In this document: positions 1-32,890 of the stretch, in pieces
Layout of the letters: every line of letters starts with the position of its first letter
How positions within the stretch are numbered: position 1 is the first letter of the stretch
From: Ardenticatenaceae bacterium
Lineage (GTDB): Bacteria > Chloroflexota > Anaerolineae > Ardenticatenales > Ardenticatenaceae
Length of the DNA stretch: 32,890 nucleotides
Reading direction: 5' to 3'
Assembly: GCA_026989095.1 (NCBI GenBank)
Contig: JALSKA010000013.1
Span: 1-32,890 of the forward strand
The notes under the pieces: generated by a model
What the model was told of the DNA's origin: nothing
The model's database searches: none
What the model saw: only the letters and a program-made list of their open reading frames with translations
Translations under genes and position numbers: made by a program

Positions 1-607
1 CGGTGGCGGGCTGGGGCGGCGCGGCCGGCTCGAGGGAACTCTGAATGGCTTCGTCAGTCTCATGCCGCAGGGCTTCCACCCACGCTGGCGGAGCCACAGG
101 GGACTCAAACGCCCGAAGTGTGGCGCGGTGCAGTTCCTCGACCCAAGCCGGAGGGGAGACCTGAGCGGGTTCGACGGCGCGCGCCGGCTCAACCTCCGCT
201 CCGCGAGGCGTTGCGGCCTCGGCTTCGGCGAGCGCTTGGTCAGTTGCTCGGCGCAGTTCGTGGGCCCAAGGGGTGGGGGCGTCGGCAGGGGCGGGCTGCT
301 CGTCGGCAGGGGAATGGGGCACCCGCTCCCGCTCGATGAGGGCATCGTGGGTGGCCGCCCGGAGCTCGACAACCCACGGCGGGCGCTCGGGCACTTCCAC
401 CGCCGGGAGGTCGGCCAGGGGCTGCATGGCGTCCCCGATGGCGGCGCGCAGGTCAGCCCGCCACTCGGCCGGCTCCTCGCCGGTCGGCACGCCGGCCAAG
501 GCCTCCTCCGTGGCCCGGCGGAGCTCGTCCCGCCAGTCAGGGGTGACGACGGCCACGTCCGCCAGGGCCTCTTCCGTGGCCCGGCGGAGCTCGTGGCGCC
601 AATCGGG
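1..607 (-). repeat. Seven tandem W-x-x-ELR-x-AT coding repeats in the TPR protein
   Basis: Seven imperfect protein repeats are encoded by the 3' part of the TPR gene. Two neighbouring copies (around 500-600) are close at the DNA level too, sharing a stretch of about 19 bases that encodes Leu-Arg-Arg-Ala-Thr. The others are related only at the protein level. The last unit runs off the edge, so the true copy number may be higher. Confidence 0.75.
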
Positions 608-1516
608 CTGTGCTGGGCTTTCGGGCTCGTGGGGGCTTTCGAGGGCGGGCAGCTCTACTCCCTCGAGCCCTTCCAGCCCCTCGATTTCGTCGAAGGCCCA
701 GGTGAAATCGGCAGCTTCCTCGAAGGACTCCGGCTCGGGCTCGGGCTCCTGGCCCGGCTCCGCGATGGTCACCTCCCGGACGGTCAGGGTGCTCCGGTTG
801 CCGAAGAGCTGTTTGGCCACGCGGTTTTCGGGGTCCAAGCGCTGGGCGACCTGGAAGTACTCGTTGGCTTGATCCATGTCGCCCTCTTGGGCGTAGAATT
901 GACCCATGATGAGGTTGGGCTTGAGGGCCAGGGGAAGTTCCTGGAGCACAAGTTCCGCCTGTTCCACGGCCTCGCGGTAGCGGCCGGCCCGCCAGTAGGC
1001 TTCGGCGAGGGCCACTCTGAGGTCCACGCGGTTGGCGTCCTCGGCCAGTTCGGCCTCGAACTCGCGGATGGCCATGTCGTACTGGCCGTTGCGCAGGTGG
1101 ATGCGCCCCAGCGCTGCCCTGTTGAGCTTGAGGCGCCCCGGCCGCCGGCCCTCGTGTTGGGCGTACAGGTCGCGGAGCTGTTCGCGGATGAAGTGGGCGC
1201 CGGGCTGGAGCTCGAAGGCGCGCATCATGTGCCAGATGGCTTCGTTGAGGACGTTGGCGTTGCTGAAGATGAGGGCGATGCCGGTGTAGGCCACGACATT
1301 TTCGGGGTCGGCGCTCAGCACGCGCCGGAACAGCTCCAGGGCCTCGTCCTCGCGCCCCACCTCCAGGGCCGCTTGGGCCAGGTACTCGTAGCCCCGGATG
1401 TATTTGGGAAAGGTGCGGAGTAAGTGCTGCGACCAGACGATGGCCTCTTCGTACTGCTCGCTGTCGAGCAGTTGGCGGATTCGTTCTTCGTATGCTTGGA
1501 GCGTCAATTCGGCCAT
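1..1516 (-). CDS. TPR-repeat protein with C-terminal Trp-motif repeats (partial, C-terminus beyond window)
   Basis: At least 505 residues are read with no stop before the left edge, so the gene is 3'-truncated here. The ATG at 1516-1514 follows a GAGGAGAG ribosome site. Residues about 8-240 are helical pairs with the TPR pattern of small and large residues (e.g. YEEAIVWSQHLL, EALELFRRVLSADPENVVAY, ANEYFQVAQRLDPENRVA), which normally form a protein-binding superhelix. Residues 245-300 are an acidic linker. From residue 304 onward seven imperfect units of the form P-x-W-x-x-E-L-R-x-A-T-x-x-A-L occur, with Trp at 306, 328, 352, 381, 417, 458 and 479, separated by Pro/Ala/Glu-rich spacers. There is no signal peptide or membrane segment, so it is probably a cytoplasmic scaffold. 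It is divergent from clpP. The partner and function are unknown. Confidence 0.85.
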   Translation of the reverse strand, partial: MAELTLQAYEERIRQLLDSEQYEEAIVWSQHLLRTFPKYIRGYEYLAQAALEVGREDEALELFRRVLSADPENVVAYTGIALIFSNANVLNEAIWHMMRAFELQPGAHFIREQLRDLYAQHEGRRPGRLKLNRAALGRIHLRNGQYDMAIREFEAELAEDANRVDLRVALAEAYWRAGRYREAVEQAELVLQELPLALKPNLIMGQFYAQEGDMDQANEYFQVAQRLDPENRVAKQLFGNRSTLTVREVTIAEPGQEPEPEPESFEEAADFTWAFDEIEGLEGLEGVELPALESPHEPESPAQPDWRHELRRATEEALADVAVVTPDWRDELRRATEEALAGVPTGEEPAEWRADLRAAIGDAMQPLADLPAVEVPERPPWVVELRAATHDALIERERVPHSPADEQPAPADAPTPWAHELRRATDQALAEAEAATPRGAEVEPARAVEPAQVSPPAWVEELHRATLRAFESPVAPPAWVEALRHETDEAIQSSLEPAAPPQPAT

Positions 1517-1645
1517 GCGCTCTCCTCGCCTTCATGGGTGTGCACTGGCCGGCTCGGACCTCTGCCTGAGCCGGGTGGGCCGCGGTCGGCGGATGGCCGG
1601 CGACACGCTCGGCCGCCGGCAGGGGACGTTGTGCTCTTCGGTGTA

Positions 1646-1674
1646 ATTGTGCCAGTATCTGAGGCTCTTGTCAA
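1646..1674 (-). promoter_or_regulatory. Sigma70-type promoter for the TPR gene
   Basis: On the minus strand TTGACA (1674-1669) is followed after 17 bases by CACAAT (1651-1646). It lies about 130 bases before the TPR start codon and is back to back with the clpP promoter. The -35 box is perfect and the -10 box matches 4 of 6. Confidence 0.55.
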
Positions 1675-1696
1675 CGTGGGGAACCTTTCGCCCCAT

Positions 1697-1724
1697 TTGA
1701 CGAGTTGCTGGTCACCGTTACAAT
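1697..1724 (+). promoter_or_regulatory. Sigma70-type promoter for clpP
   Basis: TTGACG at 1697-1702 and TACAAT at 1719-1724 are separated by 16 bases, about 50 bases before the clpP start. The -35 boxes of this promoter and the TPR promoter are only about 22 bases apart, so the two may compete. I see no CIRCE-type or other heat-shock operator. Confidence 0.55.
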
Positions 1725-1775
1725 GTCCACCGCAAAACTTTTCGGAAATGTTGGGGAGGGAAGGAGGCATTTCCC

Positions 1776-2417
1776 ATGAGCCACGATCCGCGCGACGTTG
1801 TCAGCGCGCTCATCCCGATGGTCATCGAGACCACCGGGCGGGGTGAGCGGGCGTATGACATTTACTCTCTGCTGTTGAAGGAGCGAATCATCTTCGTGGG
1901 CACGCCCATTGAGCCCATGATGGCCAATCTGGTGGTGGCCCAGTTGCTCTACTTGGACCGCGAGAACCCAGAGCGGGAAATTCAGATGTACATCAACAGT
2001 CCCGGCGGCGTTATCTACGCGGGTTTGGCCATCTACGACACCATGCAGCTCGTTAGTGCTCCCATCTCCACCATTGCCGTGGGCATGACGGCCAGCTTTG
2101 GGACGGTGCTCCTGGCCGCCGGCACCAAGGGGCACCGGTATGCCCTGCCCAACGCCACCATTCACATGCACCAGCCCCTGATGAGCGGCGGCATGCGCGG
2201 CCAAGCCACGGACATTGAGATCCAGGCCCGGGAGATCTTGCGGCTGCGCGAACGGCTGAACCACATCTTGGCCAGGCACACGGGGCAGGCGCTGGAGCGC
2301 ATCGAACAGGACACGGACCGGGACTTCTACATGGACGCCCTGCAGGCCAAGGAGTACGGCTTGGTTGACGAGGTGTTGGGCGAACCCATGTCCGTCGAGC
2401 CCCCGCAGTTGTCGTAG
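1776..2417 (+). CDS. clpP: ATP-dependent Clp protease proteolytic subunit
   Basis: A 213-residue serine peptidase of family S14, close to the usual length of about 200. ClpP forms a double heptameric chamber in the cytosol and degrades proteins unfolded by ClpX, ClpA or ClpC. The catalytic triad is visible by comparison with E. coli ClpP: Ser107 in GMTASFGT, His132 in HMHQP and Asp183 in DTDRDF. INSPGG at 74-79 and the ending YGLVDEVLG are also typical. The Ser is followed by Phe rather than the usual Met. The start has AAGGAGG at 1761-1767, eight bases upstream. A CPBP protease gene follows after 47 bases and may be co-transcribed. No Clp ATPase gene lies in the window. Confidence 0.97.
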
Positions 2418-2464
2418 GCGAACGGGCGTTTCATGGGGGCCGGGCACAACGAGGGAGAGGGGGA

Positions 2465-3424
2465 TTGATCGAGCTGCTAGTCGCGCTGGTGGTGTTGGTG
2501 CTGGCCAACGTGGGCGAGCGGTACCGGCCGGTCTGGTATGTGGTGGCAGTGCTGTTGGCGGCGACGAATCTCCTGCTGATGGCCGCAGGTGGCTTTGCGC
2601 TCTTGGCTCAAGTGATCTTCTCGCGAGTCGAAGCGCCCCCGCCTCCCTTCTTCGCCCCCCGCGTGGGCGCCGTGTTGCTGGTCACCGGGGCTGTGGCCTT
2701 CCTCCCCCTGCTGATCCCCACTGTGCGGCGCGCCTTGGCCGAGGTGCTCCCGCTGCACCCGCAGCGTCCGGTCCACACTTTGGCGGTCGTGTACGCCGTT
2801 TACTTCGTCGGGATCACCTTGGCCCAATACGCCGCCGATGTCTCGGCCCAGTTGTTCAGCATGGGCGTCCAAGTCACGCTGGCCGTGCTCTGGGTGCAAG
2901 GGGGGTTTTTCGTGGCCCTCAGCCTGGCAGGCGTTGGCTTCCCGGTGCGCCGCTCCTTTGGCGAGGCCCTGCGCCGGCTGGGCCTCGCGGGGCTGAACGG
3001 GCGCCAAGTGGGCGCGGTGCTTGTGACCGTGGCCGGACTGGAGGCGTTCGATTACCTCGTCAACTTGGCGTGGTTTGCCTGGGACCCCGCCTCCTTCGAG
3101 CGCATCTCGGCCCTCAACGAGCGCCTCTTCGCCGGGCTGGTCACGCCAGCGGGGGCCTTGAGCCTGGGGATCACGGCCGGCGTCGGCGAGGAGCTGCTCT
3201 TCCGGGGCGCGGTGCAACCCCGCTTCGGCCTGGTGCTCACGTCGGCCATCTTCGCCCTGGCCCACACCCAATATGCTGTCTCGCCCGCGCTGTTGGAGGT
3301 TTTTGCCATTGGCCTTGTCTTGGGCGTGGTCCGCGAGCGGGTCAACACCACGGCCGCCGTGGGCGTTCACGCCCTCTACAACATCGTCAACGTGCTCCTC
3401 TGGCCCCTGTGGCCCGGTTCGTGA
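2465..3424 (+). CDS. CPBP-family intramembrane glutamic endopeptidase (Rce1/Abi-like)
   Basis: A 319-residue polytopic membrane protein with about eight hydrophobic segments. The three CPBP (PF02517) motifs sit near the C-terminus: EELLFR with Glu242/Glu243 and Arg247, FALAH ending at His267, and HALYN with His302 and Asn306. In the eukaryotic Rce1 branch these residues cleave prenylated CAAX proteins; bacterial members act in peptide maturation, bacteriocin self-immunity or unknown roles. The best start is the TTG at 2465, preceded by a purine-rich AGGGAGAGGGGG stretch; no ATG fits. The substrate cannot be told from sequence. It probably shares a transcript with clpP. Confidence 0.9.
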   Translation: MIELLVALVVLVLANVGERYRPVWYVVAVLLAATNLLLMAAGGFALLAQVIFSRVEAPPPPFFAPRVGAVLLVTGAVAFLPLLIPTVRRALAEVLPLHPQRPVHTLAVVYAVYFVGITLAQYAADVSAQLFSMGVQVTLAVLWVQGGFFVALSLAGVGFPVRRSFGEALRRLGLAGLNGRQVGAVLVTVAGLEAFDYLVNLAWFAWDPASFERISALNERLFAGLVTPAGALSLGITAGVGEELLFRGAVQPRFGLVLTSAIFALAHTQYAVSPALLEVFAIGLVLGVVRERVNTTAAVGVHALYNIVNVLLWPLWPGS

Positions 3425-3449
3425 GGTGTCCACGCACTCCCCCTGCCTT

Positions 3450-3477
3450 TTGACATCTAGCAGGAAGTGAGTATAAT
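3450..3477 (+). promoter_or_regulatory. Consensus promoter for tRNA-Asp
   Basis: TTGACA at 3450-3455, a 16-base spacer, then TATAAT at 3472-3477. Both boxes are perfect and the tRNA starts 14 bases further on, as expected for a strong stable-RNA promoter. Confidence 0.8.
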
Positions 3478-3491
3478 GACCGTGATTGCAA

Positions 3492-3567
3492 GGGCGCGTG
3501 GTGCAGCGGTCAGCACACCGGCCTGTCAAGCCGGAGGTCGCGGGTTCGAACCCCGTCGCGCCCGCCA
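3492..3567 (+). tRNA. tRNA-Asp (anticodon GTC)
   Basis: A full cloverleaf can be drawn: acceptor GGGCGCG paired with CGCGCCC, a D arm around CAGCGGTCAG, anticodon stem CCGGC/GCCGG with loop CTGTCAA (anticodon GTC), five-base variable region AGGTC, and T arm with loop TTCGAAC. The discriminator base is G, as is usual for tRNA-Asp, and the CCA end is encoded (3565-3567). It is a single tRNA with its own promoter and terminator. Confidence 0.97.
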
Positions 3568-3577
3568 AACCCAGGTG

Positions 3578-3611
3578 AAAGCCCGCACATAGCGTGCGGG
3601 CTTTGTTATTT
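3578..3611 (+). terminator. Intrinsic terminator of tRNA-Asp
   Basis: The 11-bp stem AAAGCCCGCAC (3578-3588) / GTGCGGGCTTT (3594-3604) with a five-base loop is followed by GTTATTT. It starts 11 bases after the encoded CCA. Confidence 0.85.
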
Positions 3612-3631
3612 GGGGGTAGCCACCTAACTGG

Positions 3632-3660
3632 TGGACGCGGCCCGGAAACCCGTGTATAAT
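3632..3660 (+). promoter_or_regulatory. Promoter for the propeller/M15-like gene
   Basis: TGGACG at 3632-3637, 17 bases, then a perfect TATAAT at 3655-3660. It lies about 50 bases before the start codon at 3711 and just after the tRNA terminator. The GTGTATAAT context recurs before the E1 gene. Confidence 0.6.
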
Positions 3661-3710
3661 CCCCCGGCGCCGAGGGCCGGGAAAAGGTTAGGTCCGGCGG
3701 AGGGGAGAAG

Positions 3711-5474
3711 ATGCGAGGGTACACCAGGCCCCCTGGGATGCGGCGATTTCCCACAGGGCGGTGTTCTTGGCTCGTTCTCGTGTGCCTGCTGGCGGTGTGG
3801 GGGCTGGCATCGGGTCCCGCGCCGTGGGTCCACGCGCGGGAAGGAGGCACCTCACCGTGGTTGTTCTTCGCCCGGCGCGTCGGCGGCCAGGATGACCTGT
3901 GGGCCCTCTCGCCGGACGGAGAACGCCTTCTGCGCCTCACAGCCACGCCCGACGACGAGCGCTGGCCGGCGCTGAGCCCCGACGGCCGGCGCCTGGCCTA
4001 CGCGGCCCGCCGAAATCGCAACTGGGACATCTACGTGCTCGACTTGACCACGGGCCAGGAGGAGCGGCTGACCCAGGACCCCCACTTCGACGGCTGGCCG
4101 GCCTGGAGCCCCGACGGCCAGCGTTTGGCCTTCGCTTCCATGCGCGCCGGCGACTTGGACATCTTCGTGCTCGACCTGAGACGCCGTGCGCTCCAAAACA
4201 TGACGGCCGACTCCCCGGCCCACGACTTCGACCCCGACTGGAGCCCGGACGGGCGTGCTATTGCTTTCGTCTCCACGCGCGCCGGCGTCCACGACATCTT
4301 CTTGGCGGAGCTCGACAGCGGCGCGGTGGGCCCCCTCGTGTCCGGCCCCCAGAGCTTCAGGCGGCCCCGCTGGCTTCCCGACGGGCGATTGGCCCTCCTC
4401 GTTCGGGCCGGGCGGCGCGCCGACGTGGCCCTGGCCGACGCCCGCACCGGCCGGTGGAAGCGCCTTCAGGGGGTCGGCGTGGCCTCCGACGCCGCACCCT
4501 CGCCCGACGGGCGCCTCCTCCGCTGGGTTGAGCCGAGGGAAAACCGAGCCTTCATCGTCGAAGGGGAGACGGCGGGCACGGACCGCCTCCCGCGCCGCGT
4601 GGCCGGCCCGTTCCCGGAGCCGACGCGCGATCTGAAGTGGGGCCTTGCAGACGAACAGCTCCTCATTCAGCAGGCCGAGCGCGTGGCATCCCTCTCCTCT
4701 CCTCCCGTGGCTGGCGCCGGCGGCCGTCAAGAAGAGGAGCCCCTGCTCGTCCGGCTGGAGGACTGGCACACGGGCATTCCCCGGCTTAACAGCCTCGTGG
4801 CCCCGAGTTTCGAGGCCCTGCGGGAGCGCGTGCGCGCCGAAGTGGGCTACGACTTCCTGGCCGAGGTGAGCGAGGCGCTGCGCCCCGTGGACTTCGCCTC
4901 CGAAGGCAGCGACTACCTCTCGTGGCACAAGGCCGGCCGCGCAGTGGACATTCTGCTCGACGCCGGCTTCGACCACGACGGATACCCGCGCCTGGAGATC
5001 GTGCGCGAGGACCGGTTCGACGAGGTCTTCTGGCGCGTCTGGCTTCGCTGCGCTGCCCAAGACGGCTCCTGCGGCCGCCCCCTCACCGAGCCGCCGTGGG
5101 ACCTGAGCTACCGGGCGCGCTGGGTGGAAGCCCCGGGCCAAGGGGGCAAGCCCCGGGGCTTCGTCCCGGGTTACTACGTGGACTTCACCCAGCTCGCCGA
5201 AGATGCCGGGTGGCGGCGCATCAGCTCCTACGAGTCCCCCGACTTCGACTGGCGAACGGACAAGACCGCGCTGGAGTTCTGGCACTACCAGCGCACCGAC
5301 GATCTCACCTGGTGGCAGGCCATGCAGCAGGTCCACCCGGCCGACGAGCTGGCGCGTTGGTTCGACTGGCCGCTCGTCCAGGAGCAGGAGGAATCCCTGT
5401 GGCGCCTGGAGGCCAAGGGACTCCCGATTCCACCGGCACACCGCGCTACCGCCGTGCGTCTGGTCATGCCGTGA
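3711..5474 (+). CDS. Secreted TolB-like beta-propeller fused to an M15-peptidase-like domain
   Basis: A 587-residue protein, probably exported: a basic start, a hydrophobic core at about 19-34 and a likely signal cleavage after VHA (residue 42). Residues about 50-280 carry PD40/TolB blade motifs (SPDG at 67, 89, 133, 178 and 264, each with a following strand such as RLAYAAR or RLAFASM). Residues about 345-560 contain SWHKAGRAVD (Ser404, His406, Gly409, Asp413) and EFWHYQ (His525). These fit the SxHxxGxAxD and ExWHx zinc signatures of M15 D-Ala-D-Ala carboxypeptidases (VanY/DacC-like). I infer a wall- or peptide-binding propeller joined to a zinc peptidase fold, though much of the C-terminal region is not recognisable. 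The ATG follows GGAGG (3699-3703) by seven bases. A glycosyltransferase gene follows 46 bases downstream. Confidence 0.85.
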   Translation: MRGYTRPPGMRRFPTGRCSWLVLVCLLAVWGLASGPAPWVHAREGGTSPWLFFARRVGGQDDLWALSPDGERLLRLTATPDDERWPALSPDGRRLAYAARRNRNWDIYVLDLTTGQEERLTQDPHFDGWPAWSPDGQRLAFASMRAGDLDIFVLDLRRRALQNMTADSPAHDFDPDWSPDGRAIAFVSTRAGVHDIFLAELDSGAVGPLVSGPQSFRRPRWLPDGRLALLVRAGRRADVALADARTGRWKRLQGVGVASDAAPSPDGRLLRWVEPRENRAFIVEGETAGTDRLPRRVAGPFPEPTRDLKWGLADEQLLIQQAERVASLSSPPVAGAGGRQEEEPLLVRLEDWHTGIPRLNSLVAPSFEALRERVRAEVGYDFLAEVSEALRPVDFASEGSDYLSWHKAGRAVDILLDAGFDHDGYPRLEIVREDRFDEVFWRVWLRCAAQDGSCGRPLTEPPWDLSYRARWVEAPGQGGKPRGFVPGYYVDFTQLAEDAGWRRISSYESPDFDWRTDKTALEFWHYQRTDDLTWWQAMQQVHPADELARWFDWPLVQEQEESLWRLEAKGLPIPPAHRATAVRLVMP

Positions 5475-5520
5475 GAGGCGCACTCCGGCCGCAGGCTCCA
5501 CCTTTCCGTTGGAGGTGACC

Positions 5521-7326
5521 ATGACGCCCCAGCTCGACGTGATCGTCCACGCCACACACGAGGCAGGCTTCAAAGTGGGCGGCATCGGCGCCGTGTTGAA
5601 CCACGTGCTCGCCGATCCCGAGTACCGGCGCGCCGTGCGCCGCACGCTGCTGGTGGGCCCCTTCGACGCTCACGACCCTGCGGAACGCGAGCGGCTCTTC
5701 GCGCCGCAGAACGGCCTGCGCGTCCGCTATTCGGCCCTCCACGGCATCGTCGAGGTGGAGGAGATGCTGGCGCGGGCCTTCGAGCGCATCGAGCTCTACT
5801 ACCACGTTCACCTCCTCTACGGGACACGCCGCTTCGGTTCCCACGAGCACGAAGTCATCCTCGTGGACCCCCGGGAAATGGTCCCCAACGCCGTCGAGCG
5901 CTTCAAGTATCACCTCTGGGAGCACTTCGGCGTGGAAAGCGACCGGTACGAGCACGACCCCGACTACGAGCGCCACGTGCGCGTGGCCGAGCCGGCCCTG
6001 CTGGCCGTCCAAGCCCTTGTCGGCGCGGGGGAGCACCCTCGGCCGCCGGCCGCACGGGCCCCTGACCCTGCCAAGCACGTGGTGCTCATAGCCCACGAGT
6101 GGTTGGGGCTGCCCACGGTCTTCTGCGCCATGATGCGCTTTCCCGGCGCCTACAGAACGGCCTTCTACGCCCACGAGGTGGCCACCGTGCGGCGCCTGGT
6201 GGAACACCATCCGGGCCACGACACCCGCTTCTACAATGCCATGAGGCGTGCTCGGGCCCGGGGCCTCTACGTGGAGGATGTCTTCGGCGACCAGGGTGAC
6301 TTCTTCAAACACGCCCTGCTCAAGGCAGCCGGCGCCCTCGACCTCTTCCTCGCCGTTGGAGACCTGGTGCTCGACGAGCTGCGCTTCCTCTCCCCCGTCT
6401 TCGCCCGGCGCCCGATGTGCCTCGTTTACAACGGCGTGCCCGACGAGGCCGTGGACATCGCCCAAAAACAAGCGAGCAAGGCCCGCCTGCAACAATATGC
6501 CGAGAACCTGTTGGGCTTTCGTCCCACGTGGATCTTCTCCCACGTGGCCCGCCTGGTGCCCAGCAAGGGGCTTTGGCGGGATGTGAACGTCATGGCCCGG
6601 CTCGACCCCCTGCTGGCCGAGCGCGGCGAGTCGGCCGTGCTCTTCACCCTCAGCTCGGCCCTGCCGGCGGGCCGGCGGGCCGACGACGTGCTCCGGTGGG
6701 AGGCGGAGTACGGCTGGCCGGTCAACCACCGCGCGGACAACGGCGACTTGCTCGGCCCCGAGATCGCCTACTACCGGATGATCCAGCAGTACAACCACAC
6801 GGCCAAGGCCACCCGTATCGTGTTGGTCAACCAGTTCGGGTGGAGCGCGGACCGCTGCGGCCGGCGGATGCCGGCCGAGATGCGCTTCGAGGATTTGCGC
6901 TGGGGCACGGACGTAGAGTTCGGCCAGTCGGTGTACGAGCCCTTTGGCATTGCACAAGTGGAGCCGCTGGGGGCAGGCGCCCTCTGTTGTCTAAGCAGTG
7001 TGTGTGGCTGTGTGGGCTTCGTCGAGCAGGCCGGCGGAGGGGCACTGCCCAACGTGCTCGTGGCCGACTACGTGACCCTTCCCCCCGAGGTGCCGGCCCA
7101 GAGCCTCTCCGACGTGCTGGCCATTGGCCAGGCGGAGCGGGAGCTGGTGGAGGCGATGACCGCGCAGGCTGTGGCGGCCCAGCTCATTTCCCGGCTGCCC
7201 AGGGACACCCAAGCCCTCACCCGTCTCCTGGCCGACGGCCAAGCGCTGGTCCGACGCATGTCCTGGGCCGTCGTGGTCCGGGAGCAGTTTCTGCCCGCCC
7301 TGGCCGAGGCCCTGAGGGGAACGTGA
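5521..7326 (+). CDS. Starch/glycogen synthase-like glycosyltransferase (GT-B fold)
   Basis: A 601-residue cytosolic GT-B enzyme. The N-terminal KVGGIGAVL (18-26) matches the KVGGLGDV nucleotide-sugar loop of GT5 glycogen/starch synthases. Later come VYNGVPDEAVD, the R-x(4)-K element in ARLVPSKGLW, and YEPFGIAQVEPLGAG, which carries the E-x7-E signature that binds the donor in retaining GT-B enzymes. It is longer than a typical GlgA (about 480-500), with extra sequence in the first half. It could transfer glucose to glycogen or to another glucan; the acceptor is not evident. The ATG at 5521 has GGAGG directly upstream (5511-5515); the frame is open further upstream but overlaps the preceding gene. 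Its 3' end is 9 bases from the convergent hydrolase. Confidence 0.85.
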   Translation: MTPQLDVIVHATHEAGFKVGGIGAVLNHVLADPEYRRAVRRTLLVGPFDAHDPAERERLFAPQNGLRVRYSALHGIVEVEEMLARAFERIELYYHVHLLYGTRRFGSHEHEVILVDPREMVPNAVERFKYHLWEHFGVESDRYEHDPDYERHVRVAEPALLAVQALVGAGEHPRPPAARAPDPAKHVVLIAHEWLGLPTVFCAMMRFPGAYRTAFYAHEVATVRRLVEHHPGHDTRFYNAMRRARARGLYVEDVFGDQGDFFKHALLKAAGALDLFLAVGDLVLDELRFLSPVFARRPMCLVYNGVPDEAVDIAQKQASKARLQQYAENLLGFRPTWIFSHVARLVPSKGLWRDVNVMARLDPLLAERGESAVLFTLSSALPAGRRADDVLRWEAEYGWPVNHRADNGDLLGPEIAYYRMIQQYNHTAKATRIVLVNQFGWSADRCGRRMPAEMRFEDLRWGTDVEFGQSVYEPFGIAQVEPLGAGALCCLSSVCGCVGFVEQAGGGALPNVLVADYVTLPPEVPAQSLSDVLAIGQAERELVEAMTAQAVAAQLISRLPRDTQALTRLLADGQALVRRMSWAVVVREQFLPALAEALRGT

Positions 7327-7335
7327 CGCGGCCAC

Positions 7336-7986
7336 TCACCCCGGGGAGGCAAGAGCCTCGGCCAGAAACGTCACCGTGCTCTTGACGACGGCCTGTTGGT
7401 GAGGGGGAGTGTAGAAGTGGTCGGCGCCGGAGATGACTTCCAGACGAGCCTGCTCCGCGCCGGCCAGCAGGGGAGACAGGGCCTCGGCCGGCGATATGTC
7501 ATCATGGCTCCCGGTGATGAAGAGGCGCGGCCGGCCGTCGTCGCGGAACCAGGCTGGCGATTGGTCCCAGAGAGGCATTCCGACGGCCACGAAGGCCCGC
7601 AAGCGGCGCTCCTTCACGAAGTGGCGCAGCCCCACCCAGGCGCCAAAGCTGTATCCCGCCAGCCCACACCGGTCGGCCTTCACGGCCGGCTGTTCCCAGA
7701 GGGCCGCGACCGCCGCGGCCACGTCGGCCACGGCCCGCTCGTCGGGGAAGAACCGGCCCTCGCTCCGGCCCACGCCCCGGAAATTGAAGCGCACCACGGC
7801 GAAGCCACGGCGCGTGAGCCCGTCGGCCAGAGCGACCAGCAAGGGCACATCCTTGGTGCCACCGTAGAACGGGTGCGGGTGGGCGAGCACGACGCCCGGC
7901 CACGGGCCGGCGCCCGCGGGCACCTCCAGCGTGGCCTCAAGCCGGAACCCGTCGGATGTGGTGACGTCCAGCGTTCGTGATCGCAC
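7336..7986 (-). CDS. Alpha/beta hydrolase (dienelactone-hydrolase/COG2945-like)
   Basis: A 216-residue alpha/beta hydrolase. HPHPFYGGTKD (36-46) is typical of the COG2945 group. The nucleophile elbow is GYSFG with Ser113, the acid is Asp162 or Asp163 in GSHDDIS, and the base is His190 in GADHF. FNFRGVGRSEG precedes the elbow as in many serine esterases. The substrate is unknown. The GTG at 7986 follows GAGGTG by five bases. It lies 12 bases downstream of the PEP carboxylase stop, so the two are probably co-transcribed. Confidence 0.9.
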   Translation of the reverse strand: MRSRTLDVTTSDGFRLEATLEVPAGAGPWPGVVLAHPHPFYGGTKDVPLLVALADGLTRRGFAVVRFNFRGVGRSEGRFFPDERAVADVAAAVAALWEQPAVKADRCGLAGYSFGAWVGLRHFVKERRLRAFVAVGMPLWDQSPAWFRDDGRPRLFITGSHDDISPAEALSPLLAGAEQARLEVISGADHFYTPPHQQAVVKSTVTFLAEALASPG

Positions 7987-7998
7987 GGGAACACCTCG

Positions 7999-10752
7999 CT
8001 AGCCCGTGTTGCGCAGGCCGGCCGCCACCCCGTTCACCGAGAGAAGTACCGCCTGTTGGAGCCCTTCGGCCTCGTCGGGCGGAGGAGTGTCACGCAGCCG
8101 GCGCAGCAGGGCCACTTGGATGTAGTTGAGCGGGTCCACGTAAGGGTTGCGCAGCCGGATGCTGCGCTGGAGCCACGGCTCGTTGTCCAACAAGTCCCGG
8201 TAACCGGTGACGAGCAGGATCATGCGCTCCGTGCGCGCGTACTCGGCCCGCACGGCCTCGAAGACCGTGCGGCGCACTTCCTCGTCCGCCAGGGTGGCGT
8301 AGAGGGTGGCGATGGCCATGTCCGCCTTGCGGAGGCTCATCTGGGCGTTGTCGATGACAGTGCGGAAGAAGGGCCACTCCTGGTACATGGTTTGCAGGCT
8401 GGCCACGCGCTGCTCGAGGGCCTCGGCGGCCCAGCTCTCCAGGGCGTAGCCCAGGCCGTACCACCCTGGCAAGTTCACGCGGGACTGGGTCCACGCGAAG
8501 ACCCACGGGATGGCCCGCAAGTCGTCGATGCCGGCCGTGGGCCGGCGCCGGGCAGGCCGCGAGCCGATGTTGAGTCGGGCGATGTGGTCAATTGGCGTGG
8601 CCTGGTGAAAGTAGCGCAGGAAGAGAGGGTGTTCCACCAATTCCCGGTAGGCGGTGTACGCGCGGGCGGCCAGCTCGTCCATGATGGCGGCCCACTCCTC
8701 CTCCTGCGGAAAGGTCGGGCGTCGCCCGCTGGTGAGCAGCACAGCGTGCAGGACTTGCTCCAAGTGGCGGTGGGCGATGGCCGGGTTGGCGTAACGCTCG
8801 CTGATGACTTCCCCCTGTTCGGTGAGCCGAATGCGGCCCCGGACCGACTCAGGCGGCTGGGCCAGGATGGCCCGGTTGGCCGGCCCGCCGCCGCGCCCCA
8901 CGGTGCCCCCGCGGCCGTGGAAGAGGGTCAGCTCGATCCCGTGGGCGTCGCAGACGTGGGCCAGGGTCCGCTGGGCCTTGTAGAGCTCCCAATTGGCGGC
9001 CAAGAAGCCCCCGTCCTTGTTGGAGTCACTGTAGCCGATCATCACCTGCTGGGCGTTCCCCCGGAGGGCCAAGTGGCGCCGGTACGTGGGATGGTTGAAA
9101 AGCGCGCCCATGATGCGGGGGGCAGCGTGTAAGTCCTCAATGGTCTCGAAGAGGGGCACGATGTCCAGCCGGCCGAAAAGGCCGGCGTCCCGGGCCAGGA
9201 GGAGCACTTCTAACACGTGGCTCACGCCGGTGGTCATGCTGATAATGTAGGTCTGGATGGCCTCAGGGGCTACGTGTTCCTGAGCGCGGCGAATCAGGCG
9301 GAAGACAGCCACCGTCTCGTTGGTCGCCTGGCTGAAGTCGAGCTGGGCTGTCAGGGGCCTGGGGCTCTCGATCTCCCGCGAGAGGAGATCGAGCTTGGCC
9401 TCCTCAGGAAGGCCGGCGTAGTCGTCGGCCAGGCGATACCGGGCGAAGATCTCGGCCAGGGCACGGGTGTGCCGTTCCGAGTGTTGGCGCACGTCCAACG
9501 TGGCCAGGTGGAAGCCGAAGACCTCCACGCGGCGGATGAGGCGGGCCAACTGGCCTTCGGCCAGCGCCTCGCCCCGGTGACGGCGCAGGCTCTCCTGAAT
9601 CAGGCGCAGGTCGTGCAGGAAGGTCGCCGCGTCGGGGTAGGCGTGGGGGGGCAGGTGGTCGTGCTCCCAGAGGTGCTCGCTGGCGTGGTAGGTGGCCACC
9701 AGCCGGCGGTGCATGAGGGCGAGCTTTTGCCGGTACGGCTCCAGCCGGAAACGGCGCATGATCTCCTCACATTCCCCGTCGTCGAAGAGCGCGACATCGG
9801 CCTCGATGCTCGCCAGCAGGTCGCCGGAGAAGCCCACGCGCGTGCGGGCCATGCTCAACAGGCCGTGAAGGGCCTCCACCTCCTGCATGTAGAGCTGGAG
9901 GATCAGCCCCTTCTGCTCGCGCAGGGCCTGTTCGGTCACCTCGGGCGTCACGAAGGGATTACCGTCCCGATCTCCCCCCATCCACGAGCCGAAGCGCAGG
10001 AAGGGCGGAACGTGAAACGACTCGCCCGGGAAGGCGGCCTCCAGCGCGCGGTGCACCTCCTCGTAAATTTGAGGAATCACGTCGAACAGGGTAGTCTCGA
10101 AGTAGTAGAGCCCATTGCGCACCTCGTCCATGACCGTGGGCGGGCGGTCGCGCGTTTCGTCCGTCTGCCAGAGGGCCACGATGTGCTCCCGAATGGAGCG
10201 CACGATCTCGGCCTCCTCCTCTGGGAGCAGGTCGTGCAGGTCCAAATCGTGGAGGGCGTCGGCAATGGCCTTGAGCTTGACGAGCACGCTGCGGCGTTTG
10301 GCCTCCGTGGGGTGGGCCGTGAAGACGGGCATCACGTAGAGGCGTTCCAGCAGCTCGCGGAGTTCGTCGGCGCTCACCCCCTCGGCGCGCAGACGGTGGA
10401 TGGCCTCGGCCACGGTCTCGCTCATGGGGTGGCCTTGCTGGGCGGCGAGGCGAGCCCGTTGGCGCAACACGCGCACCCGCTGCTGTTCTTCGGCCAAGTT
10501 GACGAGCTGGAAGTAGGTGGTGAAGGCCTTGAGGATGGCCAGCGTGCGGGGCAAGTCCTGCACGAGGCTCTCGGCCAAGGCGGCCACCTGGCGGCCGGCA
10601 GCCTCGTCGCCGGCGCGGTGGGCCTTGGTGAGCCCGCGAATCTTCTCCTCCAGGTCGAACACCTCGCGGCCTTCCTGCTCGATGATGATCTCGCCCAACA
10701 GGTCGCCCAACAAATGGATGGTCTGGCTCAACCGGCGTTGCAACTCGTCCAA
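7999..10752 (-). CDS. ppc: Phosphoenolpyruvate carboxylase
   Basis: A 917-residue bacterial-type PEP carboxylase, which adds bicarbonate to PEP to give oxaloacetate (anaplerosis, or a C4 step in autotrophy). Recognised signatures are [12 protein letters not shown] with the catalytic His (residue 147 in this numbering), [11 protein letters not shown], the [12 protein letters not shown] loop, [22 protein letters not shown], and the C-terminal [11 protein letters not shown] that forms part of the active and effector sites. The length fits the family (about 880-960). I chose the TTG at 10752 because AGGAGG sits seven bases upstream; the 26 codons before it lack homology-like sequence. The alpha/beta hydrolase follows immediately. 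The oxaloacetate made here can feed aspartate and the threonine genes further right. Confidence 0.97.
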
Positions 10753-10949
10753 GAATCTCCCTCCTCGTTCCGTGTGGGCGCTCAGGCGCGCCGTGCTCAG
10801 GGGTGCGACCTCAAGGACATGCCGGAGCACGCCGGAAGACAGCGTCCGAGCGCACTGGTCAGACAGTGGCCGCAGGGCCCTCTCGCCGGCCGACGGCGGC
10901 GTCGCGGTGTGGGAAGCAGGTGTGGGGGAGCAGACGTTGCTCGTGGGCT

Positions 10950-10976
10950 TTGCCCGGATGGGGTATTGTGTATAAT
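10950..10976 (+). promoter_or_regulatory. Promoter for the fused E1 gene
   Basis: A perfect TATAAT at 10971-10976 is preceded by TTGCCC at 10950-10955 with a short 15-base spacer. The gap 10753-11058 between ppc and the E1 gene holds this promoter and the two ribosome sites. I could not find a convincing promoter for ppc on the other strand. Confidence 0.5.
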
Positions 10977-11058
10977 TCCCGGTTGCGTGTCAAGCCACCT
11001 TTGTGGGCGCGAAGCGGGGGCAGGTTCACCCGGGAGAAACGATCGAGGAGGTGTGGCA

Positions 11059-13047
11059 ATGGTCAACGGCGACCTGGGGCGCGAGGAGTCCCTGCGGCTC
11101 TTCACGCTCATGCTCAAGATGCGGCGCATCGAGGAGCGCGCGACAGCGCTCTACCACCAGGACGATTCGCCCATTGTGGGCCGGGTCTACACCGGGCGCG
11201 GCCAGGAGGCGATCTCCGTGGGCGCGGCCTCGGCCTTGGGGCCGCGTGACGTGATGGCGCCCCTCTACCGGGACTTGGGCGCCCTCTTGGTCCGGGGGGT
11301 GTCGGTCCGCGAGATTTTCTGCCAGTACATGGGACGGGCGAACAGCAGCACCCGGGGCAAGGACAGCGGCCTCCACGTGGGCGATCCCGAGCGGGGCATC
11401 GTCAGCATGATCAGCAACTTGGCCGCCTCCCTGCCCGTGGCCGTGGGGGCGGCCTTGAAGTTTTGGGCGGAGGAGGAGCCCCGGGTGGTGATGACCTTCT
11501 TCGGGGACGGGGCCTCGGCCCACGGCTCCTTCCACGAGGGGGTCAACATGGCGGCGGCCCGCCGGCTCCCGGTCGTCTTCGTGTTGGAGAACAACCAGTG
11601 GGCCCTCTCCACGCCGGTCCACAAGCACACGGCCCTGCGCCACTTGGCCGACCGCGCGCGCGGGTACGGCATTCCGGGCGTGCGCGTGGACGGCAACGAC
11701 GTGGTGGCCGTCTACCGCGCGGCCAAGGAGGCCGTGGAGCGAGCCCGTCGCGGTGAGGGGCCCACGCTCATCGAGGCGGTCACCATGCGCATGGCCGGCC
11801 ACTCGGTCACGGACCCGGCCCACTACGTGCCGGCGGAGATGGTGGAGGAGTGGGCTGCCCGCGACCCCATCGAGCACTTTCGCCACTTCCTGCGCCGCCG
11901 GGGGATGCTGGCCGAGGAGGAAGAGGCCCGCATCGAGGCCCAGATCGAGGAGGAGATCGAGGAGGCCGTGGCCTTCGCCCTGGCGCAGCCGCTGCCCAAG
12001 CCCGAGAGCACGCTGGAGGGGGTGTTCGCGCCGTTCACGGCCCGGGCTACCTCGCCAGCCGGCCCTGAGCGCCGGCTGACGTACCGGGCAGCCATTCGGG
12101 AGGCCCTCTTCGAGGCCATGCGCCGGGACGGGCGCGTCCTCGTGTTGGGGGAGGATGTGGAATATGGCGGCGTCTACGGCATTACGAAGGGGATGCTGGA
12201 GACCTTCGGGCCCCGCCGTGTGGTGGACACGCCCATCGCCGAGACGGCCATTGTCGGCGCGGCCACGGGTGCGGCCCTCTTCGGCATGAGGCCGGTGGCC
12301 GAAATCCAGTTCGCCGACTTCATCGCCTCGGCCATGGACGAACTCGTCAACATGACGGCCAAGTACCACTACCGCACTGATTGGCCTGTGCCCCTGGTCA
12401 TCCGGGCGCCCGCGGGCGCCATTATCGAGCCTCACGGCAGCACGGGCCCCTTTCACTCCCAGAGCCCCGAGGCTTGGTTCGCCCACACGCCGGGGCTCAA
12501 GGTTGTCGTGCCGGCCACGCCCTACGATGCCAAGGGGCTCCTGTTGGCGGCCATCGAGGACCCTAACCCCGTGCTCTTCTTCGAGCAGAAGGCCCTCTAC
12601 CACCGACAAGGAAGCGTGCCGGAGGGCTACTACACTGTCCCGTTGGGCCAGGCCATCGTGCGCCGTGAGGGGAGTGACCTGACCATCGTGGCCTACGGGG
12701 CCATGGTCGTCGAGGCCCTGGAGGCCGCGGCCGCCTTGGCGGGGGAGGGCATCGAGGCCGAGGTGGTGGACCTGCGCACGCTGGTGCCGCTCGACGAGGA
12801 GACAGTGTTGAGCTCGGCCAGGAAGACGGGCAAGGTGCTGGTCGTCCACGAGGCCAACCGCACGGCCGGCTTCGGCGCCGAGGTGGCCGCGCGCATTGTG
12901 GAGCGCGCCTTCGAGTGGCTCGACGCGCCGGTGTTGCGCCTCACGTCGCCCGACACGCCGACGCCCTCGGCCCCGCCCCTGGCGACGTTCTGGTACCCCA
13001 ACGCGCGGCGGATCGCGGCCGTGGCGCGGGAGCTGGCAGCGTACTGA
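11059..13047 (+). CDS. 2-oxoacid dehydrogenase E1 component, alpha and beta subunits fused
   Basis: A 662-residue thiamine diphosphate enzyme that decarboxylates pyruvate or branched-chain 2-oxoacids and passes the acyl group to an E2 lipoyl domain. Residues about 8-320 are the alpha half, with GDGASAHGSFHEG starting at 149 and Asn-Asn at 178-179 (the GDG-x(n)-NN thiamine site). A short Pro/Ala linker (about 322-338) leads to the beta half, which contains GEDVEYGGVYGITKG (364-378), PIAETAI and the His-rich PHGSTGPFHSQ stretch. In most bacteria alpha and beta are separate genes; single-chain forms are known. The ATG at 11059 has AGGAGG at 11046-11051. No E2 or E3 gene is in the window, so pyruvate versus branched-chain specificity stays open. 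Its stop lies only three bases from the convergent comM stop. Confidence 0.93.
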   Translation: MVNGDLGREESLRLFTLMLKMRRIEERATALYHQDDSPIVGRVYTGRGQEAISVGAASALGPRDVMAPLYRDLGALLVRGVSVREIFCQYMGRANSSTRGKDSGLHVGDPERGIVSMISNLAASLPVAVGAALKFWAEEEPRVVMTFFGDGASAHGSFHEGVNMAAARRLPVVFVLENNQWALSTPVHKHTALRHLADRARGYGIPGVRVDGNDVVAVYRAAKEAVERARRGEGPTLIEAVTMRMAGHSVTDPAHYVPAEMVEEWAARDPIEHFRHFLRRRGMLAEEEEARIEAQIEEEIEEAVAFALAQPLPKPESTLEGVFAPFTARATSPAGPERRLTYRAAIREALFEAMRRDGRVLVLGEDVEYGGVYGITKGMLETFGPRRVVDTPIAETAIVGAATGAALFGMRPVAEIQFADFIASAMDELVNMTAKYHYRTDWPVPLVIRAPAGAIIEPHGSTGPFHSQSPEAWFAHTPGLKVVVPATPYDAKGLLLAAIEDPNPVLFFEQKALYHRQGSVPEGYYTVPLGQAIVRREGSDLTIVAYGAMVVEALEAAAALAGEGIEAEVVDLRTLVPLDEETVLSSARKTGKVLVVHEANRTAGFGAEVAARIVERAFEWLDAPVLRLTSPDTPTPSAPPLATFWYPNARRIAAVARELAAY

Positions 13048-13050
13048 GCA

Positions 13051-14586
13051 TCAGCCGGCCGTGCGGTGGCGCTGGCGGTATTGGAGCGCCTCGGCCAGGT
13101 GGTGGGTGGCGATCTGTTCGCTGCCGGCCAAGTCGGCGATGGTGCGGGCCAGCTTGAGGACTCGGTGGTAGGCGCGTGCGCTCAGGTTGAGCTGGCGCAC
13201 CGCCGTCCTCATCAGCGTCTGGCCGTCGTCGTCGAGGCGGCAGTAGAGGCGAATCTCGGCCGGCCCCATGTCGGCGTTGCAGGCGATGTGGGGCAGGTGC
13301 TCGAAGCGAGCCTGTTGGCGCCGGCGGGCGGCCTCCACGCGCGCCCGCACGGCGTGGCTCGGTTCCCCCAAGCGGTCGTCGGCCAACTTCTCGTACTCCA
13401 CCCGGGGCACTTCCACGGCGATGTCGAAGCGGTCCAACATGGGGCCGGAGATGCGCTTCTGGTAGCGGGCCACAGCGGCGGGCGAGCAGGTACACTCGTG
13501 GGTGGGGTCCCCCCAGTAGCCGCAGGGGCAGGGGTTCATGGCCGCGATGAGCATGAAGTTGGCCGGGAAGGTGAGCGTGCCTTGGGCGCGGCTGATGGTG
13601 ACCACGCGGTCCTCGAGGGGCTGTCGCAGCGCTTCCAGGTTTCGGGCCCCGAATTCAGGCAGCTCGTCGAGGAAGAGCACGCCCCGGTGGGCCAAGCTGA
13701 TCTCGCCGGGGCGGGGCCAGCGGCCGCCGCCGACGAGGCCGGCGTGGCTGATGGTGTGGTGGGGGGCACGGAAGGGGCGGTGTTGAATCAGGGGCGTGTC
13801 GCCGGGCAGGCGGTCGGCCACGCTGTAGATGGCTGTTACTTCCAGGGCCTCCTCCAGGGTGAGCGGGGGCAGGATGCCGGGCACTGCGCGCGCCATCATC
13901 GTCTTGCCGGCGCCGGGCGGCCCGCTCATGAGGACGTTGTGCCCCCCCGCGGCCGCCACTTCGAGGGCCCGCTTCACGTGCTCCTGGCCCTTGATGTGGC
14001 TGAAGTCCACGGCGTGTTCGGGCAAAGTGTGCCCGTCGGACAGGGCCACAACGGGCTCCTGGCGGGGCAAGGCGCGGACGCCTTGCAGGTGATCGGCCAG
14101 CGCGCGGAGGTTGGGCACGCCGTAAACGGCCAGGTCGGGCACGAGGGCCGCCTCTTGGGCGTCACACGCCGGCACAAAGAGGCGCCGAAAGCCGGCCTCC
14201 CGCGCCGCGGCCGCAATGGGGAGGATGCCGCTCACGTGGCGCACGGCCCCGTCGAGGGAGAGCTCGCCCACGAAGATGGCGTCTTCCACCGAGGCCACGA
14301 CCTGTCCTGTGGCCAACAGGAGCCCCACGGCCATGGGCAGGTCATAGGCCGGCCCCTCCTTGCGCAAGTCGGCCGGCGCCAGGTTCACGGTCAGGCGCCG
14401 GCGGGTGAAATCAAATCCGCTGTTGAGCAGCGCGGCCCGCACGCGCTCCTTGGCCTCGCGCACGGCCACGTCGGGCAGGCCCACAATGGTGATGACGCCG
14501 GCTTGACCGCGGGAAACGTCCACCTCCACTTGCACGGGAACGCCTTGAACGCCGATCACGGCGCAGGAATGGACTGTGGCCAACAC
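13051..14586 (-). CDS. comM: YifB/ComM-family Mg-chelatase-like AAA+ ATPase
   Basis: A 511-residue protein of the usual ComM/YifB length. ComM of naturally competent bacteria is a hexameric helicase that promotes branch migration during integration of transformed DNA. The N-terminal Lon-like ChlI domain (about 1-165) begins VHSCAVIGVQG and includes GLPDVAVRE. The AAA+ core has Walker A GPPGAGKTMMAR and Walker B LFLDELPEF. The C-terminal part holds MNPCPCGYWG plus two further Cys (a zinc-like set) and MLDRFDI. The GTG at 14586 follows GAGGAGG by eight bases. It lies downstream of a UPF0173 gene, separated by a hairpin. No other competence gene is present, so the role here is inferred. Confidence 0.93.
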   Translation of the reverse strand: MLATVHSCAVIGVQGVPVQVEVDVSRGQAGVITIVGLPDVAVREAKERVRAALLNSGFDFTRRRLTVNLAPADLRKEGPAYDLPMAVGLLLATGQVVASVEDAIFVGELSLDGAVRHVSGILPIAAAAREAGFRRLFVPACDAQEAALVPDLAVYGVPNLRALADHLQGVRALPRQEPVVALSDGHTLPEHAVDFSHIKGQEHVKRALEVAAAGGHNVLMSGPPGAGKTMMARAVPGILPPLTLEEALEVTAIYSVADRLPGDTPLIQHRPFRAPHHTISHAGLVGGGRWPRPGEISLAHRGVLFLDELPEFGARNLEALRQPLEDRVVTISRAQGTLTFPANFMLIAAMNPCPCGYWGDPTHECTCSPAAVARYQKRISGPMLDRFDIAVEVPRVEYEKLADDRLGEPSHAVRARVEAARRRQQARFEHLPHIACNADMGPAEIRLYCRLDDDGQTLMRTAVRQLNLSARAYHRVLKLARTIADLAGSEQIATHHLAEALQYRQRHRTAG

Positions 14587-14624
14587 GTGGTGTTCCTCCT
14601 CGTCGCGGCGATCTGTCGCTGTGG

Positions 14625-14650
14625 AAAGGCCCCCCGATCCTCGGGGGGCC
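14625..14650 (-). terminator. Intrinsic terminator or attenuating hairpin after the UPF0173 gene
   Basis: A perfect 10-bp stem GGCCCCCCGA (14628-14637) / TCGGGGGGCC (14641-14650) with a three-base loop. On the minus strand it is followed by only three T. It lies 16 bases after the UPF0173 stop and 41 bases before the comM start. Confidence 0.6.
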
Positions 14651-14666
14651 AGAGGCATCTCGGGGG

Positions 14667-15395
14667 CTACTCGAGCGTCTGTCCCGGCTCCAGGGCGTAG
14701 ATCTGGAGTCCGTCAATGTCGGCCGTCAACTCGCGCAGCTTGTCGGGCGTGCCGGTCAGGAGGGGGAACGTGCCGAAGTGCATGGGGACAACGGCCTTGG
14801 CGTTCAGCAGGCGGATGGCCTTGGCGGCCTCCTGGGGGGACATGGTGAAGTGATCGCCGATGGGCAGGAGGCAGAGATCGGGCTGGTAGAGCTCGCCGAT
14901 GAGAGCCATGTCCCCGAAGACGGCCGTGTCGCCGGCGTGGTAGACCTTGTAGCCGTTCTCGAACTCGATCACGTAGCCGGCCGCCTCGCCGCCGTAGATG
15001 ATCTGGTCCCCGTCCAGAATGCCACAGGAGTGGACTGCGTGGGTCATGGTGACCCGAATGCCCGCCACGTCCACAGTCCCGCCTTTGTTCATGGGGATGC
15101 ACTTCTCCTCGGCCACGCCCTTCTTCTGCAGCCAGTTGATGAGCTCGAAGATGCCCACCACTGTGCAGCCGGTGGCCCTGGCAATGGGAGGCGCGTCGCC
15201 GATGTGGTCGAAGTGACCGTGGGTGCAGAGCATCACGTCGAGGGCTTGGATGCCCCCCTGTTTGAACCGGTCGGGGCAGGCGGGATTGCCATCAACCCAG
15301 GGGTCGATCAGGATGCGCGTGCCGTTGGGGCTCTCGACGAGGAACGTGGCGTGGCCTAACCAAGTCAGCTTGATGCCGGCGTTGAGCGTGCTCAT
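14667..15395 (-). CDS. UPF0173-type metal-dependent hydrolase (metallo-beta-lactamase fold)
   Basis: A 242-residue protein matching the UPF0173/YtkL family of metallo-beta-lactamase-fold hydrolases. The metal motif THGHFDHIGD gives His59, His61, Asp63 and His64; HAVHSCG, YHAGDTAVFGD and PMHFGTFPLL supply the remaining ligands. The start LTWLGHATFLVE is the usual family opening. Substrates of this family are mostly unestablished. The ATG at 15395 has AAGGAGG a few bases upstream, and a promoter is visible at 15478-15505. Confidence 0.92.
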   Translation of the reverse strand: MSTLNAGIKLTWLGHATFLVESPNGTRILIDPWVDGNPACPDRFKQGGIQALDVMLCTHGHFDHIGDAPPIARATGCTVVGIFELINWLQKKGVAEEKCIPMNKGGTVDVAGIRVTMTHAVHSCGILDGDQIIYGGEAAGYVIEFENGYKVYHAGDTAVFGDMALIGELYQPDLCLLPIGDHFTMSPQEAAKAIRLLNAKAVVPMHFGTFPLLTGTPDKLRELTADIDGLQIYALEPGQTLE

Positions 15396-15477
15396 GGCTC
15401 CCTCCTTCTCTCGTGCTGTACCTCTTCGTACCGGCCCGAACGTGGGACGGCCTTGGCCCGGCCAACGTGTTGTCTGG

Positions 15478-15505
15478 AGTATATCCGAACCGTTCCCCTC
15501 GGCAA
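15478..15505 (-). promoter_or_regulatory. Promoter for the UPF0173 hydrolase gene
   Basis: On the minus strand TTGCCG (15505-15500), 16 bases, then TATACT (15483-15478), about 80 bases before the start codon. It ends just before the 3' end of the putative nuclease gene, so it marks the left limit of the AT-richer insertion. Confidence 0.5.
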
Positions 15506-15522
15506 GTGGGGACCCCCGGCGC

Positions 15523-16131
15523 TCAGCTCACCAAATCCTGGAACCGGATGGACCACATGACGGGGGGGCGATTGGGGAAGGCTCGTAGACGCACACGAAA
15601 GGCTACGTCCTTGACCTGGCATAAAGGTACTTGGCCTAAGGAAAAGCGACCTGGATGTCGTGGTCGGTGTATGGCGTGTCCGGCAAATTGAAACAACACG
15701 ATTACGCCCACAATACTGTGGGCACGCAGAGTTTGGAGGTCTTGGGCGTCAATGTGCAGATCATTTAACCACCTATCGTGGTGCTCGTCCCCATGAGCGC
15801 GATGTGTGCAATTCTGGTCGTGACATCCTGCACACCGACAGGCCGGCCGAAAATGCCAAATAGCGCTCAAAATCTGCCATCTAGCCTTGAAGAGTTGAGC
15901 GCTCAGCGCGCTCCTGTTGTGAAATGATTTCATCTCCACAATAGCGACAACCCAGCTTCGGCCAACTTGCCCAACAGCAACCCCATCAGGTAATGGGGCG
16001 TGCTCCCAAGGTGGTGCTCGACGGCCGTCGAGTTGAAAAACCCACTGTGCTTCTTGTATTTCAAGAACATACTGGGGATTGTGCTCGCGAATGGTGTTAT
16101 CGTTTGACAGATATGGGTTAAGGTAATCCAT
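15523..16131 (-). CDS. Putative PD-(D/E)XK nuclease with Cys/His cluster, partner of the ATPase
   Basis: I do not recognise a named family. The called start (ATG 16131) has GGGAG six bases upstream; an in-frame ATG at 16152 overlaps the ATPase stop as ATGATG, so the product is 202 or 209 residues and translation is coupled either way. A hydrophobic strand, WVVAIVEMKSF, ends in Glu-Met-Lys; with Pro-Asp 17-18 residues before the Glu this gives PD-x(16)-E-x-K, the core of PD-(D/E)XK nucleases. A helix with Gln (RWQIL) follows, also usual for that fold. Next comes a cluster CRCAGCHDQNC plus several His, a possible zinc site. The C-terminal third (SIVGVIVLFQFAG) looks like a core strand. An HNH-type reading of the Cys/His part is possible but weaker. 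Nuclease activity is inferred. Confidence 0.7.
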   Translation of the reverse strand: MDYLNPYLSNDNTIREHNPQYVLEIQEAQWVFQLDGRRAPPWEHAPLPDGVAVGQVGRSWVVAIVEMKSFHNRSALSAQLFKARWQILSAIWHFRPACRCAGCHDQNCTHRAHGDEHHDRWLNDLHIDAQDLQTLRAHSIVGVIVLFQFAGHAIHRPRHPGRFSLGQVPLCQVKDVAFRVRLRAFPNRPPVMWSIRFQDLVS

Positions 16132-16148
16132 GTTGATCTCCCGCAACA

Positions 16149-17381
16149 TCATGTTGACACTTCAGCATTGAACCACAAATTATAAAGTTCTTCTCCCATT
16201 GCATCGGCTACATCGCCGAGTTTGGTTTCGTCCACAAATCCAGTCTTGTGGTCCATAATATTATGGATCTTTCCGTTAACAAACATATATACAGCAACTA
16301 TATCTGGGGAAATTGCACTAAACTTATCTTCAGTGGAATTCAAAGAGCCCCGAAGTTGAAGCTGATAGCGTTGAAGGGCAAGGTTAATTGTGCGCAAGAT
16401 AAGCAATGAGTGAGTTGTGACAAGTACGGGGAACCCCTCATTGACCATGTAGAGGAGAGATTCCGTGAGCAGGCGCTGCGCTTTAGGATGAAGGTGAAGT
16501 TCCGGTTCTTCTACGTGGAAGGCAAGTAATGACGGGGAAAAAGTTTGGTGTTCCTTATTCGCGAGCAGAGTAAAGATGAGGGCTTGGAACAAAGGCCAGC
16601 CTGCCATCTGCCCCGATGACGCCATCTCTATCTCAAAAGCTCTTTGATTCTCCACAACCCATTGCCACATATTCGCAAACCGTCCTCGCCTTTCATATCG
16701 AATAGCACCTGATAGTGCTTCGGTCATACGCTGCCAGATTCGTTGAGCCCCCTCAGGCCACTTGGCATGCTCACTCAGTTCCCACATATGTTCGGCAGCC
16801 TGAAGGAGTTCTGAAAACTCTCTCATCGTGATAGGCAGGGCTTCATGGTAGAGCATTCCCCGGGCGAAGTTAATAAATCTCGAGAAGTAGGTACGCTCGG
16901 CGGGGATAAAGATTGCACGGCGCTTCGCTTTGGCACGCCACAGATCGCCTTGCTCGAGCCATGTCTTCAACGTAGATGACCAAGGAGCTAGCGGCTGAAT
17001 TTTGCGCGTCTTGGGGTTCATGGAGAAAGATAACCGGCTCGTGCCATCTTCCCAAATAACGTTGTGTGTGTGTTCTAAGAAGGCGTTCGCTAAGGCACGA
17101 CGGCCGGAGCGCAATCGTTCGATAACAGAACGGAGCAATGTCTCAGGGGCTCCTACCTCACCGTAATGAGCAAGTAGGTATTCCCAATTGCGGAAGAAGT
17201 AAATGAGTTGGGTAATCCACGACTTTCCGGTGCCTTGGGGACCAATGAAAACGGTCAGCGGCAAAATCGTCACCGTCTGTGGTGAATCCAAAGGCCCAAA
17301 GCGACTCCGTGTAATTCCCTTTGATGATGGCCGAAAGCTAAGCAAGGTTTTATCATTGACTATCTGTGCTCCCTGTTCCAC
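16149..17381 (-). CDS. OLD/RecF-like AAA ATPase (ABC-type), without TOPRIM
   Basis: A 410-residue ATPase. Visible motifs: Walker A GPQGTGKS (47-54) after a strand ILPLTVFI, an IPAER element (about 160), an ABC signature-like SSGQM (255-259), Walker B LLAFHVEEPELHLHP with Glu291/Glu292, and the H-loop TTHS (His324). This order is that of OLD/RecF/AAA_15-type overcoming-defect ATPases, which act as DNA- or effector-sensing engines in several phage-defence systems. No C-terminal TOPRIM nuclease is present; about 85 residues follow the H-loop. I chose the GTG at 17381 because GGGAGG lies six bases upstream; another GTG at 17417 has no ribosome site. The stop overlaps the start of the nuclease-like gene. 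Base composition is clearly lower in G+C than the neighbours. Confidence 0.88.
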   Translation of the reverse strand: MEQGAQIVNDKTLLSFRPSSKGITRSRFGPLDSPQTVTILPLTVFIGPQGTGKSWITQLIYFFRNWEYLLAHYGEVGAPETLLRSVIERLRSGRRALANAFLEHTHNVIWEDGTSRLSFSMNPKTRKIQPLAPWSSTLKTWLEQGDLWRAKAKRRAIFIPAERTYFSRFINFARGMLYHEALPITMREFSELLQAAEHMWELSEHAKWPEGAQRIWQRMTEALSGAIRYERRGRFANMWQWVVENQRAFEIEMASSGQMAGWPLFQALIFTLLANKEHQTFSPSLLAFHVEEPELHLHPKAQRLLTESLLYMVNEGFPVLVTTHSLLILRTINLALQRYQLQLRGSLNSTEDKFSAISPDIVAVYMFVNGKIHNIMDHKTGFVDETKLGDVADAMGEELYNLWFNAEVST

Positions 17382-17455
17382 ACTTTGCCTCCCTATGCTG
17401 CCTGATTGATCTGGCACCTTGAAACCCGAGACTCCTGCTGAAAGTATTTGTTCGT

Positions 17456-17484
17456 AGTATAGGAGAAAATATCGAAGAACACAA
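17456..17484 (-). promoter_or_regulatory. Promoter for the ATPase-nuclease operon
   Basis: On the minus strand TTGTGT (17484-17479), 17 bases, TATACT (17461-17456), giving a leader of about 70 bases before the GTG at 17381. It follows the hom terminator, so the pair is an independent transcription unit. Confidence 0.5.
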
Positions 17485-17512
17485 CTTGTACACGTATTTC
17501 GGTGAAGGAAGC

Positions 17513-17540
17513 AAAAAAGAGAGGGCCCTCAAGCCCCTCT
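17513..17540 (-). terminator. Intrinsic terminator of the thrC-lysC-hom operon
   Basis: On the minus strand AGAGGG (17540-17535) pairs with CCCTCT (17525-17520) around a nine-base loop, followed by C and six T (17518-17513). It starts about 50 bases after the hom stop. Confidence 0.8.
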
Positions 17541-17588
17541 TGTAGTTTTGGCAAACAAAGTTACAGTTTCCTCATTCTCGAAAGGTCC

Positions 17589-18665
17589 TCACACAAGGGC
17601 CAACAAGTCGGCCAGGAGGGCGCTTGCCGTGACCGTGGCCCCGGCTCCCGGCCCTCGAATGACCAACGGGCGAGGCGTATAGCGCTCGGTCTCGAAGAGG
17701 ATCAGGTTGTCGGGCCCCTGAAGCCCTCCCAGAGGCCCATCTCGGGGGACGTGGGCCACGCCCACGCGGAGCTCGTCGGGCGTGACGGTGGCCACGTAGC
17801 GCAGGGTGTGGCCTGTGGCCTCCGCCTGTTGGAAACGTTGGGCCATCGCGTCATCCACGGCTTCCAGGGCCACGAGCACCTCTTCCACGCTGGCGTCCGC
17901 TGGTGTGGGCGGCGCGAGGGATTCCACGTGGACGTGGGCCAGCTCCCGCTCGAGGCCCATGGTGCGGGCCAGGATGAGTGCCTTGCGGGCCACGTCGAGG
18001 CCGTTCAGGTCGTCGCGCGGATCGGGCTCGGTGTACCCGAGCTCCACAGCCCGGCGCACGGCCTGCGAGAAGGCCAGGCCCCCTTCCAAGTGGCTCATGA
18101 TGAAGCCCAGGGTGCCGCTCAGCGCCCCCCGGATGGCGCGCACCACATCGCCGGTGTCGAGCAGCATCTGGAGCGTGCGGATCACGGGCAGGCCGGCGCC
18201 CACTGTGGCCTCGTATCCCAGTGGGCCTGAGGTGAGCCGGCGAAATGTGGCCATGTCGGCCGTGAGGGGCTTCTTGTTGGCCAGCACGATGCCATAGCCC
18301 AGCTCCTGAGCGCGCCAGAACGCGGGGCCAATGGCCGTCACCTCGGCGGCGGTGGCATCCACCACCAGCGTCTCGCTCCGGCCGGCCACGTCCACGATGG
18401 CGGCGAGGTTCTCCTGGTGGTAGCCGCGCGGGTGTTCGGCCAGCCGGCTCCCCGCCGCTTTCAGGCGACATAGCTCGCGCAGCAGGGGTTCACTCAGCGG
18501 AGGGGCGCCCGGCTCGGCAATGACGGCGCCGTCGCGGTCGGCCAGTGCCACGTACTCGAAGGCAATGCCCCGTTGGGCGAGCCGGCCCCGCACGTCCAAG
18601 ATCATCTCCACCAGGGCGCGTCCTACCTGGCCGACGCCAAATTGGATCAGTGCCACGGTGCGCAC
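17589..18665 (-). CDS. hom: Homoserine dehydrogenase
   Basis: A 358-residue enzyme that reduces aspartate semialdehyde to homoserine with NAD(P)H in threonine and methionine synthesis. The N-terminal Rossmann loop is FGVGQVGR; ANKKPLT and the substrate-side GALSGTLGFI and PRDDLNGLDVARK follow, the last being the family signature region. It ends with the Gly-rich GPGAGATVTASALLADL. There is no C-terminal ACT domain, so it is the short, probably not threonine-inhibited form. The GTG at 18665 is preceded by GGAGG with a six-base gap. The gene lies 16 bases after the lysC stop and ends the operon before a strong terminator. Confidence 0.94.
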   Translation of the reverse strand: MRTVALIQFGVGQVGRALVEMILDVRGRLAQRGIAFEYVALADRDGAVIAEPGAPPLSEPLLRELCRLKAAGSRLAEHPRGYHQENLAAIVDVAGRSETLVVDATAAEVTAIGPAFWRAQELGYGIVLANKKPLTADMATFRRLTSGPLGYEATVGAGLPVIRTLQMLLDTGDVVRAIRGALSGTLGFIMSHLEGGLAFSQAVRRAVELGYTEPDPRDDLNGLDVARKALILARTMGLERELAHVHVESLAPPTPADASVEEVLVALEAVDDAMAQRFQQAEATGHTLRYVATVTPDELRVGVAHVPRDGPLGGLQGPDNLILFETERYTPRPLVIRGPGAGATVTASALLADLLALV

Positions 18666-18681
18666 GCTTTTCCTCCGTTGC

Positions 18682-20112
18682 TCACCCGTTTCGCCCCGGC
18701 GCGGGCCCACCCAGCCGAAAGGCCGCGTGAATGGCCCGCACTGCCTCGTGGGCGTCTTGGTCCAGGACCACCAGCGACAGGTTGTATTCGGAGCTGCCCT
18801 GGGCAATGCTGAGCACGTTGATCCGTCGCTGGCCCAAGGCGCCGAAGATGGTGGCTGCCACGCCCGGCGTGTGGCGCATTCCGGCGCCCACGGCCGCGAT
18901 GATGACCACGTTGGGCTCGGCCCAGATGCGGTCGATGTGTCCTTGGTCCAGCTCCCGGGCGAAGGCGTGTTCCAGGGCGTGAACCACGCGCTCGCCGGCC
19001 TTCTCCTCCACCACGAAGCAGATGGACTGCTCCGAGGAGCTCTGGGAAATCATCAGCACGCTGACCCCCTCGCGCGCCACGGCCTCGAAAACGCGCGCGG
19101 CCACCCCCGGCACGCCCAACATGCCACGCCCTTCCACGGTGATGAGTGCTAACTTGGGGATCATGGTGACGGCCTTCACAGCCCGGCCGCCCCGCACCGG
19201 CTCCTTGACGATCAGCGTGCCCGGGTGGTCGGGGTTGAAGGTGTTGACGATGCGGATGGGAATGCCCTTCTCCACGGCCGGCCGCACGGTCTTGGGGTGG
19301 AGCACCTTGGCCCCGAAGTAGGCCATTTCGGCCGCCTCCGTGTAGCTGATGCGCTCCAGCGTGCGGGCGTCGGGCACGATGCGGGGGTCGGCCGTCATCA
19401 CGCCGTCCACGTCGGTCCAGATCCAGACCTCGTCGGCGTCGAGGGCATAGCCCAGGATGGCGGCCGTGTAGTCGGAGCCGCCCCGGCCCAAGGTGGTGAC
19501 GTAGCCTTCGGGCGTGGCCCCCATGAAGCCGGTGACGACCGGCAGCACGCCCTTCTGGAGCAAGGGGATCAGGCGTGTGCGCACCCGCTCGGTGGTGAGG
19601 TCGAGCAGGGGGTTGGCGGCGCCAAAGGTGTCGTCCGTGACCACAAGCTCGTCGGCCATGAGGGCTTCGCCGGGCGTGCCCTCGGCCTGTAGCACGGCGG
19701 CCACCAGGTGGGCGCTGAAACGCTCGCCCAAGGAGGAGATCAAGTCCATGGCGCGCGGTGTCACCTCGCCGAGCACGGTGATGGCCGCGCAGAGGTTGGA
19801 GAAGCTCTCCAGCTCCCGGTCCACGAAGTCGAGGACGTGGTGTCGGCCGGTGCCCAACAGGGCCTTGGCCGCCTCCACGTGGCGCTGCCAGATCTCGTCC
19901 CTCGTCTGTGCCGGGGTCTCCGTGTCCCCGCGGGCGGCCGCCGTGGCCGCCTGGATGAGCCGGTCGGTGACGCCCCGCATCGCGCTCACCACGCCTATGA
20001 CCTGGTGGCCTTCGGCGTGCCACCGCTTGAGCAGGGCCACTGTGCGCCGAATGGCCTCGGGGGAGCCGACAGACGTGCCGCCGAACTTCATCACATACCG
20101 CCGGGCGCTCAT
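18682..20112 (-). CDS. lysC: Aspartate kinase (monofunctional, two ACT domains)
   Basis: A 476-residue aspartokinase that phosphorylates aspartate, the first step to lysine, threonine and methionine. KFGGTSVG stands near the N-terminus; LGRGGSDYTAAILG, WTDVDGVMTADPR and AKVLHPKT complete the kinase domain (to about residue 310). Two ACT domains follow (about 320-390 and 400-470), including the GVPGVAARVFEAVA and GVAATIFGAL loops that usually bind lysine or threonine as feedback inhibitors. The ATG at 20112 has a GAGGAG ribosome site. It lies between thrC (29-base gap) and hom (16-base gap), so it probably serves the threonine branch. Confidence 0.95.
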   Translation of the reverse strand: MSARRYVMKFGGTSVGSPEAIRRTVALLKRWHAEGHQVIGVVSAMRGVTDRLIQAATAAARGDTETPAQTRDEIWQRHVEAAKALLGTGRHHVLDFVDRELESFSNLCAAITVLGEVTPRAMDLISSLGERFSAHLVAAVLQAEGTPGEALMADELVVTDDTFGAANPLLDLTTERVRTRLIPLLQKGVLPVVTGFMGATPEGYVTTLGRGGSDYTAAILGYALDADEVWIWTDVDGVMTADPRIVPDARTLERISYTEAAEMAYFGAKVLHPKTVRPAVEKGIPIRIVNTFNPDHPGTLIVKEPVRGGRAVKAVTMIPKLALITVEGRGMLGVPGVAARVFEAVAREGVSVLMISQSSSEQSICFVVEEKAGERVVHALEHAFARELDQGHIDRIWAEPNVVIIAAVGAGMRHTPGVAATIFGALGQRRINVLSIAQGSSEYNLSLVVLDQDAHEAVRAIHAAFRLGGPAPGRNG

Positions 20113-20141
20113 GGTCTCCTCTTCCCTCCTGGGTGATGGGT

Positions 20142-21191
20142 TCACAGGCCCAAGTACGCTTCCACGGCCTCCACACGTGGGGGGACTGGCTCCGGCCGGC
20201 CGCCCAGCCGTATGGCCGTGTCGGGGTCTTTGAGGCCGTGGCCGGTGAGCACGCAGACGATGCGCTCGGAGCCGTCCAGCCACCCGTTGGCCAGCGCCTT
20301 GCGCAGCCCGGCCACACTGGCCGCGCTGGCCAGCTCGCAGAAGATGCCCTCGTGGGAGGCGAGGAGGCGATAGGCATCCACGATCTCCTCGTCCGTGACC
20401 GCCTCGATGCGCCCCCCACTTTCGTCCCGGGCCCGCACGGCCCGCTGCCAGCTCGCCGGGTTGCCGATGCGGATGGCCGTGGCCACCGTGCTGGGCCGTT
20501 CCACAGGGCGGCCGAGCACGATGGGCGCCGCGCCGGCCGCCTGAAACCCGAAGAGGCGGGGGCGTTGGCTTGCCCGTCCGGCGCGGTGGTATCGCTTGAA
20601 CCCCTCCCAGTAGGCCGTGATGTTGCCGGCGTTGCCGACGGGCAGGCAGAGCACATCGGGGGCATCGCCCAAGGCGTCCACGATCTCGTAGGCGGCCGTG
20701 GCCTGTCCCTCGATGCGGTGGGGGTTGATCGAGTTCACCAGGGCCAGCGGGTGGCGCTCAATCAGCGTGCGCACGATGCGGAGGGCGTCGTCGAAGGAGC
20801 CGTCTACGGCCACGATGCGGGCGCCGTGGATCAACGCTTGGGCCAACTTGCCGCCGGCGATCTTGCCCCGGGGGATGACCACGATGGCCTCCAGGCCGGC
20901 TCGTGCAGCGTAGGCCGCGGCCGCGGCGCTGGTGTTGCCCGTGCTGGCACAGATGACCGCGCGGCTCCCGGCCTCCAGGGCCTTGGCCACGGCCACCACC
21001 ATTCCCCGGTCCTTGAAAGAGCCGGTGGGGTTGGTGCCCTCGTATTTGAAGTAGAGCTCCGGCACGCCCAACAGCTCGGCCAGGCGGCGGGAGCGGATGA
21101 GGGGAGTGTCTCCCTCGTTGAGGGTGAGCGGTGGCGTGTGGTCGGTCACCGGCAGGAAATCGCGGTACCTGGCAATTACTCCGGTCTTCAT
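20142..21191 (-). CDS. thrC: Threonine synthase
   Basis: A 349-residue fold-type II PLP enzyme converting O-phosphohomoserine to threonine. PLP lysine is Lys60 in [11 protein letters not shown]. Other family signatures are [19 protein letters not shown], which binds the cofactor phosphate side, and [13 protein letters not shown], the Gly-rich phosphate loop. The length fits the short bacterial form. The ATG at 21191 has only a weak AAAGG site. It is the first gene of thrC-lysC-hom. The terminator of the preceding HTH gene ends about 60 bases upstream; I could not find a clear promoter in that short gap. Confidence 0.95.
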
Positions 21192-21250
21192 GGTGAGAGC
21201 CTTTCAGGTGTTTGGGCATTTCTGGAACGTGCTCCCATGCGCCTACGGCA

Positions 21251-21285
21251 GAAGAAAAGAAAAAGCCTTCACACCGTGAAGGCTT
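21251..21285 (-). terminator. Intrinsic terminator after the HTH gene, upstream of thrC
   Basis: A 10-bp stem AAGCCTTCAC (21263-21272) / GTGAAGGCTT (21276-21285) with a three-base loop; on the minus strand it runs into TTTTTCTTTTCTTC. It would end transcripts from the HTH gene, or could act as an attenuator for the threonine operon. Confidence 0.85.
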
Positions 21286-21323
21286 CATTGCCCATAGAAG
21301 ACGAGGGCCACTTCGCGGAACGT

Positions 21324-21941
21324 TCACACCAGCTCGCCGGCCAGAACCCGTGCTTGGAACTCCGCCTCATCCATCCGCCCGCTTTCGACGAGGAGTGCCC
21401 GCAGGGCGTGGAGTCGCTTGCGCGCCGGGTGGTCGAAGATGACCACGCCCAACGTGTCCACAAGAACGCGGTAGCGCAGGCTGACGGTGCTGGCGCTGAC
21501 GCCGTAGAAGCGCCCGATGGCCGCCTGGCGGGTGGGTGCCACGAAGGCAAGACGCCGGACCAAGTATTCCAAGCCGGCCAGCCACCCCTCGACGTGGTGG
21601 AGCGCCGGCACCTCCTCGCCCACTATGAGCACGAAGTCGCCCCACAGCCGCTCCATGCGCTCGATTTCGGCGATGCCCAACTCCCTGCGGTAGAGAGCTC
21701 GGGCCGATAGGTGGGCCACCGACCACCACGGGTGTGTTGTGGGCGAGGGAATCTCCAGCTCACGGCGCACCTGCCACCAGTCCAGCGGCTGGCCGAGCTC
21801 CTTGGCCACCAGTTCGTCAAACCGGCTCTCCAGCGCGTTGAGGAAGCGCAGGCGTTCGGGCACTCTGCCCTGCAGGGCATCGGCTGACAGCGACCAGTGT
21901 GTCAACCAATCACGAAGACGGTCCAGCTCACCGCGCGGCAT
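21324..21941 (-). CDS. Uncharacterised HTH-containing protein
   Basis: A 205-residue, soluble, helix-rich protein of a family I cannot name. Residues 137-160 (PTRQAAIGRFYGVSASTVSLRYRV) read as a helix-turn-helix: Gln/Ala-rich first helix, a YGVSAST turn and a recognition helix with Arg. The N-terminal two thirds are Trp-rich helices without a recognised ligand site. The ATG at 21941 has AAAGGAGAG upstream. A terminator follows, then the threonine operon on the same strand; regulation of that operon is possible but not shown by the sequence. Confidence 0.8.
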   Translation of the reverse strand: MPRGELDRLRDWLTHWSLSADALQGRVPERLRFLNALESRFDELVAKELGQPLDWWQVRRELEIPSPTTHPWWSVAHLSARALYRRELGIAEIERMERLWGDFVLIVGEEVPALHHVEGWLAGLEYLVRRLAFVAPTRQAAIGRFYGVSASTVSLRYRVLVDTLGVVIFDHPARKRLHALRALLVESGRMDEAEFQARVLAGELV

Positions 21942-22033
21942 GGCTCTCTCCTTTCGGCAAGTTCAGCGCGCTCCCTCTCCAACCGCGCGGCGCCCGTCCC
22001 AAGGTTGGCTTCGCCGAAGGAAAAGGATGGCTT

Positions 22034-22942
22034 CTACAGCCACCAGTTTAGCAGAAGTACAGTGGTGAGCAAACTCACGGCGGTTGTGATGAAGACGCTC
22101 ATGGCCATGAAGGGCGGGTTGGTGTCGAACTCGGTGGCCAAGATGGTGGTCATGACCGCCGTGGGCATGGCGCTCTGGAGCGTGACCACGCGGGCCGTGA
22201 AGGGATGCAGCCCCAACAGACCGCTGGCGCCCAAGGCCACGCCGGGTGCCACCAACAGCCGCAACAGCACCACAGCGCCCAAGGCTTTCACGTGAGTTGG
22301 GCGAACATGGCCTTGGACCGTGGCCACGAGCTGAACGCCCAACACGGTCAACATCACGGGCACGGCTGCCTGGCCAAGGAGGCGCACGACCTTGAGGAGC
22401 GGGCCGGGAAGGGTGGCGCCGGCGAAGTTGATCAGCCCGCCCAACAGGGCTGCGTACACGATGGGCACGCTGAAGACCCGCTTCAGGGCCATGAGGGCCG
22501 ACGTGCGCCCCCGGGCGGCCAAGTAAACTCCCAAGCTCGATGAGATCAGGGCGCTGACCGTGAAGTAGACAGTGGCCCTGGCCAAGCCCGCCTCGCCGAA
22601 GGCGAACAGGGAGACGGGCAGGCCGAAGTTGCCCGCGTTCATGAGGAGCACGGCCACCAGGAAGGCGCTCCGCGTGGGACCGTCCAGCTCGAGCCGACGG
22701 GCGACACCGGCCCCTATCCCCCACAAAACTGCAGTGGTGATGCCCAACACCGCCGCGATCTGCACGAACTCCTGCCCGGCGACCCGCGATTGCAGCAGGG
22801 CATCCAACACCAACGCCGGGCTGAAGAGGTAGAACGACGCCCGCGAGATGGTGCGCACGTCCAAGCGAAGGCGCGGCTGGGCTGCGGCTGCCACGCCTGC
22901 TGTCATGAAGACCGGGAGGACAACGTTGAGCAGCACGCTCAT
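22034..22942 (-). CDS. AEC-family transporter (auxin efflux carrier-like permease)
   Basis: A 302-residue integral membrane protein with about ten hydrophobic segments arranged as two halves of five, as in PF03547 AEC/PIN-like carriers. It begins LLNVVLPVFMTAGVA and contains LMNAGNFGLPVSLFAFG, the family's Asn-Gly motif in the fourth segment, and a matching AMPTAVMTTILATEF in the second half. Bacterial members export or import malate, malonate and similar organic acids; the substrate here is not deducible. It starts 18 bases after the HEAT-repeat gene and probably shares its transcript. The ribosome site is weak (AGGGCAG). Confidence 0.9.
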   Translation of the reverse strand: MSVLLNVVLPVFMTAGVAAAAQPRLRLDVRTISRASFYLFSPALVLDALLQSRVAGQEFVQIAAVLGITTAVLWGIGAGVARRLELDGPTRSAFLVAVLLMNAGNFGLPVSLFAFGEAGLARATVYFTVSALISSSLGVYLAARGRTSALMALKRVFSVPIVYAALLGGLINFAGATLPGPLLKVVRLLGQAAVPVMLTVLGVQLVATVQGHVRPTHVKALGAVVLLRLLVAPGVALGASGLLGLHPFTARVVTLQSAMPTAVMTTILATEFDTNPPFMAMSVFITTAVSLLTTVLLLNWWL

Positions 22943-22960
22943 GAGCTGCCCTGTGCTGTG

Positions 22961-24091
22961 TCAGCCGCTCTCATCTTCGTCGTAGGCGTCGCCGTAGGCG
23001 TCGCCATACCCCTCTTCCCACTCCCACTCTTCGTCCTCCACCTCATCCTCGTCGTCCTCGGGCTGTACAATGTGGAAGTCGTACAACTCCTCGGGGAACA
23101 GGGCAACGTCGCTGCCGTAACCGTCGACCACCACGCCCACATGTTCAAGGTCGAAGGAGAGGTCCACGAAGGAGGTGGGGTCGAACAGGCCCTCGTTGAG
23201 CTTGAGCATGGCGAGGGCCTCTTGGGCAGCCTCCACCACGCCCGGGTCGTCGTGGCGGAGCAGGGCGTTGAGGGCCCGGTAGGCCCGCTTGCCGCCGATT
23301 TCGCCCAAGGACCAGATGGCCACCTCGCGCACCTCTGGGTCGTCGTCCTCCAAGAGGGCAATGAGCCGGCCGACAGCCCGCTTGTCCCCCAGCTCGCCGG
23401 CCGCCCGGGCGGCCTCGTAGCGCATCTCAGGGTCGTCGCTTTCCAGCTCGCGCCCGACAATGTCGCACCAGTAGGGGTCGGCGCTGCGCCCCATGGCGAA
23501 GATGGCGCTCACGCGCATCTTGCGGTTGACATCGCGGTAGGCGCGCCCGATGATGCCCCGCACGCGGGCGTCGCTGCTGTAGGCCACGGACTCGACGGCC
23601 CGCCGGCGCAGTTCGGTGCTCAAGGAGCCATCGGAGATGACTCTGATGAGCGCCTCGACGACGGTGCGGGCGCGTTTCTCGCTCAAGTGGCCCAGCTCGC
23701 CGGCCAAGACGAAGCGCCCCAGCGCGGCTGCCGCGCGAGCCCGCACCGCCTCGCTGGGATCAGAGTGCAGCAGGCGCAACAAGGGCGTGATGAGCGAAAC
23801 GCTTTCGTCCTCCCACAGCCCGTCCACGGCCACGGCCCGCACTTCCGCATCTTCGTCCTCCAGGGCCAGCCGGACGACGGCCGTGAAGTCGGCGTAGACA
23901 TCGTCCTCGGCCAGCTCGGCCATCATGCGCACGGCACGACGGCGCTTGGTGGGTCGCACGCGGGGCCAGACGGCGGCGAAGCGCCGTTGCTCGTCGTCTG
24001 TCATGGCCGAGAGGTGGTAGAGCATGGCCAGGGAGATGCGTTCGTCGGGCGATAACAGGTGTTCAAGAGCGCGTTCAAATTCCCGGTTCAT
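22961..24091 (-). CDS. HEAT-repeat protein with acidic tail
   Basis: A 376-residue protein made of about seven two-helix HEAT/PBS-lyase-type repeats (e.g. EDEDAEVRAVAVDGLWED, DDPEMRYEAARAAGELGD, DDPEVREVAIWSLGEIGG, DDPGVVEAAQEALAML). Such repeats form an alpha solenoid for protein binding. The last 40 residues are strongly acidic with Tyr-Gly-Asp-Ala repeats. There are no catalytic motifs and no signal peptide. The ATG at 24091 is preceded by GGAGGAGGAGG. It shares the operon with the AEC carrier. A cytosolic adaptor role is inferred from the fold only. Confidence 0.88.
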   Translation of the reverse strand: MNREFERALEHLLSPDERISLAMLYHLSAMTDDEQRRFAAVWPRVRPTKRRRAVRMMAELAEDDVYADFTAVVRLALEDEDAEVRAVAVDGLWEDESVSLITPLLRLLHSDPSEAVRARAAAALGRFVLAGELGHLSEKRARTVVEALIRVISDGSLSTELRRRAVESVAYSSDARVRGIIGRAYRDVNRKMRVSAIFAMGRSADPYWCDIVGRELESDDPEMRYEAARAAGELGDKRAVGRLIALLEDDDPEVREVAIWSLGEIGGKRAYRALNALLRHDDPGVVEAAQEALAMLKLNEGLFDPTSFVDLSFDLEHVGVVVDGYGSDVALFPEELYDFHIVQPEDDEDEVEDEEWEWEEGYGDAYGDAYDEDESG

Positions 24092-24220
24092 GGTTCGTCT
24101 GCCTCCTCCTCCAACACGCCGGACTGGTTCGGGGTGTCGGAGTCGGTCCATCAGCCCTCCGTCGTGCTCGAATGCTCTCGTGGGCTTGCTGCCGGCTTCG
24201 CCTCACGTCTTGACCGCCAC

Positions 24221-24248
24221 ATTATACCACCGACCCATGGGGAACCAA
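24221..24248 (-). promoter_or_regulatory. Extended -10 promoter for the HEAT-repeat/AEC operon
   Basis: On the minus strand a perfect TATAAT (24226-24221) with TGG directly before it forms an extended -10; TTGGTT (24248-24243) lies 16 bases upstream. It leaves a leader of about 125 bases before the HEAT-repeat gene. The short inverted repeat CAAAG/CTTTG overlaps the -35 region. Confidence 0.6.
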
Positions 24249-24319
24249 AGTTATCTTTGTCCCTGTCGGAGTGGGGGCGAGCAATTCCTCCGGCCTCGAT
24301 TTCTGCCGAGGGGGAACGG

Positions 24320-24937
24320 CTAGGCGGCCGGTTTCTGGTCGGGACAGTCGAGGCGCAGGTCAGTGATGGCCAGGGGGCGCTCCATCAGCAGGCAGTAGTG
24401 GGGGGCCTCCCGGGCAGGAAAGCGGTCGAGCTGAAAGAAACGGCACGTCAGGCACATGCGCGCCACGGTGATGAGGCCCGCCCTCTGCAGGGAGGCGATC
24501 AGCTCCATGAGCGCCAGCATGAGCTCACGGCGCCTTTCCGGCGGCAGGGCGTCCACGTGGGCCTTGAGGGCATTCGCCCACCCGGCGAGGCGTTCGGCCA
24601 ACGCCCGGCCTGCCGGGGTGAGCTGGAGCAGGGAGACCCGCTGGTCGGCGGGGAAGGGGCGTTTGGTCACGAAGCCTTTGGCCACCAGCGCAGCCACCGC
24701 GTCGCTGACTGTGGGCTGGGTCACTTGAAACTCGCGCGCCAGGTGACCGACGCGACAGCGGCTTGGGTCGTGAACGAGGAGGTAGATGAGCACCCGCACT
24801 TGAATGGGGCTCAAGCCGTGGGCTTTGGCCTCGTTCCACACCAAGTGCCGGAAGAGGTGGACCAACCGCTCCAAGGCGGCCACCACTTTGGCGCCAACGT
24901 CCTGGTGTTGGGTCTCCGGGTGAAAGACAGAGTCCAT
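24320..24937 (-). CDS. MarR-type winged-helix regulator with C-terminal four-Cys motif
   Basis: A 205-residue regulator. Residues about 10-150 are a MarR fold: HGLSPIQVRVLIYLL, then the recognition region VTQPTVSDAVAALVAKGFV and the wing PFPADQRVSLLQLTPAGRAL. After the dimer helices a distinctive tail carries Cys162 and Cys165 (MCLTCRFF), Cys182 (HYCLL) and Cys198 (LRLDCPD), spaced C-x2-C-x16-C-x15-C, suited to an Fe-S cluster or zinc. It lies directly downstream of a protoglobin gene whose promoter has a perfect palindrome. The ATG at 24937 gives a normal MarR N-terminus but has no good ribosome site; a GTG at 25003 (227 residues) with GGGAGG 12 bases upstream is the alternative. Confidence 0.88.
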   Translation of the reverse strand: MDSVFHPETQHQDVGAKVVAALERLVHLFRHLVWNEAKAHGLSPIQVRVLIYLLVHDPSRCRVGHLAREFQVTQPTVSDAVAALVAKGFVTKRPFPADQRVSLLQLTPAGRALAERLAGWANALKAHVDALPPERRRELMLALMELIASLQRAGLITVARMCLTCRFFQLDRFPAREAPHYCLLMERPLAITDLRLDCPDQKPAA

Positions 24938-24970
24938 GATGGTGTGATCGGTTCCGGTGAAATTCCGGTC

Positions 24971-24994
24971 GGGGATGCCCACACGGGCATCCCC
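24971..24994. repeat. Perfect inverted repeat between protoglobin and MarR genes
   Basis: GGGGATGCCC (24971-24980) and GGGCATCCCC (24985-24994) form a 10-bp stem with a four-base loop. No T-run follows on either strand. It could attenuate or protect the transcript between the two genes, or be a DNA-level operator. It would be coding if the regulator starts at 25003. Confidence 0.7.
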
Positions 24995-25051
24995 GCTCTT
25001 CACCCCGCACCGGCGCCTCCCAAGGACGTTGGCGGGGCGGCCGACACCGGG

Positions 25052-25642
25052 TCACCACTCCCCGTCCCCAGCGTAGGGCAGGCTCCACAGGGCCACTTGC
25101 ATGACGACTGACTTGAACCACGCCTGGTGCATCTTCTCCACGTCGTCGGCGCTGTGGCCCTTCTTCTCGAGGAAGGGGCGAATGGTGGCCGTGATCGGGT
25201 AGATGAAGGCGATTAGGTACCGGAGCGGTATGTGAGGCGCCGAGTCCACCCGATCAGTTTGGTTCTTCTTGGTCCGGTGATGGCGCAGGCCGATCTCGTG
25301 CTGGTAATTGAGCCAGTCCCGGTCGTAGGGCCGGCGACAGGTGTCCAGAATCCACTGGCCAAAGCGCCGGCGCACGGCTTCCAAGTACTCGGGAATGGGC
25401 TGGCCCGTTGGGTCGGCAAAGTAGGCCACAAGGTGCGGGTGGGAGCCGACGAAATTGTACCACAGGTCGAGCACCTCTTCAACCTGATCGGCCAACACCT
25501 CGCCGGCCATGCGCAAGTAGCGCACGTCCTCGTCGGTGAAGAGCACGGTGCTCTTCAGGCGCGCGAAGTCCTCGTCGCTCACCGGAGACGAGACGACTTC
25601 CGAGCTGCCATACGTGTAGCCGGGAATGCTCTGCCCGCTCAT
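25052..25642 (-). CDS. Protoglobin
   Basis: A 196-residue single-domain protoglobin (PF11563). From memory the sequence tracks Methanosarcina acetivorans Pgb over its whole length: IPGYTYG at the start, AGEVLADQVEEVLDLWYNFVG, RRFGQWILDT, EIGLRHHRTKKNQTD and AFIYPITATIRPFL. The proximal haem ligand is His121, equivalent to archaeal His120. Protoglobins bind O2, CO and NO in a buried haem; as a stand-alone domain it would be a sensor, scavenger or nitric-oxide-handling protein. The ATG at 25642 follows GAGGAGG. It has a strong promoter with an overlapping palindrome and is followed by a MarR-type gene. Confidence 0.95.
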   Translation of the reverse strand: MSGQSIPGYTYGSSEVVSSPVSDEDFARLKSTVLFTDEDVRYLRMAGEVLADQVEEVLDLWYNFVGSHPHLVAYFADPTGQPIPEYLEAVRRRFGQWILDTCRRPYDRDWLNYQHEIGLRHHRTKKNQTDRVDSAPHIPLRYLIAFIYPITATIRPFLEKKGHSADDVEKMHQAWFKSVVMQVALWSLPYAGDGEW

Positions 25643-25697
25643 CGTCGCCCTCCTCACGGGGTTGGCGAATTGATCCTCCCGACCGGCCGCGGCCAAT

Positions 25698-25716
25698 TAT
25701 ATAGGAATCCTATATA
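25698..25716. promoter_or_regulatory. Palindromic operator TATATAGGAATCCTATATA
   Basis: Perfect 9-1-9 inverted repeat (TATATAGGA, centre A, TCCTATATA). It begins two bases after the -10 box of the protoglobin promoter, so it covers the expected transcription start. The size and symmetry suit a MarR-type dimer, and the neighbouring MarR-like protein is the obvious candidate. I saw no second copy in the window. Confidence 0.7.
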
Positions 25717-25717
25717 T

Positions 25718-25746
25718 ATTGTAGCACACCATGCCGTCCGTGTCAA
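25718..25746 (-). promoter_or_regulatory. Strong promoter for the protoglobin gene
   Basis: On the minus strand TTGACA (25746-25741), exactly 17 bases, TACAAT (25723-25718). One of the best promoters in the window, with the palindrome 25698-25716 at its start site. Confidence 0.75.
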
Positions 25747-25767
25747 CTCCACAATGACCGGGACCAT

Positions 25768-25796
25768 TTGGAAGGCCTGAGTGGAGAGGATACAAT
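25768..25796 (+). promoter_or_regulatory. Promoter for the Clp1-like kinase gene
   Basis: TTGGAA at 25768-25773, 17 bases, TACAAT at 25791-25796, divergent from the protoglobin promoter. The leader to the kinase start is about 65-100 bases. Confidence 0.5.
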
Positions 25797-25865
25797 ACAC
25801 ATGACACATGGCCGACCGATCCACGTCATAGGCCGACGGACGTTCAGGGGACGAGCGAGCTCAGC

Positions 25866-26867
25866 TTGGCGTCGGAGGGCGGTATCGGGAGCGGGAAGGC
25901 AGTGTCCTCAAGGATCGAGGTGCCGGACGACTGGCTGGCGCGCCTGCCGGACGAGCCACCGCGGGGGCTGGTTATGCTCGTGGGCGCGCCGGACAGCGGC
26001 AAGACAACTCTGGCCCGCTACTTGTGGGAGCGCTTCGCGCCGCTCGTGGAGACGGCGGCTTGGCTGGACGCGGACATTGGGCAGAGCACCTTGGGGCCGC
26101 CGACGACAATGACCCTCGTACTCGCCCGGGCGGCGGCGGAACCGGTGTATCCGCCCAAGGGAACGCGCCGGCGCTATTTCGTGGGCAACACCTCCCCGCG
26201 CGGCCACATGTTGAGCGTGGTGGTGGGCGTTGTGCGCTTGGCCCGCTTGGCCCTGCGACGGCGGGCCCACTTCGTCCTGGTGGACACGACCGGGCTCGTC
26301 GCCCCGGAGCGGGGCGGCGTGGCGCTCAAGCAGGCCAAGATCGAGCTGCTGCGCCCCCGTTGGGTGGTCGCTCTCCAACGCGAGGCCGAACTGGAGCCCA
26401 TCCTGGCCCCGTGGGCAGATCACCCCACCATTCGCGTTGTGCGCCTGCCCGTCGCCCCGTCCGCAGTGCCCAAGCCACCGGAACGCCGGCGGGCTCACCG
26501 GCGCGAGCAGTTTCGCCGCTACTTCGCCCGCGCCGGCCGGCTCGTGTTGCCCTTGGACCGCCTCCCTGTGGTGGGCCAGGGGCGAATCGAGCCGGGCCTG
26601 TTGGTTGGGCTCCAGGACCGGGATGGGTTCACGTGGGCTTTGGGCGTGGTCGAGGAGGTGACGTCGGCCTCCGGCCACTTGGTGGTGCGGACACCCATGC
26701 GCGACGCCGCCCCTGTGCGGGCCCTGCGCTTGGGACGGCTCCACTTGACGCCGGACTTCGAGGAGCGCTTTCCCCTCCGGCGCCCCACGAGGTTGGAGGA
26801 AGGGGGCGATCGCGGCGGTGCGGGGGAGGAAGGCTCTACGGGCGAAACGAGTGGAGACGACAAATAG
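25866..26867 (+). CDS. Clp1/Grc3-like polynucleotide 5'-kinase
   Basis: A 333-residue P-loop protein of the Clp1/Grc3 (PF16575) type. Walker A is GAPDSGKTT (40-48), followed by the family's DADIGQST (68-75), PRGH (111-114) and VDTTGLVAPERGGVALKQAKIELLRP. Eukaryotic and archaeal members phosphorylate 5'-hydroxyl RNA ends in tRNA splicing or rRNA processing; bacterial homologues are little studied. The C-terminal beta-rich part (about 230-310) resembles the extra domain of Clp1. The start is uncertain: TTG at 25866 lacks a clear ribosome site and GTG at 25902 is a good alternative. The last 32 bases overlap the 3' end of ruvC on the other strand. Confidence 0.85.
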   Translation: MASEGGIGSGKAVSSRIEVPDDWLARLPDEPPRGLVMLVGAPDSGKTTLARYLWERFAPLVETAAWLDADIGQSTLGPPTTMTLVLARAAAEPVYPPKGTRRRYFVGNTSPRGHMLSVVVGVVRLARLALRRRAHFVLVDTTGLVAPERGGVALKQAKIELLRPRWVVALQREAELEPILAPWADHPTIRVVRLPVAPSAVPKPPERRRAHRREQFRRYFARAGRLVLPLDRLPVVGQGRIEPGLLVGLQDRDGFTWALGVVEEVTSASGHLVVRTPMRDAAPVRALRLGRLHLTPDFEERFPLRRPTRLEEGGDRGGAGEEGSTGETSGDDK

Positions 26868-27312
26868 CCACGGCCAGCGCGTCGGCGGCGTCGTCTGGGC
26901 GGGGGATTTCGTCCAAGTGGAGGAGCCGGCGCACCATCTCCTGTACCTGGCGCTTGCTGGCGCTGCCATATCCCGTGGTGGCCAGCTTGACTTCCACCGG
27001 CGTGAACTCCTCCACCGGCAGCCCGGCTTGGGCCGCGGCTAAGAGGACCACGCCACGCGCGTGGCCAACGGCCAAGGCTGTGGTGACGTTCTTGCGGAAG
27101 AAGAGCTTTTCCACGGCCACCACTTGGGGCGCGTGGCGCTGCAGCAGGGCCGTCATCTCCGCGTGAATGGTGAGCAGCCGCTCCGGCAGGGGCGTGTGGG
27201 CCGGCGTGCGGATCGTCCCGTAAGCCACCAGCCGGAGCTCCCGGTCGTCCCCCTGCACCACGCCCCAGCCCGTGATGGCCGTGCCCGGGTCAACGCCCAA
27301 CACCGTGGTCAC
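26836..27312 (-). CDS. ruvC: Crossover junction endodeoxyribonuclease RuvC
   Basis: A 158-residue Holliday-junction resolvase of normal length. The acidic catalytic residues are visible: Asp8 in LGVDPGT, Glu68 in VAVEKLFF, and Asp141 and Asp144 in PDDAADALAVA. The dimeric enzyme cuts four-way junctions in the cytosol together with RuvAB. The GTG at 27312 overlaps the yebC stop as GTGA, so translation is coupled. The yebC-ruvC order is common in bacteria, but ruvA and ruvB do not follow; a convergent kinase gene occupies the downstream position. Confidence 0.95.
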   Translation of the reverse strand: MTTVLGVDPGTAITGWGVVQGDDRELRLVAYGTIRTPAHTPLPERLLTIHAEMTALLQRHAPQVVAVEKLFFRKNVTTALAVGHARGVVLLAAAQAGLPVEEFTPVEVKLATTGYGSASKRQVQEMVRRLLHLDEIPRPDDAADALAVAICRLHSFRP

Positions 27313-28058
27313 GCGGCCAATTGCTCCAGCACCTCGTCGCTGAACCGCACGTTCGTGTACACGGCCTGCACGTCGTCCAAGTCCTCCAGGGCCTCGATCA
27401 GCTTGGCCACCGAGAGCTGCGTCTCCCGGTCGAGGTCGAGGTAGGTCTTGGGAATCATCTTGAGTTCGGCCGACTCGATGTGGACCTGCTGGGCGTCCAG
27501 TGCTTCCCTGACCTTCTGCAAGTCGGCCCGCCCGGTGACGACTTCGAGGTAGTTGTTGTCCTCGTCCACGTCCTCGGCGCCGGCGTCGATGGCCTGGAGC
27601 ATGAGTTCCTCGGCATCTTGGCCGTTCAAGGGGATGAGAATGATCCCCTTCTCCTCGAACTGCCAGGCCACGGACCCCCCTTCGCCCAAGGAACCACCGT
27701 GCTTGCGCAAGGTGGAACGCACCTCGCCGACAGCACGGTTGCGGTTGTCGGTGAGGCACTTGATCATGAGGGCGGCACCACCAGGGCCGTATCCCTCGTA
27801 CCAGACTTCTTCCAGGGCCTCGCCCTGGAGCTCGCCTGTGCCCCGTTTGATGGCCCGCTCGATGTTCTCCTTGGGCATGTTGGCCTGCTTGGCCTTCTCC
27901 AGCACCATGCGGAGGGTGAAGTTGACGCTTGGATCTCCCCCGCCCAAGCGGGCCGCCGTCTCGATCTCGCGGGCGAGCTTGGTGAAGAGCTTGCCTTTCT
28001 TGGCGTCCACAGCCGCCTTGCGGTGTTTGATGTTTGCCCACTTGGAGTGTCCGGCCAT
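27309..28058 (-). CDS. yebC: YebC/TACO1-family protein
   Basis: A 249-residue protein starting MAGHSKWANIKHRK, the universal opening of the YebC/PmpR/TACO1 family, with PKENIERAIKRGTGE, YEGYGPGGAALMI and NRNRAVGEVRSTLRKHGGSL. Members act as transcription regulators (PmpR) or, as shown for TACO1 and recently for bacterial homologues, help ribosomes translate proline-rich stretches. The length is normal. AAGGAGAG precedes the ATG. It is coupled to ruvC by a four-base overlap. Confidence 0.97.
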   Translation of the reverse strand: MAGHSKWANIKHRKAAVDAKKGKLFTKLAREIETAARLGGGDPSVNFTLRMVLEKAKQANMPKENIERAIKRGTGELQGEALEEVWYEGYGPGGAALMIKCLTDNRNRAVGEVRSTLRKHGGSLGEGGSVAWQFEEKGIILIPLNGQDAEELMLQAIDAGAEDVDEDNNYLEVVTGRADLQKVREALDAQQVHIESAELKMIPKTYLDLDRETQLSVAKLIEALEDLDDVQAVYTNVRFSDEVLEQLAA

Positions 28059-28091
28059 ACGCCCCTCTCCTTCCCTATTTCAACACCTCGT

Positions 28092-28135
28092 GAAGAGCCG
28101 ACTTTCCTCATTCTTTCGCCGGTGGAGGGCTCTTC
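28092..28135 (-). repeat. Inverted repeat in the yebC leader
   Basis: GAAGAGCC (28092-28099) is matched by GGCTCTTC (28128-28135) around a 28-base loop, between the BON-protein stop and the yebC start. There is no T-run, so it is not a standard terminator. It could be a leader hairpin. Confidence 0.4.
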
Positions 28136-28169
28136 CTCCCGTGTCAGGCCGAGCCGAATTCGGACGAGC

Positions 28170-29879
28170 TCACTTGAGCGCGGCCTGGGCCTCGGCGATG
28201 ATCTCCTCGGGGTTGGGCCCCTCGCCTTTCTTGAAGGCGCTCTTGGCCTTGGCGAAGGCCTTGAAGTCCTCGGGGGCCCACTGCTCCTTGGGCTTGAGGG
28301 CCCAAGCGGGGTACTTCTCCAACAGCTCGGGGGGAATGTCGCCCGCGGGGGCCTGGGTCTCTTGGGCGCCCTGGGGAGCCGGGGCCGAGGCCAGGGCGTC
28401 CTCCTTGGCTTTCTCCAGGGCAGCCTGGGCTTGAGCCACTATTTCGTTGGGGTCCGGCCCCTGGCCCTTCTTGAAGGCGCTCTTGGCCTTGGCGAAGGCC
28501 TTAAATTCGTCGGCACTCCACTCGTCCTTGGGCTTGAGGGCCCACGTGGGGTATTGGGCGGCCAGCCGCTCGACGATGGCTTGGAGCTCTTGGGCCGAAA
28601 GCTCCCGCCGGCGGGTGACCATGGCGTCGCCAGCGCCCTCGACGGCCTCGCCCCGTTTGGCCTTCTCCAGGGCTTCTTGGGCGGCCTGGAGGATCTCCAC
28701 CACGGGCTTCCCCGTGCCCCTCAGCTCGGCCACTTTGGCCTCGGCTGCCTCGCGGAAGTCGTCGGCCGTCCAGAGCCGGCGCGGCTTGAGGGCCCAATCG
28801 GGGAACTGGGCGCGCAGGGCCATGAGGGCGGCCCGGCGCGGGTCTTGGACGGCCTCGGCGCTCTCCTGGGCCGAGGCTTGGCGGGCGGCGCCCAAGGCCT
28901 CCTGGAGCTTGGCCTGGGCTTGGGCCTGCACCTCCTTGGGGTCGGGGCCTTGGCCCTTCTTGAAGGCGCTCTTGGCCTTGGCGAAGGCCTTGAAGTCGTC
29001 AGGGGCCCACTGCTCCTTGGGCTTGAGGGCCCACTCGGGGAACTCCTGCTTGAGCTGGGCCAACACCTCGTCGGGAATCTCGTCCGGCGTTGCCGGCGTG
29101 GCCTGTGCGGGAGCTGTCTGGGCCGCCGGTGCCGGCCCCACGTCGAAGCCGAACAGGTCGTCCTCGCCCTCCTCCTCGGGCGGGGCAGCCGTCGCCGCGG
29201 CGCTCTCGCGGAGAATGCGGCCGGCCTCTTCGATCTCCTTGGGATCAGGCCCCTCGCCCCGCTTGAAGGCCATCTTGGCACGGGCGCGGGCCTTGAAGTC
29301 CTCGGGGGTCCACTCCTCCTTGGGCTTGAGGGCCCAAGCGGGCAAGTCGTCGGCGGTGACGGGCCGGCCGCCGACCATCGCCTGTTGAGGGCCGCCGGCG
29401 CCGGCCTTTCCGCCCTTGCGCCGCTTCTTGGGGGCCAACACGCGCTCGATCCAGGCGGGGTTGACGTCCATGTAATCGTGAACGTCCAGCACTCCCGGCA
29501 CCTGGAGCGCAATGCGCCGGATCTCCTCGCGGGCGCTCTCGCAGGGCACGGGGCCGCGCAGCATCACGTGCCCCTTGATGGCGCGCACTTGGACGGGGAG
29601 GGGAGCCAGCCACCCGCCGTCGGCTTCTTCCAGGGCCTCGGCCACGGCCACTTCCAGGGCCGAGTCGGAGATGAGCCGGTTCTCCACCTGCCGGACGCCG
29701 GGCACTCGGCCGGCCAGCTCTTCGGCGGCGAATTTCATGTTCTCCGTGCGCACGTATCCGCGCAACACGATCGAACCGTTGCTCACCTCCACGTGAATGG
29801 CCGTCTCGCCGGTCCGAATGGGGTCGTAGGCCAAAAGTGTTCGCTCGACAGCTTGGCGCACCGCTTCCACGTTGACCAT
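28170..29879 (-). CDS. BON-domain protein with five 37-residue WALKP repeats
   Basis: A 569-residue protein. Residues about 1-72 and 73-140 are two BON domains (e.g. EVSNGSIVLRGYVRTEN ... AGRVPGVRQVENRL, and AIKGHVMLRGPVPCES ... LQVPGVLDVHDY), a small alpha/beta fold that binds phospholipid or other hydrophobic ligands. A basic KKRRKGGK stretch at about 151-158 follows. Then five units of exactly 37 residues start at Pro180, Pro281, Pro360, Pro444 and Pro524: P-x-WALKP-[KR]-x-x-W-x-x-[DE]-[DE]-F-K, a lysine-rich helix, then G-x-[GP]-x-P-x-x-[EV]-[IV]. The linkers are Ala/Pro/Glu-rich. There is no signal peptide, so it is probably cytosolic or membrane-peripheral. The ATG at 29879 follows AAGGAGG by ten bases. 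The repeat unit is not one I recognise. Confidence 0.88.
   Translation of the reverse strand: MVNVEAVRQAVERTLLAYDPIRTGETAIHVEVSNGSIVLRGYVRTENMKFAAEELAGRVPGVRQVENRLISDSALEVAVAEALEEADGGWLAPLPVQVRAIKGHVMLRGPVPCESAREEIRRIALQVPGVLDVHDYMDVNPAWIERVLAPKKRRKGGKAGAGGPQQAMVGGRPVTADDLPAWALKPKEEWTPEDFKARARAKMAFKRGEGPDPKEIEEAGRILRESAAATAAPPEEEGEDDLFGFDVGPAPAAQTAPAQATPATPDEIPDEVLAQLKQEFPEWALKPKEQWAPDDFKAFAKAKSAFKKGQGPDPKEVQAQAQAKLQEALGAARQASAQESAEAVQDPRRAALMALRAQFPDWALKPRRLWTADDFREAAEAKVAELRGTGKPVVEILQAAQEALEKAKRGEAVEGAGDAMVTRRRELSAQELQAIVERLAAQYPTWALKPKDEWSADEFKAFAKAKSAFKKGQGPDPNEIVAQAQAALEKAKEDALASAPAPQGAQETQAPAGDIPPELLEKYPAWALKPKEQWAPEDFKAFAKAKSAFKKGEGPNPEEIIAEAQAALK
28200..29342 (-). repeat. Five 111-bp coding repeats (WALKP units)
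   Basis: Copies at 28200-28310, 28440-28550, 28692-28802, 28929-29039 and 29232-29342, each 37 codons. Copies 2, 4 and 5 (protein order) are nearly identical at DNA level across the block encoding FKAFAKAKSAFKKG, while copy 3 is diverged. This suggests recent duplication or gene conversion. Spacers are unlike one another. Confidence 0.85.
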
Positions 29880-29963
29880 CGTTCCCGAGCCTCCTTCGCG
29901 TTCGCCGGTCAAAGATGAGGGACTCTACGGCGTGTGTGCATATAAGGAACAAAGGGCAACCAG

Positions 29964-29992
29964 AGCATACCATTGAGTGCTTCCCCGGTCAA
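29964..29992 (-). promoter_or_regulatory. Promoter for the BON-repeat gene
   Basis: On the minus strand TTGACC (29992-29987), 17 bases, TATGCT (29969-29964), about 85 bases before the start at 29879. The 374-base gap 29880-30253 holds only this promoter and the divergent lrp-type promoter; I see no RNA gene or further ORF. Confidence 0.45.
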
Positions 29993-30154
29993 GTGGGCGA
30001 GATCTCGGCCGCGTTGCGCCCGCGCGCCCAAGTTCCGAGTTTGCGTCTGGTTTCGCTGAAAGTTCACCACACGATTTCCATAACTTCTCCTGGGAGGGAT
30101 GAGTAGGGAGTGTTGGCGGCCAATCTTCGCAAGAATTCCCTAAAAGGAAAATTA

Positions 30155-30163
30155 TGGTAGAAT
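30155..30163 (+). promoter_or_regulatory. Extended -10 promoter for the Lrp/AsnC gene
   Basis: TGG immediately followed by TAGAAT (30155-30163) is an extended -10 element. No good -35 box is present, as is common for this class. It lies about 90 bases before the ATG at 30254, in a locally A+T-rich stretch. Confidence 0.5.
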
Positions 30164-30253
30164 AGAGACAGGCCGACACCGGTGGCCGGGGAAGGACCTA
30201 ACTTTTCACCGGAAGAACAACCTACTCAAAATCAGTATAAGAGAGGTGCTCCT

Positions 30254-30733
30254 ATGCCACGAAGGATACTTTCCCGACTGGATGATCGCGACCGACGCAT
30301 TCTCTCCATCCTGCAGGAGGACGGCCGGCTCACGTGGGCCACGCTGGCGCGCCGCATGGGCATGTCGGCGCCGGCGATCCTGGCGCGGGTGCGCCGTCTG
30401 GAGGAAGGGGGATACATTCGCAAGTACGTCGCCCTTCTCGACCGCCACAAGGTGGGCAAGAATGCCGTCTGTTATGTGACCGTTTCGTTGAACCGCCACG
30501 ACCCAAGTACGTTGGAGCAGTTTGAGGCCCAGGTGCACGAGTGGCCCGAGGTGCTGGAGTGCGCCCGCATTACCGGTGACGGCGATTATTTGCTCAAAGT
30601 CGTGGCCAAAGACGCCCAGGAGTTGGAGAATTTCCTGGCCGAAAAGCTGGGCAATGCCCCGGCCGTGGACCAAGTGCGCACCACCTTTGTGTTGCGCGAG
30701 GTCAAATACGAGACGGCCCTTTCGATGGAGTAA
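30254..30733 (+). CDS. Lrp/AsnC-family transcriptional regulator
   Basis: A 159-residue regulator of normal Lrp length. The N-terminal HTH is LDDRDRRILSILQEDGRLTWATLARRMGMSAPAILARVRRLEEGGYI with the typical YVALLD linker; the C-terminal RAM domain has VTVSLNRH, EVLECARITGDGDYLLKVVAKD and VRTTFVLREVKYE. Lrp proteins form octameric ring-like assemblies that sense amino acids and control metabolism; GDGDYLL is the effector loop region. The ATG at 30254 has AGAGGTG six bases upstream. The target genes are not evident; it is convergent with thrS and divergent from the BON gene. Confidence 0.94.
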   Translation: MPRRILSRLDDRDRRILSILQEDGRLTWATLARRMGMSAPAILARVRRLEEGGYIRKYVALLDRHKVGKNAVCYVTVSLNRHDPSTLEQFEAQVHEWPEVLECARITGDGDYLLKVVAKDAQELENFLAEKLGNAPAVDQVRTTFVLREVKYETALSME

Positions 30734-30759
30734 GCCGAACTCGGCAACGGGCGGGAGTG

Positions 30760-30803
30760 CGCCTCCCGGGACTAGGCACCAGGGGGTGGCGTCCCGGGAG
30801 GCG
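30760..30803. terminator. Bidirectional terminator between lrp-type gene and thrS
   Basis: A perfect 13-bp stem CGCCTCCCGGGAC (30760-30772) / GTCCCGGGAGGCG (30791-30803) around an 18-base loop that contains a smaller CACC/GGTG hairpin. It sits between the two convergent stop codons (30733 and 30807). T-runs are poor on both sides, so efficiency is uncertain. Confidence 0.6.
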
Positions 30804-30806
30804 TGC

Positions 30807-32666
30807 TTATTGTAGGCTCAACGTCAGGGCGCGCGCCGCGACGACCTCGCCCAGAAGGGCCTCGAAGGCGCCGACCGACATGGGCCCCAGGTTCTCGCCT
30901 GTGCGCAGGCGCACGGCCACGTTTTCTCCCTCCACTTCCCTGTCGCCCACCACTAACATGTAGGGTATCTTCTGGAGCTGGGCCTCGCGAATCTTGGCGT
31001 TCATGCGCTTGTCGCTCTCGTCCACGCGGACGCGGAAGCCAGCCTCGAAGAGGCGCGCGGCCACCCGGCGGGCGTACTCCAGGTGACGGTCGGCGATGGG
31101 GATGAGCACGGCTTGGACAGGGGCGAGCCACGGCGGAAAGGCGCCGTTGAAGTGCTCGATGAGAATGCCCACGAAGCGCTCGAAGCTGCCAAAGGGGGCA
31201 CGGTGGATCATGACCGGCCGGTGGGGGCGGTTGTCCTCGCCGATGTAGCTGAGGTCGAAGCGCCGGGGGAGGTTGTAGTCCACCTGCACAGTGCCGAGCT
31301 GCCACTCCCGCCCCAGGACATCGCGTACCACGAAGTCGAGCTTGGGGCCGTAGAAGGCCGCCTCGCCTTCCTCCACCGTGTACTCGAAGTCGTAGTCGTC
31401 GAGGGCCTTGAGAATGGCCCGAGTGGCCTGCTCCCACACCTCGTCGTCCCCCACGTACTTGTCGCTTTCGGGGTCGCGCACGCCCACCCGCGCCCGGAAA
31501 CCCGTCAGCCCCACCGAGCGGAAGACTGTGAGGGTGAGGTCGATGACGCTCTTGAACTCGGCCTCGAGCTGGTCGGGGCGGCAGAAGAGGTGGGCGTCGT
31601 CCTGCGTGAAGCCCCGCACCCGCGTCATGCCCAGAACCTCGCCGCTCTGCTCGAACCGGTAGACGGTGCCGAACTCGGCGTAGCGGATGGGCAGTTCCCT
31701 GTAGGAGCGCAGGCGTTGTTTGTAGATCAGGATGTGGAAGGGGCAGTTCATGGGCTTGAGCAGGTACTCCTCCTGTTCGTCCACCGTGAGGGGCGGGAAC
31801 ATGGAGTCGGCGTAATAGGGGTAGTGGCCGCTCGTCTGGAAGAGCTGGACCCGCGCAATGTGGGGGGTGTAGACGGGCTGGTACCCCCGCTTGAGCTGTT
31901 CGTCCTTGAGGAAGCGTTCCAACTGGTCGCGAATCACGGCGCCGTTGGGCTGCCAGAGGACGAGCCCAGGGCCGACGAGCTCCGGCTCCAGGGCGAAGAT
32001 GGCCAGCTCGCGGCCCAAGCGGCGGTGATCCCGCTTCTTGGCCTCTTCGAGGCGGCGGAGATAGGCTTTCAGCTCCTTCGAGGTGCGCCAGGCTGTGCCG
32101 TAGATGCGGGTGAGCATGGGGTTCTTCTCGTCACCCCGCCAGTAGGCGCCGGCCACTTGCATGATCTTGATGGCGTTGGGCCTGATTTTGCCGGTGTGGT
32201 CCACGTGGGGGCCCCGACACAGGTCCACGAAGGTGTCGTGCTGGTAGACGGTGATCCGCGGCCGCTGGTCCTCGGGCAATTTGTTGCCGTACTCGTCGTA
32301 TTGGCCCCGCGCGAGCCCTTCGATAAGCTCCAACTTGTAAGGCTGGTCCTTGAAGAGCTCACGGGCCTCTTCCACGGAGACTTCCCGGACGCGGAAGGGG
32401 TGGTTGCCCCTGATGATCTCCCTCATGCGTTCCTCGATCCACGCCAGGTCCTCCTCTGTGGGCGAACGGGGCAGCTCGAAGTCGTAGTAGAAGCCGTCCT
32501 CCACGGGGGGGCCAATGGCAATGCGTGCCCCCGGGAAGCGCTCCATGACGGCTTGGGCCATGATGTGCGCGGCCGAGTGGCGAATCTTGTAGAGCTCGGG
32601 GTCGTACCCCGGCGGAATGTGCTTTTCCGCCTCGGCCTTGAGGACTTCTTCCCGCGATGTGGACAT
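30807..32666 (-). CDS. thrS: Threonyl-tRNA synthetase lacking the N-terminal TGS domain
   Basis: A 619-residue class II synthetase that charges tRNA-Thr. The editing domain is present (HSAAHIMAQAVMERFP, DLCRGPHVDHTG), then the catalytic core with LKPMNCPFHILIY (zinc Cys), RYAEFGTVYRFEQSGEV, RVRGFTQDDAHLFC and MIHRAPFGSFERFVGILIEHF (motif 3), and the anticodon-binding end starting AVLIPIADRHLEYA. Standard bacterial ThrRS begins with a TGS domain of about 60 residues; here only about 30 residues precede the editing domain. The ATG at 32666 has GGGGGTGA upstream; the frame is open further upstream but runs through the T-box terminator. Transcription is controlled by the T-box leader. Confidence 0.96.
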   Translation of the reverse strand: MSTSREEVLKAEAEKHIPPGYDPELYKIRHSAAHIMAQAVMERFPGARIAIGPPVEDGFYYDFELPRSPTEEDLAWIEERMREIIRGNHPFRVREVSVEEARELFKDQPYKLELIEGLARGQYDEYGNKLPEDQRPRITVYQHDTFVDLCRGPHVDHTGKIRPNAIKIMQVAGAYWRGDEKNPMLTRIYGTAWRTSKELKAYLRRLEEAKKRDHRRLGRELAIFALEPELVGPGLVLWQPNGAVIRDQLERFLKDEQLKRGYQPVYTPHIARVQLFQTSGHYPYYADSMFPPLTVDEQEEYLLKPMNCPFHILIYKQRLRSYRELPIRYAEFGTVYRFEQSGEVLGMTRVRGFTQDDAHLFCRPDQLEAEFKSVIDLTLTVFRSVGLTGFRARVGVRDPESDKYVGDDEVWEQATRAILKALDDYDFEYTVEEGEAAFYGPKLDFVVRDVLGREWQLGTVQVDYNLPRRFDLSYIGEDNRPHRPVMIHRAPFGSFERFVGILIEHFNGAFPPWLAPVQAVLIPIADRHLEYARRVAARLFEAGFRVRVDESDKRMNAKIREAQLQKIPYMLVVGDREVEGENVAVRLRTGENLGPMSVGAFEALLGEVVAARALTLSLQ

Positions 32667-32703
32667 GAGCTCACCCCCTGTGCGAATTTCAGCCGGGCTG
32701 AAA

Positions 32704-32740
32704 CGAAAAACGCCCCCGCCCGCGCCGGGACGAGAGCGTT
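32704..32740 (-). terminator. T-box terminator hairpin upstream of thrS
   Basis: On the minus strand AACGCTCTCGTCC (32740-32728) pairs with GGGCGGGGGCGTT (32721-32709, with G-T pairs) around a six-base loop, followed by TTT and C/G. In the charged-tRNA state it would stop transcription before thrS. Confidence 0.8.
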
Positions 32741-32890
32741 GCTCCCGCGGTTCCACCCCGCTTGGCCGGCCTGTGGCCGGCCCTCTTCGGCGGCAGATAA
32801 CGGTGCCACCCGGGCTGCCCTACTGGGCCCTTGGCCGTTCCGGCAGCCGGCTCGGGGAGGGTATCCCGACGCCCGTCGGCGAGCGGGGCT
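32704..32890 (-). promoter_or_regulatory. T-box riboswitch leader of thrS (partial, runs off the right edge)
   Basis: The minus strand carries the T-box core GGGGTGGAACCGCGG (32759-32745) that pairs with the uncharged tRNA acceptor end, with an antiterminator helper CGGGAGC/GCTCTCG immediately after, competing with the terminator 32709-32740. Upstream, the CCGTTATCTGCCGCC segment (about 32785-32805) matches the region before the T-box in many leaders. Only part of Stem I is inside the window, so the specifier codon cannot be read; Thr (ACN) is expected from the downstream gene. Confidence 0.85.

Follow-up and report, generated by a model that had tools for sequence, protein, structure and literature searches.

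The window analysed here, a stretch of 32,890 nt from an Ardenticatenaceae bacterium (contig JALSKA010000013.1), carries on its minus strand a two-gene pair formed by an OLD/RecF-type ABC ATPase (protein A) and a small PD-(D/E)XK-like nuclease (protein B). The pair is real and conserved and very likely has a defensive function. On the whole of the analysis, we regard it with good confidence as an anti-phage module of WonAB type that was acquired horizontally and in which A would act as sensor or gatekeeper and B as nuclease effector. The novelty lies in the branch and not in the architecture, the pair belonging to a diverged sister branch of the WonAB-type systems.

Organisation of the locus

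Gene A (nt 16149–17381, minus strand, 410 aa) is followed by gene B (nt 15523–16152, minus strand, 209 aa), and the TGA stop codon of the former shares bases with the ATG start codon of the latter (ACATGATG), giving a 4-nt ATGA overlap visible in the sequence itself (nt 16149–16152, minus strand) and bearing out the coupling of the two genes claimed in a preliminary description of this DNA. Many relatives likewise show an offset of −3 or a brief overlap between A and B. The longest ORF for gene A opens at an alternative GTG at nt 17417, which would yield 422 aa; the preferred start is the GTG at nt 17381, and a Shine-Dalgarno-like AGGGAGG (nt 17388–17394, minus strand) is seen 6 nt upstream of it.

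The ATPase

All the ATPase elements attributed to protein A in the preliminary description are present on the minus strand in the order typical of OLD/RecF proteins, namely the Walker A GPQGTGKS (nt 17220–17243), the IPAER element (nt 16893–16907), the OLD-type signature ASSGQM (SSGQM, nt 16605–16619), the Walker B ending in HVEE and continuing as HVEEPE (nt 16506–16526) and the H-loop TTHS (nt 16407–16418). Across 32 relatives, invariant residues were found in each of them: G, Q, G, K and S in Walker A, the Arg of IPAER, G and Q of the signature, EEPE in Walker B, and T, H and S in the H-loop. The IPAER Arg would match in position the Arg mutated in WonA (R182A). Protein A thus carries the full motif set of an OLD-type ABC ATPase (Walker A, the signature, Walker B and the H-loop, together with the conserved Arg), and it has no TOPRIM domain, as originally proposed, since only about 85 aa remain beyond the H-loop, where the model shows a short C-terminal extension only.

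Profile searches agreed with this assignment, with Pfam matches to AAA_15 (2.4e-14) and AAA_21 (4.3e-12) and motif-level matches to many OLD-type defence ATPases in PADLOC, including the PD-T4-4_A model (4.2e-15, mostly over the Walker B/H-loop region) and PDC-M29A (3.5e-14). The predicted structure (pLDDT 91) found its best PDB folds in PtuA of Septu and retron systems (E 7e-10).

The nuclease-like partner

The PD-x(16)-E-M-K motif reported for the second protein was retrieved exactly, as P55-D56-x16-E73-M74-K75, with P55-D56 encoded at nt 15985–15990 and E73-M74-K75 at nt 15928–15936 (minus strand). When 38 B proteins were aligned, the most conserved columns, start Met aside, were D56 (D in 37/38, E in the remaining one), E73 (36/38) and Q93 (36/38; nt 15874–15876, minus strand), whereas the position of K75 was occupied by K in 26, R in 8, E in 3 and T in 1. 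An Asp followed by ExK and by a Gln in the next helix is the pattern expected in PD-(D/E)XK nucleases, and it emerged from the alignment unprompted. The ExK site reads E-L-E, D-L-H or E-L-T in the B proteins of loci L061, L066, L068, L055 and L062; judging from their sequences, catalysis in these proteins may have been lost or moved.

A confident alpha/beta model was obtained for protein B with AlphaFold (mean pLDDT 82, pTM 0.81), where D56 precedes a strand (57–63), E73 and K75 lie in the next one (66–77), Q93 sits in the helix past the ExK strand (80–101), and a further strand follows (145–156). Library and fold searches were negative for window B: no match was found among Pfam, PADLOC or NCBIfam models, nothing meaningful was retrieved with the B profile from PDB sequences, and Foldseek gave no significant PDB match (best E 0.16) and nothing below E 0.09 against PDB and viral models together. 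Members of the superfamily were among the top fold matches, none significant by itself, namely McrC, HamA, FokI and cap-snatching endonucleases, with low TM-scores, and herpesvirus UL24. As individual fold matches are non-significant, the assignment of B to the PD-(D/E)XK fold rests on motif, family conservation and secondary-structure order, to which a profile match with WonB-like proteins (see below) is added.

A further motif, G121-x2-H124-H125 (nt 15778–15792, minus strand), is invariant together with H145 (nt 15718–15720, minus strand) in 16/16 sequences of the window's part of the family and is absent from the B proteins of the WonB-like clade.

Co-occurrence, phylogeny and gene decay

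Relatives were gathered by the ATPase alone, which added 80 loci, and the frame downstream of A was then read in each; L036, L076 and L083, where the contig ends or the downstream region is unclear, were left out of the pairing counts. B adjoined A in 33/37 assessable loci of the window's clade, mostly overlapping or no more than 10 nt apart, and in 22/22 of its sister clade, so the co-occurrence on which the first interpretation depended is confirmed. The four exceptions, all in the window's clade, are B remnants in L038 and L041 and the lack of B in L047 and L073. In L038 (5914–7422) the tail of B is fused to the ATPase, and in L041 (4714–5090) B is internally shortened and its motif is gone while the ATPase frame is kept. 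One B counted among the 33 (L063, 2377–2826) contains a single in-frame stop, the ATPase frame again being kept. Conversely, B without A was not found in 400 genomes of the phylum (E 0.001).

The distribution of A is patchy, with strong matches in 5/400 phylum genomes. Full-length relatives at 31–49% identity, several per genome, were retrieved when whole genomes were searched with A. As many as four diverged full-length ATPases were counted in a single genome and three in a second (G001 and G005), most of them followed by a different nuclease subtype.

The tree of A (58 rows) was split into two fully supported clades, one of 36 rows that includes the window and spans Chloroflexota, Cyanobacteriota, Myxococcota, Thermodesulfobacteriota and WOR-3, the other of 22 rows from Bacteroidota, Verrucomicrobiota, Cyanobacteriota, Pseudomonadota and others. 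In the latter, the key residues of A are spaced as Lys 33–34, Arg ~180, Glu ~300 and His ~333, and the B proteins are mostly 134–163 aa. Since this spacing and size fit WonA (K34, R182, E300, H333) and WonB (16.1 kDa, K71) as printed (PMC12137116), the 22-row clade is probably that of WonAB itself. Several of its B proteins match the PADLOC model PDC-M29B (1.9e-10 to 6.8e-6), a match shared neither by window B nor by the cyanobacterial B proteins embedded in Hma loci. The B profiles of the two clades matched each other with 95% probability (E 1.8e-8) and with their catalytic residues aligned.

Distances among A proteins co-varied with those among their B partners (Mantel r 0.70, p 2e-4, with r 0.70 also inside the window's clade), a correlation that fits co-evolution and shared descent alike; the pair is therefore inherited as a unit.

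Genomic context

GC content is 48–50% over the A-B pair (15001–18000 of the window), against 65–70% (about 68%) across most of the contig. The pair lies between the genes of homoserine dehydrogenase (hom) and a UPF0173 hydrolase, which do not adjoin in the sister genomes in which the two could be located; the junction in the window therefore represents a rearrangement point. The window pair is thus a recent arrival or marks such a point and, on the basis of low GC and of the synteny breakpoint, A-B looks horizontally mobile. Searches with A gave no match among viral contigs or plasmids and one partial match among phages, on an unannotated contig.

Known or candidate defence genes were found around A-B in a handful of loci, and these counts are small. 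The pair is placed between HmaA and HmaB in L042 and L044 and upstream of, and near, HmaC in L066, Hma being a candidate defence system (PMC8565338). It is also found between cas3e and cas8e in L056 and beside cas1b in L063, and a pair of the sister clade is located between HsdS and HsdR of a type I restriction-modification (R-M) operon in L093. Embedding of defence inside defence is a published theme (Payne 2024, cited in PMC12137116). The defensive role put forward at the outset gains support from this context.

The CRISPR-Cas operon of L056 contains, downstream of cas8e, a second OLD-like ATPase frame (8621–9868), followed by a frame with WDYGFGY...VAVWVEVHPA; this is possibly another pair of an ATPase and a nuclease-like protein.

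Comparison with known systems

WonAB, from the Vibrio cholerae WASA-1 prophage (Nat Microbiol 2025), consists of an OLD-ABC ATPase and a PD-(D/E)xK nuclease (PMC12137116). Defence depends on the two genes and on the active site of each, being abolished when the ATP sites of A or the Lys of B are mutated (PMC12137116). Infection is abortive, translation being arrested, and WonB is toxic only if WonA is present (PMC12137116; PMC12409358). Its authors connect the system with PD-T4-4 and with the class that Krishnan et al. 2020 described as 'OLD-ABC ATPase + novel REase' (PMC12137116). PD-T4-4 is a two-gene system of E. coli with an ATPase (PF13175) and a PD-(D/E)XK nuclease (PMC9519451, PMC10952713).

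Compared with WonAB through its published description, the window pair is WonAB-like in anatomy, being a two-gene operon where a TOPRIM-less OLD-type ABC ATPase with the same motifs precedes a small PD-(D/E)xK protein. It differs in that its ATPase falls in the 36-row clade, apart from the 22-row clade of WonAB-fitting proportions, in that protein B (209 aa, ~23 kDa) exceeds the ~16 kDa of a WonB-sized effector (16.1 kDa), and in the extra G121-x2-H124-H125...H145 motif, not shared with the WonB-like set. The pairing of ATPase and PD-(D/E)XK protein and the PD-T4-4_A match are in common with PD-T4-4, but window B does not match PD-T4-4_B in PADLOC; likewise, the PADLOC candidate PDC-M29 is matched by window A (PDC-M29A) and by sister-clade B proteins (PDC-M29B) but not by window B.

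With Septu the pair shares a PtuA-like ATPase fold and a separate nuclease gene; this assignment was rejected, as PtuB is an HNH nuclease while window B has D...ExK and no HNH model match. OLD-type ATPase motifs are also shared with Gabija GajA, OLD and PARIS, which were rejected too, a TOPRIM domain or partner being present there, while A lacks a TOPRIM and B is not one by model or motif. The preliminary description was therefore right in separating the pair from Septu, Gabija and PARIS, whose nuclease type differs. Its proposal of a candidate undescribed system could not be maintained, since the combination of an OLD-ABC ATPase and a PD-(D/E)xK nuclease is already published as WonAB, PD-T4-4 and the Krishnan 2020 class (PMC12137116, PMC12409358, PMC9519451, PMC10952713).

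Proposed function and alternative explanations

In the mechanism we propose, protein A would dimerise on ATP and serve as sensor and gatekeeper, and protein B, made in step with A, would be the putative nuclease effector. Once infection is sensed, A would license B to cut nucleic acid, either RNA such as tRNA or rRNA, by analogy with WonAB, or DNA, and cleavage would stop phage multiplication, probably by abortive infection.

A resident role in the host is the alternative most directly raised by gene order, with A bringing the nuclease to nucleic acid that is damaged or stalled, as part of genome maintenance or RNA processing. In Chloroflexota, three genomes (L052, L054, L060) have A-B ahead of murC in the dcw cell-wall cluster, a fourth has it at the corresponding place, where the contig ends after B (L051), and in a fifth a solo ATPase occupies the cluster (L073). 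The order asnS-A-B, with the same further genes behind, is shared by two Ardenticatenaceae genera (L053, L067), with further copies placed between clpC and frr (L050) and after cmk (L069). The same housekeeping place in different genera is unusual for a defence gene. However, the pair is missing from most genomes of the phylum (strong matches in 5/400), several divergent copies occur in one genome, and Hma, CRISPR-Cas and R-M loci contain relatives of it, besides the low GC in the window; a resident role is accordingly considered unlikely.

The variant ExK sites of the five loci mentioned above would suit a B protein that has become a structural or binding partner, with cutting lost in the window lineage; but window B keeps D56, E73, K75 and Q93, and D, E and Q are the best conserved positions of the family, so this reading is given very little weight. 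Even less probable, in our judgement, is a selfish addiction module of toxin-antitoxin type, where a toxic nuclease B would be restrained by A and kept for its own persistence. The tight A-B overlap, the multi-copy carriage and the deletion, shortening or interruption by a stop of B while A stays (L038, L041, L063, L073) are compatible with it. On the other hand, an antitoxin model was tested and rejected for WonAB, as the toxicity of WonB needs WonA (PMC12137116), and because A without B persists at some loci, A is not merely an antidote.

Within the preferred reading of an anti-phage module, it is conceivable, though rather doubtful, that the branch of Chloroflexota and Cyanobacteria is a system apart, with an effector chemistry particular to it, and that it has settled in housekeeping operons and also within those of Hma and cas as a built-in second line of defence.

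The window's nuclease family is missed by every library searched (Pfam, NCBIfam and PADLOC), and its recognition extends the WonAB-type defences of ATPase and nuclease to Chloroflexota, Cyanobacteria, Myxococcota and WOR-3. Ready test sets are offered by natural pairs whose ExK sites vary, by pairs set within Hma or cas operons, and by ATPases that stand alone. If the branch is indeed a distinct system, protein B, with its extra G-x2-HH...H site and larger C-terminal part, may cut a target other than that of WonB.

Follow-up and report, generated by a model that had tools for sequence, protein, structure and literature searches.

In Escherichia coli DolP, the second BON domain (BON2) binds phosphatidylglycerol and cardiolipin; this binding needs W127 in helix 1 of BON2, and according to the authors BON is not a general lipid binder (PMC7806268). 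In Kbp, K+ is bound in the BON domain, near the interface with LysM (PMC9481166). BON function in Chloroflexota is almost unstudied in the literature that we searched. Here, we define a conserved repeat domain that is restricted to one lineage within the class and the phylum sample searched, is named in none of the libraries searched, and stands on a known tandem-BON base.

The gene (here BON-WALKP, after its two BON domains and the motif of its repeat) lies in the window, that is, the whole stretch of 32,890 nucleotides analyzed, from an Ardenticatenaceae bacterium. Its features are as follows.

28170..29879, minus strand: BON-WALKP gene for a 569-aa protein with BON-BON and five WALKP units, start codon ATG
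29673..29867, minus strand: BON domain 1 (PF04972, Pfam)
29457..29669, minus strand: BON domain 2 (PF04972, Pfam)
29388..29435, minus strand: basic linker after BON2, KKRRKGGKAGAGG..., about residues 149-164, pLDDT <50
29205..29342, minus strand: unit 1, residues 180-225, probable ancestral type, with DLPxWALKP and the helix-C pattern of the single unit in genome G006
28902..29039, minus strand: unit 2, residues 281-326, in concerted evolution with unit 4
28665..28802, minus strand: unit 3, residues 360-405, diverged, helix B acidic, kept position by position
28413..28550, minus strand: unit 4, residues 444-489, in concerted evolution with unit 2
28173..28310, minus strand: unit 5, residues 524-569, at the C-terminus

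The two BON stretches named in the preliminary description were both recognized by PF04972 in Pfam (91.1 bits against a curated cut-off of 27), and no LysM domain was matched in the protein in Pfam or NCBIfam. No signal peptide or transmembrane stretch was apparent, the maximum Kyte-Doolittle mean over 19 residues being 0.74, at residue 89. The N-terminus, MVNVEAVRQAVERTLLAYD, contains no hydrophobic stretch; a lipoprotein signal peptide is absent, and the protein has no lipid anchor. On the plus strand, an 865-codon frame (27321-29918) lies opposite yebC and the BON-WALKP gene. It was read as an antisense frame and rejected as coding, because the BON matches and the low dN/dS both belong to the minus strand; high G+C codon usage is its most likely source.

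WALKP motifs start at residues 182, 283, 362, 446, and 526 of 569. The spacings between them are 101, 79, 84, and 80 residues, so the linkers vary in length, as the preliminary description had stated. Ungapped self-matches of 46 residues scored 99 to 203 (BLOSUM62), whereas the best of 300 shuffles of the tail reached 59; even the worst pair was far above the shuffles, and the five-copy repeat that had been proposed is real. At the DNA level, four 158-nt copies and five 53-nt copies were found in register, and Tandem Repeats Finder reported no repeat in the gene because the linkers vary. Fifteen columns are invariant in the five units of the window protein, and 11 remain so over the 21 units of the order (P4, W6, A7, L8, K9, W14, A23, A25, A28, G32, and G34). 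One of the alignments used (A2) contains a single wrong residue in unit 2, E in place of Q ahead of the P and thus outside the core, whereas A1, A3, and A4 are free of this error. The unit had been given as exactly 37 residues, which proved too short: gap-free homology extends over at least 46 residues, from P-x-WALKP through helix C, and the 37-residue limit ends inside helix C, leaving a homologous core of about 46 residues. The second Trp and the acidic-acidic-Phe step are present in all five units, and P-x-WALKP-K is shared by four of them but not by unit 3, which reads WALKPRR.

AlphaFold2 modeled the unit (24 alignment rows) with a mean pLDDT of 86.8 and a pTM of 0.65, placing helices at 6-17, 33-47, and 54-70. 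In the full-length model (pTM 0.31), helices B and C follow a short turn at WALKP in every unit, and the linkers at residues 149-164, 231-267, 337-345, 414-424, and 499-514 all have pLDDT values below 50. The five units are thus predicted to form beads without a fixed mutual arrangement on disordered linkers; on the level of prediction, this agrees with the earlier suggestion of independent small modules. An additional short helix precedes the WALKP motif in four units; it is absent from unit 1 and therefore lies outside the common core. Variation is minimal in the WALKP loop, at the second Trp, among the small residues of helix B, and in the G-x-G turn, a pattern that we read as a fold together with a single conserved face. 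A Foldseek search of the unit model against the PDB gave a best E of 3.6 and nothing below 0.001, which is mild evidence, as the method is weak for small helical folds; against viral folds, the best E was 2.1, and no match was obtained. The full-length model matched the folds of OsmY (8rjx, E 3.9e-07) and DolP (7a2d, E 1.4e-06), and the BON half also matched BonA.

The preliminary description had attributed to the units a strongly basic amphipathic helix and, perhaps, binding of nucleic acid or acidic lipid through its lysines. Helix B (15 residues) carries a charge of +3/+4 in units 1, 2, 4, and 5, as it does in the one unit that G006 has, so the basic part of this claim stands for four units. 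It fails for unit 3, whose helix is acidic (-2) in all five complete five-unit proteins, and the amphipathic part was not borne out, the hydrophobic moment being equaled by 12-92% of shuffles. Furthermore, whole modules are near neutral (-2 to +3), and the protein overall is acidic (-11 in the window protein, -7 to -11 over the five-unit proteins). For these reasons, the Lys helix is disfavored as the common working part, and a mechanism based on it is poorly supported, although the basic helix in four of the five units is still compatible with attachment to nucleic acid or anionic lipid.

That the Lys-rich helix B binds DNA or RNA, with several weak sites adding up to avidity, is an unlikely reading. 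It would be favored by the basic helices listed above, by the KKRRK linker downstream of BON2, and by the position of the gene upstream of yebC and ruvC in genus g1. However, the acidic helix of unit 3 and the charge totals argue against it, and its other two supports are not general: APKKRR of the linker is kept in genera g1 and g3, but G006 lacks the KKRRK linker, and the yebC neighborhood is not maintained outside genus g1. No nucleic-acid-binding family was matched.

The gene neighborhood was rejected as a clue to function, since the yebC, secA, and chelatase neighbors change between genera. The yebC-ruvC pair lies downstream of the BON-WALKP gene in genus g1 only. In G005, secA is divergent and directly adjacent (L051 8251-11496), in G001 it is two small reading frames away (L030 1469-4507), and in the window genome it is not beside the gene; in G006, a chelatase-like AAA-VWA gene is a neighbor. 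Several other genes were observed around these loci. Convergent with ruvC in the window is a gene for a CLP1-type P-loop protein (25866-26867, plus strand; PF16575, E 6.6e-33), likely a polynucleotide 5'-kinase, whose adjacency to ruvC is kept in L029 and L030. A protoglobin gene (25055-25696, minus strand; PF11563, E 2.6e-37) lies near the yebC-ruvC-CLP1 group. In G001 (L030 7733-9534), the space between the BON-WALKP gene and yebC holds an AAA_21 ATPase gene, putatively of AbiEii type, together with a second small gene that looks PIN-like by eye; the pair is absent from the window and L029 and is a possible mobile or defense insertion.

A peripheral membrane protein, with the BON domains and/or the unit helices resting on anionic phospholipid at the inner face of the membrane, is quite unlikely. 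Anionic lipid binding by BON2 of E. coli DolP (PMC7806268), the two Trp and the basic residues of each unit, and the proximity of secA in G005 and G001 are in line with such a role. However, the DolP authors hold that BON domains do not bind lipid in general (PMC7806268), and the position of DolP W127 corresponds here to Ala74 by an approximate hand alignment around DolP K131, in a helix that is acidic. DolP-type lipid binding by BON2 therefore appears unlikely from the residues at this site. The shuffle-level amphipathicity of helix B and the lack of a lipid anchor or signal peptide likewise speak against a membrane location.

The BON-WALKP gene was found in all seven genomes of the order Ardenticatenales that were searched, two of which are metagenome-assembled genomes labeled Ardenticatenia and Ardenticatenaceae. 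Five genomes carry five units each (G000, G001, G002, G004, and G005), and the copy number is constant at five in two genera. G006 has BON-BON plus a single unit, and in G003 the gene is apparently split across two contig ends, one carrying BON-BON and the other the last unit. Outside the order, none of 389 other genomes of the class contained the unit, and the phylum sample yielded, apart from its two members of the order, a single chance match; the restriction to the order thus holds within the class and the phylum sample. Elsewhere in Chloroflexota, the unit profile gave weak matches (E 0.0001-0.1) that were rejected as chance, being short or out-of-register alignments to unrelated proteins. 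Beyond Chloroflexota, 84,980 species genomes were scanned for peptide patterns of the window protein, an approach that detects close relatives only. No relative of the unit was found in viral contigs, plasmids gave matches to BON only, and a text search for WALKPK gave no match. The tandem-BON profile, by comparison, matched 110 of 400 phylum genomes. BON-BON occurs alone (G016/G051) or fused to CBS/CorC (CorC_HlyC), PRC-barrel, or metallophosphoesterase (Metallophos_3) domains (L063, L070, L073, L075, and L080), which suggests that Chloroflexota reuse the tandem BON as a cytosolic module, a sensor or an adaptor.

Unit 1 and the single unit of G006 group together (support 64/85), and both have DLPxWALKP. 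Because G006 combines BON-BON with one such unit, growth of the array to five from a single ancestor resembling unit 1 is most likely; alternatively, G006 may have lost units, from five to one. Within the array, units 2 and 4 of G001 are 93% identical in DNA, whereas orthologous units 2 and 4 of G001 and its congeners are 78-83% identical. A single clade was rejected for all unit 2 copies (AU p 0.0008) and for all unit 4 copies (AU p 0.0002) but not for unit 5 (AU p 0.08), and unit 3 formed one clade with full support; in this short DNA tree, bootstrap values are not fully settled, and the weaker branches are unusable. With paralogues closer within a genome than orthologues between genomes and single clades rejected, units 2 and 4 undergo concerted evolution, for which gene conversion is the simplest cause, and units 1 and 3 retain their own identity. 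The concerted evolution may represent plain gene conversion without selection for sameness. dN/dS was 0.00-0.21 for the units, 0.02-0.10 for the BON part, and up to 0.29 for the linkers; this purifying selection indicates that the array is used.

These data also bear on the idea that the units form a conserved passive tail, serving as a spacer or for solubility or stability, whose easy expansion and conversion would stem from its repetitive DNA. The difference between one and five copies and the homogenization of units 2 and 4 by recombination would fit such a tail. It is nevertheless improbable, given the constant five copies in two genera, the position-specific sequence held by units 1 and 3, the invariant Trp, Lys, and Gly residues alongside a dN/dS of no more than 0.21, and the confident fold prediction.

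Nothing above cut-off covers the unit in Pfam, NCBIfam, PHROGs, or PDB sequences, in keeping with the earlier remark that it was not recognized as a named domain, and an existing Pfam family of known function that includes it was looked for and not found. phrog_6154 (E 0.0048, whole protein) was rejected, as no single unit matched any PHROG, and DUF1771 (PF08590) stayed below its cut-off (14.6 bits against 28.7). DUF3012 (PF11216) is the only family match that recurred frequently: 10 of the 21 units matched it at E up to 10, the best at E 0.0012 over 16 residues, and ten reversed units gave no match, so it is kept as a lead. The two share, at similar spacing, a 16-residue stretch with KPK, W, an acidic-aromatic step, and AK. 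That the unit is a remote DUF3012 member with the function of that family is very improbable, as its matches reach only 12.8-18.4 bits against a curated cut-off of 25 and align 16 of the 32 profile positions, leaving the other half of the profile unaligned.

We favor, at a probability of about 0.42, a cytoplasmic multivalent scaffold in which a tandem-BON module carries independently folded repeat beads for a protein or small ligand; the evidence against the Lys helix and against DolP-type lipid binding favors partners of this kind over nucleic acid or lipid. In this scaffold, the N-terminal tandem BON would be the module widely reused in Chloroflexota, alone or beside sensor or enzyme domains, to whose C-terminal side the Ardenticatenales would have added a new domain of about 46 residues, in which helix B (DDF-x3-A-x-AK), a G-x-G turn, and helix C follow a P-x-WALKP loop with a second Trp. 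A single unit would have come first, followed by duplication to five, each folding by itself and attached through a disordered linker of Ala/Pro/Glu. Recombination together with purifying selection would keep units 2, 4, and partly 5 alike, as would fit an array that binds one partner repeatedly. Units 1 and 3 would be kept different, probably for other jobs, such as contact with the BON half and a second partner. More tentatively, the new domain, born or recruited in the Ardenticatenales ancestor, could be a recognition bead for one conserved cellular partner, with beads held near-identical by gene conversion and one stably divergent bead making a dedicated hub on a BON sensor and possibly condensing that partner; this extension of the scaffold is possible but doubtful.

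The domain has a narrow taxonomic range. With its one unit, G006 forms a likely before-and-after pair with its five-unit sister family, and a ready set of orthologues allows the growth and homogenization of a repeat array to be traced in one small order. The locus also highlights the tandem BON as a probable cytosolic module in Chloroflexota.

Among known systems, the other Chloroflexota tandem-BON proteins come from the same phylum and are recognized by profile as sharing this BON-BON module (E down to 1e-30); those examined are without the WALKP unit. OsmY and DolP resemble the BON-WALKP protein in having two consecutive BON domains of matching fold, but neither has the five extra units. OsmY is periplasmic, whereas the BON-WALKP protein has no apparent signal peptide; DolP is a lipoprotein with a Trp in helix 1 of BON2, where the BON-WALKP protein has none. 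Kbp also lacks a signal peptide. Its K+ is held by backbone carbonyls of the BON domain, and it pairs one BON with LysM where the BON-WALKP protein pairs two BON domains with WALKP units; the two are alike in joining BON to a small accessory domain.
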